From assembly GCF_900102905.1 (NCBI RefSeq), contig NZ_FNFV01000001.1:7501-71500 (forward strand): 64,000 nt of DNA. The letters run 5' to 3'. Below are positions 1-64,000 of this stretch, one piece after another. Position 1 is the stretch's first letter. Every line of letters starts with the position of its first letter. A program made the position numbers and the translations under genes. Below the pieces are notes generated by a model. It did no database searches. It saw nothing but the letters and a program-made list of their open reading frames with translations, and had not been told where the DNA came from. The stretch comes from Meinhardsimonia xiamenensis (GTDB lineage: Bacteria > Pseudomonadota > Alphaproteobacteria > Rhodobacterales > Rhodobacteraceae).

Positions 1-108
1 GAACCCCTGCCACAGCCACCAGCCGGCCGGCAGCGGCGCGAGAACATACAACACGGAAGGCGCGACGCGACGTAGAGCCCGGTTTGTCAGGTCGACGATG
101 CGCCCCAT
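1..108 (-). CDS. msrQ: MsrQ heme-binding membrane subunit (5' part only)
   Basis: Only the first 36 codons are inside the window; the gene runs leftward off the edge. The ATG at 108 begins a peptide with a basic amphipathic start followed by LYVLAPLPAGWWLWQGF, which matches the first membrane segment of MsrQ (YedZ), the b-type heme membrane protein that passes electrons from the respiratory chain to periplasmic MsrP. It starts 18 bases after the msrP stop on the same strand, the usual msrPQ operon order. The identification rests on this short peptide plus the neighbour, so the family is likely but the integrity of the gene cannot be judged here. Confidence 0.75.
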   Translation of the reverse strand, partial: MGRIVDLTNRALRRVAPSVLYVLAPLPAGWWLWQGF

Positions 109-126
109 TCCGCTCACCCGAGGCGA

Positions 127-1056
127 TCAGTAGAACTTGCGAAGATCCATGCCCGCGTAGAGCCCGGCCACTTCCTTCTCGTAGCCGTTGAACATCAGCG
201 TCGGGCGCCGCCGCGCAAACAGCCCCTCGCCAATGCGCCGTTCGGTGGCTTGCGACCAGCGCGGGTGGTCGACGTTGGGATTCACATTGGAATAGAAGCC
301 GTACTCGCGCGGGTTCGCCTGATTCCACGTGCAGTACGGCTGAGTGTCGGTCAGTGTGATCCGCACGATCGACTTGATCGACTTGAAGCCGTATTTCCAG
401 GGAACGACGAGGCGGATCGGGGCGCCGTTCTGCTTTGGCAATGGCTCATCATAAAGCCCCGTGGCCAGAATTGTCAGCGGATGCATCGCCTCGTCCAGGC
501 GCAGACCCTCGCGGTAGGGCCAGTCCAGCACCCGCCGCCTCGTGCCCGGCATCTCCTCGGGACGCAACAACGTTTCGAAGGCGACATATTTCGCGGATGG
601 GCTCACGCCGACCCGGTTCAACAGATCGCGCAACTCGAAGCCGACCCACGGAATGACCGCCGACCACGCCTCCACGCAGCGAAAGCGATAGATGCGCTCC
701 TCAAGGGTCACCCCTTTCAGCAGATCGCCAAGGTCATAGGTTCCCGGCCGTTCCACGAGTCCGTCGATCCTTACCGACCAGGGGTCGATGGTCAGGCGGT
801 GCGCCTCGCGGGCGGGATCCTCCTTGCCGGTGCCGAACTCATAGAAGTTGTTGTAGCTTGTGATGTGCTCGTAGGCGGTTGGCGGCTCGTCGGTCGACCA
901 GCGACTTGGCTTGGCACCGAGGCCGGCCACCGCCGCCCCCGCGAGCGAGGCAAGCCCGGCCGCCCCCGCCCCGGCCAGCAACGCGCGCCGATCGAGCCAG
1001 GCCTGTTTCGGGGTCACATCAGACCAGCGCTGGTCGCCTTTCCATCCCCCGGCCAT
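127..1056 (-). CDS. msrP: Protein-methionine-sulfoxide reductase catalytic subunit MsrP
   Basis: The 309-residue product is a periplasmic molybdopterin enzyme of the sulfite-oxidase fold that reduces methionine sulfoxide in envelope proteins. A twin-arginine signal is visible (RRALLAG at 23-29, followed by an Ala/Gly-rich stretch to about residue 48). The molybdenum-ligating Cys is C127 in [14 protein letters not shown], the hallmark of the YedY/MsrP family, and the C-terminal half keeps the family's [17 protein letters not shown] segment. The ATG at 1056 has a strong AGGAGG 6 bases upstream. It is followed after 18 bases by msrQ, which supplies electrons. Length and motifs are normal for the family. 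Confidence 0.95.
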
Positions 1057-1185
1057 GTCGAACCTCCTGTCATGTGCGTCAAATCCAATGCCCGAGGTGT
1101 ACCCGGCTTTGCCGCGTCACGACACAAAACTTCGCTCACATTCCCGCGTCCCGGCTGAAACGCGGCCCATGTCCCCGCTTCCACG

Positions 1186-1218
1186 CAAAAAGGGGCGGCC
1201 CTTTCGGAGCCGCCCCTT
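1186..1218 (-). terminator. Rho-independent terminator of clpB
   Basis: Read on the minus strand, an 8-bp perfect GC stem (GGGGCGGC at one side, GCCGCCCC at the other, 9-nt loop) is followed directly by a run of five T. It lies just past the clpB stop (1242), between clpB and msrP, and has the right orientation to end clpB transcription. Confidence 0.85.
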
Positions 1219-1241
1219 CGTCGGGTGTTTTCTGGCTGCGA

Positions 1242-3857
<2,616 letters not shown>

Positions 3858-3935
3858 TCTGTTTCTCCTTTCTCTGAAGCGCTTGCGTTCCGGCGCCCGC
3901 CGCGCGGCGCGCCCCTTTTCGCAAGCCTCGTGAGG

Positions 3936-3966
3936 TATTTGGGAAGCACGCCCAGCGGTTGCAAGG
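3936..3966 (-). promoter_or_regulatory. Candidate RpoH (heat-shock) promoter of clpB
   Basis: On the minus strand, CTTGCA is followed after 16 bases by CCCAAATA, close to the alphaproteobacterial sigma-32 pattern (CTTG, then CCYATWT-like). It sits about 80 bases upstream of the clpB start, and ClpB is a typical RpoH target. The -10 is not a perfect match, so this is a plausible rather than proven site. Confidence 0.4.
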
Positions 3967-4071
3967 CCGCCGGGGCGGTTTTCGCCGCGGCGCAGCGCCC
4001 GACATCATGACGCATGGCTTGACGCGCGCCCGGTTCCGCGCCAAGCCCGCCGGGACACGGAAGGAGACGCC

Positions 4072-4773
4072 ATGCAAACCGCCGATGACCGCCTGATCGT
4101 TGCCCTCGATGTGCCCAACGCCGTGGCCGGGCTCGAGCTCGTCGAGCGTCTTGGCGATGCCGTCTCCTTCTACAAGATCGGGCTTGGCATGCTCACCGGC
4201 GGCGGGCTGGCGCTTGCCCGCGAGCTGAAGGACGAGCTCGGCAAGCGGGTGTTTCTCGACATGAAGCTCTTCGACATTTCCGCCACCATCGAGGCGGCGG
4301 TGCGGGGGCTGGCGCAATTCGACCTCGACTTTCTCACCGTGCATGGCGACCCGCATGTGGTGCGCGCCGCGCGGGAGGGCGCGGCCGGCTCGGGGCTGAA
4401 GATCCTCGCCGTCACCATCCTCACCTCGCTCGACCGCGCCGATCTCGACGCCTGCCTCATCAAGCCCGGTGCCATCCCCGATCTGGTGCGCGAGCGCGCC
4501 GCCCGCGCCTTCGAGGCCGGGGCTGATGGTGTCATCGCCTCGCCGCAGGAAGTGGCCGCGATCCGCGCGCTGCCCGAGGCCGAGGGCAAGCTCATCGTTA
4601 CTCCCGGCATCCGCCCTGCGGGTGCCGCCGCCGGCGACCAGAAGCGCATCGCCACCCCGGCGGCCGCCATCGCCGCGGGCGCCGATCACATCGTCGTCGG
4701 CCGTCCCGTCTGGCAGGCGGACGATCCGCGCGCGGCGGCAGAGGCGATCGTGAGGGAGCTGGCGCAGGCGTGA
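4072..4773 (+). CDS. pyrF: Orotidine-5'-phosphate decarboxylase PyrF
   Basis: The 233-residue product catalyses the last step of UMP synthesis, decarboxylation of orotidine 5'-phosphate. The catalytic DxKxxD signature is present as FLDMKLFD (D63, K65, D68), and the phosphate-binding end of the TIM barrel is seen as ITPGIRPAG and DHIVVGRPV. The length is typical of class I bacterial PyrF. The ATG has AAGGAGA at good spacing. It is divergent from clpB and convergent with the small membrane protein ending at 4781, so it is probably a single-gene unit. Confidence 0.97.
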   Translation: MQTADDRLIVALDVPNAVAGLELVERLGDAVSFYKIGLGMLTGGGLALARELKDELGKRVFLDMKLFDISATIEAAVRGLAQFDLDFLTVHGDPHVVRAAREGAAGSGLKILAVTILTSLDRADLDACLIKPGAIPDLVRERAARAFEAGADGVIASPQEVAAIRALPEAEGKLIVTPGIRPAGAAAGDQKRIATPAAAIAAGADHIVVGRPVWQADDPRAAAEAIVRELAQA

Positions 4774-4780
4774 GCCGCCG

Positions 4781-5023
4781 CTACTTGCGCTTCGGCCCGT
4801 AGGTCTCCCACAGCCAGATCAAGAGCATCGCGCCCAGTACCGCGCCCACGAAGCCCGCGGCCCAGCCCATCACGGCAATGAGCGCGCGCAGGACGAAGCC
4901 GCCGATGAGCGCCCCGGCAATACCGATGGCAATGGTGGTGACAAGGTCGGTCTCAAGCTTCATCAGGCGCGTGGCTATGAACCCCGCAGCGGCACCGATG
5001 ATGATGAGATAGACAATCGCCAT
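4781..5023 (-). CDS. GlsB/YeaQ/YmgE-like small membrane protein (1)
   Basis: This 80-residue, very hydrophobic protein has three predicted membrane segments separated by Gly-rich turns (GAAAGFIATRLM, GIAGALIGGFV, GFVGAVLGAMLLIWLWE), the pattern of the transglycosylase-associated GlsB/YeaQ/YmgE family. Members are small inner-membrane proteins linked to general stress responses; no enzymatic role is established. It is the last gene of the leftward def-fmt run, 13 bases after a second, related small membrane protein. The family assignment is good; its function is not known. Confidence 0.8.
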   Translation of the reverse strand: MAIVYLIIIGAAAGFIATRLMKLETDLVTTIAIGIAGALIGGFVLRALIAVMGWAAGFVGAVLGAMLLIWLWETYGPKRK

Positions 5024-5036
5024 CCGCCTTTCCTCG

Positions 5037-5294
5037 TCACTTTCGGGAGCGCTGCTTCCCCTTGCGCCAGTGCGTCGGCACGATCACGAGCGCCCCGATC
5101 GACGAGACCAGCGCGTCCACCCCCGGCGGCCCGAAGCTCAGGCCGAACATGACCCGTGCGAAGTAGAACAGGACGGCACCACCGATGCAAATGATCATCG
5201 AGGGCAGTATGCCGTTCCGGGTGAATTCGGTGCGCTCGGAAACGTAACCGACCACGGCGGCGATCACGATCGTTCCGAACAGGGTGAAGAACAT
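5037..5294 (-). CDS. Small multi-pass membrane protein, distantly GlsB-like (2)
   Basis: The ATG at 5294 gives an 85-residue protein (MFFTLFGTIVIAAVVGYVSERTEF...) with three hydrophobic segments and a basic tail (HWRKGKQRSRK). The frame stays open further upstream, but that part overlaps fmt and reads as low-complexity Arg/Ala, so the internal start is preferred. It lies 4 bases after fmt and 13 bases before another small membrane protein of similar layout. It resembles the transglycosylase-associated/GlsB group in size and topology, more weakly than its neighbour. Its role is unknown. Confidence 0.65.
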   Translation of the reverse strand: MFFTLFGTIVIAAVVGYVSERTEFTRNGILPSMIICIGGAVLFYFARVMFGLSFGPPGVDALVSSIGALVIVPTHWRKGKQRSRK

Positions 5295-5298
5295 CTGC

Positions 5299-6222
5299 CT
5301 ATCCTCCGAGCCGCGCGCCCTTCGGCACCGGATGGCCGCGCAGGAAGGCCGCCGCCTCCTGCGCGCCGCGCCCGGCCCGTTGCAGGCGGGTGATCTCCAC
5401 CGCACCCTGGCCGCAGGCCACCACGAGCCGCTCGCCTGGACTGCCCGCGAGCACCTCGCCGGGCGCGCCCCGCCCTTCGGCAAGCCGCGAGGCCAGAAGC
5501 TTCACCCGCTCGCCCCCGATCACCGTCCAGGCGCCGGGGAAGGGCGACAGCCCCCTGATCTGCCGGTCGATCTCCACCGCGGGCCGGCGCCAGTCCACCC
5601 GCGCCTCGGCCTTGTCGATTTTGGCGGCATAGGTCACGCCGGTTTCGGACTGAGGTTTGGGCTCGATCTCATCGAGACGGCCGAGCACCTCGACAATCAG
5701 CCGCGCGCCCATCTCCGCCAGCCGGTCATGGAGCTCGCCGGCGGTTTCCTCCGCCCCGATGGGCGTGGCCTCGCAGGCCAGAACCGGGCCGGTGTCGAGC
5801 CCTTCCTCCATCTGCATGATGCACACGCCGGTCTCGGCATCGCCGGCCATGATCGCCCGCTGGATCGGCGCCGCCCCCCGCCAGCGCGGCAGAAGCGAGG
5901 CGTGAATGTTGAGGCATCCCCGCGCCGGCGCCTCGAGAATCGGGCGCGGCAGGATGAGCCCGTAGGCCACAACCACCGCGACCTCGGGCTTCAGCGCCGC
6001 GAAGGCCGCCTGTTCGGCCGCATCGCGCAGGCTCACGGGGTGGCGCACCTCAAGCCCCATCGCCTCGGCGCGCGCCTGCACCGGCGAGGGTCGCGGCTTC
6101 TTGCCCCGGCCCGCGGGGCGCGGCGGCTGGGTGTAGACGGCGGCAATCTCGTGACCCGCCGCGGCCAGCGCCTCGAGCGCGGGCACCGCGAAATCGGGCG
6201 TTCCCATGAAGACGAGGCGCAT
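5299..6222 (-). CDS. fmt: Methionyl-tRNA formyltransferase
   Basis: The 307-residue product transfers a formyl group from 10-formyltetrahydrofolate to Met-tRNAfMet for translation initiation. The N-terminal formyltransferase domain has the [13 protein letters not shown] start and the active-site region [20 protein letters not shown]; the C-terminal beta-barrel tRNA-binding domain follows ([12 protein letters not shown], then [20 protein letters not shown]). Its ATG overlaps the def stop (TGATG), so the two are translationally coupled. def and fmt are natural partners, since the deformylase removes the group Fmt adds. Confidence 0.97.
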
Positions 6223-6767
6223 CAGCCCCGCGCGCGCTCGGCAACGCGCTCGCGTTCGCGGTCGCGCTTCAGCTTCACCATCTTGCGGGTGATCATCTGG
6301 CGCCTGAGCGGCTTGAGGTAGTCGATGAAGAGCTTGCCATCGAGATGGTCGATCTCATGCTGCACGCAGGTCGCCCAAAGGCCGGTGAAATGCTCTTCCT
6401 GCTCCCGCCCCTCGAGATCGAGCCAGCGCACCCGCACCTCGGCCGGCCGCTCGATCTCGGCAAACTGGTCGGGGATCGAAAGACACCCCTCCTCGTAGAC
6501 GCGCGTCTCCTCCGAGGCCCAGGTGATCTCGGGGTTGATCAGCACCATCGGGCGCGGCTCGGCCTCGGGATCCTTGACGCAATCCATGACGAGGATGCGC
6601 TCGAGCACGCCCACCTGCGGCGCGGCAAGGCCGATGCCGGGGGCGGCATACATCGTCTCGAGCATGTCCTCGGCCAGCTTGCGATGCGCATCGGTGATCT
6701 CGGTGACCGGAGCGCAGCGCTTCTTCAGTCGCGGGTCGGGATGGATGAGGATGGGTCTGATGGTCAT
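6222..6767 (-). CDS. def: Peptide deformylase
   Basis: The 181-residue metalloenzyme removes the N-formyl group from nascent proteins. All three family motifs are present: [10 protein letters not shown] (44-53), EGCLSIPD with metal ligand C95, and QHEIDHLDG with H137, E138 and H141. The ATG at 6767 gives the standard start [14 protein letters not shown]; an ATG three codons earlier (MGG) is also possible but adds nothing conserved. It is the first gene of a leftward operon with fmt and two small membrane proteins. Confidence 0.97.
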
Positions 6768-6867
6768 GCCGCCCATGTAGGTGATGGCAGGCGCGCGCGC
6801 AATCCGCCCCTTGCATGCGGGCGTCGCATCGCTAGCCTGCCGGCGGCGGCAACAAGGGAGTCCGGCG

Positions 6868-8040
6868 GTGGAGTTCAACTTCGACGAGGTGAAGGATCGG
6901 CGCGGCGGGCATCGCGCGAAGTGGGACCACATGGAAGAGGCCTGCGGCGTGTCGCCCGAGGATGGCATCGCCATGTGGGTGGCCGACATGGATTTCGACG
7001 CCGCGCCCTGCATTCTCGGCGCCCTGCACGCCGACATCGCCTCGGGCTTTCTCGGCTATTTCGGAAATTTCGGCCCCGTCACCGAGGCCGTCTGCGACTG
7101 GATGCGCGAGATGCACGGCTGGCCGGTCGAGCCCGGGTGGGTGCGCTATACCCATGGCGTGGTGGCCGGCTTCGGCATGGTGCTCGAGGCATTCTCCGAG
7201 CCCGGCGACTCGGTGATCCTGTTCACGCCGGTCTACCACGCCTTCTTCAGGAAGGCCGCCGCCATGGGCCGCAAGGTGCTGCAAAGCGAGCTTGTCCTGC
7301 GCGACGGCCGCTACGAGATGGACCTCGAGGCGCTTGCCACCCAGCTCACCGGGCGCGAGAAGATCGCCGTGCTGTGCTCGCCCCACAACCCCGGCGGGCG
7401 GCTGTGGACGGCCGATGAGATCGCCGCGCTCGACGCCTTCTGCGCCGAACACGGGCTCATCCTCTGCTCCGACGAGATCCACATGGACCTCACCTTTCCG
7501 GGCGTGGCGCATCTGCCCACTGCCGTGGCCGCGCCCGCCTCGCTGCCGCGGCTCGTGACGATCACCGCCGCCTCCAAGGGCTTCAACATCGCCGGCGGCG
7601 AGACGGGCTTTGCCATCATCCCCGATGATGCCCTGCGCGCGCGCTTCGACCGCGCACATGCCAAGCTCGGCGGCACGCCCAACCGTTTCGGGATGCTGAT
7701 GACCAAGGCCGCCTTCACGGGCGGCCACGAATGGTCGGAGGCCGTCCGCGGCTACATCGCCGCCAATTTCGAGCTCTGGCGCGCACGCATCGGTGCCATT
7801 CCCGGCGTGCGGGTGATGGACATGCAGGCGACCTACCTCTCCTGGGTCGATTTCCGCGGCACCGGCATGAGCGGTGACGAATCGCTCGAACGCATCCGCC
7901 TCGCGGGCATCGGGGTAAACCGTGGCGAGGTCTTCGGCCAGGGCGGCGCCGGCTGGCACCGCTTCAACATCGCCATGCCGCGCACGCGCCTGATCGAGGC
8001 CATCGAGCGGCTGGAGGAGGCTTTCGCCGATCTGCAGTAG
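6868..8040 (+). CDS. MalY/PatB-type PLP-dependent aminotransferase / cystathionine beta-lyase
   Basis: The start chosen is a GTG at 6868 with AAGGGAG 7-8 bases upstream; an upstream ATG in the same frame lacks conserved sequence and overlaps the def promoter area. The 390-residue product is a fold-type I PLP enzyme: AMWVADMDFDAAP near the start, the SPHNPGGRLW box (171-180), SDEIHMDL with the PLP Asp (202) and the Schiff-base Lys in ITAASKGFN (K237). These are typical of the MalY/PatB C-S lyases that cleave cystathionine or cysteine conjugates, related to class I/II aminotransferases. The substrate cannot be told from sequence. Confidence 0.88.
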   Translation: MEFNFDEVKDRRGGHRAKWDHMEEACGVSPEDGIAMWVADMDFDAAPCILGALHADIASGFLGYFGNFGPVTEAVCDWMREMHGWPVEPGWVRYTHGVVAGFGMVLEAFSEPGDSVILFTPVYHAFFRKAAAMGRKVLQSELVLRDGRYEMDLEALATQLTGREKIAVLCSPHNPGGRLWTADEIAALDAFCAEHGLILCSDEIHMDLTFPGVAHLPTAVAAPASLPRLVTITAASKGFNIAGGETGFAIIPDDALRARFDRAHAKLGGTPNRFGMLMTKAAFTGGHEWSEAVRGYIAANFELWRARIGAIPGVRVMDMQATYLSWVDFRGTGMSGDESLERIRLAGIGVNRGEVFGQGGAGWHRFNIAMPRTRLIEAIERLEEAFADLQ

Positions 8041-8046
8041 GGACTG

Positions 8047-8427
8047 TCAGCGTGGGAGAAGCGCGATCGGCGCATCCTCCTCACGCGCGAAGTCGAGCGG
8101 CGCGCGGTCAAGCGCGGCGGTGTGGCGCTTGAACTCGTAGACCATCTCGCCATCCGCCTCCTCGGAGGCCACGATCAGGCACTGCCACAGATGCCTGGTG
8201 CCCTCATAGATGTCCACCAGTCCGCGCAGATGCGGGGCGTCCTGCAGATCGACCGAAAAGCCGTCACTCCACAACCGCAGGACGCGGAACACCTCGTCAC
8301 CGGCAAGCACGCGGTAGCGGCTGGCACGCTTCAACTGATGCTTGCGCGCCTGCGCGAGCCCGTCACGAACTTCCTTCGGCAGCATGTTGATGTCCATGAT
8401 CGGCCGCGCCTCCACCCGCCTTCGCAT
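8047..8427 (-). CDS. Conserved small protein of unknown function (PilZ-like features)
   Basis: The ATG at 8427 has GGAG 8 bases upstream and is preferred over a GTG two codons earlier; the product is 126 residues. There is no signal peptide or membrane segment. The segment SRYRVLAGDEVFRVLRLWSDGFSVD followed by LRGLVDIYEG has the look of a PilZ-type beta barrel (Arg-containing N-terminal motif, then a D/N-x-S-x-x-G-like turn), but the cyclic-di-GMP motif RxxxR is not clean. It is convergent with the PatB-like gene, 6 bases away. It is recognisable as a real gene by start, codon use and an acidic/basic alternating composition; the function is unknown. Confidence 0.65.
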   Translation of the reverse strand: MRRRVEARPIMDINMLPKEVRDGLAQARKHQLKRASRYRVLAGDEVFRVLRLWSDGFSVDLQDAPHLRGLVDIYEGTRHLWQCLIVASEEADGEMVYEFKRHTAALDRAPLDFAREEDAPIALLPR

Positions 8428-8511
8428 CCCCACCGCTCCAGCCTCGCATCGCTGTCACGCCCCGGTCAAGCGAAGTTACCGTGACAGCGGCACAATCAGG
8501 GATTGCGAGCG

Positions 8512-9291
8512 CTACCGGCCCGGTTTGCCCAGCACTTTCGGCCGAAGAACATGCGGATGCGCGGGGTCATAAAGCGCGCTGTCGGGAAACTCGGCCGATT
8601 CGGAAAGGGCGGGGCCCACGAGAATCAGCGCCGTGCGGGTGATCTTCGCCGCCCGCACCTTGCCGTGAATGTCGGCCAGCGTGCCGCGGATGATCTGCTG
8701 GTCAGGCCAGCTCGCGCGATAGACCACCGCAACGGGGCAGTCTTCGCCGTAATGAGGCGTGAGCACCCGCACGATCTCGCGCAGCGCGCGGATGCCCAGA
8801 TGAATGGCCAGCGTCGCCCCGGTTCGGGCGAAGTTCTCGAGCCGCTCCCCCTCCGGCATGGCGGTTGACTTCATCGACATGCGCGTGAGCACGATCGACT
8901 GGGCAAGCTCGGGAATGGTCAGCTCCTGCCCGAGCGCGGCCGCGGCGGCGGCATAGGCGGGCACGCCCGGCACGATCTCGTAGTCGATGCCGTCGGCGCG
9001 GAGACGGCGGATCTGCTCGGCGATCGCCCCGTAGAGCGAGGGATCGCCCGAATGCACCCGCGCCACATCCTCGCCCCGCTCGCGCGCCGCAAGGATCTCG
9101 GCATGGGTCTCATCGAGCGTCATTGAGGCGGTGTCGAGCACGCGCGCGCCTTCGGGCGCCAGCGCCACCACCTCACGCGGCACCAGCGAGCCCGCGTAAA
9201 GGCAGACGGGGCAGGCGGCGATCAGACGCGCGGCCTTCTGCGTCAGAAGCTCCGGGTCGCCCGGCCCCGCACCGATGAAAAAGACCTTCAC
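8512..9291 (-). CDS. cobM: Precorrin-4 C11-methyltransferase
   Basis: The 259-residue product adds the C-11 methyl of the corrin ring from S-adenosylmethionine. It has the uroporphyrin-III C-methyltransferase-like fold with the N-terminal VFFIGAGPGDPELLTQKAARLI motif and YAGSLVP, HSGDPSLYGAIAEQ and VPGVPAYAAAAAALGQELT, which together are specific for CobM/CbiF. Its start overlaps the end of the cbiG-cobJ fusion by 4 bases (ATGA). It is the last gene of the leftward cob operon. Confidence 0.96.
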   Translation of the reverse strand: MKVFFIGAGPGDPELLTQKAARLIAACPVCLYAGSLVPREVVALAPEGARVLDTASMTLDETHAEILAARERGEDVARVHSGDPSLYGAIAEQIRRLRADGIDYEIVPGVPAYAAAAAALGQELTIPELAQSIVLTRMSMKSTAMPEGERLENFARTGATLAIHLGIRALREIVRVLTPHYGEDCPVAVVYRASWPDQQIIRGTLADIHGKVRAAKITRTALILVGPALSESAEFPDSALYDPAHPHVLRPKVLGKPGR

Positions 9292-11096
9292 GCGCCGTCC
9301 CCATGCTTTCGCGCATAGCCGCGCGGCGTGTAGAGCCTCGGCCCCTCGGCCGTGTCGACCACCCTTGTCTGCGAGGAGCCGACGATGACCAGCGTCAGCA
9401 TGTCCACCTCATCGACATCGAGCGCCTCGAGCCGGCGCAGCCGCAGCGCCTCCTCGGGCCGGCCGAGCGAGGCGGCGAGCAGCACGGGCGTGTCGGCCGG
9501 TCGGTGGCGCAGCAGAATCTCGCGCGCCTCGGCCAGAAGCGTGCGCCGCCGCCGCGAGACAGGATTGTAGAAGGCGATGACGAAATCGCCCTCGGCGGCA
9601 GCGCGCAGCCGGCGCAGGATGTCCTCGCGCGGGGTGAGGAGATCCGAAAGCGAGACGGCGCAGAAGTCATGCCCCAAGGGGGCGCCCGCCCGCGCCGCCG
9701 CCGCCTGCATGGCGGTGATGCCGGGGGTTGCAACCACCTCCGCCCGGCGCGCCGCATCGCTCACCCCGCCCGCCTCGGGCGCCCGGTCCAGAAGCTCGTA
9801 GACCAGCGCGGCCATCGCATAGATGCCGGCGTCCCCCGAGGAGACCAGCGCCACATTCCGCCCCTCGCCCGCGCGCTCGAGCGCGAAGCGGCAGCGCGCC
9901 TCCTCCTGCCCGAGCGGAAAGTCATGCCGCGGCTTGCCCGCCGCCGCCGGGCCCAGAAGATCGAGATAGAGCCCATAGCCCACGAGCTCATCGGCCTCGG
10001 CGACAAGGCGGCTTGCCTCGGGGGTGCGCCAGTCCGCCCGGCCCGGCCCGATGCCGACGATCGCAAGCCGCCCCCGCGCCCGGCCCCCTGGCGCCGCAAT
10101 CGGCTCGGGCGCCAGCGCCAGCGCCACCGTCGCCCGCGCCGTCTTGCGCTTGGGATGGCTCAGGCGCGCATCCGGCCCGGCCGCCGCGAGCGCCGCATTC
10201 TCGGCCACGCCATGGCTGCCGATCTCGGAGAAGACCACCTCCGAGGGGTTCGCCGTGCGCGGCGTCTCGGCCTCGAGCTCGGCGGGCGTGAAAAGCCGCA
10301 GCGGCGCATCGAGCCGCCGCGCAAGCTCCAGCACCGCCGGCTCATCGGCCTTGATGTCGACCGTCGCCACCGCCGCCAGCGCCCCCGGCGCAAGTTGCGC
10401 CTCGCTCAGGAGCGCCTCGACGAGTTCCCCCAGCTCCGAAGGCGGGCAGCCGCGCGCGCACCCCACGCCCAGCACCGCCCGTTGCGGGTGGTAGATGAGC
10501 CTGCCCTCGCCGCCTACAGCGGGAGCCATGGTGCAGATGATCTCCACCGCGTCGCCCTCCGGCAGACCGCCAAGCCACCCGGCCCGCCCGGCCTCCTCGC
10601 CGGTCACGCGCGCACCGCCGCCGTTCAGAAGCGCGGCCATGGCCGCCTTCGCCGCCTCGGGGTTGGCAAGCCACCACCCCGCCGGCGGTTCGTCCAGCGC
10701 CACGCCGAGCGCCACCTCGCCGGCCGTGGTCACCGCCGCGACCCCGCCCAGCGCCTCGGCCACCGCGCGCGCCAGCCGGTTGCCGCCCCGATGCCCCCCC
10801 AGAAGCGGCACCACCACGCGCCCATCGTCGGAGACGGCGATCACCGGCGGCTCGACGCGCTTGTCGGCCAGAAGCGGCGCCACCGCGCGCACCAGAATGC
10901 CGGCCGCGCACACGCCCACCACCGGCACCCGCGCCGCAAACAGATCGCGCACATGCTCAAGCGCATCGGGAAAGAACACATCCGCCGCGCTCACGCGCCC
11001 CTCGCGCCCGTGCAAGGCCGCGCCCAGCGCCCCGGCAATCCGGCGCGCGGTGTCCTCCCCGGCGCGATTGAGCGCCACTACCACCGGCCCGCTCAT
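9288..11096 (-). CDS. cobJ: CbiG-CobJ fusion: cobalamin biosynthesis CbiG domains + precorrin-3B C17-methyltransferase
   Basis: This 602-residue protein joins two activities. Residues 1-120 match the CbiG N-terminal domain (VGVCAAGILVRAVAPLL, AVSDDGRVVVPLLGGHRGGNRLARAVAEALG), followed by a CbiG linker (about 125-205) and a CobE/CbiG C-terminal domain (about 205-285, GVGCARGCPPSELGELV, ATVDIKADEPAVLEL). After a variable linker, residues 345-602 are the ring-contracting SAM methyltransferase CobJ (LAIVGIGPGRADWRTPEA, DELVGYGLYLDLLG, SSGDAGIYAMAALV, FYNPVSRRR). CbiG opens the delta-lactone in the anaerobic pathway, whereas CobE is its reduced counterpart in the aerobic one. Having both N and C CbiG domains fused to CobJ suggests a coupled ring-contraction step. 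It overlaps cobM by 4 bases. Confidence 0.92.
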   Translation of the reverse strand: MSGPVVVALNRAGEDTARRIAGALGAALHGREGRVSAADVFFPDALEHVRDLFAARVPVVGVCAAGILVRAVAPLLADKRVEPPVIAVSDDGRVVVPLLGGHRGGNRLARAVAEALGGVAAVTTAGEVALGVALDEPPAGWWLANPEAAKAAMAALLNGGGARVTGEEAGRAGWLGGLPEGDAVEIICTMAPAVGGEGRLIYHPQRAVLGVGCARGCPPSELGELVEALLSEAQLAPGALAAVATVDIKADEPAVLELARRLDAPLRLFTPAELEAETPRTANPSEVVFSEIGSHGVAENAALAAAGPDARLSHPKRKTARATVALALAPEPIAAPGGRARGRLAIVGIGPGRADWRTPEASRLVAEADELVGYGLYLDLLGPAAAGKPRHDFPLGQEEARCRFALERAGEGRNVALVSSGDAGIYAMAALVYELLDRAPEAGGVSDAARRAEVVATPGITAMQAAAARAGAPLGHDFCAVSLSDLLTPREDILRRLRAAAEGDFVIAFYNPVSRRRRTLLAEAREILLRHRPADTPVLLAASLGRPEEALRLRRLEALDVDEVDMLTLVIVGSSQTRVVDTAEGPRLYTPRGYARKHGDGA

Positions 11097-11108
11097 CGCC
11101 CCCTTCCC

Positions 11109-11228
11109 GCGAGTCGGGACGCGGTCAAGGACACCGAAGGCGCCGCGCAGCGGGCGAAGCTCCTTGACGGCGGCCCGACTCGCTGCACCCTCGCAAAGGC
11201 GCGTTCAGGGGCAGACCTGCCCCTGAAC
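11109..11228. repeat. Two nested palindromes in the cobI to cbiG-cobJ gap
   Basis: The only sizeable gap inside the cob operon (11097-11271) holds two inverted repeats. The outer one has 23-base arms at 11109-11131 and 11161-11183 that pair with two mismatches around a 29-base loop. Next to it, 11203-11228 is a perfect 12-bp inverted repeat (GTTCAGGGGCAG / CTGCCCCTGAAC) with a 2-base centre. Neither is followed by a T run, so they do not look like simple terminators. The layout resembles a palindromic intergenic repeat. A 62-codon frame runs through it but shows no protein-like features. Confidence 0.75.
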
Positions 11229-11271
11229 CGCTTCTCGGCAAATTGCCTTCCGCCCCACATCGGCACCACGC

Positions 11272-11973
11272 CTAAAGCCAAGGGTCCGCCCCCTTCGTCA
11301 CCAGAACCATCGAGAAATAGGGCGCCTCGTCGGGTGCCGCGCCAAGCGGGCAGACGCGCTCCACCCCAAGCGTCGCCCGCTCCACATAGACGGCCTTGTC
11401 GGCAAGCCCCTCACCCGCGAGAAGCGCGCGCAGACGGGGCAGGTGCCGCCCCACCTTCATGATCGCCACGGTCTCGGCGCCCTCGAGCCGCCGGCGCATT
11501 TCCTCGTCGCTCAGAGGGCCGGGCAACACGGTGAGCGCCTCGTTCCGGGCAACCAGCGGGCGCCCGGCCGCCGCGGCACAGGCGGTGAGGGAGGTGACGC
11601 CCGGGACCACCACCACCTCGAAACGCGAAGCGAGGCGGGCGTGGAGATACATGAAGGAGCCGTAGAACAGCGGATCACCCTCGCACAGGCACACCACGTC
11701 GCGCTCCGCTTCGAGCTCGGCGCCAATGCGCGCCGCACCGGCGTCATAGGCGGCCTGCGCGGGTTCGCGGGCGGACGTCATCGGCACCTCGATGGCAATC
11801 TCGCGCGCCTCGGCCGGGATCACCGCGGCAACCACGGAACGCGCGAAGCTCTCCGCCCCCGGCAGGCAGGGGTAGGCGACGACCTCGGCCTGTTCGATCA
11901 GCCTCAGCGCCTTCAGCGTCAGAAGCTCCGGGTCACCGGGGCCGACGCCGATGCCGTAAAGCGTGCCGCTCAT
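11272..11973 (-). CDS. cobI: Precorrin-2 C20-methyltransferase
   Basis: The ATG at 11973 overlaps the cobL stop (ATGA) and gives the family start MSGTLYGIGVGPGDPELLTLKALRLI; the six codons upstream are inside cobL and not conserved. The 233-residue SAM-dependent enzyme methylates precorrin-2 at C-20 to give precorrin-3A. Family landmarks include VVAYPCLPGAESFARSV, CLCEGDPLFYGSFMYLHARL and VPGVTSLTACAAAAGRPL. It is translationally coupled to cobL upstream. A 175-base gap rich in palindromes separates it from the cbiG-cobJ fusion. Confidence 0.96.
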   Translation of the reverse strand: MSGTLYGIGVGPGDPELLTLKALRLIEQAEVVAYPCLPGAESFARSVVAAVIPAEAREIAIEVPMTSAREPAQAAYDAGAARIGAELEAERDVVCLCEGDPLFYGSFMYLHARLASRFEVVVVPGVTSLTACAAAAGRPLVARNEALTVLPGPLSDEEMRRRLEGAETVAIMKVGRHLPRLRALLAGEGLADKAVYVERATLGVERVCPLGAAPDEAPYFSMVLVTKGADPWL

Positions 11974-13172
11974 GCCTTCACCAGCCGCCACTGCGTCACA
12001 GGCATCATCGGGCGCCAGCCGGTCATGCGGCCCACCGGCTCGGCGCGGGCCACGGCAAGGCGCACGAGCTCGCCACCGCGCGCCGCCTGAAGGCGCATGA
12101 GTTCCGCCTCCGACTGGAGCGTCACCGCATTCGCCACCAGCCGGCCGAAGGGCTTGAGCGCGGCCCAGGCCGCCTCCACCACCGCCTCCGAAAGCCCGCC
12201 GCCGATGAATACGGCATCAGGCGCGGGCAGCCCCGCCAGCGCCTCGGGCGCGCGGCCCGGCACGATGTTGAGCTTCGGCGCACCCAGCGCAGCGGCGTTT
12301 GCCGCCGCCAGCGCCCGGCGGTCGGGGCGCGGCTCAAGCGCGATGGCCTGCGCCTCGCGCGCCGCGCGCATCCACTCCACCGAGACCGAGCCCGAGCCTG
12401 CGCCGATGTCCCACAACAGCGCGCCGGGCATCGGCATCAGCGCCGCGAGCGTCACCGCGCGCACCTCGCGTTTCGTCATCCGCCCGTCATGAGCGAAAAC
12501 CTCGTCGGGCAGCCCCGGCACGCGCGCAAGCACCTCCGCCCCCGGCCCGGCCACGCATTCCACCGCCAAGGTGTTGAAGTCCGGCACCTCCTTGCGCCAT
12601 TCCTCGGCGATGCCGTCAAAGCGCTGCTCGCGCAGCCCGCCCATGGCTGCGAACACCGTCATCGGCGAGCGCCCATAGCCGCGCTCGGTGAGAATGCGCG
12701 CGATCTCGCCGGGCGTGTCGGAGCCGGTGGTCAGGATCAGAAGCCGTCGGCCGGGCATGACGAAGGGGATCATCTGCTGCACCGGGCGGCCGTGGACGGT
12801 GAGCGTCTCCACATCCGGCAGGCTCCAGCCGAGCCGGGCGGCGGCAAGCTGGAAGGCCGAAAGCTGCGGGTGATAGACGATCTCCTCGACCGGGATCGCC
12901 CGGCCGATGCGCGCGCCCACCGAATACCAGAGCGGATCGCCCGTTGCGAGCACCACCACCCGGCGCCCCTTGAGGCTCTTCAGCGTGTCGATGAGCGCGT
13001 CAAACGGCGAAGGCCAGGCGATGCGCTCGGCCTTGACGGCATCCGACAGCCGGTGATGCCGGTCGCCGCCGATGATGACCTCGGCCGCCTCCACCACGGC
13101 GCGGGTGGCCGGCCGCAACCCCTCCATCCCGTCCTCGCCAATACCGACAATATGCAGCCAGGGCGCGGTCAT
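11970..13172 (-). CDS. cobL: Precorrin-6Y C5,15-methyltransferase (decarboxylating)
   Basis: The 400-residue protein is the bifunctional form. The N-terminal CbiE-like domain (about 1-200; WLHIVGIGEDGMEGL, EVIIGGDRHH, VLATGDPLWYSVGARI) methylates C-5, and the C-terminal CbiT-like domain (about 205-400; MTKREVRAVTLAALMPMPGALLWDIGAGSGSVSVEWMRA) methylates C-15 with decarboxylation of the C-12 acetate. The SAM-binding GAGSGS of the CbiT part is intact. It overlaps both neighbours by ATGA (cobH upstream, cobI downstream), as expected for a coupled operon. Confidence 0.97.
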   Translation of the reverse strand: MTAPWLHIVGIGEDGMEGLRPATRAVVEAAEVIIGGDRHHRLSDAVKAERIAWPSPFDALIDTLKSLKGRRVVVLATGDPLWYSVGARIGRAIPVEEIVYHPQLSAFQLAAARLGWSLPDVETLTVHGRPVQQMIPFVMPGRRLLILTTGSDTPGEIARILTERGYGRSPMTVFAAMGGLREQRFDGIAEEWRKEVPDFNTLAVECVAGPGAEVLARVPGLPDEVFAHDGRMTKREVRAVTLAALMPMPGALLWDIGAGSGSVSVEWMRAAREAQAIALEPRPDRRALAAANAAALGAPKLNIVPGRAPEALAGLPAPDAVFIGGGLSEAVVEAAWAALKPFGRLVANAVTLQSEAELMRLQAARGGELVRLAVARAEPVGRMTGWRPMMPVTQWRLVKA

Positions 13173-13819
13173 TGCATCTCTCCGGGCAGGGGCGCGGCGA
13201 GCGCGTTCACCGCCGCCGCCGCCATGGCCGAGCCGCCGCGCCGCCCGCGCAGCGCCACGAAGTCGCAGCCGCGCGGGTTGGCCGCGAGTTCCGCCTTCGC
13301 CTCCGCCGCACCGACGAAACCGACAGGAAAGCCGAGGATCAGCGCCGGCCGCGGCCAGCCCTCGTCAAGAAGCTCCAGAAGATGAAAGAGCGCCGTCGGC
13401 GCATTGCCGATGGCCACCACCGCCCCCTCGATGCGCTCACGCCAAAGCTCCACCGCCGCGGCCGAGCGGGTGTTGCCGATTTCGGCCGCGCGCTCGGCCA
13501 CACCGGGCTCATTGAGCGTGACAAGCACCTCGTTGCCGGCGGGCAGGAGGCCCCGGATGATACCGGCCGCCACCATCTCGCAGTCGCAGATCACCGGCGC
13601 CCCGGCCGCAAGCGCGGCGCGCCCCGCCTCATAGGCGCCGGGCGAGAAGGCGAGCCGGTCGGCCACCTCGACCATGCCACAGGCGTGGATCACCCGCATC
13701 GCCAGCCGGTCCATCCCCGGCGGAAAGCGCTCGAGCCGCGCCTCGCGCCGCACGGTCTCGAAGCTCTGGGCGTAGATGCGCGCGGGATCGCGCTCGTAGG
13801 GGCGCATGGGCCGCTTCAT
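13169..13819 (-). CDS. cobH: Precorrin-8X methylmutase
   Basis: The start at 13819 is set by the ATGA overlap with the cbiX stop; an ATG four codons later is also possible. The 216-residue CobH/CbiC protein moves the methyl group from C-11 to C-12 to form hydrogenobyrinic acid. The catalytic His lies in MRVIHACGMVEVADRL (H45), and the conserved DCEMVAAGI, AIGNAPTALF and GFPVGFVGAAEAK motifs are present. It is coupled to cobL downstream. Confidence 0.97.
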   Translation of the reverse strand: MKRPMRPYERDPARIYAQSFETVRREARLERFPPGMDRLAMRVIHACGMVEVADRLAFSPGAYEAGRAALAAGAPVICDCEMVAAGIIRGLLPAGNEVLVTLNEPGVAERAAEIGNTRSAAAVELWRERIEGAVVAIGNAPTALFHLLELLDEGWPRPALILGFPVGFVGAAEAKAELAANPRGCDFVALRGRRGGSAMAAAAVNALAAPLPGEMQ

Positions 13820-15021
13820 CCCTTCAGCCGCCGCACGCTTTCCGGCCCGAGCGGGTGATCGGCATGCGGATAGGGCGGGTGATGGTGATGATGGTGATGA
13901 TGGTCGCCGTGACCGTGATGATGGTGATGGTGGTGGTGATGCCGAGGATCGGCCTCGAGCCGGCAGAGCCCGGTGCAGAAGTTTTCGCACAAGCTGCAGT
14001 CGGCCACGTTCGAGCCCGGCGCGCTCGCCCCCTGTCCCTCGACATGATGATGATGGCTCTCCTGCACCGCGCCCACCTCGGTCTCGAAGCCAAGCACCTC
14101 GATGCGGTACTTGCACAGAACGCAGGTGGGCGGCGGCACCTCGCCGAAGAACGCGCCGCCCCGCTCCTCGGGACGAATGTGCCTGTGCGCCCCGTCGCCC
14201 AGGCTCAGCACCTGCTCGCGGTAGGGGCAAATGCCGCAGTTGGGGATGGGCGCGCCGCTGTCGAGCTCCCGCACCCGCTCGGCGAAGGTCTCCAGCACCT
14301 TCGGGTGATCGCCCAGGTAACGGGCCTTGACGAAGTCGATGCCCGGCGTCTCGGCCGCGACCATGTCGGTGAAGCCGTAGATGCGGTCGATGAGAATGCC
14401 CGAGAACAGGAAATACGGAAACACCACGACCCGCCGGTAGCCGAGCCGGGCGACATGACGCAGGCAGGGCTCCACGAGCGGAAAGGTCACGCCCGAGTAG
14501 CCCACCTCGCACCAGCCGAAGCCCAAGCCCTCCCACAGCATCCGCGCGATCTTGGCGACATTGGCATTGGCGTCGGGGTCCGAGGCGCCGCGGCCGATGA
14601 CGACGAGGCAGGTCTCGGTCAGCGGCACCGGTCCCGAGCGCGCATCGGCCTCGGCCACCGCCTCCATGATGCGCGCGCCCGCGGCGGCGATCATCTTCGG
14701 ATCAACGCCCAGCTCGCGCCCGTAGCGCACCTCGATACCGTGCTCGAGCGCATAGGCGTTGAGCACCGAGGGGATGTCGTTCTTGGTGTGCATGGCGGCA
14801 AAGAGCATCCCCGGCACGGCAAGAATGCGCTCGCAGCCCTTCTCGCGCAGCCGGTCGAGCCCGGCACGGATCACCGGGTTGGCGAATTCCAGATAGCCAT
14901 GCTCCACTTCCCAGTCCAGCGGAAGCCACGCAGGCAGCCTGGCCGCAAAGGCAGCAAACTCGTCCACCGCGGCCTGGCTTCGCGAGCCGTGACCGCAGAG
15001 CATCACGCCGGTCTTCGTCAC
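13816..15021 (-). CDS. cbiX: Long-form sirohydrochlorin cobaltochelatase CbiX with Cys motifs and His-rich tail
   Basis: The 401-residue protein carries two tandem CbiX chelatase domains (about 1-125, beginning TGVMLCGHGSRSQAAVDEFAAF, and about 130-270). After these come several CxxC-type motifs (CGICPYR, CVLCKY, CSLCENFCTGLC) that could bind an iron-sulfur cluster, as in long CbiX forms. The tail is exceptionally His-rich: runs of nine (361-369) and eight (374-381) His with further His around, probably for metal storage or delivery. CbiX inserts cobalt early, into sirohydrochlorin or factor II, in the oxygen-independent route. The stop overlaps the cobH start. Confidence 0.9.
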   Translation of the reverse strand: MTKTGVMLCGHGSRSQAAVDEFAAFAARLPAWLPLDWEVEHGYLEFANPVIRAGLDRLREKGCERILAVPGMLFAAMHTKNDIPSVLNAYALEHGIEVRYGRELGVDPKMIAAAGARIMEAVAEADARSGPVPLTETCLVVIGRGASDPDANANVAKIARMLWEGLGFGWCEVGYSGVTFPLVEPCLRHVARLGYRRVVVFPYFLFSGILIDRIYGFTDMVAAETPGIDFVKARYLGDHPKVLETFAERVRELDSGAPIPNCGICPYREQVLSLGDGAHRHIRPEERGGAFFGEVPPPTCVLCKYRIEVLGFETEVGAVQESHHHHVEGQGASAPGSNVADCSLCENFCTGLCRLEADPRHHHHHHHHHGHGDHHHHHHHHPPYPHADHPLGPESVRRLKG

Positions 15022-15024
15022 GGC

Positions 15025-15258
15025 TCAGCCCTCCTGGGCCTCGGCCTCGGCCGTCTCCGACTCGCCCTCGTCGGCCTCCGCCTGTTCCGACCCGCGGCGC
15101 CGGTCGCGCAACAGGCTCCACAGCGCGATGCCAAGCCCCAGCGCGATTGCCGCTCCCGCAATCCAGTGGTCATGCCCGCCCGATGCGGCAATGTGGCCCG
15201 GGTGAGCCGCCGCCGTGACCGGCATCAGAAGGATCGGCAGGGTGAAGAATCGGATCAT
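15025..15258 (-). CDS. Small His-containing membrane protein at the head of the cob operon
   Basis: The 77-residue product has a cleavable signal peptide (MIRFFTLPILLMPVTAAAHPGH, likely cut after AAA), then a periplasmic His-containing stretch (HPGHIAASGGHDHW), one membrane helix (AGAAIALGLGIALWSLL) and an acidic Glu-rich C-terminus. Similar short proteins accompany cobalamin genes in Rhodobacterales (I recall a DUF6732-type family, not checked). The His cluster beside the membrane hints at a role in cobalt handling, which is inference. It starts 3 bases upstream of cbiX and is the first gene of the operon. Confidence 0.72.
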   Translation of the reverse strand: MIRFFTLPILLMPVTAAAHPGHIAASGGHDHWIAGAAIALGLGIALWSLLRDRRRGSEQAEADEGESETAEAEAQEG

Positions 15259-15605
15259 CGCGGCATCCTCTTGTCAGGCGCGCCAAAGCCAGCGAGGCCG
15301 CGCGCTGCCGCGTGACGATGCGGAGTGGAACCCCCGGATTGGGTCGATCCCGTGCCGCCAACCTCTCTGACCCCGGCGGGGTGTCGTCGCACCCGTTATA
15401 GGCGCGACGGGCCAAGGGCGCAAATCGAAATCGCGACGGCTTCGGAAACGGAAGCGGCAACGCGCGCGCCGGCGCAGCCGGTGCGCAGACGCAGCCTGTG
15501 CGCAGACGCAGAACTCCCTGCGCGCTGCACTGCGGTTGCCGCCGCGCTCGGGGCCATTAGCTTGCCACGGAACGGTAAGCGACCAGCGTAAGACAGGAGG
15601 CCGGC
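15259..15605. other. Divergent non-coding region between the cob operon and yqjG
   Basis: No gene was found in these 347 bases. They must hold the promoters of the leftward cob operon and the rightward glutathionyl-hydroquinone reductase. On the minus strand no cobalamin riboswitch core could be recognised, unlike at cbtB. A 14-base sequence, GTGCGCAGACGCAG, is repeated in tandem at 15481-15494 and 15498-15511 (17-base period) and could be a regulator site. A good Shine-Dalgarno (CAGGAGG) precedes the rightward gene. Confidence 0.6.
15481..15511. repeat. Tandem 14-base direct repeat (17-base period)
   Basis: GTGCGCAGACGCAG occurs twice without mismatch, separated by three bases. It lies about 95 bases upstream of the hydroquinone reductase start and about 220 upstream of the cob operon start, in a region with no coding. 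Its function is unknown. Confidence 0.7.
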
Positions 15606-16580
15606 ATGGGCCAGATGATCGACGGCAAATGGGTCGCGGGGCCCATCGACACACGCCAGACGGGCGGCGAATTCCGGCGGGAGCCCACGGTGTTTCACAG
15701 CTGGATCACGCCTGATGGCCGCCCCGGCCCGACCGGCGAAGGCGGTTTTGCCGCGGAATCGGGGCGCTATCACCTCTATGTCTCCTACGCCTGCCCCTGG
15801 GCGCACCGCACGCTGATCTTCCGGGCGCTCAAGGGGCTCGAGCCGCACATCTCCATCTCGGCCGTCCATCCCGACATGCTCGACGACGGCTGGACCTTCG
15901 ACACCGGCTTTCCGGGCGCCACCGGCGACACGCTCTACGGGCTGAAATACCTGCGCGAGATCTACGCCCGCGCCGATCCGCACTACACCGGCCGCGTTAC
16001 CGTGCCCGTGCTGTGGGACAAGGAGCGCGAGACGATCGTCTCCAACGAATCGGCCGAGATCATCCGCATGTTCAACTCGGCCTTCGACCACATCACCGGC
16101 AACAGCGACGACTACTGGCCTGAGGATCTGCGCGCCGCCATCGAGCCGGTCAACGCGCGCATCTACGAGACGGTCAACAACGGCGTCTACCGCGCCGGTT
16201 TCGCCTCGAGCCAGAGCGCCTACGACGCTGCCGCGACGGCGCTCTTCGGCACGCTCGACTGGCTCGAGGAACGACTGGCGACCAACCGCTACCTGATGGG
16301 AGAGCGCATCACCGAAGCCGACTGGCGGCTGTTCCCGACGCTGGCGCGCTTCGACACGGTCTATCACACCCATTTCAAGTGCAACCGCGCGCGCATCGTC
16401 GATTATCCCAATCTCTGGGCCTATGCGCGCGAGCTCTGGCAGTGGCCGGGGGTCGCCGGCGTCACCCGGCTCGATCACGCGCGGCGGCACTACTACTACA
16501 GCCACGAGAGCATCAACCCGAACCGCATCGTGCCGCTCTGCCCCGAGATCGACTGGCAGGCGCCGCACGGCCGGGGATGA
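15606..16580 (+). CDS. yqjG: Glutathionyl-hydroquinone reductase (YqjG/ECM4-type glutathione transferase)
   Basis: The 324-residue product belongs to the xi-class glutathione transferases. The catalytic Cys is C63 in YVSYACPWAHRTLI, the signature that distinguishes this group from Ser/Tyr transferases. The C-terminal helical domain has the family's WPEDLRAAIEPVNARIYETVNNGVYRAGFA and ITEADWRLFPTLARFD motifs. It reduces glutathionyl-hydroquinones with glutathione in the cytosol. The ATG has AGGAGG 6 bases upstream. It ends 9 bases before a convergent receiver-like gene. Confidence 0.93.
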   Translation: MGQMIDGKWVAGPIDTRQTGGEFRREPTVFHSWITPDGRPGPTGEGGFAAESGRYHLYVSYACPWAHRTLIFRALKGLEPHISISAVHPDMLDDGWTFDTGFPGATGDTLYGLKYLREIYARADPHYTGRVTVPVLWDKERETIVSNESAEIIRMFNSAFDHITGNSDDYWPEDLRAAIEPVNARIYETVNNGVYRAGFASSQSAYDAAATALFGTLDWLEERLATNRYLMGERITEADWRLFPTLARFDTVYHTHFKCNRARIVDYPNLWAYARELWQWPGVAGVTRLDHARRHYYYSHESINPNRIVPLCPEIDWQAPHGRG

Positions 16581-16589
16581 GGCAAGCGC

Positions 16590-16949
16590 CTAGCGCATTG
16601 CGTAATGGTCAACCACGGCGGCCAGATCCTCGGGCGAGATCCCGGAGGGCAGGAAGGCGCAGGCATTGCCCACATGGCGAAAGATCGAGCCGTCCGAAAA
16701 GAAGCTGGTGTTGGTGACGAACACCACGCGCGCCCCGGGCTGGCGGTAGCTGGCGTAATCGGCGACAGCCAGGGCGCTCCCCTGCGCCAGCATCAGATTG
16801 AGCACGATCACGTCGATGACCCGCTTCTGCAGGACAGCGATTGCCTCGGCCTGCGTCGTGACCAGACATACCTCGGCCCCCAGACGCTCGAGATGCGCGC
16901 GCCAGATGCCCGCAAGCGCGGCATTGCTCTCGACGATCAGAACTCTCAT
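16590..16949 (-). CDS. Stand-alone receiver-like protein with degenerate phosphorylation site
   Basis: The 119-residue product aligns over its whole length with a CheY-type receiver domain (MRVLIVESNAALAGIWRAHLERLG, then VIDVIVLNLMLAQGSALAV, then ARVVFVTNTSFF). The phosphate-accepting Asp is replaced by Asn (N51 in VLNLML), the usual acidic pair is reduced to ES at 7-8, and the conserved Lys near the end is replaced (FLPSG). The Thr switch residue (T79) is kept. So it probably cannot be phosphorylated in the normal way and may act as a constitutive or inhibitory partner. No output domain is attached. A CtrA-like site lies upstream. Confidence 0.8.
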   Translation of the reverse strand: MRVLIVESNAALAGIWRAHLERLGAEVCLVTTQAEAIAVLQKRVIDVIVLNLMLAQGSALAVADYASYRQPGARVVFVTNTSFFSDGSIFRHVGNACAFLPSGISPEDLAAVVDHYAMR

Positions 16950-17016
16950 GCTGCCATTCTCCGACGACAGCGCAGCAAATGGCCGGCTGTCGCGGGCGCA
17001 ACCTCCCCCCGAATTG

Positions 17017-17032
17017 CTAACGAAGGGTTAAC
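17017..17032 (-). promoter_or_regulatory. Candidate CtrA-binding site upstream of the receiver gene
   Basis: The plus strand reads CTAA, seven bases, then TTAAC; the minus strand reads TTAA, seven bases, TTAG. This differs by one base from the CtrA consensus TTAA-N7-TTAA(C). It is about 70 bases upstream of the receiver start at 16949. In an A/T-poor genome such a match is uncommon, but it is a short motif. Confidence 0.35.
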
Positions 17033-17167
17033 GCTTTGGTCATCTTCGTGAAGCAGGCGTAAAGCCGCCGCATCCGATAGTCGCCGCGCCTCACCCGATG
17101 CCTCCTTCGCCCTTGCGCCGGATGCGCGAATCCGCTTCATGGCGCCGACGCAAGGGCTGGGGCGACA

Positions 17168-17542
17168 ATGACCATCACCTGGATCACCGTCTGCGACACC
17201 TGCAAGCGCGAGGGCTGGGATGCCGCCGCGCAGCCCCAGACGGATGGCGAGGCACTGGCCGCGCTGATCGAGGCCGCGGCGCGCAACTGCACCCATCTCA
17301 GAGTGCGCCGCCACAGCTGCCTGATGGGCTGCGGGCGGGGCTGCAATGTCACGATCCAGGCGCGGGGCAAGATCGGCTACACGCTGGGCGACTTCATCCC
17401 CTGTCCCGAAGCCGCTGAAGCCATCGTCGCCTATGCCAGACTTCATGCCGAGAGCGCCACGGGCCAGGTTCCCTACCGGCAGTGGCCGCAGGAGGTGAAG
17501 GGACACTTCATCACCCGGCACCCCCCGCTGCCTGAAGACTGA
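17168..17542 (+). CDS. DUF1636 Cys-rich protein (1)
   Basis: The 124-residue protein has the DUF1636 pattern: an N-terminal CDTC (C9, C12), a central [11 protein letters not shown] (C51, C55, C59) and the conserved KIGYTLGDF and C-terminal [10 protein letters not shown]. The Cys spacing resembles thioredoxin-fold [2Fe-2S] proteins, so a small metal- or cluster-binding protein is likely; no activity is established. DUF1636 genes usually sit beside cobalamin genes, and here it is 13 bases upstream of cobD. A second, different member lies at 24480-24833. Confidence 0.82.
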
Positions 17543-17555
17543 GGCGGGCGCACGG

Positions 17556-18482
17556 ATGCCGGCAAACGCGCTGATGCTCCTGCCCGCACTTCTGCTGGAC
17601 GCGATCCTTGGCGAGCCGCGCTTGCTCTGGTCGCGCCTGCCGCACCCCGCGGTGCTCATGGGCCGGCTTATCGACGCGCTCGAGAGGCGCCTCAACCGGG
17701 GCCGCTGGCGGCGCGCCAAGGGCGTTCTCGCGCTTGCCCTCCTGATCGGCGCAAGCTGCGCCGCTGCCGTCGCAATCGGGGCGCTTCCGCTTGCGCCGGT
17801 CTGGGAAATCCTCGCCGCCGCCGTTCTCCTTGCCCAGCGCAGCCTTGCCGATCATGTCGCCGCCGTGGCGGAAGCGCTCGAGCGCTCCCTGACCGAAGGC
17901 CGCCGTGCCGTAGCCCGCATCGTCGGCCGCGACACCGCCGAGCTTGACGGCCCCGGCGTCGCCCGGGCCGCCATCGAAAGCGCGGCGGAGAACCTCTCGG
18001 ACGGGGTGATCGCGCCTGCGTTCTGGTTTCTCCTCGCCGGTCTGCCCGGCCTTGCGATCTACAAGGCCGTCAACACCGCCGACAGCATGATCGGCTACCA
18101 CGATGCCCGCTTCGAGCAATTCGGCTGGGCCGCGGCGCGGCTCGATGACCTGCTCAACTGGATTCCCGCGCGGCTCACCGCGCTTCTGTGCATCGTCGCC
18201 GGTCTCAGCTGGCCAAACTGGCGCGAACTCGTCGCCGATGCCCGCCGCCACCGCTCGCCCAATGCCGGCTGGCCGGAGGCGGCGCTCGCGCGCGTGCTCG
18301 GCGTGGCGCTCGCGGGGCCGCGCAGTTACGGGGGCGTGCGGCGCGCCTATCCCTTCGTCAACCCGGACGGAAGGACGGCAATCGGCGCCGGCGAAATCCG
18401 CGCGGCGGTCTCGATGCTGTGGCGGGTCTGGGCGCTGTTCACGGCGCTCGTGGCGATGCTCGCGGCCTTGGCGGTTGTCTGA
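17556..18482 (+). CDS. cobD: Adenosylcobinamide-phosphate synthase CobD/CbiB
   Basis: The 308-residue integral membrane protein attaches (R)-1-amino-2-propanol or its phosphate to adenosylcobyric acid. Family features are the start [32 protein letters not shown], the segment [62 protein letters not shown], and four to five hydrophobic helices. The length is normal. It follows the DUF1636 gene by 13 bases and probably shares its transcript. Confidence 0.96.
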
Positions 18483-18530
18483 GGCGCCGCGCCTGATAAC
18501 CTCGGCGCACATCGTATCCAGAGGATTGCC

Positions 18531-19709
18531 ATGCGCCGATTTGTCGCCGCCTTCACGATCTCGCTGACCATGACCGCCGCCGCCGAGGCGCAGAACACGC
18601 CCTGCGGCGGCGACTTCGGCCGCTTCGTGCAGTCGCTGAAGGCCGAGGCCGTCAAGCGCGGCTACGACCGCGCCACCATCGAGAGCTTCTTTGCCGGCGT
18701 CCGGCAGGACCGGGGCGTGCTCGCGGCCGACCGGCGGCAGGGCATCTTCAAGACCACCTTCACCGACTTCTCGCGGCGGCTGATCTCGCAATACCGCCTC
18801 GACAGGGGCCGCGAGCTCGCCCGCAAGCACGACGCGCTCTTCGATGCCATCGAGCGGCAGTATGGCGTGCCGCGCGGCATTCTCCTTGCCTTTCTCGCCT
18901 TCGAGACCGACTTCGGCGCGGTGCAGGGTGACTTCAACACGCGCGACGCGCTGGTGACGCTCGCCCATGACTGCCGCCGGCCGGAGATCTTCCGCCCGCA
19001 GGTCTTCGCCGCGCTCGAGCTGCACAGGCGCGGCGACTTCCCGACCGACACCACCGGCGCCTGGGCGGGCGAGATCGGCATGGTGCAGATGCTGCCCCGC
19101 GACATTCTCGAACGCGGCGTTGACGGCGACGGCGACGGCCATGTGCGGCTGAAGACCTCGCTGGCGGACGCGCTCTTCTCCGGCGCCAACATGCTGCGCG
19201 AATTCGGCTGGCGCCCGAATGAGCCGTGGCTCGAGGAGGTGAGCGTGCCCGCCGATCTGCCCTGGCACGAGACTGGCCTCAACCACCCCAAACCCGTCTC
19301 GGAATGGGCGCGGATGGGCGTGAAGCCGCGCTCGGGCCGGTTCGAGGGCGCAAACCTCAAGGCCGCGATCCTGCTGCCGCAGGGGCGCAAGGGGCCGGCC
19401 TTTCTGGCCTACCCCAACTTCTCCACCCTCTTCGAGTGGAACATGAGCATGGTTTACGTCACCACCGCGGCCTATTTCGCCACGCGGCTCGAGGGCGCGC
19501 CCATCTACAACCCCGGCAACCCCGATCCGGGGCTGAGCGATGCCGAGATGCGACTTCTGCAACAGAAGCTCGCCGCGCGCGGCCATGACGTGGGCGGGAT
19601 CGACGGCATTCTCGGCGAGAAGACTCGCGAGGCGGTGCAGATCGAGCAGCGCCGCCTTGGCCTGCCCGCCGACGCCTGGCCCACACGCGAGCTTCTGAAC
19701 CGGCTCTGA
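18531..19709 (+). CDS. Lytic murein transglycosylase, MltB family, with peptidoglycan-binding domain
   Basis: The 392-residue protein has a signal peptide (about 1-20, ending AAAEAQ). The MltB-type catalytic domain (about 25-315) carries the general acid Glu in LLAFLAFETDFGAVQGDF (E125) and the GEIGMVQMLPRDIL and DLKTSLADALFSGANML-like motifs. A C-terminal peptidoglycan-binding_1 domain spans about 330-392 (LSDAEMRLLQQKLAARGHDVGGIDGILGEKTREAVQIEQ). It cleaves the glycan strands of murein in the periplasm, forming 1,6-anhydro ends. No lipobox is present, so it is likely a soluble periplasmic form. Confidence 0.92.
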   Translation: MRRFVAAFTISLTMTAAAEAQNTPCGGDFGRFVQSLKAEAVKRGYDRATIESFFAGVRQDRGVLAADRRQGIFKTTFTDFSRRLISQYRLDRGRELARKHDALFDAIERQYGVPRGILLAFLAFETDFGAVQGDFNTRDALVTLAHDCRRPEIFRPQVFAALELHRRGDFPTDTTGAWAGEIGMVQMLPRDILERGVDGDGDGHVRLKTSLADALFSGANMLREFGWRPNEPWLEEVSVPADLPWHETGLNHPKPVSEWARMGVKPRSGRFEGANLKAAILLPQGRKGPAFLAYPNFSTLFEWNMSMVYVTTAAYFATRLEGAPIYNPGNPDPGLSDAEMRLLQQKLAARGHDVGGIDGILGEKTREAVQIEQRRLGLPADAWPTRELLNRL

Positions 19710-19715
19710 GCGCGC

Positions 19716-22700
19716 TCAGGCGACCAGCGCCTCGGCCTTCTTCAGATCAACAGAGACGAGCTGGCTCACCCCCTGCTCGGCCATGGTCACGCCGAAGAGC
19801 CGGTCCATCCGGCTCATGGTCACGGCGTGGTGGGTGATGATGAGAAAGCGCGTCTCCGTGCGCCGTGTCATCTCGTCGAGAAGGTCGCAGAAGCGCGCCA
19901 CATTGGCATCGTCAAGCGGCGCATCCACCTCGTCGAGCACGCAGATCGGCGCGGGGTTGGCGAGGAACACGGCGAAGATCAGCGCCAGCGCCGTCAGCGT
20001 CTGCTCGCCGCCCGACAGAAGCGAGAGGGTGGAGAGCTTCTTGCCCGGCGGCTGGCACATGATCTCGAGCCCGGCCTCGAGCGGGTCGTCCGACTCCACC
20101 AGCACGAGCTTCGCCTCGCCGCCGCCGAAAAGATGGGTGAAGAGATTGGCGAAATTGCGGTTGACCTCCTCGAAGGCGTTCAGCAGCCGCTGCCGCCCCT
20201 CGCGGTTGAGGTTGGCGATGCCGGCGCGCAGCTTGGCCACCGCCGCCTCCAGATCGGCCTTTTCGCCGGCAAGCGCGTCGCGCTCCTCGGCCACCTCGCG
20301 GGCATCCTCCTCGGCGCGCAGGTTGACCGCTCCCAGTGCCTCGCGCTGGCGCTTGAGCCGGTTGACCTCGGCCTCGATGCGCTCGGCCGGCGGCAGGCTG
20401 TCGGGGTCGGTGGTCTCTCCGAGGCTCTGCGCAAGCGCCTCGGGGGTGATCTCGAGATCTTCCGCGATGCGGGCCGCCGCCGCGCGCACGCCCGCCTCCG
20501 CCGCCTCGGCGCGCGCCTCGGCCGCGGCCCGCGCCTCGCGCGCCGCCCCGGCCGCGCGCTCGGCCTCGCGTGCGGCCTCCGCAGCCCCTCGCAGCGCCGC
20601 CTCGCCTGCGGCCAGCGCATCGCGCGCCGCCCGGTCGCGGGCCTCCGCCTGTTCCAGCGCTTCGGCAATCCGCGCCTTTTCGGCCGCGATGCGCGCGGGC
20701 TCGCTTTCAGCCGCCTCGAGTGCCGCGCGCGTCTCGGCAAGGCGGCTGTCAAGCTCGGCAAGCCGGGTGCCGGCATTGGCCAGCCGGTCGCGCCACTTGG
20801 CCACCTCGCGCGCAATTTCCTGAAGCCGTCGCGCCCGCCGCTCGCCGGCGCGCCTCAGCTCCTCATGGGCGCTGCGGCGGGCAAGCGTCTCTGCCCGTGC
20901 CGCCTCCACCTCGCGGCGGGCGGCCTCCACCTGCGCCCGGACGGCATCGAGATCCTCGAGCGCGGCGAGTGCCCCGCGCGCCTCGGCGAGCCGCTCGCGC
21001 GCGGCGCGGGCCTCCTCTTCATGGCGGGTCACGGCAAGCGTCGCCGTCTCGAGCTTGCCGGCGGCGATGTTGCGCTCGGCCTCGGCACGGCTGAGCGCGC
21101 GCCCCGCCTCGGCAAGCTGCAGGTCGGCGGCCTTGCGCGCCTCGCGCGCGGCGCGGTCGGCCTCGGTGAGTTCCCTGAGCCGGCGGGTCAGATGCTCATG
21201 CGCCCTGCGCGCGCCTTCGGCGCGGGCCGAGGCCTCTTCGAGATCCTGGCGCAGCTCCTGCAGGCGGTTGAGCTGCTGAAGCCTGAGCGTGGCAGCCGAG
21301 GGCGCATCCTCCGCCGCGGCACGGAAGCCGTCCCACCGCCACAGATCGCCCTCGCGGCTCACCAGCCGCTGGCCGGGCAGAAGCCGGGGCTGAAGAGCGC
21401 CGCCGCGCGCGGCCTCGACCACGCCCACCTGGGCGATGCGGCGAGCGAGCACTCCCGGCACGCGCACATGCGCCGCCAAAGGCTCGACGCCCTCGGGCAG
21501 GGGCTGGGTCTCGTCATAGTCGGGCAGTTCGACCCAGCCCGAACGCCCCTCTCCCTCCACCGCCGGCGCGCGCAGATCATCGGCAAGCGCCGCGCCGAGC
21601 GCCTGCTCGTATCCCGGCTCGACCGAGACCAAATCCAGGATCTGTCCGCCCTCGGCGGTGTCGCGCGCCACCAGCCGGGCAAGCGCGGCGACCTCGGCCC
21701 TCAGCGCCCCTTCCTCGCCTTCGGCTTCGGAGCGGGCGGCGCGGGCCTCGGCCTCGCGCGCGGCGGCCTCGGCCCGGGCCTCGTCGGCCTCGCGCAGCAC
21801 CCGTTCGGCCTCCTCGGCCGTTGCCGCGGCGCGGGCCTGATCGGCGCGGGCACGTTCAAGCGCCGCCTCGATGCGCGCTAGTGCCGCCCGCGCCTCCTCG
21901 CCGGCGGCACGGGCGCGCTCGGCCTCGGTTTCGGAGCTGCGCGCGGCGCGCTCGAGATCGGCCACCAGCCGCTCGGCCGACTGGTGCCGGGCGGCAAGCC
22001 GCGCCGCCTCCTCGGTGAGCTGGCCGAAACGCTCCTCCCGGTCTGCAAGCGCCGCGGCCGCCACGCGCGCCGCCGCGGCCGCCTCTTCAAGCGCCGCCTC
22101 ATGCCTCTCGGCCTCGGCATTGAGCCCCGCCGCTTCCTCTTCGAGCCGCGCGATGCTCTCGCCCGCGTCGCGGTTCAGCGCCTCCTCGCGCTCGCGGTCG
22201 CGGGCGAGCTGCTCAAGCCGCGCGCTGAGTGCCGCGAGCTTCTCCTCCGCCCGCGTCGCCTCGTCTGACAGCCGCGCGCGCTCCACCTCGAGCCGTTGCT
22301 TGAGCGCCGCGGCAATGGCCGCCTCCTCGCGCAGGGGCGGCAGCGCCTCCTCCGCCTGCGCCCGCGCCGTCTCGGCCGCGCGCGCCTGCCGCTCGGCAAG
22401 ACCGGCCGCACGCAACGCCTCCGTGAGCGCCGCCCGCGCCGCCTGCGCCGCGGCATCTGCCTCCTTCCAGCGGCGGTAGAGCAGCGCGCCTTCCGCCCGG
22501 CGCAGCTCCTCGCCGATGGCGCGGTAGCGCTGCGCCTGCCGCGCCTGCCGCTCGAGCTGGGCGAGCTGCTGGGTGAGCGCCTCGATCACGTCATCGACGC
22601 GTTCGAGGTTGGCTTCGGTCGCCTTCAGCTTGAGCTCCGCCTCGTGGCGGCGCTGGTAAAGCCCCGAGATGCCCGCTGCCTCCTCGAGGATGCGGCGCCG

Positions 22701-23177
22701 CGCCTTGGGCTTGGCGTTGATGAGCTCCGCGATCTGCCCCTGACGGACGAGCGCGGGCGAGTGCGCCCCCGTCGAGGCGTCGGCAAACAGCATCTGCACA
22801 TCGCGCGCGCGCACGTCGCGCCCGTTGATCTTGAAGGCCGAGCCCGCCTCGCGGGTGATCCGCCGCACGACCTCGAGCTTGTCGGAGTCGTTGAAGCCCG
22901 CCGGCGCCAGCCGCTCGGAGTTGTCGATCACCAGCGCCACCTCGGCATAGGCCCGTGCCGGGCGCCGGGCGGTGCCGGCGAAGATCACGTCCTCCATCCC
23001 CTCGCCGCGCATCGCCGTGGGCCGGTTCTCGCCCATCACCCAGCGCAACGCCTCGAGCAGGTTCGACTTGCCGCAGCCGTTGGGGCCGACCACGCCGGTA
23101 AGCCCCTCGCCGATGACAAGCTCGGTGGGGTCGACGAAGCTCTTGAAGCCGTTGAGCCTGAGCCGCTGGAAGCGCAA
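19716..23177 (-). CDS. smc: Chromosome segregation protein SMC
   Basis: The roughly 1153-residue protein has the SMC layout: an N-terminal ATPase half with Walker A GPNGCGKSN (31-39), a long Ala/Arg/Glu-rich coiled coil, a hinge (about 500-650, GGQILDLVSVEPGYEQALGAAL through LPGQRLVSREGDLWRWDGF), a second coiled coil and a C-terminal half with the ABC signature LSGGEQTLTALALIFA and Walker B PAPICVLDEVDAPLDDANV. It condenses and organises the chromosome with ScpA/ScpB. The start is taken as the TTG at 23177: CGGAG lies 6-7 bases upstream and translation begins LRFQRLRLNGFKSF, exactly the family start. A TTG 10 codons earlier is the alternative. Confidence 0.96.
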   Translation of the reverse strand: MRFQRLRLNGFKSFVDPTELVIGEGLTGVVGPNGCGKSNLLEALRWVMGENRPTAMRGEGMEDVIFAGTARRPARAYAEVALVIDNSERLAPAGFNDSDKLEVVRRITREAGSAFKINGRDVRARDVQMLFADASTGAHSPALVRQGQIAELINAKPKARRRILEEAAGISGLYQRRHEAELKLKATEANLERVDDVIEALTQQLAQLERQARQAQRYRAIGEELRRAEGALLYRRWKEADAAAQAARAALTEALRAAGLAERQARAAETARAQAEEALPPLREEAAIAAALKQRLEVERARLSDEATRAEEKLAALSARLEQLARDREREEALNRDAGESIARLEEEAAGLNAEAERHEAALEEAAAAARVAAAALADREERFGQLTEEAARLAARHQSAERLVADLERAARSSETEAERARAAGEEARAALARIEAALERARADQARAAATAEEAERVLREADEARAEAAAREAEARAARSEAEGEEGALRAEVAALARLVARDTAEGGQILDLVSVEPGYEQALGAALADDLRAPAVEGEGRSGWVELPDYDETQPLPEGVEPLAAHVRVPGVLARRIAQVGVVEAARGGALQPRLLPGQRLVSREGDLWRWDGFRAAAEDAPSAATLRLQQLNRLQELRQDLEEASARAEGARRAHEHLTRRLRELTEADRAAREARKAADLQLAEAGRALSRAEAERNIAAGKLETATLAVTRHEEEARAARERLAEARGALAALEDLDAVRAQVEAARREVEAARAETLARRSAHEELRRAGERRARRLQEIAREVAKWRDRLANAGTRLAELDSRLAETRAALEAAESEPARIAAEKARIAEALEQAEARDRAARDALAAGEAALRGAAEAAREAERAAGAAREARAAAEARAEAAEAGVRAAAARIAEDLEITPEALAQSLGETTDPDSLPPAERIEAEVNRLKRQREALGAVNLRAEEDAREVAEERDALAGEKADLEAAVAKLRAGIANLNREGRQRLLNAFEEVNRNFANLFTHLFGGGEAKLVLVESDDPLEAGLEIMCQPPGKKLSTLSLLSGGEQTLTALALIFAVFLANPAPICVLDEVDAPLDDANVARFCDLLDEMTRRTETRFLIITHHAVTMSRMDRLFGVTMAEQGVSQLVSVDLKKAEALVA

Positions 23178-23369
23178 GGGACACTCCGAGGTGATTCCGC
23201 CTGGCAAGTTTCGGTGCGTGGAGCGCGGAAGTCAATCTCGGCCTCAGCATCTGGCGGCGCCGAACACCCCCGCCACAACATCTTGAAACACCGTCGCCAG
23301 ACCAGCCCCCAGTCGCCGGCTTTTTCCCCCTTGACCGGGGCGCCGCCCTCGCCGCATCAAGGGAGGGCA
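23178..23369. other. Non-coding region between smc and the cobalamin riboswitch
   Basis: These 192 bases contain the smc promoter region on the minus strand and the start of the cbtB leader on the plus strand. No further gene or clear repeat was seen. Confidence 0.5.
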
Positions 23370-23555
23370 AGGTTCCCCCATGCGCAAAGCGCGACGGGGA
23401 TGAAACGGGAATGCGGTGCGGGCGACCCAAACCGGGGCCCTATGCCGCAGCCGCCCCCGCGACTGTAAGCGGCGAGCGCCCGTCCATGACCACTGGGCCA
23501 GCGGCCCGGGAAGGGGACGAAAGCGCCATGACCCGCGAGCCAGGAGACCGGCCTT
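23370..23555 (+). promoter_or_regulatory. Cobalamin (AdoCbl) riboswitch upstream of cbtBA
   Basis: The leader contains the ordered core elements of the cobalamin riboswitch: GAAACGGGAATGCGGTG (about 23403-23419), the B12 box CCGCGACTGTAAGCGG (from 23456), CCACTGGGCC, CGGGAAGGGG, and the closing GAGCCAGGAGACCGGCC (23537-23553). It lies about 50 bases upstream of cbtB on the same strand. Between it and the start, CCTGTC and GACAGG (23572-23589) can form a hairpin that directly abuts the Shine-Dalgarno AAAGGAG, with no T run. This points to control of translation of the cobalt transporter by cobalamin. Confidence 0.93.
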
Positions 23556-23604
23556 GCGATTGGCCCAACCCCCTGTCGGGTGTGACAGGAAAGGAGACGT
23601 GACC

Positions 23605-23775
23605 ATGACCACTGCCATTCGCGGCATCACCCGCGCCGACAGCCAGCTTCTCGGCATCGCCTTCGCCCTTTTCGCGGGGCTCGGGCTTCTCTTCGTCTCG
23701 GGGCTCGCGCAGGCCACAGTGCTGCACGACGCCGCCCACGACCAGCGCCACGCCATGGCCTTCCCCTGCCACTGA
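23605..23775 (+). CDS. cbtB: Cobalt transporter subunit CbtB
   Basis: The ATG at 23605 has AAAGGAG 8-9 bases upstream. The 56-residue product has one membrane helix (LLGIAFALFAGLGLLFVSGLAQA) and a short His-rich C-terminus (LHDAAHDQRHAMAFPCH), the CbtB pattern in which the terminal His residues are thought to bind Co2+. It is followed after 16 bases by cbtA and preceded by a cobalamin riboswitch, the usual arrangement of this predicted cobalt uptake system. The frame stays open upstream through the riboswitch, but that part is RNA, not protein. Confidence 0.93.
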   Translation: MTTAIRGITRADSQLLGIAFALFAGLGLLFVSGLAQATVLHDAAHDQRHAMAFPCH

Positions 23776-23791
23776 GGCATTCGGGCGCAAC

Positions 23792-24478
23792 ATGATCCGT
23801 ACATTGCTGGCCAGCGCGGTGTTCGCTGGCGTAGCAGCGGGGCTCGTCGCCGCGCTGCTGCAATTCGCCTTTGTCGTGCCCTTGCTGCTCGAGGGCGAAC
23901 TCTACGAGTCCGGTGCGCGGGTGCATTTTGTCGAAGACGGCACCCCGCAGAGCGAGCGTGGCGCCCCCTCCCTTGGCGACGAGCCGGGGCGGCACGCGAT
24001 GACACTTGCCTTCAACATCGTCACCTACACGGGCTTTGCGCTGATCCTCGTGGCGCTGATGGCGCTTGCCGAGCGGCGTGGCATCACGGTGACACCGAAA
24101 CAGGGCATCGTCTGGGGGCTTGCCGGTTTCGTCGCGGTGCAGCTCGCCCCCGCCATCGGCCTTCCCCCCGAGCTGCCCGGCACCCCCGCGGCCGAGATCG
24201 GGCCGCGTCAGGCATGGTGGGCGGCGACAATCTTCATGACCGCCGCAGGCATTGCGCTCATCGCCTTCGGGCAGGGAGTCGTGGCGGCCATCGCCGGGGC
24301 GGCGCTCATCCTCGCGCCGCATCTCGTGGGCGCGCCGCATCTCGACACCTACTGGGGCGTCGCGCCTCCCGAACTTTCGGCCGAGTTTGCCACGGTGAGC
24401 CTCGGTGTGGCGGCGGCGGGGTGGACGCTTCTGGGCTTTCTCTGCGCCTTCTTCCTCAACCGCTTCCGCGATGCGTAG
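23792..24478 (+). CDS. cbtA: Cobalt transporter subunit CbtA
   Basis: The 228-residue protein has about five hydrophobic helices, starting MIRTLLASAVFAGVAAGLVAALLQFAFVVPLLLEGELYE, followed by a hydrophilic loop and RHAMTLAFNIVTYTGFALILVALMALAE, characteristic of CbtA. Together with CbtB it forms a predicted inner-membrane cobalt importer. Its position behind a cobalamin riboswitch and near cobW and cobN supports that substrate. It ends one base before the convergent DUF1636 gene. Confidence 0.92.
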   Translation: MIRTLLASAVFAGVAAGLVAALLQFAFVVPLLLEGELYESGARVHFVEDGTPQSERGAPSLGDEPGRHAMTLAFNIVTYTGFALILVALMALAERRGITVTPKQGIVWGLAGFVAVQLAPAIGLPPELPGTPAAEIGPRQAWWAATIFMTAAGIALIAFGQGVVAAIAGAALILAPHLVGAPHLDTYWGVAPPELSAEFATVSLGVAAAGWTLLGFLCAFFLNRFRDA

Positions 24479-24479
24479 G

Positions 24480-24833
24480 TCAGACCGGCACGCGGCCGAC
24501 AAGGCAGAAGCGCAGCCGCCCGGCGGGCCGGGCGTCGAGGATGCCCTCGGCGCCCGCCTGTGCGTAGAGCCGGCAGAGCGCGACGGCGTCCTCAAGGTCG
24601 CGCGCCGGATCGAGCCCGGCGAAGAGATAGGCGGGCTTGCCCTCGGCCTTCAGTGCCAGCGCGACCGGGCGCGCGCAGATGTTCATGCACTCGGTCGTCT
24701 CGACCACGATTCCCGCCTCATCCGCCAGCCGCGCGGCGAGCGCCCGGGCAAAGCCTTCCCCCGCGGCCGGCTTGCCCGGCGCGGCGCAACATGCGCATAG
24801 GATGGCGCGAGAGATGCCGACCGACTCGTTCAA
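24480..24833 (-). CDS. DUF1636 Cys-rich protein (2)
   Basis: The 117-residue protein begins at a TTG (24833), preceded by GGGAG about 9 bases upstream; no ATG or GTG fits. Conserved DUF1636 features are ILCACCAAPG (C13, C15, C16), TECMNICARPVALALKAEGKPAYLFAGLDPARDLEDA (C49, C53) and the C-terminal GRLRFCLVGRVP. It probably binds a metal or small Fe-S cluster. It is divergent from cobW with only 14 bases between start codons and convergent with cbtA, so it is embedded in the cobalt block. It is a clearly different paralogue from the one next to cobD. Confidence 0.82.
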   Translation of the reverse strand: MNESVGISRAILCACCAAPGKPAAGEGFARALAARLADEAGIVVETTECMNICARPVALALKAEGKPAYLFAGLDPARDLEDAVALCRLYAQAGAEGILDARPAGRLRFCLVGRVPV

Positions 24834-24847
24834 GGAGTAACGCTCCC

Positions 24848-25900
24848 ATGCCCCGAAAGGTGCCTGCCACGGTGGTGACCGGTTTTCTCGGCGCCGGCAA
24901 GACCACGCTCATTCGCCACATGCTCGCCAACGCCAACGGCCGGCGCATTGCGCTTGTCATCAACGAGTTCGGCGACCTCGGCGTCGATGGCGAAATCCTC
25001 AGGGGCTGCGGCATTGCCGGCTGCACCGAGGACGACATCATGGAGCTGTCGAACGGATGCATCTGCTGCACCGTGGCCGAGGATTTCATCCCCACCATGG
25101 AAAAGCTGCTCGAGCGCGCGACGCCCCCCGATCACATCGTGATCGAAACCTCGGGCCTTGCCCTGCCGCAGCCGCTCGTGCGCGCCTTCAACTGGCCGGG
25201 CATCTCAACCCGCGTGACGGTGGATGGCGTCGTGACCGTGGTCGACGGCAAGGCGGTGGCCGAAGGGCGCTTCGCCGCCGACGAGCGAGCGCTCGCCGCC
25301 CAGCGCGCCGCCGATGAAACGCTCGACCACGACACGCCGCTTGCCGAGCTTTTCGAGGATCAGCTTGCCTGCGCCGACATGATCGTGGTCAACAAGACCG
25401 ATCTTCTCTCGCCCGAAGAGGCGGAGGCTCTCGCCGCCGAACTCGCGACGAAGGCGCGCGAGGGCGTGCGGGTGGTGCGCGCGGCCCACGGGGCGCTGCC
25501 CGTCGAGGTGCTTCTCGGGATCGGCAGCGCGGCAGAGACCGACATGGACGCGCGCGGCGAGATCCACCACCACCACCATGACGACGAGGAAGACCACGAA
25601 CACGCCCACGGCCATGACGAGTTCGAAAGCTTCGTGGTCGAGCGGGGCGAGATCGCCGATGCATCCGCCTTCGCGCGGCAGGTGGCCGAGGTGATCCGCA
25701 CCCATGACATCCTGCGGCTCAAGGGCTTTGCCGCGGTGGCGGGCAAGCCGATGCGGCTGGCGCTGCAGGCGGTCGGCCCGCGTGTGGAAACCTATTTCGA
25801 CCGCCCCTTCGCCCCCGGCGAGGCACGCTCTGCGCGGCTTGTGGTGATCGGCGAGGCCGGGCTTGACCGCGCCGCGATCGAGGCGGCGCTCAGGGCATGA
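24848..25900 (+). CDS. cobW: CobW-type G3E GTPase / metallochaperone
   Basis: The ATG at 24848, with AAGGAG upstream, gives a 350-residue protein. It has the P-loop GFLGAGKTT (12-20), the metal-binding CxCC in SNGCICCTV (71-74), the GTPase NKTD box, and a His/Asp/Glu-rich insert (about 238-262, starting HHHHHDDEEDHEHAHGHDE) before the CobW C-terminal domain. CobW proteins deliver metal, here presumably Co2+ to the cobalt chelatase CobN encoded just downstream. Its stop overlaps the following acetyltransferase start (ATGA). Confidence 0.94.
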   Translation: MPRKVPATVVTGFLGAGKTTLIRHMLANANGRRIALVINEFGDLGVDGEILRGCGIAGCTEDDIMELSNGCICCTVAEDFIPTMEKLLERATPPDHIVIETSGLALPQPLVRAFNWPGISTRVTVDGVVTVVDGKAVAEGRFAADERALAAQRAADETLDHDTPLAELFEDQLACADMIVVNKTDLLSPEEAEALAAELATKAREGVRVVRAAHGALPVEVLLGIGSAAETDMDARGEIHHHHHDDEEDHEHAHGHDEFESFVVERGEIADASAFARQVAEVIRTHDILRLKGFAAVAGKPMRLALQAVGPRVETYFDRPFAPGEARSARLVVIGEAGLDRAAIEAALRA

Positions 25901-26352
25901 CGATCGAGGTGGCCCCCGGTGATCCGCGCGAGGCGCAGGCGCGGGCGCTCATCGAGGCCAGCCACGCGCTGATGGAGAGCCTGTTTCCACCTGAGGACAA
26001 CCACTACCTCGACATCGACGCGCTGGCCGCGCCCGACATCTCCTTCTTCGTGGCGAAGCGCGACGGCAAGACCGTGGGCTGCGCCGCGCTCGCCCGGCAC
26101 GCGGGCTATGGCGAGGTGAAGTCGATGTTCGTGGCCGAGGAGGCGCGGGGCCAGGGCGTGGCCGACGCGCTTCTCGCCCGCATCGAGGCGGAGGCGCGCG
26201 CCGCCGGCCTGCCCGTTCTGCGGCTCGAGACGGGCGACGCGCTCACCGCCGCGCTGCGCTTCTACGAGCGCGCAGGCTTCCGCCGGCGGGGCGCCTTCGG
26301 CGATTACCCCGAAGGCGGCACGAGCGTGTTCATGGAGAAGCGGTTGGGATGA
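25897..26352 (+). CDS. GNAT-family N-acetyltransferase
   Basis: The 151-residue protein has the GNAT fold landmarks: ISFFVAKRDGKTVGCAALARH (beta strands), the acetyl-CoA loop VAEEARGQGVADALLARIEAEARAAG (Q/R-x-x-G-x-A/G) and LRFYERAGFRRRGAFGDYPEG at the end. The substrate is unknown. It overlaps cobW by 4 bases and lies before cobN, so it is translationally tied to the cobalt genes; whether it acts in cobalamin metabolism is not known. It ends just ahead of a large palindromic element. Confidence 0.85.
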   Translation: MTIEVAPGDPREAQARALIEASHALMESLFPPEDNHYLDIDALAAPDISFFVAKRDGKTVGCAALARHAGYGEVKSMFVAEEARGQGVADALLARIEAEARAAGLPVLRLETGDALTAALRFYERAGFRRRGAFGDYPEGGTSVFMEKRLG

Positions 26353-26388
26353 GCGCATTGGGCTACCGCGCGAACAACCGACGTTTCG

Positions 26389-26472
26389 CCCGGCGCCACG
26401 CGCCGGGCAGCGCCCGACCCGCCCCCCACGGGGCGGGCGCTTCACGCCCACCCCGCCGGGTCGGGCGCTGCC
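26389..26472. repeat. Palindromic element, copy A (intergenic, upstream of cobN)
   Basis: 26406-26420 (GGCAGCGCCCGACCC) and 26458-26472 are a perfect 15-bp inverted repeat with a GC-rich centre that can itself fold. Immediately to the left, 26389-26395 and 26401-26407 form a second 7-bp perfect hairpin. An inverted copy with the same two-hairpin order is found within cobN at 28930-29017. The element ends about 28 bases before the cobN start. Confidence 0.8.
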
Positions 26473-26500
26473 TTCTGTGGCGGAAGCCGGAGGGAAGCTG

Positions 26501-29500
26501 ATGCACCTGCTCGCCGCCACGCCGGGCACGATCGATGACGGCTCCGAGCCGGTTGATCTCGGCCAAAGCCCGGCCGATGTCGTGTTCATCTCGGCCGCCG
26601 ATACCGAGCTTGCCGCGCTCTCGGAGGCGCGCGCCGAGATGGCCGACGCGCCGAGCCTGCGCCTTGCGAGCCTGAACCACCTGCGCCACCCGATGTCGGT
26701 GGACCTGCACCTTGACAGCTGCGCCACCCGCTCGCGGCTCGTCATCGCGCGCATCCTCGGCGGGCGCGGCTACTGGCCCTACGGGGTGGAGCAATACGCC
26801 GCCCGGCTTGCGGAAGCGGGCGTGCCGCTCGCGCTCCTGCCCGGCGACGACCGCGAAGATGCCGAGCTGCGCGAGCTCTCCACCGTTTCTGACAGCGACT
26901 ATGACGCGCTCTGGGCCTATCTCGTCGAGGGCGGGCCGGAGAATGCGGCAAACTTCCTTGCCCACGCCGCGCACATGCTTGAGCGCACCCGCCCCGCCCC
27001 GCCGGTGGCAAAGCCGCTGTTGCGCGCTGGCGTCTACTGGCCGGGCGCCGGGGTGGCCGATCTCGACACCGCGCGCGCGAACTGGCGCGAGGGCGCGCCG
27101 GTGGTGCCGGTGATCTTCTACCGCGCGCTGGTGCAGGGGGCGGGGCTCAACCCGATCAACCGGCTGACGCGGGCGCTGATGCGCGCGGGGCTCAACCCCC
27201 TGCCCGTCTTCGTCGCTTCGCTGAAGGATCCGCTCTCGGCGGCGACGCTTGCTCGGCTCTTCACCGAGGCGCCGCCCGAGGTCATCCTCAACGCCACCGC
27301 CTTTGCCGTAGGCACGCCGGGGGAGGATCCGGCCGCATCCGGCAACCCCCTCGCCGCGCCCGAGGCCAATGGCGCGCCGGTGTTCCAGCTTGTGCTCTCG
27401 GGCGGCACCGAAGCCGCGTGGGAAGAGGGCACGGCCGGCCTCTCGGCACGCGACATCGCAATGAACGTCGCGCTGCCGGAGATCGACGGGCGGATCCTTT
27501 CCCGCGCCATCAGCTTCAAGGGCGAGGCCTTCTTCGACGAGGCCACGCAATGCTCCATCGCGAGCTATCGCGCGCGCGGCGACCGGGTCGATTTCGTCGC
27601 GCAACTCGCGGCGAACTGGGCGCGGCTCAGGCGCACGCCGCCCGCCGAGCGGCGCGTGGCGCTGGTGCTCGCCAACTACCCCAATCGCGACGGGCGGCTT
27701 GCCAATGGCGTCGGGCTCGACACGCCGGCCTCGACGGTGGCCGTCGTGCAGGCGCTGGCCGGCGCCGGCTACCGGGTGACCGGCGCACCCGAGACCGCCG
27801 AGGCGCTGATGGACGCGATCCTCGCCGGGCCGACGAACTGGCTCACCGACCGCGCCGAGCGCAAGGGCGGGGTGGAGCTTTCCTACGCCGACTACCAGAT
27901 CGACTATGGCCAGCTTCCCTGGGAGCTGCGCCGCGACATCGAGGCCCGCTGGGGCCCGCCCGAGGCCGACCCCTTCTTCGAGCCCGGCGAAGTTGATTGC
28001 GGGCGCTTCAAGCTCTCGGTGCTCGCGTTCGGCAATGTCGTGGTCGGCATCCAGCCTGCGCGCGGCTACAACATCGACCCTTCCGACACCTACCACGCGC
28101 CCGATCTCGTCCCGCCCCACAACTACCTCGCCTTCTATTTCTGGCTACGCCACCAGTTCCGGGCCCATGCCATCGTGCACATGGGCAAGCACGGCAATCT
28201 CGAATGGCTGCCGGGCAAGGCGGTGGCGCTGTCGGCCGGGTGCTGGCCCGAGGCGGTGCTGGGGCCGCTGCCGCACATCTACCCCTTCATCGTCAACGAC
28301 CCCGGCGAGGGCACGCAGGCCAAGCGCCGCGCGCAGGCCGTCATCATCGACCACCTCACGCCGCCCCTGACCCGCGCCGAAAGCTACGGGCCGCTGCGCG
28401 ATCTCGAAGCGCTGGTGGACGAATATTACGAGGCCGCGGGCGTTGACCCGCGCCGGGTGGAGCGGCTGCGGAGCGAGATCCTCTCGCTGGCCGCGGCCAC
28501 CGGCATCGACGCCGACGCGGGGCTCGCGGGGGACGACAGCGAGTCGGACCTCGCCAGGCTCGACGCCTGGCTGTGCGAGTTGAAGGAAGCGCAGATCCGC
28601 GACGGGCTGCACGTCTTCGGCGCCTCGCCCGAAGGCCGGCTCGAGCGCGACCTTCTGATGGCGCTCGCGCGCATCCCGCGCGGGGCCGGAGAAGGGGGCG
28701 ATGCCTCGCTGACGCGGGCATTGGCAGATGACCTTGGCCTCGGCTTCGACCCGCTCGACTGCGACATGGCCGCGCCGTGGCAGGGGCCACGGCCCGATGT
28801 GCTCGAGGCGGTGAGTGGTGATGCCTGGCGGACGCACGGAGACACGGTGGAGCGGCTGGAGCTCCTGGCGCTCGAGCTGATCGAGGCGGAGGGTATGCCC
28901 GACAACGCCAACGCAGCAAACCATACGGAGGCCAGCGCCCGGCCCGAGGGGTGGGCGCAGCAGCGCCCGCCCCTGGGGGGCGGGTCGGGCGCTGGCCGGT
29001 TCGCGCGCGAACCGGCCGGAAAACCAAACATCGCCGCGCCCGGTCCGGCCAGCACCGCCGTCCTCACCCGGCTCCGCGAGCACCTCGCTCCCGCCTTGCG
29101 CGCCTGCGGCCCGGCCGAGACGGCCGGACTCCTGACCGCGCTCGACGGCCGCTTCGTCGCCCCCGGCCTCTCCGGCGCACCCACGCGAGGCCGGCCGGAC
29201 GTTCTGCCCACCGGGCGCAACTTCTTCTCGGTCGACAGCCGTGCCGTGCCCACGCCCACGGCCTGGGCGCTGGGCTGGAAATCGGCCAATCTCCTCATCG
29301 AGAAGCACCTGCAGACCCACGGCGACTGGCCGCGCGCGATGCTCGTCACCGCCTGGGGCACCTCCAACATGCGCACCGGGGGCGACGACATCGCACAGTG
29401 CCTCGCGCTGATGGGCGTGCGCCCCACGTGGGACGCCGCCAACCGCCGTGTCACCGGCTTCGAGATCATCCCCCATACTGCCCTCGGGCGACCGCGCGTC

Positions 29501-30349
29501 GATGTCACGCTGCGCATCTCCGGCTTCTTCCGCGATGCCTTCCCCGGCCTCGTGGCGCTCGTCGATTCGGCCGCGCGCGCGGTGATGGCGCTCGACGAGC
29601 CCGAAGACGTGAACCCCGCCGCCGCCCGCGCCCGCGCCGAAGGCGAGGCGGGGCGCTTCCGCGTCTTCGGCGCCAAGCCCGGCGCCTATGGCGCGGGGCT
29701 GCAGGCGCTGATCGACGAGCGCATCTGGTCGGACCGCGCCGATCTCGCCGAGGCGTATCTCGAATGGGGCGGCTACGCCTATGGCGCCGCGGCCGAGGGC
29801 ACGCCCGCGCGCGCCGCGCTCGAGACCCGGCTCGGGCAGGTGGAGGCCATCGTCCAGAACCAGGACAACCGCGAGCACGACTTGCTCGATTCGGACGACT
29901 ACTATCAGTTCGAGGGCGGCGCGGCGGCGGCGGTGGCCACGCTGCAGGGCCGCGAGAGGCCCGTCTATCACAACGACCACTCCCGCCCCGAGCGCCCCGT
30001 CATCCGCACGCTGGAGGAGGAGATCGCCCGCGTCGTCCGCTCCCGCGTGGTCAATCCCAAATGGATCGAGGGGGTGAAGCGCCACGGCTACAAGGGCGCC
30101 TTCGAGATGGCGGCGACGGTGGACTATCTCTTCGCCTTCGCCGCCACCACGCGCGCGGTGAAGAACCACCACTTCGACCTCGTCCATGCCGCCTATCTGG
30201 AGGACGAGGACACCCGCAGCTTCATCGCCGAGCACAACCCCGCCGCCCTGCGCGAGATCGCCGACCGGCTCGCCGAGGCCATCGACCGCGGACTCTGGCA
30301 GCCGCGCTCGAACAGCGCGCGGCAGATCATCGACAGGCTTCGGGGCTGA
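26501..30349 (+). CDS. cobN: Aerobic cobaltochelatase large subunit CobN
   Basis: The ATG at 26501 has GGAGGG upstream and yields the family start MHLLAATPG; a GTG eight codons earlier is less likely. The 1282-residue protein is the large subunit of the ATP-dependent chelatase that inserts cobalt into hydrogenobyrinic acid a,c-diamide, working with CobS and CobT, which are not in this window. Conserved blocks include HMGKHGNLEWLPGK, PHIYPFIVNDPGEGTQAKRR, LPTGRNFFSVDSRAVPTPTAW, WGTSNMRTGGDDIAQCLALMG and the C-terminal AFAATTRAVKNHHFDL. Residues about 810-839 are encoded by an inserted palindromic repeat (SARPEGWAQQRPPLGGGSGAGRFAREPAG), in frame and in a linker region, so the protein is probably still active. 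Confidence 0.96.
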   Translation: MHLLAATPGTIDDGSEPVDLGQSPADVVFISAADTELAALSEARAEMADAPSLRLASLNHLRHPMSVDLHLDSCATRSRLVIARILGGRGYWPYGVEQYAARLAEAGVPLALLPGDDREDAELRELSTVSDSDYDALWAYLVEGGPENAANFLAHAAHMLERTRPAPPVAKPLLRAGVYWPGAGVADLDTARANWREGAPVVPVIFYRALVQGAGLNPINRLTRALMRAGLNPLPVFVASLKDPLSAATLARLFTEAPPEVILNATAFAVGTPGEDPAASGNPLAAPEANGAPVFQLVLSGGTEAAWEEGTAGLSARDIAMNVALPEIDGRILSRAISFKGEAFFDEATQCSIASYRARGDRVDFVAQLAANWARLRRTPPAERRVALVLANYPNRDGRLANGVGLDTPASTVAVVQALAGAGYRVTGAPETAEALMDAILAGPTNWLTDRAERKGGVELSYADYQIDYGQLPWELRRDIEARWGPPEADPFFEPGEVDCGRFKLSVLAFGNVVVGIQPARGYNIDPSDTYHAPDLVPPHNYLAFYFWLRHQFRAHAIVHMGKHGNLEWLPGKAVALSAGCWPEAVLGPLPHIYPFIVNDPGEGTQAKRRAQAVIIDHLTPPLTRAESYGPLRDLEALVDEYYEAAGVDPRRVERLRSEILSLAAATGIDADAGLAGDDSESDLARLDAWLCELKEAQIRDGLHVFGASPEGRLERDLLMALARIPRGAGEGGDASLTRALADDLGLGFDPLDCDMAAPWQGPRPDVLEAVSGDAWRTHGDTVERLELLALELIEAEGMPDNANAANHTEASARPEGWAQQRPPLGGGSGAGRFAREPAGKPNIAAPGPASTAVLTRLREHLAPALRACGPAETAGLLTALDGRFVAPGLSGAPTRGRPDVLPTGRNFFSVDSRAVPTPTAWALGWKSANLLIEKHLQTHGDWPRAMLVTAWGTSNMRTGGDDIAQCLALMGVRPTWDAANRRVTGFEIIPHTALGRPRVDVTLRISGFFRDAFPGLVALVDSAARAVMALDEPEDVNPAAARARAEGEAGRFRVFGAKPGAYGAGLQALIDERIWSDRADLAEAYLEWGGYAYGAAAEGTPARAALETRLGQVEAIVQNQDNREHDLLDSDDYYQFEGGAAAAVATLQGRERPVYHNDHSRPERPVIRTLEEEIARVVRSRVVNPKWIEGVKRHGYKGAFEMAATVDYLFAFAATTRAVKNHHFDLVHAAYLEDEDTRSFIAEHNPAALREIADRLAEAIDRGLWQPRSNSARQIIDRLRG
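28930..29017. repeat. Palindromic element, copy B, in frame inside cobN
   Basis: 28930-28945 and 28982-28997 are 16-base arms of an inverted repeat with one mismatch. 28994-29017 is a perfect 24-bp palindrome (centre CGCGCG). Reverse-complemented, 28930-28997 aligns with 26406-26472 at about 60 of 70 columns by hand, including the centre of the hairpin. Its length keeps the cobN frame open and encodes a Pro/Gly/Arg-rich peptide. Confidence 0.82.
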
Positions 30350-30354
30350 GGCAG

Positions 30355-30786
30355 TCACTCCACGAAGCAGTCCGTGAGGAACACCTCGGGCGCCTGCCCG
30401 TCCAACCCCACGGGCTCCGGCGGCAGGACGCAGACGATCTCGACGGGCGGCAGCGGTGCGGGGCCAGGCCGCGCCTGCCCCTCGCCACCGCAGTCGAGGC
30501 GCGCCCGCACGAAGGCCTGGTCTCCCTCAAGACTGCCCGGCCGTACCGCGCAGCCGGAAAGGGCGCTGATGGCCACCCCGCCTCTCAGCACCATCGGATA
30601 ACGCGCAAGCCGCGCATCCCACCCCATCCGATGGGCTTCGGCCACATCGCCCTTGCGCCAGACGTCAAACACCGCGCCGTTGACCGCCGCGCGGCCAAGG
30701 AACGCCCCGCCATCTCCCATCCACAAGCTTGGAGAGGCGCAGCCCGCGATCAGGAGCGCAGATGCCAGCGCGCCCGCCTTCACCAT
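30355..30786 (-). CDS. Putative lipoprotein of unknown function
   Basis: The start at 30786 gives a 143-residue protein with a lipoprotein signal (MVKAGALASALLIAGC, lipobox LIAGC); an ATG eight codons upstream (30810) is an alternative that only lengthens the signal. The mature part has several more Cys (in SGCAVRPGS, RLDCGGEG, EIVCVLPPEP and a C-terminal DCFVE), suggesting disulfides in the periplasm, and the motif GGAFLGRAAVNGAVFDVWRKGDVAEAHRMGWDARLARYP. No known family was recognised. It is convergent with cobN and 35 bases after the EamA transporter on the same strand. Confidence 0.6.
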   Translation of the reverse strand: MVKAGALASALLIAGCASPSLWMGDGGAFLGRAAVNGAVFDVWRKGDVAEAHRMGWDARLARYPMVLRGGVAISALSGCAVRPGSLEGDQAFVRARLDCGGEGQARPGPAPLPPVEIVCVLPPEPVGLDGQAPEVFLTDCFVE

Positions 30787-30845
30787 CGTGTCCGGCCCGT
30801 TTGCCGCCATGCCGCGAGCCTGCCGGCAATGTATTGAGAAACCGT

Positions 30846-31811
30846 TCAGCCGGTGCCGCTGTCGTCGTCGCCGTCCCGGCTGCGGCGCAGAAACGGCGAG
30901 ATGCGGAACGACATGCCATACCCCCTCGAGCGCGTACGCAGGACAGGCGTTTGTGACGCCGGTTTGCGCGCCTCCCGGAAGACGATGTAGAGCCCCGCGG
31001 CAATGATAACCGCGGCGCCCGTCATGGTGGCGGCATCGACCGTCTCGCCGAAAAACGCCGCCCCGTAGCCCGTTGCCCAGAGGATCTGCGAATACTGCAT
31101 GGGCGCCACGATGGCCGCCTCCGCGCGGCGGTAGGCGGCGATCATCAGGAGCCCCGCGACGAAGCCCAGAAACGCGATCAGCGCCACGCCGGCCAAATGT
31201 TCCACCGGCATCGGCTCGTAGACGAAACCGAGCACGCCGCCCATGATGAGATAGCTCGCCATCAACGGGTACATCAGCAGCACAACAGGCCGCTCGTCCC
31301 GCCCGATCCGCCGCACGATGACCGAAGCCGTGCCGCTCGCCACCGCCGAGGTGATCGCCGCCAGATGCCCCAGCGTCAGCGATGCCCCTCCCGGCCGCAG
31401 CACGATCAGCACCCCCACAAGCCCCGCCAGCACCGCCAGGCCACGGCGCCAGCCGACGCGCTCGCCCAGAATCGGAATAGACAGCAGCGTGATGACGATC
31501 GGCGCCATGAACAGGATCGCATAGACCTGCGCCAGCGGCAGAACCGAGAAGGCATAAAAGCCGCACAGCATCGCGACCACGACGCAGCCGGTGCGCAGCG
31601 CCGACCACCACGGATGAACCGGGCGCAAATGGGCCTCGGTGCGGTCGCTCATCAGCATCACCGTGACCAGCGGAAAGGACATGAGCGTGGCAAAGAAGAT
31701 GAGCTGAAACGGCGTGTAGACCGCGCCGAGCCACTTGATGATGACATCATGAGTGGCAAACAGGGCGAAGGCGGCGAGCGCAAAGAGCGCGCCGCTGAGG
31801 TTGCTGTGCAT
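30846..31811 (-). CDS. EamA/DMT-family transporter
   Basis: The 321-residue protein has about ten membrane helices in two repeated EamA halves (about 5-140, 150-290), with motifs such as ALFATHDVIIKWLG, FYAFSVLPLAQVYAILFMAPI, VGVLIVLRPG and YRRAEAAIVAPMQYSQILWATGYGAAFFGE. This is the drug/metabolite transporter superfamily; the substrate is not predictable. The last 35 residues are a charged cytosolic tail (RISPFLRRSRDGDDDSGTG). It is the first of a leftward pair with the putative lipoprotein. Confidence 0.9.
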   Translation of the reverse strand: MHSNLSGALFALAAFALFATHDVIIKWLGAVYTPFQLIFFATLMSFPLVTVMLMSDRTEAHLRPVHPWWSALRTGCVVVAMLCGFYAFSVLPLAQVYAILFMAPIVITLLSIPILGERVGWRRGLAVLAGLVGVLIVLRPGGASLTLGHLAAITSAVASGTASVIVRRIGRDERPVVLLMYPLMASYLIMGGVLGFVYEPMPVEHLAGVALIAFLGFVAGLLMIAAYRRAEAAIVAPMQYSQILWATGYGAAFFGETVDAATMTGAAVIIAAGLYIVFREARKPASQTPVLRTRSRGYGMSFRISPFLRRSRDGDDDSGTG

Positions 31812-31871
31812 GGAGGCCGCTCCCGGCGGTTCGATCAGTCGCCCCTATCAGAATGGCAGCGGTGGAGAAAC

Positions 31872-32816
31872 TCAAGAGCGTGCAGCGCCACCTCGCGCGC
31901 CCGGCGCGTCGCCCCGCTCGGCGCCTTCCCCACAGGCCTCCTCCCGGCTTTCCATCTGCAGCGTGGCATGACCGATGTCGAAGCGCTGCCCCAGCATCTC
32001 CACGATGCGGCGCCGGAGCCCCGGAGGAGCGTCCGGCGCCTGCACCACATGCGCCTCGAGAGAGGTGCGATGCTCGTCAATCTGCCACAGGTGCAGGTGG
32101 TGAACGTCCTCCACCCCTTCGACGGACCGCATCGCCTCGCGCACCTCGCCGGGATCAAGGCCGGGCGGCGCGCCCAGCATCAGCATCCGCATCACCGGGC
32201 CCAGTTCCACTGCCGCATGCCAGAGAATGTAGCCCGCGATGCCGAAGGTTACGATCGGATCAACCACCCACCAGCCGAAGAGCAGGATCAGCCCGCCCGC
32301 CACCATCACGCCCACGGAGCCCAGCGCATCGGCGAGGTTGTGCAGGAACGCCGCGCGCACATTTACGCTCTCCCGCGCCATGCGCCAGGTGAGCGCCGCC
32401 GTGGTGGCATCGACGGCAAGCGCGATACCGGCCACGATCACCACGATCCAGCCCTCCACCGGCTGTGGCGCGAGAATGCGCAGTATCCCTTCCCACACCA
32501 GCCAGAGCGCGATGAGCACGAGCGCGACATAATTGGCAAATGCCGCAACGATCTCGGCGCGCCCGTAGCCGAAACTCATCCCCGGATGCGCCGGCCGGCG
32601 CGCGATACGCCGCGCGGCCCAGGCAAGAATGAGGGCTCCTGCATCCGAGAAGTTGTGCACCGCGTCGGCGATCATCGCCAGCGAGCCGGAGATGATGCCC
32701 GCCACGGCCTGCGCCACGGTAAGCGCAAGATTGACGGCAATGGCCAGCAGAAGCCGACGGTCGCCCTGCACGTGCGCGAAATGGTGGTGGTCGTGGTGAT
32801 GGTGATGTGCGCTCAT
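31872..32816 (-). CDS. Cation diffusion facilitator (CDF) metal exporter
   Basis: The ATG at 32816 gives a 314-residue protein starting MSAHHHHHDHHHFAH, a His-rich cytosolic N-terminus. Six membrane helices follow, with the metal site residues HNFSDAGAL in helix 2 and HNLADALGSVGV in helix 5, the CDF pattern with H-x3-D that favours zinc and related metals. A cytosolic C-terminal domain (DVHHLHLWQIDEHRTSLEAHVV) completes the CDF plan. It probably exports Zn2+, Co2+ or Cd2+ in exchange for protons. Cobalt is an attractive guess given the neighbourhood, but this is inference. Confidence 0.92.
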   Translation of the reverse strand: MSAHHHHHDHHHFAHVQGDRRLLLAIAVNLALTVAQAVAGIISGSLAMIADAVHNFSDAGALILAWAARRIARRPAHPGMSFGYGRAEIVAAFANYVALVLIALWLVWEGILRILAPQPVEGWIVVIVAGIALAVDATTAALTWRMARESVNVRAAFLHNLADALGSVGVMVAGGLILLFGWWVVDPIVTFGIAGYILWHAAVELGPVMRMLMLGAPPGLDPGEVREAMRSVEGVEDVHHLHLWQIDEHRTSLEAHVVQAPDAPPGLRRRIVEMLGQRFDIGHATLQMESREEACGEGAERGDAPGARGGAARS

Positions 32817-32938
32817 CGCCTCGGCTCTCCGCGCCGCGTCGGCCCCGTGCGATCCGGTGCCGTCTTGCGCGCGCACTGTGCCCGAGCCGCCCGCCACGGG
32901 CAACCGCTGCCGCCTCGTTCTTGACCGGACCGCGCGTC

Positions 32939-34285
32939 TCACGCTTCGGCGCGCGGGTCGGCCGTGGCAGGCCCGAGCGCGGCGCAGGCGAGCGCGGCGA
33001 GGGTCAGGAGTTCGACAAGTCCGAACAGCGCGATCCCGAGAACATTCGCGATGGCCGACACTTCCCCAAGGCCGAAGGCAACGAAAAGCGCCCCGACCCG
33101 CGCCATGCCGAGGAGCGACAGCACCACGGCGGCGATGGCGGGGGACTTGCCCGGTTGCGCGCCAGCCACGGCGCGGGCCAGCGCGGGGCGCGCAACCAGC
33201 ATGACGGCGAGGGCGAGCAGGTTGCTGGCCGCGCCCGCAAGGGCCAGCAGCAGCGGGTAGACCAGCACATCCGCCCCCGGTGCCGCTGACGCTCCATTCC
33301 ACCCGGCCGCGACCGCGATCAGCATCACCAGCACCGTCATCAGATACCAGCCCGCAACGCGCAGCGTCAGCGCCCCGAACACGACGGCCAGAGCCTTGAG
33401 CATCGGGCGCGGCCACATCCGCCCGCCGACCCGGGCCACAAGATGCGCAAGAGCCGCAACCATCGTCCCCCATGCCAAAAGAGTGATACCCTCGACGGCA
33501 TCTTCCGGCAGCTGCTCTGCCCAGCTGCGGTAGGGGGCCGTGGAGATGCTCCACGAGAAGAAGAAAAAGGCCAGAGGGTCGGAGGGTATCGCTGCAAGCA
33601 CGACCGCAAGCGCAAGCGGTGCCCGCCGCACCAGCGCCAGGGTTTCACCCAGAAAGGCCAGCGCATCGTGAACCCATTCGGCGCGCTTCCCGCCCTCCGT
33701 GCGCGGTTCGGGAAAGGCGGCCGCGCCGATCACCGCCATCGCCAGGGTTTCCGACACCCCGAAGGCAAGCGCCCCGCTCAAAGATGGCGCCAAGGCATCT
33801 CCGCCCCACAGGAAATGGGCCGCCCAAGGCAGCGTAGCGGCAAGGGCGGCCGCCGTGGCCGGCGCCCACCTGCCGCCGCCCCTGGCCGGCCCGAGGCGCC
33901 AGAGCGCCGCCCCGGCCCCGGCAAGCTGGAGGAGCAGCAGGAAAATCGACATGCCGGCAACGTCGGACAGGCCGAAAGGCTCGACCAGCACGGCCGGGAG
34001 AACCATGAGCCACATGCCAACGAGCGGCACTGCCAGCGGAAACAGGATCAGAAGCCGGATCAACACCGCCGATGCCGCGCGCGGATTGCGCTCCGCGCCC
34101 GAGCGATCAGCGAGCACGGTCAGAAATCGCGCCTCCGCGCCGACGAGAGCGATCGCCATCAACGGCAGGATGGCAAGAAGCTGCGTCAGCGCCGCCGCGA
34201 GAAAAACGAGGCCCATCGTGCCGGGCAGCCGCAAGGGCATGCGCAGCGCTGCGATCAGGAGATCCGACAGTTCGTTCTTCCGCAT
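32939..34285 (-). CDS. Uncharacterised integral membrane protein
   Basis: The ATG at 34285 gives a 448-residue protein with roughly ten to twelve hydrophobic helices, alternating with short basic loops, and no recognised family signature. The frame is open to a TTG at 34336 (465 residues); neither start has an ideal ribosome-binding site. Landmarks are GTMGLVFLAAALTQLLAILPLMAIALVGAEARFL near the N-terminus, an AFFFFSWSISTAPYRSWAEQLPEDAVEG loop in the middle, and a very hydrophobic Ala/Leu-rich C-terminal third. It looks like a single-gene unit between polA and the CDF exporter on the same strand. No function is proposed. Confidence 0.65.
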   Translation of the reverse strand: MRKNELSDLLIAALRMPLRLPGTMGLVFLAAALTQLLAILPLMAIALVGAEARFLTVLADRSGAERNPRAASAVLIRLLILFPLAVPLVGMWLMVLPAVLVEPFGLSDVAGMSIFLLLLQLAGAGAALWRLGPARGGGRWAPATAAALAATLPWAAHFLWGGDALAPSLSGALAFGVSETLAMAVIGAAAFPEPRTEGGKRAEWVHDALAFLGETLALVRRAPLALAVVLAAIPSDPLAFFFFSWSISTAPYRSWAEQLPEDAVEGITLLAWGTMVAALAHLVARVGGRMWPRPMLKALAVVFGALTLRVAGWYLMTVLVMLIAVAAGWNGASAAPGADVLVYPLLLALAGAASNLLALAVMLVARPALARAVAGAQPGKSPAIAAVVLSLLGMARVGALFVAFGLGEVSAIANVLGIALFGLVELLTLAALACAALGPATADPRAEA

Positions 34286-34385
34286 CCTTCCAAACCGCGC
34301 GCCTGCCGCGGTCGACAAGATCTCTCGGAAAGGCAAGTGGTTCGGACGGGCGCGGGTTCAAGCCCGGGGGCAGGGGCGTTGCCGG

Positions 34386-37187
34386 TCAATGCGCCTCGGC
34401 CCAGTTGCGCCCCTTCCCGGCATCAACCTCGAGCGGCACGGAAAGCTTCACCGCCGGCTCGGGCGCATGTTCCATCACCGCGCGGGCGCGCGCGATGAGT
34501 TCCTCCGCCGCCTCCTCGGCCACCTCGAAGACCAGCTCGTCATGCACCTGCAGAAGCATCTGCGCGGGCAAGTCACCGATGCCCCGCTCCATGTGCACCA
34601 TCGCGCGGCGGATGATGTCGGCCGCGGTGCCCTGAATGGGGGCGTTCATTGCCGCCCGGCGCGCTGCCGCCGCCTGCGCGCCACCCGATTCGATCTCCGG
34701 CGTGTGGATGCGACGGCCGAACAGTGTCTCGACATAGCCCTGCTTGCGGGCGCGCTCGATGATGTCCTGCTGGTAGGCGCGGATGCCGGGGAAGCGCTTG
34801 AGGTAGGCGTCGATGAACTCCTGCGCCTCCGCGCGCGGGATGCGCAGGTTGCGCGCCAGCCCGAAGGCCGAAAGGCCATAGATGATGCCGTAATTCACCG
34901 CCTTGGCGCGGCGGCGGATCTCCGGCGTCACCTCCTCCATCGGGATCTCGAAGATCGCCGCGGCGGTCATGGTGTGAATGTCGAGCCCCTCGGCGAAGGC
35001 GTGCTTGAGCGCGTCGATGTCGGCCATGTGGGCGAAGATGCGCAGCTCGATCTGGCTGTAGTCGAGACTGACCAGAAGCCGCCCCTCCTCGGCCACGAAG
35101 GCCTCGCGAATGCGCCGGCCTTCCTCCGTGCGCACGGGGATGTTCTGCAGGTTGGGCTCGGTGGAGGCAAGCCGGCCGGTGTTCGCGCCCGCGATCGCGT
35201 AAGATGTGTGCACCCGCCCCGTCTCCGGGTCGATATGCGCCTGCAGCGCGTCGGTGTAGGTGGACTTGAGCTTGGCAAGCTGCCGCCAGTCGAGCACCTT
35301 GGCCGCGAGCGGATGCTCGGTGGCAAGATCCTCCAGCACCTGCGCCGAGGTGGACCAGTGCCCGGTCTTCGTGCGCTTGCCGCCGGGCAGGCCCATCTTG
35401 CCAAAGAGGATCTCGCCAAGCTGGCTTGGCGAGGCGACGTTGAACTTTTCGCCCGCAAGCTCGTGAATCTCGGCCTCGAGCGCGGCCATCTTCTGGGCGA
35501 ACATTGACGACAGGCGCGAGAGCGCGTCGCGGTCAACCTTGATGCCGGCCATCTCCATGCGGGCGAGCACCGGCACCAGGGGGCGCTCCTCGGTCTCGTA
35601 GATGGTGGTGGCGCGCTTGCGGTGAAGCTGGGGCTTGAACAGCTCCCACAGTCTCAGCGTCACGTCTGCGTCTTCGGCCGCATAGCGCACGGCCTTCTCC
35701 ACCGGCACCTGATCGAAACGTATCTGGGACTTGCCCGAGCCGATGAGCTCCTTAATCGCCACCGGCTTGTGGCCGAGGTAGAGCTCCGAGAGTGTGTCCA
35801 TGCCGTGGCCGTGAAGGCCTGCGTGCATGGCGTAGGAAAGCAGCATCGTGTCGTCGATCGGCGCCATCTCGATGCCGAGCCGGGCGAACACCTTGGCGTC
35901 ATACTTCACGTTCTGCCCGATCTTGAGAACCGCCTCGTCCTCGAGCACGGGCTTGAGCATCTCCAGCGCCTCTTCCATGCTCATCTGCCCCTCGGCCAGC
36001 GCCTCGGAGCCGAAGAGATCGCCCGAGGAGTCGGGGCGGTGCGCCAGCGGCACATAAGCCGCATGGCCGGGCTCCATGCACAGACTGATCCCCACGAGTT
36101 CCGCCCGCATCTCGTCAAGCGAGGTGGTCTCGGTGTCGATCGCCACCCAGCCCCGCTCGTTGATGCGTTCGATCCACTTCTCAAGCGCCTGCCGGTCCGT
36201 CACAGCCTCATAAACGGCTTTTGAAAACGGCGGCATCTCGGGTGCCTCAGGCGCGCGCTCGGCGGCGGTCTTCGTCTCGATCTCGGGCGCCTCGACCCCC
36301 AGCGCCTCGGCCACGCGCTTGGTGATGGTGCGGAATTCCATTTTCTTGAGGAAGTCCAGCAGCACTTCCGGGTCGGGCCGCTTCACTTCGAGATCGCACA
36401 GGGTGACGTCGAGCGGCACATGATCGTCGAGCTTCACCAGCTCGCGCGAGAGGCGGATCTGGTCGGCGTATTCGATCAGCGTCTGGCGGCGCTTGGGCTG
36501 CTTGATCTCTTCGGCATGGGCGAGAAGATTGTCGAGGTCGCCATATTCCCTGATAAGCAGCGCCGCCGTCTTCACCCCGATGCCCGGCGCGCCGGGAACG
36601 TTGTCGGTCGGATCGCCAATGAGCGCCATGACATCCACGACCTTCTCCGGCGGCACGCCGAAACGCTCCTCCACCTCCTTGGAGCCGATGCGCCGATCCT
36701 TCATGGCGTCGAGCATCTCGACCCCCTCGCCGACAAGCTGCATCAGGTCCTTGTCGGAGGAGATGATGGTGACCTCCCCGCCCTTCTCGCGCGCCATGCG
36801 CGTGAGCGTGGCGATGATGTCATCGGCCTCGTAGCCCTCCTTCTCGATGCAGGCGAGGTTGAAGGCGCGGGTGGCCTCGCGCGTCAGCGGGATCTGCGGG
36901 CGCAGATCCTCGGGCATTTCCTCTCGGTTGGCCTTGTAGGCCTCGTAGAGCTCGTCGCGAAAGGTGGGGCCGGCGGCATCGAAGATCACCGCCGCATGGG
37001 TTGGCGCGTCCGGGCCCTTGTTGTCCTCGATGTAGCGCCAGATCATGTTGACGAAACCGGCCACCGCCCCCACAGGCAGGCCATCGGAGGGGCGCGTCAG
37101 CGGCGGCAGGGCATGGAAGGCGCGGAAGATGAAGGAAGAGCCGTCGATCAGATGCAGATGACTGCCCTTGCCGAAGTTGCACGACAT
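34386..37187 (-). CDS. polA: DNA polymerase I
   Basis: The ATG at 37187 with AAGGGAGG upstream gives 933 residues; the frame stays open further upstream but without conserved sequence. Domains in order: 5'-3' exonuclease (about 10-290; HLIDGSSFIFRAFHALPPL, DDIIATLTRMA, GDPTDNVPGAPGIGVKTAA), a 3'-5' exonuclease with the proofreading motif WVAIDTETTSLDEM (about 345-360), and the polymerase domain (RLASTEPNLQNIPVRTEEGRRIREAFVAEEGRLLVSLDYSQIELRIFAHM, RRAKAVNYGIIYGLSAFGLARNL, LQVHDELVFEV). The Asp/Glu residues of the exonuclease I motif are intact, so it should proofread. It fills gaps in repair and removes Okazaki primers. Confidence 0.98.
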   Translation of the reverse strand: MSCNFGKGSHLHLIDGSSFIFRAFHALPPLTRPSDGLPVGAVAGFVNMIWRYIEDNKGPDAPTHAAVIFDAAGPTFRDELYEAYKANREEMPEDLRPQIPLTREATRAFNLACIEKEGYEADDIIATLTRMAREKGGEVTIISSDKDLMQLVGEGVEMLDAMKDRRIGSKEVEERFGVPPEKVVDVMALIGDPTDNVPGAPGIGVKTAALLIREYGDLDNLLAHAEEIKQPKRRQTLIEYADQIRLSRELVKLDDHVPLDVTLCDLEVKRPDPEVLLDFLKKMEFRTITKRVAEALGVEAPEIETKTAAERAPEAPEMPPFSKAVYEAVTDRQALEKWIERINERGWVAIDTETTSLDEMRAELVGISLCMEPGHAAYVPLAHRPDSSGDLFGSEALAEGQMSMEEALEMLKPVLEDEAVLKIGQNVKYDAKVFARLGIEMAPIDDTMLLSYAMHAGLHGHGMDTLSELYLGHKPVAIKELIGSGKSQIRFDQVPVEKAVRYAAEDADVTLRLWELFKPQLHRKRATTIYETEERPLVPVLARMEMAGIKVDRDALSRLSSMFAQKMAALEAEIHELAGEKFNVASPSQLGEILFGKMGLPGGKRTKTGHWSTSAQVLEDLATEHPLAAKVLDWRQLAKLKSTYTDALQAHIDPETGRVHTSYAIAGANTGRLASTEPNLQNIPVRTEEGRRIREAFVAEEGRLLVSLDYSQIELRIFAHMADIDALKHAFAEGLDIHTMTAAAIFEIPMEEVTPEIRRRAKAVNYGIIYGLSAFGLARNLRIPRAEAQEFIDAYLKRFPGIRAYQQDIIERARKQGYVETLFGRRIHTPEIESGGAQAAAARRAAMNAPIQGTAADIIRRAMVHMERGIGDLPAQMLLQVHDELVFEVAEEAAEELIARARAVMEHAPEPAVKLSVPLEVDAGKGRNWAEAH

Positions 37188-37269
37188 GCGCGCCTCCCTT
37201 GCTCGATGCTCCGCACCGGCGTTTGCCACGAAAGCCCCGCCTGTGCCAGCGCCGAGGCTGGCGCGCGGA

Positions 37270-37464
37270 TCAGGCGGCGGCGTCGCCCGCCTCCTGTGCG
37301 TGGCTCTGGTGCACGTAGCGCTTGTCGCAATAGGGGCACTCGACCCAGCCGCGGTCATGCGGGATCGACAGCCACACGCGCGGATGGCCCAGCGCCCCTT
37401 CGCCGCCGTCACAGGCGACGCGCCAGGCGTTCACGACCTCGGTTTCAGGTGGTGCGATGGTCAT
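37270..37464 (-). CDS. Small zf-CHCC zinc-finger protein
   Basis: The 64-residue protein has the C-H-C-C zinc site of the zf-CHCC family (C in RVACDGG, H in [10 protein letters not shown]-x2-C in [11 protein letters not shown]), the same fold as the small NDUFS6-like subunit of mitochondrial complex I. Bacterial members are of unclear role. The ATG at 37464 is followed by the typical [20 protein letters not shown]. It lies between the HIT gene and polA on the same strand. Confidence 0.85.
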
Positions 37465-37537
37465 TCTCGGCGTTCCCCTTAAAGCGAGATGGGCCGGGCG
37501 CGCATCATAGCGATGCGCACCCTGCGGGCAAGCATGC

Positions 37538-37921
37538 TCACTCGGCCTTGGGCAGCATCCGCCCCAGCCGGCGGCCCGAGAGGATGTGCATGTGCATGTG
37601 CGGCACCTCCTGCACGCCCGCCTCGCCGGAGTTGGCAATGAGCCGATAACCCATGCCGCCCTGCCCCGGCTCCAGCCCGAGCTTCGCGATCACCTGACGC
37701 ACCGCGCGGCTGAAGTCCACGATCTCCGCCTCGCTCGCCTCGGCGGCGAAATGGTCGTAGTTCACGTAAGGCCCCTTGGGGATCACCAGCACATGCGTCG
37801 GCGCCTGCGGCGCGATGTCGTTGAAGGCGAGGCTGTGCTCGGTCTCGAGCACCTTGTCGCAGGAAATCTCGCCCCGCAGGATTTTCGCGAACACGTTCTG
37901 GTCGTCATAGGCATAGGCCAT
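37538..37921 (-). CDS. HIT-family (HINT-type) nucleotide-binding protein
   Basis: The 127-residue protein has the HINT signature: [44 protein letters not shown] at the start and the catalytic triad motif VPHMHMHIL (H-x-H-x-H) near the C-terminus. HINT proteins are purine nucleoside phosphoramidases. The length is typical. It is followed on the same strand by the zf-CHCC gene and starts 9 bases after the stop of the GT14 glycosyltransferase. Confidence 0.94.
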
Positions 37922-37930
37922 GGGTCATCC

Positions 37931-39508
37931 TCAATCGGCGAACAGATAGTCGGTTTCGGCGATCTCTCGCGCCCTGTCTTCCGACAAGTCGAGAAACTGC
38001 GCAAGCGGGCGGGCGTTCAGCTGCGGCTCCCAGCCGTCACGCATCACATAGAGATGCGGAAAACCCTCGTCGCGAATCGCCTCGCTCTCCTCGGCGACGG
38101 AACGGCGAATCGTGGGCAGGATCAGTTCCGCCGTCTCGCGGGGGGCGTTCTCGCCCATCAGACCCACGCGCTTGGCGTGGCCGATCAGATATTCGTCGGA
38201 GAAACTGCACTGCACTTCCAGAAGGCGCGTCTCGCCGCGGTCGGAATAGAAGTCGCGCATCAGGTCGATGCTGGCCGGATCGAGGCAGATGACGAGCCGC
38301 TTGGTATCGTAATAGTCGAACAGCATGCGCATGAGTGCCCGGCGGTGGCGGTGGCGCTTCTCGATGGTGGTCTGGATTCCGCCCAGGTCGGGCAGCGGCG
38401 TGTCCTGCTCGTTGAAGAGATAGCCGATGACCGGCAGGCCGGCGACCTCGCGGATGCGGTCGATCAGCCGCTTGGCCACATGCCATTTCTTGCAGGCCAC
38501 GATGAGAAGCTGGCGGTCACGCCCGAGCGAGGCTTCCGACTCCCAGAAGCGCGGCGCGAAGCGCCTGCCCACTCGCCCCCGCTGGGTGAGGAACTTGAAG
38601 AGTCTCGTGCCTTCGTTCGAGATCTGAAAGTGCACGCCGGTGGCGTTGTAGAGCTCGCCCAGCCGGCGTTTGAGTTCATGCGCATGCGGCGAGATCTTCC
38701 GCGCGAAGAGATAGTCCTGGCTGAGCAGAAGATCGTAATGGTCGTTGTAGAATGTCACCGGCATGCCGTAGTCGGTGAACATCAGGAAGGTCAGCGTGCG
38801 CGTGCGTATCTCGGCGCGCGGCACCAGATGCGGCACCAGCGTCTGAAAGAAGGTCTCGTCGGGGATCCAGGTGGTGGAGAAGAAGCGCAGAACGTCCCGC
38901 CGCTGCCGGCAGAAGTCGAGGATGGCCTCCACCGTGTTGCGCCTCAGGCACCACCATTGGGAGCCGATGCGCATCTCGAGATCCTCGGGGATGCGGCGGC
39001 TGAGTCCGAGCGCCTTCTGCAGCTCCAGCGAGCGGTAGAACAGCCACTTGTTCTCGCGCTCGTTGAAGAAGTGACGGTAGATGAGCCGCTCTTCCTTCAG
39101 ACCGGTCTTGATCCAGTCGCTCTCGAAGAAGTCGAAGCTCTCGATGTAGTCCACGTCCTCGGCGTCGAGAAAGGCATGGGCATATTCGGCCGACTTGATC
39201 GCCATGCAGTCGCCCGAGATCATGTAGAAATGCGTGGCCCGCGGAAACGCCTCCACCGCGGTCTCCAGCGCCAGGAGCGTGGCCTTGACCAGCGACCACT
39301 CGCCCCAGCCGCACTTCACCCGGCGCGGCGCGAAGGCGACATGCGGGTTCTCATCGAGGGCAGAGCGGATGCGCGCGTAGTCGGTATCGGAAGCGCGGCC
39401 GTCAAAATGAATGGCTACATAGTCACCCGCAGCCGTGAGCCTTTCGGCCTTGTCGATGATGCCCTGTGGATCCTTGTGACACAGGAGAATGAAGGCGATC
39501 TGTGACAT
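37931..39508 (-). CDS. GT14-family glycosyltransferase with DUF5928-type C-terminal domain
   Basis: The 525-residue protein has an N-terminal (about 1-260) GT14 domain of the core-2/I-branching beta-1,6-N-acetylglucosaminyltransferase and xylosyltransferase group: FILLCHKDPQGIIDKAERL, YVAIHFDGRAS, VKCGWGEWSLVKATLLALETA and FYMISGDCMAIKSAEY. The second half (about 300-525; RQLLIVACKKWHVAKRLIDRIREVAGLPVIGYLFNEQDTPLPDLGG) resembles a domain found with this enzyme in Rhodobacteraceae (DUF5928) and has no known function. There is no signal peptide or membrane helix, so it acts in the cytosol. It is divergent from a carbohydrate sulfotransferase; the pair probably decorates one glycan. Confidence 0.82.
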   Translation of the reverse strand: MSQIAFILLCHKDPQGIIDKAERLTAAGDYVAIHFDGRASDTDYARIRSALDENPHVAFAPRRVKCGWGEWSLVKATLLALETAVEAFPRATHFYMISGDCMAIKSAEYAHAFLDAEDVDYIESFDFFESDWIKTGLKEERLIYRHFFNERENKWLFYRSLELQKALGLSRRIPEDLEMRIGSQWWCLRRNTVEAILDFCRQRRDVLRFFSTTWIPDETFFQTLVPHLVPRAEIRTRTLTFLMFTDYGMPVTFYNDHYDLLLSQDYLFARKISPHAHELKRRLGELYNATGVHFQISNEGTRLFKFLTQRGRVGRRFAPRFWESEASLGRDRQLLIVACKKWHVAKRLIDRIREVAGLPVIGYLFNEQDTPLPDLGGIQTTIEKRHRHRRALMRMLFDYYDTKRLVICLDPASIDLMRDFYSDRGETRLLEVQCSFSDEYLIGHAKRVGLMGENAPRETAELILPTIRRSVAEESEAIRDEGFPHLYVMRDGWEPQLNARPLAQFLDLSEDRAREIAETDYLFAD

Positions 39509-39657
39509 GAGCTCGAGAGGTTCTGGCCGCTTGGCGCGCTGTTTTGCCCCTACATAGCTTGAAGGAGCATTGAATGGACAGGGATTCTTTGCTTTTCTGC
39601 GCCAAAACAGAGCCTCGTCGCGCTTGACGGCGGCGGAGGATCGGAGGCAAGCAGCAT

Positions 39658-40476
39658 ATGGGCTTTCCCGGAACCTGGATGACGCTTGACGAGCGCCTCG
39701 TCTATCGCGTTGTGCCGAAATGCGCCTGCTCCACCATCGGGCAGATCATGTATTACGGCGATCACGGGCATTTCTTCGATGGCGACATTCACGATGCCAC
39801 CGAGGGCATCCACAAATGGGGCATCGAGGAGTCGAAGGCGCGCATCTCCGAGGTGGTGAAGGCGCAGGAGGCTTATGCCTTCACCTGCGTGCGCAACCCC
39901 TACACCCGCATCCTCTCCTCCTTCTTCGACAAGATCTGCGGCATCCAGCGCAACGGCCGGCGCTACCGGGGCAATCTGGTGCCGATGCTGATCCAGAAAT
40001 ACGGCGTCGAGGTGGGCGGCCCCGATGGCAAGGAGGAGTTCGACCAGATCCGCTCCTTCCGGCGGTTCCTGCTCTTCGTGCGCGACACCATCCGCTTCCG
40101 CCGCCCGATGGAGCCCGACATCCACTGGTCATCGGTGTCGGGGCACGTCTCGACCTTCATCGTCAACGGCGGGCGCTACAATCACATCTTCTTCACCGAG
40201 AAGTTCAACGAGGGCATGCAGACGGTGCTCGACAATGTCGAGCTTGCCCACCCCGTCGATCTTGCGAAGGTGCCCCGCTTCAACGAGAGCGAGGGGCACG
40301 GGCCGAAGCGCGCGCACCCCGTCGAGGATTATTTCGACGACCTCTCCATGCACCTCGTGCGCGAGATCTACAAGCGCGACTTCGAGGTGTTCAAGTATGA
40401 CATCGACGATCCCTCCAACAAGATGCCGATCGGCGAGATCGACCTTGACGAGGTGCACGCCAAGCTCGGCGAATAG
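39658..40476 (+). CDS. Carbohydrate sulfotransferase-like protein (Sulfotransfer_2)
   Basis: The 272-residue protein carries the two PAPS-binding motifs of Golgi-type carbohydrate sulfotransferases: the 5'-phosphosulfate loop VYRVVPKCACSTIGQIMYY (about 15-33) and the 3'-phosphate motif FTCVRNPYTRILSSFFDKI (about 78-96). These resemble chondroitin/HNK-1 sulfotransferases. There is no signal or membrane segment. The ATG at 39658 follows a short purine-rich stretch (GGAGG at 39642 region). It is divergent from the GT14 gene with 149 bases between them. The acceptor is unknown; a sulfated surface glycan is a reasonable inference. Confidence 0.82.
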   Translation: MGFPGTWMTLDERLVYRVVPKCACSTIGQIMYYGDHGHFFDGDIHDATEGIHKWGIEESKARISEVVKAQEAYAFTCVRNPYTRILSSFFDKICGIQRNGRRYRGNLVPMLIQKYGVEVGGPDGKEEFDQIRSFRRFLLFVRDTIRFRRPMEPDIHWSSVSGHVSTFIVNGGRYNHIFFTEKFNEGMQTVLDNVELAHPVDLAKVPRFNESEGHGPKRAHPVEDYFDDLSMHLVREIYKRDFEVFKYDIDDPSNKMPIGEIDLDEVHAKLGE

Positions 40477-40479
40477 CCT

Positions 40480-41934
40480 CTAGCCGGCGCAGCAGGAGAG
40501 CGCGGCCACATCCTTCTCGAAGGTCTGGGCGGCGAGCTTCAGCCCCTCCACCGTGGTGAGATAGGGGAAGATCGCATCGCCGAGCTCGTCCCAGCCCATG
40601 CCGGCGCGAATCGCAAAGGCCGCCGCCTGAATGCTGTCGGCGCCCTCGGGCGCCAGAACATGCGCGCCGAGAAGCCGGTGCGTCGCGGCATCGGCCACCA
40701 GCTTGATGAGCCCGCGCGTATCGCGCGCGGCAATGGCGCGCGGGACATGCTCAAGCGGCAACACCGACACCCGCACATCGTGCCCCGCAGCGCGCGCGGC
40801 GGCCTCGGTCATGCCGACGCTTGCCACCTGCGGGTCGGAGAACACGACCGATGGAATGGCGCTGTTGTCATAGCTCCACCTGTCGCCCTGAAGCGCATTC
40901 CTCGCCGCGATCTTGGCGCCATAGGCGGCCATGTAGACGAACTGGTCGCGCCCGGTGACATCGCCTGCGGCGTAGACACCCGCACGGCTCGTGCGCATGT
41001 GCGCGTCAATGACGATGCCGCCTCGCGCATCGGTCGCCACACCGGCTTCTTCCAGCCCCAGCCCGCCGCTGTTCGGCACTCGGCCGGTGGCAACGAGAAG
41101 CGCTTCAGCCGTGATCCGCCGCGCCTCGCCGGCCTCGGGCACGTGAACAACGACGCCCTCTCCCCCTGCCTCGACCCGCTCATAGCCCCCGACCTTCCGC
41201 ACGGTGATGCCCTCTTCGGCGAAATATCCGGTGAGCGCCTGCGAAATCTCCGGCTCCGCGCGCGGCAGGAGGCCGTGCCGGGTCAGGATCGACACGCGGC
41301 TTCCCGCGCGGGCAAGGATCTGCGCCAGCTCGACACCGATGTAGCCGCCGCCGATCACGATGAGCGAGTCGGGAACCTCCTCGAGCTCCAGCAGCGAAGT
41401 GCTGTCATGCCAGGGAACATCGCCAAGCCCCGGAATCTCCGGCACATGCGGGCGGGAGCCAGTGGCGATGATGATGCGAGGCGCCTCAAGCCGCCGCCCC
41501 TCAACCTCAACCGCGCCGTCGGGAGCGAGGCGTGCCGCACCTTCGATGTAACGCACGCGCGGGTGGCTCGGCAGCACGTCGATGTATTTCGCGCGGCGAA
41601 GCTCTTCGACCAGCTCGCGTTTCTGACGCACGGTCGCGGCCCAGTCAGTCACCCGCGCCTCAGCCTCGATACCGGCAAAGCGCCGGGCCGCTCTCGCATG
41701 GTGAAGAGGCTCGACGGCCCGGATCAGCGCCTTCGACGGCACGCAGCCGACATTGACGCAGGTGCCGCCGATGGTGCCGTGGCCGATCAGCGCGACCTGC
41801 GCGCCCTCGTCGGCCGCGGTGATCGCCGCAGAGAAGCCGGCCGATCCGGCCCCGATCACCACGAGATCGAAACGCTCTTCGCTGCCTTCATTGCCGCCCT
41901 TGAAGAGGCTCCTTGCGGAGACTTTCGCTCGCAT
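40480..41934 (-). CDS. merA: Mercury(II) reductase MerA (without N-terminal HMA domain)
   Basis: The 484-residue flavoprotein reduces Hg2+ to Hg0 with NADPH. The FAD motif GAGSAG (28-33), the redox Cys pair GTCVNVGCVPSK (C59, C64), the NAD motif VIGGGYIGVELAQILARAGS and the C-terminal vicinal Cys pair LSCCAG (481-482), which hands Hg2+ to the active site, are all present. The NmerA metallochaperone domain of Tn501-type enzymes is missing; only about 20 extra residues precede the FAD fold. It starts 4 bases after merF and is the last gene of the mer operon. Confidence 0.97.
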   Translation of the reverse strand: MRAKVSARSLFKGGNEGSEERFDLVVIGAGSAGFSAAITAADEGAQVALIGHGTIGGTCVNVGCVPSKALIRAVEPLHHARAARRFAGIEAEARVTDWAATVRQKRELVEELRRAKYIDVLPSHPRVRYIEGAARLAPDGAVEVEGRRLEAPRIIIATGSRPHVPEIPGLGDVPWHDSTSLLELEEVPDSLIVIGGGYIGVELAQILARAGSRVSILTRHGLLPRAEPEISQALTGYFAEEGITVRKVGGYERVEAGGEGVVVHVPEAGEARRITAEALLVATGRVPNSGGLGLEEAGVATDARGGIVIDAHMRTSRAGVYAAGDVTGRDQFVYMAAYGAKIAARNALQGDRWSYDNSAIPSVVFSDPQVASVGMTEAAARAAGHDVRVSVLPLEHVPRAIAARDTRGLIKLVADAATHRLLGAHVLAPEGADSIQAAAFAIRAGMGWDELGDAIFPYLTTVEGLKLAAQTFEKDVAALSCCAG

Positions 41935-41937
41935 CTC

Positions 41938-42150
41938 TCAGCCGCCCTTCGCTCGCTTCCGCCGCCACAGGGCATAGCCCGTCAGCGCCACGAAGAAGGC
42001 GAGCGCGGGCACCAGCACATAATCGAGAACACCGACCAGCGCCGAAAGCCCGACCACGCCCAGCAACACCACGAGCACCGGCGCAAAGCAGCACAGCGCG
42101 GCAACCAGCGTGCCGATCACGCCTGTCCGCAGGAGTCGGTCACCTATCAC
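41938..42150 (-). CDS. merF: Mercury transporter MerF-like
   Basis: The 70-residue protein has two membrane helices and a vicinal Cys pair in the first (TLVAALCCFAPVLVVLLG, C20-C21), as in MerF, which carries Hg2+ across the inner membrane. The second Cys pair found near the end of classical MerF is absent; the C-terminus is WRRKRAKGG. Its start overlaps the merP stop by 4 bases (ATGA) and merA follows after 4 bases. Confidence 0.9.
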   Translation of the reverse strand: MIGDRLLRTGVIGTLVAALCCFAPVLVVLLGVVGLSALVGVLDYVLVPALAFFVALTGYALWRRKRAKGG

Positions 42151-42455
42151 GATCCCTCTGCCTCCGTCCCCAGAAGTCGCCCCGAATAACCGAACTTCGC
42201 AGGCTGAGCCGCAATCTCCTCTGCGCCGACAACTGCGTCATCGAAGCGCACAAGGTAGATGACCGTGCTCCCGTCGCCTTGCTCCTCGAAACTGACGATC
42301 TCCACGCCAGCGGCAGCACGCTTCATCGCCTCCCCGGCAATGTAGGAACACGAGGGACAATAAAGGCCCGACACCTCTATGCGGGCGATGCGCTCCGCCG
42401 CCCCGGCGCTCGCTGCCGCAAGCACCAGACCAACAGTCAGGATGAGTCTCTGCAT
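42147..42455 (-). CDS. merP: Periplasmic mercury-binding protein MerP
   Basis: The ATG at 42455 has AAAAGGAG upstream. The 102-residue protein has a signal peptide (LILTVGLVLAAASAGAA) and a heavy-metal-associated domain with the CxxC in VSGLYCPSCSYIA (C33, C36). The exact motif is CPSC rather than the more common CxAC of Tn501 MerP. It captures Hg2+ in the periplasm and passes it to MerT/MerF. It follows merT by 13 bases and overlaps merF by 4 bases. Confidence 0.92.
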   Translation of the reverse strand: MQRLILTVGLVLAAASAGAAERIARIEVSGLYCPSCSYIAGEAMKRAAAGVEIVSFEEQGDGSTVIYLVRFDDAVVGAEEIAAQPAKFGYSGRLLGTEAEGS

Positions 42456-42468
42456 TCTGGCACTCCTT

Positions 42469-42861
42469 TTAGTAGCCAATGAGCCAAGGCGACAGGTAGG
42501 GAAAGAAGACAGCAAGTAACGTGAGGCCGCTCGCCGTCCACAATGCCGCCTTCATCACGCCCCGGTTCAGCGGGCGAGTGCAGCGGCCATCGGCACAGGC
42601 CGGCCTTGCGGGCCGGTAGAGCTTCCAGAACCCATAGGCGAGCGAGGCGCCGGCAAAGGCGAAGAAATACCATTTGTAGGGATAGAGCGCTCCCATGCGC
42701 CCGATCCACGCCCCGGACGCGCCAAGACTGAAAGCCACAAGCGGCAGAACGCAGCACGACGTCATCGCCAGCGCCCCCGCAATCCCGCCGGCCGCGGCAA
42801 GACGCACACCAGTCTCCCCTCCTTCATCACTACGCGCGTGGAGCTCATCACCCGAACTCAT
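42469..42861 (-). CDS. merT: Mercuric ion transport protein MerT
   Basis: The 130-residue inner-membrane protein has three helices. The vicinal Cys pair in helix 1 (ALAMTSCCVLPLV, C36-C37) and the cytosolic pair CADGRC (C89, C94) match MerT. It receives Hg2+ from MerP and moves it to the cytosol for MerA. It is the first gene of the leftward mer operon, directly behind the MerR-type operator at 42894-42924. Confidence 0.95.
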   Translation of the reverse strand: MSSGDELHARSDEGGETGVRLAAAGGIAGALAMTSCCVLPLVAFSLGASGAWIGRMGALYPYKWYFFAFAGASLAYGFWKLYRPARPACADGRCTRPLNRGVMKAALWTASGLTLLAVFFPYLSPWLIGY

Positions 42862-42893
42862 GATCTCGCCTCCATTGCCCGATCACGCCTTTC

Positions 42894-42924
42894 TCCCTAC
42901 GATCTGTAGCCGCTACAGATGCAA
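42894..42924 (-). promoter_or_regulatory. MerR operator and mer promoter
   Basis: Read toward merT, a -35 TTGCAT (42919-42924) and a -10 TAGGGA (42894-42899) are separated by exactly 19 bases, the over-long spacer typical of MerR-activated promoters. A perfect 9-bp dyad, ATCTGTAGC / GCTACAGAT with a 1-base centre (42902-42920), fills the spacer. It lies between merT and the divergent merR, starting 16 bases from merR, so it likely controls both. Confidence 0.92.
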
Positions 42925-42935
42925 GGGCATAAGGC

Positions 42936-43373
42936 ATGGCACCGCTCACATCCGCGCGAGGATATTCCATCGGCGCGCTCTCCCGCGCGACCGGGGTGAA
43001 GGTCGAGACGATCCGCTATTACGAGCGCATCGGCATCATGCCCGAGCCCGGCCGCACGGCGGGGGGCAACCGGCAGTACACGCATGAGCACCTCAAGCGG
43101 CTCTCCTTCATCCGCCGCTGCCGGGCGCTGGGCTTTCCCGTTGCCGAGATCCGCGCTCTCCTGTCGATGGTGGACAGCCGCGACGTGACCTGCGGCGAGG
43201 TCCACGCCATCGTCACCCACCAGCTCGCCGAGGTGCGCCGCCGCCTCGCAGACCTCGCAAGGCTCGAGGCCGATCTTTCCGCCATGGCGGCCCAATGCGC
43301 CCAGGGCGACGTGCCCGCCTGCCCCATCATCGACACGCTCTTTGATGACGACGCACCGAGCCTGCCCGCTTGA
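42936..43373 (+). CDS. merR: Mercury-responsive transcriptional regulator MerR
   Basis: The 145-residue protein starts with a MerR-type winged helix-turn-helix (YSIGALSRATGVKVETIRYYERIGIMPEPGRTAGGNRQY), followed by a dimerisation helix. The three Hg2+-binding Cys are C86 (VTCGEV), C121 and C129 (AQCAQGDVPACPII), matching C82, C117 and C126 of Tn501 MerR, so mercury is the expected inducer. It is divergent from merTPFA across a 74-base region with a perfect operator. Confidence 0.95.
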   Translation: MAPLTSARGYSIGALSRATGVKVETIRYYERIGIMPEPGRTAGGNRQYTHEHLKRLSFIRRCRALGFPVAEIRALLSMVDSRDVTCGEVHAIVTHQLAEVRRRLADLARLEADLSAMAAQCAQGDVPACPIIDTLFDDDAPSLPA

Positions 43374-43409
43374 CGCTGGCGCGGGCGTCACTTAACCAGC
43401 GAACTGCCG

Positions 43410-43483
43410 GCGGGCATGGTGTAATGGTAGCGCTCTGGCCTTCCAAGCCAGCGGTGCGGGTTCGATTCCCGCTGCCCGCTCCA
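43410..43483 (+). tRNA. tRNA-Gly (anticodon TCC)
   Basis: A 74-base tRNA with encoded CCA. Acceptor arms GCGGGCA and TGCCCGC pair perfectly, the D arm reads GGTGTAATGGTAGC, the anticodon loop is CTTCCAA with TCC, and the T arm has GGTTCGATTCC. It lies between merR and the CoA-transferase, reading rightward. No integrase or duplicated tRNA end was seen nearby. Confidence 0.97.
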
Positions 43484-43582
43484 CAAGCAGCCTTTCCGTC
43501 ACTCATTCGCAGGTGCCCCGCCTCTTGCGCCCGCACCCCTTTCCGCGATTGAGTGAGCCCCGCACGGCAACGGGGGCAGCGT

Positions 43583-44680
43583 ATGCTCGAGGGCATCCGA
43601 ATCATCGAGATCGAGGGGCTCGGCCCGGCCCCCTTCGCCGCCATGATGCTGGCCGAGCTCGGCGCAGATGTCATCGTCGTCCACCGCAGGACACCTTCCG
43701 ACACGCCCCGCGCCCCCGGCCCGAACCTTCTCGACCGGGGCAAGCGCTCCATCGCCCTCGACCTGAAGGACACCGATGACGCAAAGGCGCTTCGCGCGCT
43801 GCTCGCCACGGCTGACGGGCTCATTGAGGGCTTCCGCCCCGGCGTGATGGAGCGCCTCGGCTTCGGCCCCGAGGCGGTGCATGCCATCCGCCCGGCCCTC
43901 GTCTACGGCCGCATGACCGGCTGGGGCCAGACCGGCCCGCGCGCCCATCAGGCAGGCCATGACCTCAATTACATCGCGCTGTCGGGCGCGCTCTGGGGCG
44001 CCTCGCCGCCCGGCCAGCCGCCCTTCACCCCGCCCACGCTCCTCGGCGACATCGGCGGCGGCGCGCTCTACCTCGTCATCGGTATGCTCGCCGGGCTGAT
44101 CCGCGCCCGCGCCACGGGAAAGGGAACGGTGGTCGATGCCGCGATTGTCGACGGCTCGGCGCACATGCAGGCGCTCGCGCTCTCCCTGCTCGCGCCGGGC
44201 ACGCCCCTGCCCCCGCGCGGCAAGGGCCTGCTCGACGGCCCCTACTGGAGCCGCACTTACGCCTGTGCCGACGGCCGTTTCATCTCGGTCCAGTGCCTCG
44301 AGCCCAGGTTCCACGCCACCTTCCTGAAGCTCCTGGACCTCGAGAAAGACCCTGACTTCGCCGCCCAGTTCGACCCGGAGAGCTGGCCACACGCCACAGC
44401 CCGTCTGGAAACGCTCTTCTCCAGCCGCCCGAGAGACCACTGGGCAAAACTCTTCGAGGGAACGGACGCCTGCGTTGCTCCTGTCCTCGACCCCGAAGAG
44501 TCCGCCGAAGATCCGCACATGAGCGCCCGCCAGACCTGGAGCCGCGCCCATGGCCGGCTCGAGCCCCGCGCCGCCCCGCGCTTCGACAATGCGCCACCCC
44601 CCGAGCCGCCAGCGCCGCCCGCCCGCGGCGCCCACAGCGCCGAAATCCTCGCCGAGCTTGGCCTCAAGCCCCGCTCCTGA
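43583..44680 (+). CDS. CaiB/BaiF-family CoA-transferase (alpha-methylacyl-CoA racemase-like)
   Basis: The ATG at 43583 gives 365 residues; an upstream in-frame ATG adds only nonconserved Arg/Gln codons. Family motifs are LEGIRIIEIEGLGPAPFAAMMLAELGADVIVVHR, RGKRSIALDLK, LIEGFRPGVMERLGFGPEA, YGRMTGWGQTGPRAHQAGHDLNYIALSGAL and GTDACVAPVLDPEE. The HxxH-D region near GHDLNYI matches the racemase branch (AMACR), which interconverts 2-methylacyl-CoA epimers, more than carnitine or oxalate transferases. The substrate is not certain. Confidence 0.88.
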   Translation: MLEGIRIIEIEGLGPAPFAAMMLAELGADVIVVHRRTPSDTPRAPGPNLLDRGKRSIALDLKDTDDAKALRALLATADGLIEGFRPGVMERLGFGPEAVHAIRPALVYGRMTGWGQTGPRAHQAGHDLNYIALSGALWGASPPGQPPFTPPTLLGDIGGGALYLVIGMLAGLIRARATGKGTVVDAAIVDGSAHMQALALSLLAPGTPLPPRGKGLLDGPYWSRTYACADGRFISVQCLEPRFHATFLKLLDLEKDPDFAAQFDPESWPHATARLETLFSSRPRDHWAKLFEGTDACVAPVLDPEESAEDPHMSARQTWSRAHGRLEPRAAPRFDNAPPPEPPAPPARGAHSAEILAELGLKPRS

Positions 44681-44687
44681 TCCTCAT

Positions 44688-44746
44688 CCTGGGGGGAAAT
44701 ACCCCGGGGGTGAATGCCGCGAAGCGGCAGAGGGGGCAGCGCCCCC
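44688..44746. repeat. Palindromic intergenic repeat with three short hairpins
   Basis: The gap between two convergent genes contains GGGG-AAATA-CCCC, then GCCGC-GAA-GCGGC (44716-44728), then GGGGGC-AGC-GCCCCC (44732-44746). Its reverse complement has the layout of a GC-rich repeat that I recall as common at gene ends in Rhodobacteraceae. It probably acts as a bidirectional terminator. No T run is present on either strand. Confidence 0.55.
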
Positions 44747-44754
44747 AAGCCCCG

Positions 44755-45504
44755 TCAATGCCAGCCCGGCGGCGGGGGCAGAAGCACCCGCCCCTCGTCT
44801 TCAAGAATCCAGCATCTCCGCCCCTCGAACACGGCCGCCGTCAGCCGGCGGAAATATCCTGCGCCGGTATCGAGGTTCACGCGGTTGCCCGCGTGCATCG
44901 GCGCCTCGACGGGGGTGTGGCCGTGCACGACCAGCCGCCCGTGATCGCGCCGGTCGGAAAGAAACGGCTCGCGGATCCAGATCAGATCCTCCTCGCTCTG
45001 CTCCTCGAGCGGCACGCCAGGGCGGATTCCCGCATGCACCAGGATAAGATCATCGGTTGCCATGTAGAGCCGCTGCTCGCGCAGGAGCCGCTTGTGCGCC
45101 GCGGGCACGCGGGCAGGCGCCAGCGCCTGCAGCTCCTCGACATCGAGCCGGCCGTCGGCCTCGATACCGTAGGAGCGCAAGGTCTCGATGCCGCCAAGCC
45201 TGTGGTCGAGCCACACAAGGCCCGGCCGCTGCGCCGGGCCGACCGCCCCCGGCTCTTCGATGAAGTCGAGAAACATCCGGTCGTGATTGCCCCTGAGCGT
45301 AACCCACAGCTCGCCTGCCACCCGGCGCTCGAGGATGAAGTCGATCACTCCGGCCGTGTCCGGCCCGCGGTCGCAGAGATCGCCGAGCTGCACGACCGGT
45401 GCGTCGAAATCGCCAACGCGCGCGCGGTCGGCGGCGATGCGGGCGTGCGCGGCGCGCAGCATCTCAAGCTGGCCGTGCACGTCGCCGATGGCATAGACCC
45501 GCAT
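44755..45504 (-). CDS. Metallophosphoesterase / PrpA-like serine-threonine phosphatase
   Basis: The 249-residue protein has the calcineurin-like metal motifs GDVHGQ (7-12), GDLCDRG, GNHD and VHAGIRPGV and VHGHTPVEAP, all intact. It belongs to the PrpA/PP1-like bacterial phosphatases that act on phosphoserine/threonine or dinucleotides. The ATG at 45504 is 23 bases after the serA stop on the same strand, so it may be cotranscribed with serC-serA. Confidence 0.9.
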   Translation of the reverse strand: MRVYAIGDVHGQLEMLRAAHARIAADRARVGDFDAPVVQLGDLCDRGPDTAGVIDFILERRVAGELWVTLRGNHDRMFLDFIEEPGAVGPAQRPGLVWLDHRLGGIETLRSYGIEADGRLDVEELQALAPARVPAAHKRLLREQRLYMATDDLILVHAGIRPGVPLEEQSEEDLIWIREPFLSDRRDHGRLVVHGHTPVEAPMHAGNRVNLDTGAGYFRRLTAAVFEGRRCWILEDEGRVLLPPPPGWH

Positions 45505-45527
45505 CGCTGCCCCTTTCGCGCCGCGCC

Positions 45528-47123
45528 TCAGGCGCCCTCGAAGACGAGCGGGCGCACGCTCTGGAACTTTCCGGTCGCGCGCAGCTCATCGAGCACTTCC
45601 GCCGGCACCGGCTCGTCCACCGACAGAAGCGCAATGGCGTCGCCCCCGCGCTCGGACCGGCCAAGCGTGAAGTTGGCGATGTTGATGCCATGGGCGCCCA
45701 TGGTCTGGCCGAGCGTGCCGATGATGCCGGGCACGTCCTTGTTGGTGGTATAGACCATGTAGGGTGCCACCTCCGAGTCGATGTTGATGCCCTTGATCTG
45801 GATGAACCGCGGCTTGCCGTCGGAAAACACCGTTCCGGCGATCGAGCGTTCCCGGCCCGGGGTCACCACGGTGAGCTTGATGTAGGCGTCGAAGACGCCG
45901 GTCTTGCCCTGGGTGGTGGTGGTCACGTCGATGCCGCGTTCCTTCGCCAGCACCGGGGCGGAGACCATGTTCACCTCCGGGTTCACGGCCTTCATGACGC
46001 CTGCGATAGCGGCGGCGTTGAGCGCGGCGGTGTTCATCTCGGCGACCTGCCCGTTGTAGAGGATGTTGACCGCCTTGATCGGCTCCTCGGTCATCTGGCC
46101 GACGAAGGCGCCGAGGTGCTGGGCCAGCCTGATCCACGGCCCCATCACCTTGGCCTCCTCGGCGGTGACCGAGGGCATGTTGAGCGCGTTCTGCACCGCG
46201 CCGGTCAGGAGATAGTCCGACATCTGCTCGGCGATCTGGATCGCCACATTCTCCTGCGCCTCGCGCGTCGAGGCGCCCAGATGCGGCGTGGTGACGACAT
46301 TGGGCAGCTCGAACACGGGGTGCTGTGTCGCGGGCTCCTCGGCAAACACGTCGAGGGCGGCGCCGGCGACATGGCCCGACTTCAGCGCCTCCACGAGCGC
46401 CTCCTCGTCGATCAGCCCGCCGCGGGCGCAGTTGATGATGCGCACGCCGGGCTTCATCTTCGCGATCGCCTCGCGCGAAAGGATGTTGCGCGTCTTGTCC
46501 GTGAGCGGCACGTGCAGGGTGATGAAATCCGAGCGCGCCAGAAGCTCCTCGAACTCCACCTTCTCCGCCCCCAGCTTGTCGGCCCGCTCCTGGCTGAGGA
46601 AGGGGTCGTAGGCGATCACCTTCATCTTCAGCCCGAGCGCCCGGTCGATGACGATGGAGCCGATGTTGCCCGCGCCGATCACGCCAAGCGTCTTGCCGGT
46701 GAGCTCCACCCCCATGAAGCGCGACTTCTCCCACTTGCCCGAGCGGGTGGAGTAATGGGCCTCGGGAATCTGCCGCGCCACCGCCATCATCATGGCGATG
46801 GCGTGCTCGGCGGTGGTGATGGAGTTGCCGAAGGGCGTGTTCATCACGATGATGCCGCGCTTGGAGGCGGCGGCCAGATCGACATTGTCAACGCCGATGC
46901 CGGCGCGGCCGATCACCTTGAGGTTCTTTGCATTGCGCAGAAGCTTCTCGGTGACCTTGGTGGCAGAGCGGATGGCGAGGCCGTCATACTCGCCGATGAC
47001 CTTGGCGAGGCGTTCCTTGTCCTTGCCCAGATCGGGCTCGAAGGTCACGTCGATGCCGCGGTCGCGGAAGATCTGCACGGCGGTTTCAGACAGCTTGTCG
47101 GAGACGAGCACCTTGGGTGCCAT
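45528..47123 (-). CDS. serA: D-3-phosphoglycerate dehydrogenase (long form with ACT domain)
   Basis: The 531-residue enzyme oxidises 3-phosphoglycerate, the first step of serine synthesis. It has the NAD-binding domain (GVELTGKTLGVIGAGNIGSIVIDRALGLKMKVIAYDPF), the catalytic region NCARGGLIDEEAL and PHLGASTREAQ, an intervening domain (about 320-450) and a C-terminal ACT domain (about 455-531; KDVPGIIGTLGQTMGAHGINIANFTLGR). This is the long type shared with Bacillus and Mycobacterium, in which serine feedback acts on the C-terminal domains. It follows serC by 75 bases, in the operon led by the serC leader RNA. Confidence 0.98.
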   Translation of the reverse strand: MAPKVLVSDKLSETAVQIFRDRGIDVTFEPDLGKDKERLAKVIGEYDGLAIRSATKVTEKLLRNAKNLKVIGRAGIGVDNVDLAAASKRGIIVMNTPFGNSITTAEHAIAMMMAVARQIPEAHYSTRSGKWEKSRFMGVELTGKTLGVIGAGNIGSIVIDRALGLKMKVIAYDPFLSQERADKLGAEKVEFEELLARSDFITLHVPLTDKTRNILSREAIAKMKPGVRIINCARGGLIDEEALVEALKSGHVAGAALDVFAEEPATQHPVFELPNVVTTPHLGASTREAQENVAIQIAEQMSDYLLTGAVQNALNMPSVTAEEAKVMGPWIRLAQHLGAFVGQMTEEPIKAVNILYNGQVAEMNTAALNAAAIAGVMKAVNPEVNMVSAPVLAKERGIDVTTTTQGKTGVFDAYIKLTVVTPGRERSIAGTVFSDGKPRFIQIKGINIDSEVAPYMVYTTNKDVPGIIGTLGQTMGAHGINIANFTLGRSERGGDAIALLSVDEPVPAEVLDELRATGKFQSVRPLVFEGA

Positions 47124-47198
47124 GGCTCATGTCCTCTCGATGTGAAGAATGCACGGACTCCGCGCGCCGCGGTAAGGCCTGCGCGCGGCGGATATGTC

Positions 47199-48356
47199 TC
47201 AGGCGGCAGCCGAAAGCGCCGCGCGCTCGGCCTCATAGGCCCATTCGATCCAGGGCATCAGCGCCTCGAGATCGGCGGTTTCCACCGTCGAGCCGCACCA
47301 GATGCGCAATCCCGGCGGCGCGTCGCGGTAGGCACCGATGTCATAGGCCACGCCCTCGGCCTCGAGCCGGCGGACGACGGCCTTGGAGAAGGCAGCCGGA
47401 TCGGCGATCGCCGGATCGGTGAACTTGAGACAGACGGAGGTGGTGGAGCGAATCGCCGGATCTTCGGCGAGGTTGGCGATCCAGTCGCGCGCCTCGACGA
47501 AGTCGTTGACGACCTTGGCGTTGGCCTCGGCGCGGGCGATGAGCGCCGGCAGGCCGCCGATCTCACGCGCCCAGTCGAGCGCCTTCAACCAGTCCTCAAC
47601 GCAGAGCATCGAGGGGGTGTTGATGGTCTCGCCCCGGAAGATGCCCTCGATGAGCTTGCCCCCCTTCGTGAGCCGGAAGATCTTGGGCAAGGGCCAGGCG
47701 GGCGTGTAGCTCTCAAGCCGCTCCACCGCGCGGGGGGAGAGGATCAGCACGCCATGCGCGGCCTCCCCGCCCATCACCTTCTGCCAGGAGAAGGTGGTGG
47801 CATCGAGCTTCTCCCAGGGCAGCTCCATGGCGAAGGCGGCGGAGGTGGCGTCGCACAGCGTCAGCCCCTCGCGCTCGGCGGGGATCACATCCCCCGAGGG
47901 CACGCGCACGCCCGAGGTGGTGCCGTTCCAGGTGAAGCAGACGTCGCGGTCGAAATCGACGCGGCCGAAGTCCACGATCTCGCCATAGGGCGCCTCGTGC
48001 ACCCGCGCATCGAGCTTGAGTTGCTTGACCGCGTCGGTCACCCAGCCCTGGCCGAAGCTCTCCCAGGCCAGCATCTCCACGGGCCGCGCGCCCAGGAGGT
48101 TCCACATCGCCATCTCGAAGGCGCCGGTGTCGGAGGCGGGCACGATGCCGATGAGATAGTCGTCGGGCACGCCCAGAATCTCGCGGGTGCCGTCGATGGC
48201 TGCCTTCAGCTTCGCCTTGCCGATAGCGGCACGGTGCGAGCGGCCGAGCGGCGCGTCGGCGAGGGCTTCAAGCGAGAATGTGGGGTATTTGGCACAGGGC
48301 CCGGAGGAGAAGCGCGGATTGGCCGGCCGCGCGGCCGGGGTCACGGGTTTGGTCAT
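47199..48356 (-). CDS. serC: Phosphoserine aminotransferase
   Basis: The ATG at 48356 gives 385 residues; the frame is open upstream into the leader but without conserved sequence. The PLP enzyme converts 3-phosphohydroxypyruvate to phosphoserine. Landmarks are [89 protein letters not shown] (Lys Schiff base K193) and [20 protein letters not shown]. It is of the Rhodobacter/Methanosarcina-type subfamily of SerC. A conserved leader RNA precedes it. Confidence 0.97.
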
Positions 48357-48364
48357 GGTATCCT

Positions 48365-48444
48365 TCCAGATATGCGCCCCTCGTTGGGGAGGGGTGTCCC
48401 GCCGCCGCCAATACGCCCGCACCGGGCCTTTCGCAAGTGCGAAA
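48365..48444 (-). promoter_or_regulatory. serC-type leader RNA motif
   Basis: On the minus strand between serC and serB, the leader has a short AU-richer hairpin TTTCGC-ACTT-GCGAAA (48429-48444), a GC-rich middle (AGGCCCGGTGCGGGCG) and a second hairpin CCCCTC-CCCAAC-GAGGGG (48377-48394) that ends 8 bases before the ribosome-binding site (GGAAGGA). Position, two-hairpin architecture and the flanking GCGCATATCTGGAAGG agree with my recollection of the serC RNA motif (Rfam RF00517) found upstream of serC in alphaproteobacteria. It is expected to regulate serC-serA, by an unknown ligand. Confidence 0.72.
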
Positions 48445-48495
48445 TCTCGTCTATGGCGACGCTTCGCGGATTGATTGCGACACGAAGGAACGCCC

Positions 48496-49371
48496 ATGCC
48501 CCATGTCACGCTGATCGCCGCGCCCGGTTCCGGCGCGCTCGAGACCGCCATGGTCGAGGCGCTGCGCAGCGCTTGGGGCGGCGGCGCGGCGCGCTGGCTG
48601 GCACCCGGCGAGGCGGCCGAGTTCGAGCTGCCCACGGTGCCGGACAACCGCTGGGAGGTCTGGGCCGAGCTTCAGGCGCGCGGCATCGACATGGCGGTGC
48701 AGGAGCGGCGCGGGCGCAAGCGCATGCTGATCGCCGACATGGACAGCACCATGATCGGGCAGGAGTGCATCGACGAACTGGCCGATCTGGCCGGGGTGGG
48801 AGCGCGCGTGGCCGAGATCACCGCGCGGGCGATGAATGGCGAGCTGAACTTCGAGGAGGCGCTGCGCGAGCGCGTGGGGCTTCTGAAGGGGTTGCCGGAG
48901 TCGGTGATCGCCGAGGTGCTCGAGCAGCGCATCACGCCCGCGCCGGGCGGGCGGGAGCTGGTGGCGACGATGCGGGCGCATGGGGCGGTGACGGTTCTGG
49001 TCTCCGGCGGCTTCACGCAGTTCGCCTCCGCGGTGGCCGGGTGGTTCGGCTTCGACATTCACCGCGCCAACCGGCTCGAGATCGCCCAGGGCGCGCTCAC
49101 CGGCCGGGTGGAGGAGCCGATCCTCGGCCGCGAGGCGAAGGTGGAGACGCTGCGCGAGGTTGCCTCCGAGCGGGGCATCGCGCTTGAGGAGGTGATGGCG
49201 GTGGGCGACGGCGCCAACGATCTTGGCATGCTGAAGCTCGCGGGCGCGGGTGTGGCGCTGCACGCCAAGCCCGCGGTCGCGGCCGAGGTCGATCTGCGCA
49301 TCAACCACGGTGATCTGACGGCGCTTCTCTACCTGCAGGGCTATACGCGCGCGGAGTTCGTCACAGGCTGA
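48496..49371 (+). CDS. serB: Phosphoserine phosphatase
   Basis: The ATG at 48496 with AAGGAA upstream gives 291 residues. It removes phosphate from phosphoserine to yield serine. The HAD motif I is [11 protein letters not shown] (nucleophile D81, acid D83), motif II is [12 protein letters not shown], and motif III/IV is [14 protein letters not shown]. An N-terminal ACT-like region (1-70) precedes the HAD domain, as in long SerB. It is divergent from serC-serA, so all three steps of serine synthesis lie in 3.9 kb. The end overlaps the convergent asparaginase by 11 bases. Confidence 0.97.
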
Positions 49372-50371
49372 GGCGCGCCAGCGGCTCCGCCGGGCGAATC
49401 ACGCCCACTTCCAGACCACGACGGTTGAGAATCGGCGCGTCGATCAGGCTCTTCGCCACCGGGTCGGACGCATCGAGCATCCCGAGACGGATCAGCACCG
49501 CGGCAATCACCGCCTCCGACCCGCGGGTCGCCCCGTCGGAGATCTTCACCGCCACGCCCATGCGCCGCTCGGGGATGATGGCGGCAAAGACGCCCTCCGC
49601 CCCGGTCTTCACCGCCGCGCGCCCGCCCATCGCCCGCATCAGCCGCGTGCAGGCGCGCCCCTCGCCGGCGACAAGCTCGGGGTGGGCGACCATGGCGCGA
49701 TAGAGCCGGGCCATGGCCGAGGGCCGCGCGCCGGTGGCCCCGCTTGCCACGGCATCGGCGAAACGCGCCATGGCAAGGGCGAAATCGGCAAGCCGCGCGG
49801 CGAAATTCGGCGCCGAGCAGCCGTCGATGCCAAAGCCGGGGCTCGCCGCACCGGTGACCTCCTCGAAGGCCGCACGCACCGCCTGCTGCACGGGGTGGGA
49901 AGGGTCGATGTATTCCGGCCCCGCGCCAAGATGGCGGCTGAGGGTGAGAAAGCCCGTGTGCTTGCCCGAGCAGTTGTTGTGAATCTGGCAGGGCTGCCCG
50001 CCCGAGCAGATCAGCGCCTTTTTCGCCGCCTCGTCGCGCGGCATCTCCGGCCCGCAGCGCAGGTCGTCGTCGGAAAGGCCGAGCCGCTCGAGCCAGGCGG
50101 TGACCCGCCGGGTGTGGATCTCGGCCGCCTGATGCGAGGCGCAGGCAAGGGCGAGCTCCTCGCTCGAAAGCCCGAAGGCGTCCGCCGCGCCGCTTTCGAC
50201 AAGCGGCAGCGCCTGAATCATCTTCGCCGCCGAGCGCGGCAGGATCACCGCCTCGGGCGCGCCCAGCGCGGCCACGAGCCCGCCCTCGGCCGTGGCAATC
50301 GCGACATGGCCGCGATGACGCGATTCGGTGAAGGGACCACGGGTGAGTTCGACGAGTTCGGCATCGGCCAT
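49361..50371 (-). CDS. L-asparaginase II (Rhizobium etli-type)
   Basis: The 336-residue protein matches the asparaginase II family without relation to AnsB: ELTRGPFTESRHRGHVAIATAEGGLVAALG, ILPRSAAKMIQALPLVESGAADAFG, SHQAAEIHTRRVTAWLERLG, and the Ser/Lys/Cys active-site region CSGKHTGFLTLSRHLG with PGFGIDGCSAPNFA. In R. etli the related enzyme degrades asparagine and uses Cys and Lys residues at a zinc site. The ATG at 50371 is preferred over an earlier in-frame ATG because MADAELVELTRGP is the usual start. Confidence 0.88.
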   Translation of the reverse strand: MADAELVELTRGPFTESRHRGHVAIATAEGGLVAALGAPEAVILPRSAAKMIQALPLVESGAADAFGLSSEELALACASHQAAEIHTRRVTAWLERLGLSDDDLRCGPEMPRDEAAKKALICSGGQPCQIHNNCSGKHTGFLTLSRHLGAGPEYIDPSHPVQQAVRAAFEEVTGAASPGFGIDGCSAPNFAARLADFALAMARFADAVASGATGARPSAMARLYRAMVAHPELVAGEGRACTRLMRAMGGRAAVKTGAEGVFAAIIPERRMGVAVKISDGATRGSEAVIAAVLIRLGMLDASDPVAKSLIDAPILNRRGLEVGVIRPAEPLARLSL

Positions 50372-50546
50372 GGGCTGCCCTCGCTGATGGCGCGCGGAAA
50401 TCCGCACGCGGGGGTTTTCCTGTCGGTGCGCAATCCGTTAAACTCCGCCCGTTGGTTTGAAAAGCCGCCGCGCCGAAGTTGCGACCCGCAGAAGGTCACG
50501 CGCGCAAGGCGGCAGGCAGGAAATCGCGGCAGGAGGCTGCAGTCAC

Positions 50547-51074
50547 ATGATGAAGCTGGGAATGCGCGGTCTGGCGGTCGCGGCCGCAATCTGGATGGCG
50601 GCGGGCGCGGGGGCGCAGGAATCCGACAACCGCGTGGGCGCGCACACCGACTGGTCCGTCTTCGAGGAAACCGACCCCAAGCAGTGCTGGGCCGTCTCCG
50701 CGCCGAAGGAAACCGTGAACACCCGTGACGGGCGCGTGGTTGCGGTGCGCCGCGGCGACATTCTGCTGTTCGTCTCCTGGGTGCCCGATCAGGGGGTGAA
50801 GGGGCAGGTCTCCTTCACCGGCGGCTACCCCTTCAAGGAGGGCTCGACCGTCTCGCTCGAGGTCGATGGCCAGACCTTCCAGCTCTTCACCAAGGGCGAA
50901 TGGGCGTGGTCCCCCTCCGAGGCGGACGACGCCAAGCTGATTACCGCCATGAAGCGCGGCGCCGAGGCGGTCGTGACCGGCATTTCCTCGCGCGGGACGA
51001 CGACGAAGGACACCTTCTCGCTCTTCGGCTTCACTGCCGCGGTGGAGGAAGCAGAGCGGCGCTGCTCGGGCTGA
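50547..51074 (+). CDS. Invasion-associated locus B (IalB) family periplasmic protein
   Basis: The ATG at 50547 has AGGAGG about 10 bases upstream and gives 175 residues. A signal peptide (about 1-23, cut near AGAQES) precedes a beta-rich domain of the IalB family: DWSVFEETDPKQCWAVSAPKETVNTRDG, RGDILLFVSWVPDQG, GYPFKEGSTVSLEVDGQTFQLFTKGEWAWSPSEADDAKLI and a C-terminal Cys pair. The family was named in Bartonella, but members in free-living alphaproteobacteria are periplasmic proteins of unknown role. The gene is followed by rlmN after 75 bases on the same strand. Confidence 0.85.
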   Translation: MMKLGMRGLAVAAAIWMAAGAGAQESDNRVGAHTDWSVFEETDPKQCWAVSAPKETVNTRDGRVVAVRRGDILLFVSWVPDQGVKGQVSFTGGYPFKEGSTVSLEVDGQTFQLFTKGEWAWSPSEADDAKLITAMKRGAEAVVTGISSRGTTTKDTFSLFGFTAAVEEAERRCSG

Positions 51075-51149
51075 GTCGTTGCCGCGCGGGCTGGGAGAAT
51101 CAGCGCAAAGCCCCTATATGCTGCCCTCCTGACACTGTCGGAGGATGAG

Positions 51150-52337
<1,188 letters not shown>

Positions 52338-52355
52338 GCCGCCCTCTTTCAGCCA

Positions 52356-52397
52356 CAATTGCCGCCACAAATCCCGATCCCTCCCCAATTGTCGCCA
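52356..52397. repeat. Direct repeat upstream of a small unknown gene
   Basis: The 12-mer CAATTGCCGCCA (52356-52367) recurs as CAATTGTCGCCA (52386-52397), one mismatch, 30 bases apart, that is about three helical turns. It lies 56-97 bases ahead of the small ORF start at 52453, in the only promoter-length gap of this stretch. Possible regulator site. Confidence 0.5.
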
Positions 52398-52452
52398 TTT
52401 GCGAAACGCAACCTGGCAGCATCGAAGCACTGTTCTCGCAGGGAGAGGATTC

Positions 52453-52650
52453 ATGAACACCAATGTCATTCACATCGACCCCGCCGCGATTGCCGAGGCG
52501 CGCAGCATCGTCATGCGTGAACGCCGCATGGCGCTTTCGGAGCGCGAATGGCGCCACCGGCTGAAGGGCTATGGCTATGCGCTGACCGACACCGCCCGCG
52601 GCCGCCTCATCACCTCGCTGCCGCACGGCACGGTGATCGGCCCGCTCTGA
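52453..52650 (+). CDS. Small conserved basic protein of unknown function
   Basis: The ATG at 52453 with GGGAGAGG upstream gives 65 residues: MNTNVIHIDPAAIAEARSIVMRERRMALSEREWRHRLKGYGYALTDTARGRLITSLPHGTVIGPL. It is cytosolic, basic in the middle (RERR..EREWRHRLKGYG) and ends in a loop GTVIGPL. The good start signal and repeated upstream motif argue for a real gene. It is similar to short Rhodobacterales hypotheticals; no function is known. It is convergent with the LOG-family gene, 8 bases away. Confidence 0.7.
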   Translation: MNTNVIHIDPAAIAEARSIVMRERRMALSEREWRHRLKGYGYALTDTARGRLITSLPHGTVIGPL

Positions 52651-52658
52651 GGCACGCG

Positions 52659-53528
52659 TCAGCGGCCGGGAACGGAGCGGCGCCTTTCGCCCGCCCCTTC
52701 CCAGCCATCGATGGCGGCAATCGCCTCTTCGGCCGTTTCGACAAAACGGAACAGCTCGAGATCCTCTCGCGCAATGGTGCCGGCGTCGGCCAGCGCCTCC
52801 CAGTTGATGATGTCGCGCCAGAACTTCTCGCCGAACAAGATCACCGGCACGCGCTGCATGCGTCCGGTCTGGATGAGCGTCAGCGTCTCGAAAAGCTCAT
52901 CGAGCGTCCCGAAGCCGCCGGGAAACACCGCCACCGCCTCGGCCCGCATCAGGAAGTGCATCTTGCGGATGCCGAAATAGTGAAAGTTGAAGCACAGATC
53001 GGGCGTCACATAGCGGTTTGGCGCCTGCTCGTGCGGCAGCACGATGTTGAGCCCGATGGAAACGCCGCCGGCCTCGGCCGCGCCGCGGTTTCCGGCTTCC
53101 ATCACCCCCGGCCCGCCGCCGGTGACGATCACCCCCCTGAGCCCGCCGTCTGCCTTCGAGCGCAAGGTCATCTCGTAGGCGAAGCGCCGGGCCTGCTCAT
53201 AGTAGCGGCTCAGCTCGGCGAGGGTCGTCGTTGCGGCTTGCTCCCTTTGCGAGGGCTCGGGAATGCGCGCGCCACCGAAGAGCACGATGGTGCTCTCCAC
53301 CCCGTATTCGGTGAGGTAGAGTTCAGGCTTGAGCAGTTCGAGTTGAAGCCTGACCGGCCTCAGCTCGTCGCGGCACAGAAAGTCCGGGTCGGCGAAGGCC
53401 AGCCTGTAGGCCGGCGACTCCGTCTGCGGCGTATGGGGGATCTCGCGTGTCGTCTCGATGTCCTGCCTGGCATCGGGAAAGATGCGCTCGCGATGATCCT
53501 TCATCTGGCCGGTATCCCTTTCGTCCAT
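52659..53528 (-). CDS. LOG-family Rossmann-fold protein (TIGR00730)
   Basis: The 289-residue protein has the nucleoside-monophosphate phosphoribohydrolase signature: GGARIPEPSQ, VIVTGGGPGVMEAGNRGAAEAGGVSIGLNIVLPHEQAPNRYV, FGIRKMHFLMRAEAVAVFPGGFGTLDELFETLTLIQTG (with PGGFGT). LOG proteins release the base from purine nucleoside monophosphates, including cytokinin precursors. The first 75 residues are a less conserved N-terminal extension. The ATG at 53528 is 69 bases from the divergent dapD start. Confidence 0.9.
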   Translation of the reverse strand: MDERDTGQMKDHRERIFPDARQDIETTREIPHTPQTESPAYRLAFADPDFLCRDELRPVRLQLELLKPELYLTEYGVESTIVLFGGARIPEPSQREQAATTTLAELSRYYEQARRFAYEMTLRSKADGGLRGVIVTGGGPGVMEAGNRGAAEAGGVSIGLNIVLPHEQAPNRYVTPDLCFNFHYFGIRKMHFLMRAEAVAVFPGGFGTLDELFETLTLIQTGRMQRVPVILFGEKFWRDIINWEALADAGTIAREDLELFRFVETAEEAIAAIDGWEGAGERRRSVPGR

Positions 53529-53597
53529 TGCTCCGCCTGTGCCGGCCCACTATAGGCTAGGGTCCAGCCAAGACCAGAGACATTCGCCGGAGGGATC

Positions 53598-54425
<828 letters not shown>

Positions 54426-54429
54426 GCGG

Positions 54430-54771
54430 GTGGGCGACAGGAACGACGGCAAGGCGAGGCGCCCCCAGCAGGTTTACACCCTGCTTGCCGAGGTGGGGCG
54501 GAAGGACGGCGACGGCCTGCCCGAAGGCGCCACCGGCGCGGCGCTGATGTGTTATGCCTCGGGCGTGGACGAGGCCGAGGCGGTGCGCGAGACGGTGGCG
54601 CTGCTGCGACAGGCAGGACTGAACCCGCTCGAAGTTTCGGGCTATGGCTCGCTCGAGGAGCGCCTCGCCGAAGGCCACGACATCGACGTGGAGGAGCGCG
54701 CGCTCATGCAGCGCGCGCTCGACGAGAATGCGGTCATCATCGCCCAGATGACGCCCTTTTTCGACGACTGA
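54430..54771 (+). CDS. Conserved protein of unknown function behind dapD
   Basis: The start is a GTG at 54430, 4 bases after the dapD stop; the product is 113 residues. It is acidic and soluble, with PQQVYTLLAEVGRKDGDGLPEGATGAALMCYASGVDEAEAVRETVALLRQAGLNPLEVSGYGSLEERLAEGHDIDVEERALMQRALDENAVIIAQMTPFFDD. Orthologues of this size next to dapD are seen in Rhodobacteraceae by recall, not checked here. No catalytic motif is apparent. It is translationally coupled to dapD. Confidence 0.75.
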   Translation: MGDRNDGKARRPQQVYTLLAEVGRKDGDGLPEGATGAALMCYASGVDEAEAVRETVALLRQAGLNPLEVSGYGSLEERLAEGHDIDVEERALMQRALDENAVIIAQMTPFFDD

Positions 54772-54783
54772 GCCGCGCGGGCC

Positions 54784-55929
54784 TCAAGCGCGCGCGACCG
54801 AGGCGAGTTCACGCGCCTCGAAGGCCATGAGCCCGCGTGCCCGGCAGGGCCGCTGAGGAGGCAGGCGCAGGCCCGGCAGGTCGAGCACCGTCCCGCGCAG
54901 GTCGCCTTGCGACGGAACGCGCATGCTCTCGCCCCAGGCTCCAGCGAGCATCAGGCAGTCGTGGGCATCCAGCAGAAGCTGGTGATAGCGGATACCGCAA
55001 ACCATGCGCCGGCCCGGCGAAGCCGCCGGCCTGGTTCGCGCAAGATGCCGCGCTTCGGCCAGAACGGCCTCTTCTCCAAAGGCATATTCGGCGTGTCCAC
55101 CGGCAACCAGCATGCGGTGGTCCGGCGCAACGGTCACGTCCCGCCGCAAGCCGAGGGCGGGTGCGGTCAACCGGACCGGCGCGTGCCGGCCAAGCACCGG
55201 CATCTCGCGCGACAGCAGCGCCAGCACCGGCCTGAGCCCGCCCCACGCGGTGTGCACGAGATCGCCCGGCGCGATTGCTTCCACCGGCTTCCATCCCGCC
55301 GCCGTCCGCACGGGCGTGCCCGCACCGATGCCTGGCACCGGCCCGACCGGCTCCAGCCGATCCGACAACGCCACGAGCGACAGCTCCCGCCCATGGGCGC
55401 AGCCGCTCGACAGGCCAAGAACGGCGGCAAGATCGCTCCATGGCAGGGGGCTCGGCGCCTCGACAGGCGCACGCGCCCAGACCCCGGTATCGGGAAGCTC
55501 AAGGGCGAGAAAGCCGCGCCGCGCGGGCGCGTCCCAGCCATAGGAGATGCGCACGATCTCCTCCGTTGCGGGCAATGCCAGCCGCACGTCGCCGCGCGTT
55601 TCGGAGACGCCTTGCACAATGGTCAGCTCCACCTGCCCCTGCGGGTAGAGGATCACCGAGAAGAGCCGCCGCCAGCCCTGGTCGGCGCGGCAATCGACAA
55701 GGGGAAGCGGCCGCTCGCGCCCTGTGCCGATCTGCGCCTCGATGACGAGCGTGCCGCGGGGCATCAGCGCCAGCCCGCCGGGCCTGAAGGCCGACGAGCC
55801 GTGCATCCGGCGCCCGGAAAGGTCGGCCAGTGCGATCCAGGTCACGACCCGGATGCCGCCGCGCGGCCCCTGTCTCTGAAACTCATCTGCCCTGTTTTGC
55901 AGCCCGGCATATTTGCCGTGGCACCGCAC
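54784..55929 (-). CDS. Hint (hedgehog/intein)-domain protein with altered active site
   Basis: A GTG at 55929 opens 381 residues; a GTG at 55845 (VTWIALADL) is an equally likely start. The N-terminal half (to about residue 195) is beta-rich and resembles the Hint-associated carbohydrate/LTD-like regions of Rhodobacterales proteins, without a signal peptide. Residues about 200-345 form a Hint_2-type domain: [39 protein letters not shown] and [13 protein letters not shown] through [21 protein letters not shown]. The Cys that normally begins Hint domains (C-F-x-x-G-T) is replaced by Gly (G200-I-G-A-G-T), so self-cleavage is doubtful. It lies between dapD and dapE on the opposite strand. Confidence 0.72.
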
Positions 55930-56058
55930 CCTGCCTGCCGTTATTCATTCTTGCCATGCACAGTGGCGCAGCAAGGCCCACATGTGGAGAACTTTTCGGC
56001 CCTGCCCGGCAAAACGGGGAACCGCTGTTTCGTGAAGGCCACAAGGGAGCCACCGTCA

Positions 56059-57198
56059 ATGACCGATCCGGTCGATCTCACCGCCCGCCTCATTCGCTGC
56101 CCCTCGGTCACCCCGCTCGAGGGCGGCGCGCTGCAACTCTTGGAGGAGGTGCTGCGCCCGGCGGGTTTCGAATGCCACCGCGTCGATCGCGGCGGGGTGC
56201 CCAACCTGTTCGCCCGCTGGGGGCGCAAGGGGCATGGCCGCACATTCGGCTTCAACGGCCATACCGACGTGGTGCCCGTGGGTGACCCCGACGCCTGGAC
56301 GGTGGACCCTTTCGGCGGCGAGATCCGGGCCGGGTTTCTCTGGGGCAGGGGCGCGGCCGATATGAAATCGGGCGTTGCCGCCTTCGCTGCTGCCGCCATC
56401 GACTTCGTCGCTGATACGCCGCCTGACGGGGCGGTGATCCTCGCCATCACCGGCGACGAGGAAGGCCAGGCGATCAACGGCACCCGCGCCATTCTCGACT
56501 GGATGGCCGAGGAGGGCGAGCACATGAGCGTTTGCCTTGTCGGCGAGCCGACCTGCCCGGAGCGGCTGGGGGAGATGATCAAGATCGGCCGGCGCGGCTC
56601 GATGACGGCGCGCTTGACCGCGCGCGGCGTTCAGGGCCACACCGCCTACCCGCACCGGGCGAAAAACCCGGTCACCGCCATGGCGCGGCTGATCGACCGG
56701 CTCGCTGCCCATGAGCTCGACAAGGGCTCGGCCCATTTCGACCCGTCCACGCTGGCGCCGACCACCATTGACACCGGCAATGCGGCCACAAATGTCATTC
56801 CGGCAACCTGCTCGGGGGCGGTCAACATCCGCTTCAACGATCTGCACGATTCGGCCGCACTCACCCGCTGGCTGCGCGCCGAGGCTGACCGCGTGGCCGC
56901 CGAGACGGGCGTGAGCATCGAGATGGAGGTGCATGTTTCCGGCGAAAGCTTCCTCACCCCGCCGGGGCCGTTCGTTGATCTGGTCTCGAAGGCGGTGGCA
57001 GCCGAAACCGGCATCACGCCCAGGCTTTCCACATCGGGCGGCACCTCGGATGCCCGCTTCATCAAGGATCACTGCCCGGTGCTGGAGTTCGGGCTGGTGG
57101 GGCAGACCATGCACCAGGCGGACGAGCACGTTGCGGTGGAGGACATCCGCGGCCTCAAGCGCATCTACGCGCGGATCCTGCGCGACTGGTTTGCGTGA
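56059..57198 (+). CDS. dapE: Succinyl-diaminopimelate desuccinylase
   Basis: The ATG at 56059 with AAGGGAG upstream gives 379 residues; the frame stays open over 1 kb upstream on this strand but shadows the Hint gene. DapE removes the succinyl group in the lysine/DAP pathway. It is a di-zinc M20 peptidase: GHTDVVP with ligand H68 and D70, GAADMKSG (D101), [12 protein letters not shown] (the catalytic Glu pair), and [31 protein letters not shown]. dapD upstream supplies its substrate. Confidence 0.97.
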
Positions 57199-57204
57199 GG
57201 CGCG

Positions 57205-57807
57205 GTGCGGCGCGGTCATCTGATCGTGATGCTGAAGGAGCCGCGGCCGGGGCGGGTGAAGACCCGGCTTGCGCGCGGTATCGGCACGGTGGCGGCGGCG
57301 TGGTGGGTGCGCCACCAGACGGCGCGGCTTCTACGCCGGCTCGAGGACCGGCGCTGGCGGCTAGTGCTGGCGGTCAGCCCCGACACGGCGCGGGGGAGCC
57401 GCGCCTGGCCCGCGCATCTGCCGCGCATGCCACAGGGCAGGGGGCACCTCGGCCGGCGCATGATGCGGGTGATGCGCGCCATGCCGGCGGGGCCGGCACT
57501 CGTCGTGGGTGGCGACATCCCCGCACTCGGCCCGGGTCACATTGCCCGTGCCTTTCGTGCGCTCGGATCGCATGACGCGGTGCTCGGCCCGGCCGAAGAC
57601 GGCGGCTACTGGGCCATCGGCCTTGCCCACCCCCGCCGGTGGCGCGAGCAGCTGCTCGACGGCGTGCGCTGGTCGAGCGAACATGCGCTCGCCGATACGC
57701 GCGCACGCCTGGGCCGGGCGCGGGTGGCGCTCATTGACCTGCTGGCGGACGTGGACGAGCCCGAAGAACTGCGCGCGATTGGGCGTGACGGCCGCAGGGC
57801 GCGGTGA
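57205..57807 (+). CDS. TIGR04282/DUF2064-type glycosyltransferase-like protein
   Basis: A GTG at 57205, 6 bases after the dapE stop, opens 200 residues. The N-terminus LIVMLKEPRPGRVKTRLARGIG and the central PALVVGGDIPALGPGHIARAFRALGSHDAVLGPAEDGGYWAIGL match the DUF2064/TIGR04282 family, nucleotide-diphospho-sugar transferase-like proteins. Some members sit in arsenosugar clusters, but no arsenic genes are near here, so that role is not supported. It is rich in Arg, Ala and Gly. It is in an operon-like string dapE-this-rnr. Confidence 0.82.
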   Translation: MRRGHLIVMLKEPRPGRVKTRLARGIGTVAAAWWVRHQTARLLRRLEDRRWRLVLAVSPDTARGSRAWPAHLPRMPQGRGHLGRRMMRVMRAMPAGPALVVGGDIPALGPGHIARAFRALGSHDAVLGPAEDGGYWAIGLAHPRRWREQLLDGVRWSSEHALADTRARLGRARVALIDLLADVDEPEELRAIGRDGRRAR

Positions 57808-57819
57808 TAGGGCAAGGGC

Positions 57820-60090
57820 ATGAAAGCACTGCCGACCAAGGAAGAGATCCTCGCCTGGATCGCCGAACATCCGACCGAGACGAACAAGCGCGACATCGCC
57901 CGTGCCTTCGGCGTGAAGGGGCAGGCGAAGGTCGAGCTCAAGCGGCTGTTGCGCGAGATGGAGGATGAGGGCCTGCTCGAGCGCCGCCGCAAGAGCTATC
58001 GCGACGCCTCGCGCCTGCCGCCTGTCACCGTGCTCGAGGTCACCGGCGCCGATGCCGATGGCGATCTCTTCGCCCGCCCGCTCGAGTGGCATGGCGAGGG
58101 CGAGCCGCCGCGCGTGCTGATCGCGCCCGGCCCCGGCCCCGCGCCGGGCAAGGGGGACCGGGTTCTGGCCCGTCTTACCCCCGCGAAGGGCGAGGATCAC
58201 GCCTATGTCGCCAAGGTCATCCGCCGCATCGGGCAGGGGCCGAAGCGCATATTGGGCATCTTCCGCAAGTCCGCGGAAGGCGGGCGCCTCGTACCCATCG
58301 ACAAGGGGGTGGACCGCGAATGGCTCGTTCCCCGCGACGCCACCCATGGCGCCAGGGACGGCGAGCTGGTCGAGGCCGAGGCATCGGGACGTGCCGGCGC
58401 CTACGGGTTGCCGCGCGCGCGTGTCGTCGCGCGGCTTGGCGACCCGTCCCAGCCCAAGGCCTTCTCGCTCATCGCCATCCACCAGTATGGCATTCCCGAC
58501 GAGTTCCCGCCCGAGGTGCTGGAGGAGGCCGAGCGGCTGAAGCCCGCCGGGCTGAAGGGCCGCGAAGACCTGCGCGATCTGCCACTCATCACGATCGACC
58601 CTGCGGACGCCCGCGACCATGACGACGCTGTCTTTGCCGAGCCCGACGATGACCCCAAGAACCCCGGCGGGCACGTCATCTGGGTGGCCATCGCCGATGT
58701 CGCCTACTACGTCCGTCCTGGCACCGCGCTCGACCGCGAGGCGCGGCGGCGCGGCAATTCCACCTATTTCCCCGACCGGGTGGTGCCGATGCTGCCCGAG
58801 CGGCTTTCGGGCGATCTGTGCAGCCTTCACGAGGGCGTGCCACGCGCCTGCATCGCCGTGCGCATGGTCATCGACGCCAAGGGCCACAAACGCTCGCACC
58901 GCTTCGTGCGCGGGTTGATGCGCTCGGCGGCATCGCTTGCCTATGAGGAGGTGCAGGCCGCCGCCGACGGCAAGCCCGACGACCGCACCGGCCCGCTCAT
59001 GGAGCGGGTGATCGCGCCCCTCTACGCGGCTTACGAATGCGCGAAGAAGGCCCGCGCCGAGCGCCAGCCGCTCGATCTCGACCTGCCCGAGCGCAAGATC
59101 GTGCTCGACGAGGAGGGGCGCGTCGTCTCGGTCGGCTTCCGCGACCGGCTCGAGGCGCACCGGCTGATCGAGGAGTTCATGATCCTCGCCAATGTCTGCG
59201 CCGCCGAGGAGCTATTCGCCCGCCGCCGCCCGCTTCTCTACCGCGTGCACGAGGAGCCGAGCCCCGAAAAGCTCGAAGCCCTGCGCGAGATCGCCGAGGC
59301 CTCGGGGCTGACGCTCGCAAAGGGGCAGGTTCTGCACACCCGCCATCTCAACCAGCTTCTCGAGCAGGCCGAAGGCACGCCGCATGACGAGCTGATCAAC
59401 ATGGCCACGCTGCGCGCCATGATGCAGGCCTATTACCACCCCGAGAACTTCGGCCATTTCGGGCTGGCGCTGCGCTCATACGCCCATTTCACCTCGCCCA
59501 TCCGCCGCTATGCCGACCTGATCGTGCACCGTGCGCTGATCTCGGCGCATGGCTGGGGCAAGGACGGGCTGAGCGAGGCCGACATCGAGCATCTGGAGGA
59601 GACGGCCAAGCACATCTCCGAGACCGAGCGCCGCTCGATGGCCGCCGAGCGCGACACCGCCGATCGCTACCTTGCCGCCTTCCTCGCCGACCGGGTCGGG
59701 GCCGAGTTCACCGGGCGGATCACCGGGGTGCAGCGCTTCGGCGTCTTCGTGCGGCTCGATGACACCGGGGCGGAAGGGATCATCCCGGTCCGCGCGCTGG
59801 GGCGGGAGTATTTCCATTATGACCCGCATCTGCAGGCGCTGACAGGCAGCGAGAGCGGCGCGGTGTTCGAGATCGGCCAGAAGGTGACGGTGAAGCTCGT
59901 GGAGGCCGCGCCGGTCTCGGGTGGGCTCCTGTTCGAGCTTGTCGAGGCCGGCGCCGCCGGTGGCCGGCCGGCCCCCCGCGCGCGCGGCAAGGGCGGGCGC
60001 AAGGCAAAGGCGCCGGTCGGGCGCAAGCCGGCCAAGGCGGCACGCAAGGGCGCGAAGGTGCGGCGCAAGGTGACGCGCACGCGGCGCTGA
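57820..60090 (+). CDS. rnr: Ribonuclease R
   Basis: The 756-residue 3'-5' exoribonuclease has an N-terminal winged-helix domain (LPTKEEILAWIAEHPTETNKRDIARAFGVKGQAKVELK), cold-shock domains, the RNB catalytic domain with ITIDPADARDHDDAVFAEPDD (the metal-binding Asp cluster), YVRPGTALDREARRRGNSTYFPDRVVPMLPERLS and LRSYAHFTSPIRRYADLIVHR, an S1 domain (ADRVGAEFTGRITGVQRFGVFVRLDDTG) and a strongly basic tail. It degrades structured RNA. The ATG at 57820 follows the DUF2064-like gene by 12 bases. Confidence 0.98.
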   Translation: MKALPTKEEILAWIAEHPTETNKRDIARAFGVKGQAKVELKRLLREMEDEGLLERRRKSYRDASRLPPVTVLEVTGADADGDLFARPLEWHGEGEPPRVLIAPGPGPAPGKGDRVLARLTPAKGEDHAYVAKVIRRIGQGPKRILGIFRKSAEGGRLVPIDKGVDREWLVPRDATHGARDGELVEAEASGRAGAYGLPRARVVARLGDPSQPKAFSLIAIHQYGIPDEFPPEVLEEAERLKPAGLKGREDLRDLPLITIDPADARDHDDAVFAEPDDDPKNPGGHVIWVAIADVAYYVRPGTALDREARRRGNSTYFPDRVVPMLPERLSGDLCSLHEGVPRACIAVRMVIDAKGHKRSHRFVRGLMRSAASLAYEEVQAAADGKPDDRTGPLMERVIAPLYAAYECAKKARAERQPLDLDLPERKIVLDEEGRVVSVGFRDRLEAHRLIEEFMILANVCAAEELFARRRPLLYRVHEEPSPEKLEALREIAEASGLTLAKGQVLHTRHLNQLLEQAEGTPHDELINMATLRAMMQAYYHPENFGHFGLALRSYAHFTSPIRRYADLIVHRALISAHGWGKDGLSEADIEHLEETAKHISETERRSMAAERDTADRYLAAFLADRVGAEFTGRITGVQRFGVFVRLDDTGAEGIIPVRALGREYFHYDPHLQALTGSESGAVFEIGQKVTVKLVEAAPVSGGLLFELVEAGAAGGRPAPRARGKGGRKAKAPVGRKPAKAARKGAKVRRKVTRTRR

Positions 60091-60094
60091 GGCT

Positions 60095-61369
60095 TCAGCC
60101 GTTCTCGCGCAGGATCTGCCCGGCGAGATAGAGCGAGCCGCAGATGAGGATGCGCGCGCCCGGTGCCTCGGCGGCGATGCGCGCGACGGCCTCGGCCGGC
60201 GATGCGGCGACCCGCGCCGCAAGGCCCACGGAGCGCGCCGCCGCGGCGGTTTCCTCGGCAGAAAGCGTTGCCGCCTCGCCAGCAATCTCCACCGCGTGCA
60301 GCGCCTCGGCCAGTGCCGCGAGCGGGCGCATGTAGCCCGCCGCATCCTTGGTGCGCAGCATGCCGCAGACAAGCTGCAGCGGCTTTGCCGGCAGTCGCGA
60401 CAGCGCTTCGGCCAGCGCCACGCCCGCCGCCGGGTTGTGCCCGCCGTCAAGCCAGAGCTCGGCCGCCCCCGCTGCCTCGACCAGCGGGCCGTGGCGCAGC
60501 CGCTGCAGCCGCGCGGGCCACTCGGCGCGGGTCACCGCCGCCTCGCATTCCCTCTCGCCAAGGCCGAGCTCGCGCAGGGCGGCGAGCGCGATCCCGGCAT
60601 TTTCCACCTGATGGCGGCCGATGAGGTTCGGCAACGGCAGGTCGATGAGCCCGCGCTCGTCCTGAAACACCATCCGCCCGTGCTCCTCGGCCACGTGCCA
60701 GTGCTGGCCGTATGCACAGACCCGCGCGCCCAGCCGCTCGGCGCGGGCCTCGATCACCTCGAGCGCCTCGTCGTGCTGGCGGCCGACGATGCTGGGCACG
60801 CCGCGCTTGATGATCCCGGCCTTCTCGCCGGCGATCTCGGCCAGCGTCTCGCCCAGATACTGCTGATGATCAAGATCGACGGGCGTGATCACCGTGAGCC
60901 GCGGCCGTTCGACGACATTGGTCGCATCGAGCCGCCCGCCAAGGCCGACCTCGAGCAGGGTGTAGTCGGCGGGCGTGCGGGCGAAGGCGAGCAGCGCCGC
61001 ACAGGTGGTGATCTCGAAATAGGTGATCGGCGCGCCGGCATTGGCGCGCTCGCATTCGTCGAGAACCTCCCTGAGCGCCTCCTCCTCGATCAGCCGGCCG
61101 GCAAGGCGGATGCGCTCGTGAAACCGCGCCAGATGCGGCGAGGTGTAGGCATGCACCCGGGCGCCCGAGGCCTCAAGCCCCGCGCGGATCATCGCCTGCA
61201 CCGAGCCCTTGCCGTTGGTTCCGGCGATATGGATCACCGGCGGCAGGTCACGCTCGGGATGGCCGAGTCGGGCGAGAAGCCGCCAGACGCGGTCAAGCGT
61301 GAGGTCGATGATCTTCGGATGAAGCGACATCATCCGCTGCAGGATGATGTCCGAGCCCTGGCCGCTCAC
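60095..61369 (-). CDS. folC: Dihydrofolate synthase / folylpolyglutamate synthase
   Basis: The start is set as a GTG at 61369 that overlaps the accD stop (GTGA), giving 424 residues and the family start [27 protein letters not shown]; the internal ATGs at 61333/61330 are too late. It attaches Glu to dihydropteroate and to folates. Motifs are the P-loop [10 protein letters not shown] (47-56), [66 protein letters not shown] and [17 protein letters not shown]. It is convergent with rnr, 4 bases apart. Confidence 0.96.
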
Positions 61370-62373
61370 CGCTTCGGCTTCTCCGCGGCCTCGGAGGCGG
61401 GGGCGGATGCCGCCGCCTTCGGCCCACCATCTTTCGCCTCGGCCTGCTCCTTCGCTTCCTCTGACGCGTTCTGCGGCGCCTCCTCTTCCTCCGGTTCGGG
61501 CAGGTCGCCCTTCACCGCGGGCGGCAGGCCGAGCAGCATGCGCAGGATGGTGATGAGCTCCTCGCGCAGCTCCTTGCGGTGCGTAACCCGGTCGAGCATG
61601 CCGTGATCGAGCAGGTATTCGGCGCGCTGGAAGCCCTCGGGCAGCTTCTCGCGGATGGTCTGCTCGATCACCCGCGGGCCTGCGAAGCAGATCAGCGAAT
61701 TGGGCTCGGCGATCTGGATGTCGCCGAGCATGGCGTAGGAGGCCGTCACGCCCCCCGTGGTGGGGTGGGTCAGCACCACGATGTAGGGCAGGCCCGCTTC
61801 CTTGACCATTTCCACCGCCACCGTGGTGCGCGGCATCTGCATCAGGCTCAGGATGCCTTCCTGCATCCGCGCCCCGCCCGCGGCGGTGAAAACGATAAAG
61901 GGCCGCTTGCGCTCGACGGCGCGGCGGGCGGCGGCGATCATCGCATTGCCCACATACATGCCCATCGAGCCACCCATGAAGGAGAAGTCCTGCGCCGCGG
62001 CGACCACCTCGACGCCGCCGAGTGCGCCTTCGGCCACCAGCATCGCCTCCTTCTCGCCGGTGGCCTTCTGCGCCGCCTTCAGCCGGTCGGGGTATCTCTT
62101 CTGGTCGCGAAAATGCAGCGGGTCGTGCACGGGCTCGGGCACCTCGATCTCGACGAACGCGCCACCGTCGAAGAGCGCTCTGAGCCGGTCGCGCGGCGAG
62201 ATCGCCATGTGATGGTCGCACTGCGTGCAGACGTTGAGGTTTTCCTTCACCTCGCGGTGAAACAGCATCGTCCCGCACTCGGGGCATTTGATCCACAGGT
62301 TCTCGGGCACCTCGCGGCGCGTGCCGAAAAGCGAGCCGAGCTTCGGCCGGACATAGTTGGTGATCCAGTTCAT
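61366..62373 (-). CDS. accD: Acetyl-CoA carboxylase carboxyltransferase subunit beta
   Basis: The ATG at 62373 gives 335 residues starting [17 protein letters not shown]. AccD and AccA form the carboxyltransferase that makes malonyl-CoA for fatty acids. A Cys4 zinc finger is visible (C30, C33, C49, C52 in [25 protein letters not shown]), followed by the crotonase-like core ([68 protein letters not shown]). The C-terminal 50 residues are a Glu/Ala/Pro-rich tail. It is coupled to folC, the usual accD-folC pair. Confidence 0.97.
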
Positions 62374-62436
62374 CTCTCGGTGCCCTTGCGTGAAAGGATC
62401 GCGCTGGCAGATAAGCGCGGCGGGCGCGAATTGCAA

Positions 62437-63318
62437 TCAGCGCGTCAGGAGAAGCCGCACCAGAAGCCACGCCGCCGCCATCGCCGCGAGATCGTGCAGC
62501 ACCATCGGCCCCAGCGCGGCGATGTCGCGCGCCTCATAAGGCGTGAGCCACAGCGCAAGGCCCGGAATCGTGCCCTTGGTGGCCAGCACGAGAATCGCGA
62601 AGACATTGTTGGCGAAGTGAAAGCCCCATGCCGCGCCAAGGCTGCCCGTGGCGGCGACGAGATCGGCGGCGATCAGCCCGAAGAGCGCGGCCGCGGCCAC
62701 CACCAGAAGCGCCGAGGCGCCGCCCGCCGCCGGGTCGAAGTGAAGCGCGCCGAAGATCAGGCTCGGCAGCACCATCCAGGCGAGGCGGCGGCGAAAGCGC
62801 ACGGCGAGCTGTTGCAACAGGTAGCCGCGGAACAGGACCTCCTCCGCGCCGGTCTGGATCAGCACGCCGAGAAGCGCGAGCGGCAGGAGGCGCAGCCACA
62901 GATCGAAGGGCAGGCCGGGCTCGGGCGTGAAGCTCCTGCGCCAGAGCGCCACGGAAAGCCCGCTCATGATCGCCACAACCGCGGCCGCGACCAGGAAATG
63001 CAGAACGACACGCCCCGCCGGCCCGAAGAGCGTGGCCGCGCGCCGGCCATGCAGGAGGCGCACCGCGATCGCGGGGCCAAGCGCCATGCCCAGAAAGCTC
63101 AGAAGCAGCAGGAGCGCGCCCGTGGGCGTCGTCCCCCGCACCATGCCGGCGAGAATCGGGGGCGCCTCGGGCCCGGCCAGCCACGCCACCAGCCCGACGA
63201 GCGCCCCGACATAACCGGCATAGACGAGCGCGCAGAGGATCACGCCAAGGATCAGCCGCCAGAGCTCGGGGCGCGCGCGCGCCGGTGCGAGATAGGTTTC
63301 GAAGTCGGGGTTGAACAC
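62437..63318 (-). CDS. CPBP (Abi)-family intramembrane metalloprotease
   Basis: A GTG at 63318 with GGGAGG 5-6 bases upstream gives 293 residues starting [10 protein letters not shown]; the frame stays open upstream into the ilvD promoter without conserved sequence. About seven to eight membrane helices hold the CPBP motifs: motif 1 [16 protein letters not shown] (E159, E160, R164), motif 2 IFGALHF and motif 3 GFHFANN. These Glu/His/Asn residues form the active site of Rce1-type CAAX proteases. In bacteria, members are often linked to bacteriocin self-immunity or membrane protein processing; no such partner is seen here. It ends 63 bases before accD on the same strand. Confidence 0.9.
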
Positions 63319-63390
63319 GGCCGCCTCCCTTGCTGCGAACCCGCCCGACACTAGGGCTGCCGCGGGCGGGCGTCCATTCCCGCGGTCCTG

Positions 63391-63426
63391 TCCCTCGTGC
63401 ATCCGGGGTCCCTTGTGCATCCGGGG
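63391..63426. repeat. Tandem 18-bp repeat upstream of ilvD
   Basis: TCCCTCGTGCATCCGGGG (63391-63408) is followed at once by TCCCTTGTGCATCCGGGG (63409-63426): two units of 18 bases with a single C/T difference. It lies 44 bases upstream of the ilvD start and 73 from the CPBP start, in the divergent promoter region. Confidence 0.8.
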
Positions 63427-63469
63427 AGGCTTCACTATTCCGAGGGCGCCGCTCAATGGGAGGTGCACG

Positions 63470-64000
63470 ATGCTCAAGCGCAACTTCGACAAGTCCCGTC
63501 TGCCCAGCCGTCACGCCACCGTCGGCCCCGAAAGGGCGCCGCACCGCTCTTACTACTACGCTATGGGGCTGTCGGATGAGGAAATCGCCCAGCCTTTCGT
63601 GGGCGTCGCCACCTGCTGGAACGAGGCCGCGCCCTGCAACATCGCGCTGAACCGCCAGGCGCAGGCGGTGAAGCTCGGCGTGAAGGCCGCGGGCGGCACC
63701 CCGCGCGAATTCACCACCATCACCGTTACCGACGGCATCGCCATGGGGCACGAGGGGATGCGCTCCTCGCTGGTGAGCCGCGAGGCGATTGCCGACAGCG
63801 TCGAGCTGACCATGCGCGGACACAGCTACGACGCGCTCGTCGGGCTTGCCGGCTGCGACAAGTCGCTGCCGGGGATGATGATGGCCATGGTGCGGCTCAA
63901 TGTGCCCTCCGTCTTCATCTATGGCGGGTCGATCCTGCCGGGCCGGCTCGACGGCCGCGACGTGACCGTTCAGGACGTGTTCGAGGCGGTGGGCCAGCAT
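63470..64000 (+). CDS. ilvD: Dihydroxy-acid dehydratase (5' part, cut by window edge)
   Basis: The ATG at 63470 has GGGAGG upstream; the open frame runs to the last base (177 codons). IlvD dehydrates 2,3-dihydroxy-acids in branched-chain amino acid and pantothenate synthesis, using an iron-sulfur cluster. The N-terminal [38 protein letters not shown], the Cys in [43 protein letters not shown] and the cluster ligand region [16 protein letters not shown] are all intact. It belongs to the longer IlvD/Edd type by start. The 3' part is outside the window. Confidence 0.95.

Follow-up and report, generated by a model that had tools for sequence, protein, structure and literature searches.

The cobN gene of Meinhardsimonia xiamenensis is preceded by a palindromic sequence, a similar copy of which lies inverted and in frame within cobN itself. 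This raises the question of whether the two copies (A and B) belong to a mobile element that is tolerated inside an intact protein-coding gene, or whether they reflect RNA function or merely the GC-rich composition of the locus. Based on an analysis of the window, i.e. the whole 64,000-nucleotide stretch of DNA containing cobN, and of related genomes, we propose that A and B belong to a non-autonomous, REP/MITE-like family of mobile palindromes found across the Rhodobacteraceae, which resembles the Rickettsia palindromic elements (RPEs) in behaviour. We place the probability of this reading at about 0.8, with mobility being read from genome comparisons. It draws on a conserved two-hairpin unit, dispersed copies in both orientations, presence-absence differences between strains, species and genera, gene-end placement without divergent spacers, in-frame inserts in cobN and xdhC, and two-sided changes in base pairing.

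A two-hairpin unit in and upstream of cobN

Copy A and the reverse complement of positions 28930-28997 in copy B align with 88% identity across 69 bp (E 7e-18, search within the window), in line with the approximately 60 of 70 matching columns given in a first-pass annotation of this DNA. Single-strand folds of both copies were better than 200 of 200 dinucleotide shuffles (z about -5). The annotation had described a perfect 15-bp inverted repeat in copy A, which is indeed perfect but 16 bp long, and had correctly placed an additional hairpin (H1) on the same relative side of the main palindrome (P) in A and B. Including H1 extends its 70-base unit to 88-91 bp (Table 1).

Table 1. Coordinates of the repeat copies and neighbouring genes in the window.
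Feature	Position	Strand	Description
GNAT acetyltransferase gene	25897..26352	+	upstream of copy A
Copy A (H1 + P)	26387..26475	+	intergenic, between the GNAT acetyltransferase gene and cobN
H1 hairpin, copy A	26388..26408	+	GCCCGGCGCCACGCGCCGGGC, arms GCCCGGCGC-CAC-GCGCCGGGC; based on fold and sequence
P palindrome, copy A	26406..26472	+	16-bp perfect outer arms 26406-26421 / 26457-26472, inner hairpin between them
cobN (cobaltochelatase subunit CobN)	26501..30349	+	intact ORF; Pfam PF02514 at residues 138-1271; PDB 9uk9_A match; copy B in linker
Copy B of the unit	28930..29017	-	in frame within cobN, opposite orientation to A; ~29-30 codons
P palindrome, copy B	28930..28997	-	outer arms 28930-28946 / 28981-28997, 17 bp with one mismatch
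H1 hairpin, copy B	28996..29015	-	CCGGTTCGCGCGCGAACCGG; fully paired, sequence unlike other copies in this genome

A search of the 3.1-Mb M. xiamenensis genome with copy A recovered approximately 25 non-self copies on many contigs (E below 1e-4, best 1e-26), and the family comprises ~27 copies in this genome. The consensus thus recurs elsewhere in the genome, a check that the annotation had set in advance, and its description of a two-hairpin palindrome present in both orientations without breaking the cobN frame holds for A, B and the family in this genome. Alignment of 22 full-length copies defines the unit of ~88-91 bp as a 20-nt hairpin H1 (CGCCCGGC-CGTCA-GGCCGGGC) followed by a 68-nt palindrome P (AGCGCCCGACCCGCCCCCCACGGGGCGGGCGCTTCGC.GCCCACCCCGTCGGGCCGGGCGCTGCCCTT), with sharp edges and no conservation of the flanks beyond the unit. 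Variants include three short copies that lack the middle of P (L024, L025 and L027) and a half copy (L030). Another copy (L013, G000:C11:112922-113016) has a 29-bp insert in the P loop, which itself contains a small hairpin (GCACCAAAGGTGC). Units have 5.0 of six reading frames open, compared with 4.1 of six for random segments of the window. None of 4227 Rfam covariance models matched positions 26000-29500 of the window at E values up to 1, and a literature search that reached few subscription journals returned no published description of the repeat. Judged by Rfam and this literature, the palindromes apparently form an undescribed family of their own, and nothing in these sources contradicts the annotation's suggestion to that effect.

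Within CobN, copy B corresponds to residues ~819-848 (GTG numbering) and not to 810-839 as first annotated. The best solved CobN structure (9uk9_A) matches residues 1-797 and 851-1279, with nine residues between these segments versus 53 here; of the 44 extra linker residues (132 nt), the repeat unit supplies ~29-30. CobN was matched in 209 genomes of the family, and in most of these the insert is absent and the two flanking pieces nearly abut, so that the expectation that orthologues without the DNA repeat also lack the peptide is upheld. A similar peptide was found only in orthologues from the sister genus g77, where the DNA repeat is present too. Tolerance of the insertion may be attributed to the variable length of this linker, a net insert that is a multiple of three, and a GC-rich unit that is nearly free of stop codons in six frames. 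Copy B would be translated as a stretch of ~30 residues rich in Pro, Gly and Arg, which is probably disordered.

The g77 genomes further indicate that the orientation of the cobN element is variable. In species G076 it sits in this linker and is oriented like copy B, whereas it is inverted relative to G076 in G313 and G315 (L250 and L251 versus L032; 98% and 93% identity over 88-89 bp). The element is thus inverted in two of three species, and the reading frame is open in both orientations. Outside the linker, CobN identity is 95% between G076 and G315, 93% between G076 and G313, and 81-83% between g77 and M. xiamenensis. This grouping of CobN sequences would imply two or more changes of orientation, or else re-insertion of the element. 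A compact loop is common to the cobN copies of G313 and G076 but missing from other G313 copies, which favours flipping over fresh insertion. Given that the linker flanks differ among the g77 copies, and that the G313 and G315 assemblies are fragmented (contamination 8% and 4%, respectively), an in-place flip is favoured only tentatively. The cobN linker of G066 (L033) contains a different insert of three unrelated hairpins (GATGTCCGGATCGGACATC; GGAAGCTGCGCAGCTTCC; GCAGAATTCG..CGAATTCTGC), which marks this linker as a possible hotspot for inserts rich in hairpins.

Distribution, insertion polymorphism and placement

A DNA search with the 91-nt consensus matched 17 of 24 genomes of the same family and none of 16 genomes from other families of the class. 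Using a covariance model, we detected the unit in at least 129 of 296 sampled Rhodobacteraceae genera; copy counts from this model are lower bounds, as at most 14 candidates were scored per genome. All exact matches with names are to Rhodobacteraceae in the broad sense or else to alphaproteobacterial bins, and the unit is also present on plasmids of Phaeobacter, Leisingera, Ruegeria and Sulfitobacter. Copy number varies between congeners, from at least 40 in G236 to 6 in G312.

Comparison of strains revealed occupied and empty sites. On the 108-kb plasmid of Leisingera caerulea, one site carries the element in strains S185 and S216, whereas S141, M561 and L. aquaemixtae have the empty allele. 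The flanks are 88-95% identical between the occupied and empty alleles, and the net insert is 132 nt, of which about 25 and 30 nt lie outside the unit. An in-frame copy within a second coding sequence was identified in xdhC of Leisingera (L133, L138 and L141), where it is polymorphic among L. caerulea strains: the insert measures 38 codons in S185 and L. aquaemixtae and 36 in M561, and is absent from S216, S141 and other Leisingera. Across these comparisons, net insertions amounted to 108-132 nt or spacers were replaced, and no clean insertion of 88-91 bp was observed; the size of the net inserts suggests that the true mobile unit may exceed the conserved core. Neither G236 versus G312, in which spacers are replaced wholesale, nor plasmid sites b and c of L. 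aquaemixtae, which represent alternative spacer alleles and no simple insertion, provided clean boundaries.

Two further loci vary between strains. On the 175-kb plasmids of L. aquaemixtae, the element is located at the 3' end of an aminotransferase gene in opposite orientations between strains (L130 and L131 versus L136, L149 and L186), and the surrounding spacer sequence also differs. In the Phaeobacter inhibens rfb operon (L134, L147 and L148), the element lies between rfbD and rfbB and adjoins a gene for a metal-dependent hydrolase, most of which has been lost by deletion in P66 and similar strains; strain DSM 17395 does not have the element.

Placement relative to genes was assessed for the 27 M. 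xiamenensis copies with a simple codon-usage gene caller. All except the cobN copy (26/27) are intergenic, with 20 in spacers between unidirectional genes, six between convergent genes and none between divergent genes. By comparison, 12 of 32 spacers over 20 bp in the window are divergent, for which a simple binomial gives 0/26 a probability of about 4e-6. In the unidirectional spacers, H1 is upstream in nine copies and the orientation is reversed in 11. REPs likewise occur mostly between unidirectional or convergent genes, with some inside genes (Di Nocera 2013, PMC3733652), and the spacer placement seen here corresponds to this pattern. Persisting insertions would reside mostly in spacers that are probably transcribed, where very stable RNA hairpins would form. 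The units were rejected as intrinsic terminators, with TTTT following the unit in one of 23 copies and no terminator-like site at copy A.

Mobilisation, base-pair covariation and alternative explanations

The ends of the unit were inspected for traces of transposition. Several copies in G236 (L222-L241) form the centre of a ~178-bp repeat with imperfect terminal inverted repeats (TAGAGCATCGTYCTAAAAA), and more than 15 copies in G313 (L267-L285, L301-L318) are enlarged by ~60 bp in the loop and have flanks in common (TAGTCACCTGAATCC...), for which terminal inverted repeats with imperfect outer ends are suggested. Such an arrangement, with the unit amid larger repeats whose outer ends are imperfect inverted repeats, would point to a MITE mobilised by a cut-and-paste transposase. 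Around the M. xiamenensis copies, no terminal inverted repeats were detectable, and a scan for target-site duplications of 2-8 nt at many boundary offsets yielded no k-mer that clearly stood out, the best candidates (k = 5-6, P 0.03-0.05, several k tested) all falling within the palindrome arms. We hypothesise that a host- or IS-encoded enzyme, which is not part of the element, mobilises the copies in trans.

Because the M. xiamenensis copies are too alike for covariation analysis, 39 copies from more than 30 genomes were aligned. The structure was set by hand from single-sequence folds, since RNAalifold, applied to the first alignment, gave a consensus in which H1 pairs with the distal P arm. 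In this alignment, which was fitted to the model structure and is therefore biased towards pairing, 96.5% of pair cells are paired. Changes on both sides occur in 11 of 25 pairs and in 44 cells, compared with 8.9 +/- 2.4 cells in shuffles (0/500) and five or fewer in slid structures, whereas changes on one side account for only six cells, with almost no G-T intermediates. The scarcity of G-U intermediates suggests that the symmetry is maintained at the DNA level.

These observations bear on three alternative explanations. Chance similarity in a GC-rich region, where a palindrome of such composition folds easily, has a negligible probability: it is refuted by the ~25 further copies in this genome, the DNA matches in the same family and the detection in at least 129 genera. 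More plausible, but still improbable, is a fixed functional RNA element, i.e. a bidirectional terminator, mRNA stabiliser or attenuator spread by recombination and kept by selection on transcripts, with the cobN copy being incidental. It would account for the avoidance of divergent spacers, the proximity to gene ends, the very stable folds and the covariation. However, a T-run follows the stem in a single copy and copy A has no terminator-like site, copies also occur within coding regions, copy number differs more than six-fold between congeners, and both orientations are nearly equally frequent in unidirectional spacers. Moreover, RNA-level selection should leave more G-U intermediates than the excess of both-side over one-side changes would allow.

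Mobilisation as a GTAG- or CGTC-type REP by a RAYT (Y1 HUH transposase) via single-strand hairpins would fit the REP-like placement (Di Nocera 2013, PMC3733652), the hairpin architecture and the both-side changes, which would be consistent with a hairpin substrate of single-stranded DNA. We nevertheless consider it very unlikely, as Y1_Tnp (PF01797) is absent from the M. xiamenensis genome and from most high-copy carriers, including G236 with its at least 40 copies (also G246, G219, G210, G024, G253, G311 and G012; G313 lay outside the scan), the GTAG tag occurs at neither end of any of 23 units, and CGTC is located near an end in only 2-3 of 23, with stems that start with G-C pairs. We thus prefer the interpretation as a non-autonomous mobile palindrome family. 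Within it, we tentatively raise the possibility, to which we give well below even odds, that dyad symmetry is preserved at the DNA rather than the RNA level through hairpin-templated copying between arms or a single-stranded DNA hairpin substrate of the mobiliser, either of which could alter both arms without passing through G-T intermediates. By this process, or through repeated re-insertion at one hotspot, the unit might be flipped in place, at least twice in cobN of close relatives, each time rewriting the 30-residue linker while keeping the frame.

Relationship to known repeat systems

The family operates in a manner similar to REPs, MITEs and RPEs, but lacks the defining tags and enzyme association of REPs. 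RPEs are ~150 bp in length and nearly half of them are genic (Ogata et al. 2000, 2002, as summarised in PMC10969869), and a CGTC tag has been reported for them (PMC3733652). The likeness lies in a dispersed alphaproteobacterial palindrome that occurs between genes and in frame within unrelated genes, where it is read as an extra peptide. It differs in that only one of 27 M. xiamenensis copies is genic and in its unit of 88-91 bp, very high GC content, H1+P architecture and absence of the CGTC tag. The RPE analogy drawn in the first-pass annotation therefore stands for behaviour, given the in-frame copies in cobN and xdhC, but does not extend to membership, since size, composition and the CGTC tag of RPE-4 and RPE-6 differ. 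Homology to an RPE family, judged from composition and size by description, is unlikely.

REPs are single hairpins of 20-40 bp with an unpaired tag, the CGTC type being mostly alphaproteobacterial and without a dedicated transposase (Di Nocera et al. 2013, PMC3733652). The present family is likewise a hairpin repeat found chiefly in unidirectional and convergent spacers with some genic copies, but is a tagless, 88-91-bp composite of two unequal palindromes, and its stems begin with G-C pairs, in contrast to the 8-9-bp stem beginning with A-T pairs of the CGTC superfamily. With bacterial MITEs (ERIC, NEMIS, RUP, Nezha, QMITE and others) it has in common that it is non-autonomous, hairpin-forming, multicopy, geneless and polymorphic in presence, and that in several G236 copies, and as suggested for G313, it centres larger repeats with imperfect terminal inverted repeats. 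Unlike in MITEs, the conserved part is the centre and not the ends, and M. xiamenensis copies have no detectable terminal inverted repeats or target duplication.

RIME and Bru-RS of rhizobia and Brucella are ~100-bp palindromic intergenic repeats, RIME also being a two-palindrome unit. CIR of Caulobacter is named among alphaproteobacterial intergenic repeats (PMC10969869). All three resemble the present family, compared here by description, as alphaproteobacterial intergenic palindromes of ~100 bp. However, CIR is linked to CcrM (GANTC) sites, and identity with CIR was ruled out as GANTC occurs in none of 23 units.

In-frame palindromic insertions have so far been regarded as peculiar to Rickettsia and a small number of genomes rich in REPs. 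The Rhodobacteraceae in which they occur here, such as Phaeobacter, Leisingera and Ruegeria, are free-living, well sequenced and genetically tractable, and provide occupied and empty alleles at the strain level. Such alleles make the mobiliser, the upkeep of the palindrome and the tolerance of proteins to inserts testable, and a class of GC-rich hairpins left unannotated in roseobacter genomes is explained by the family.
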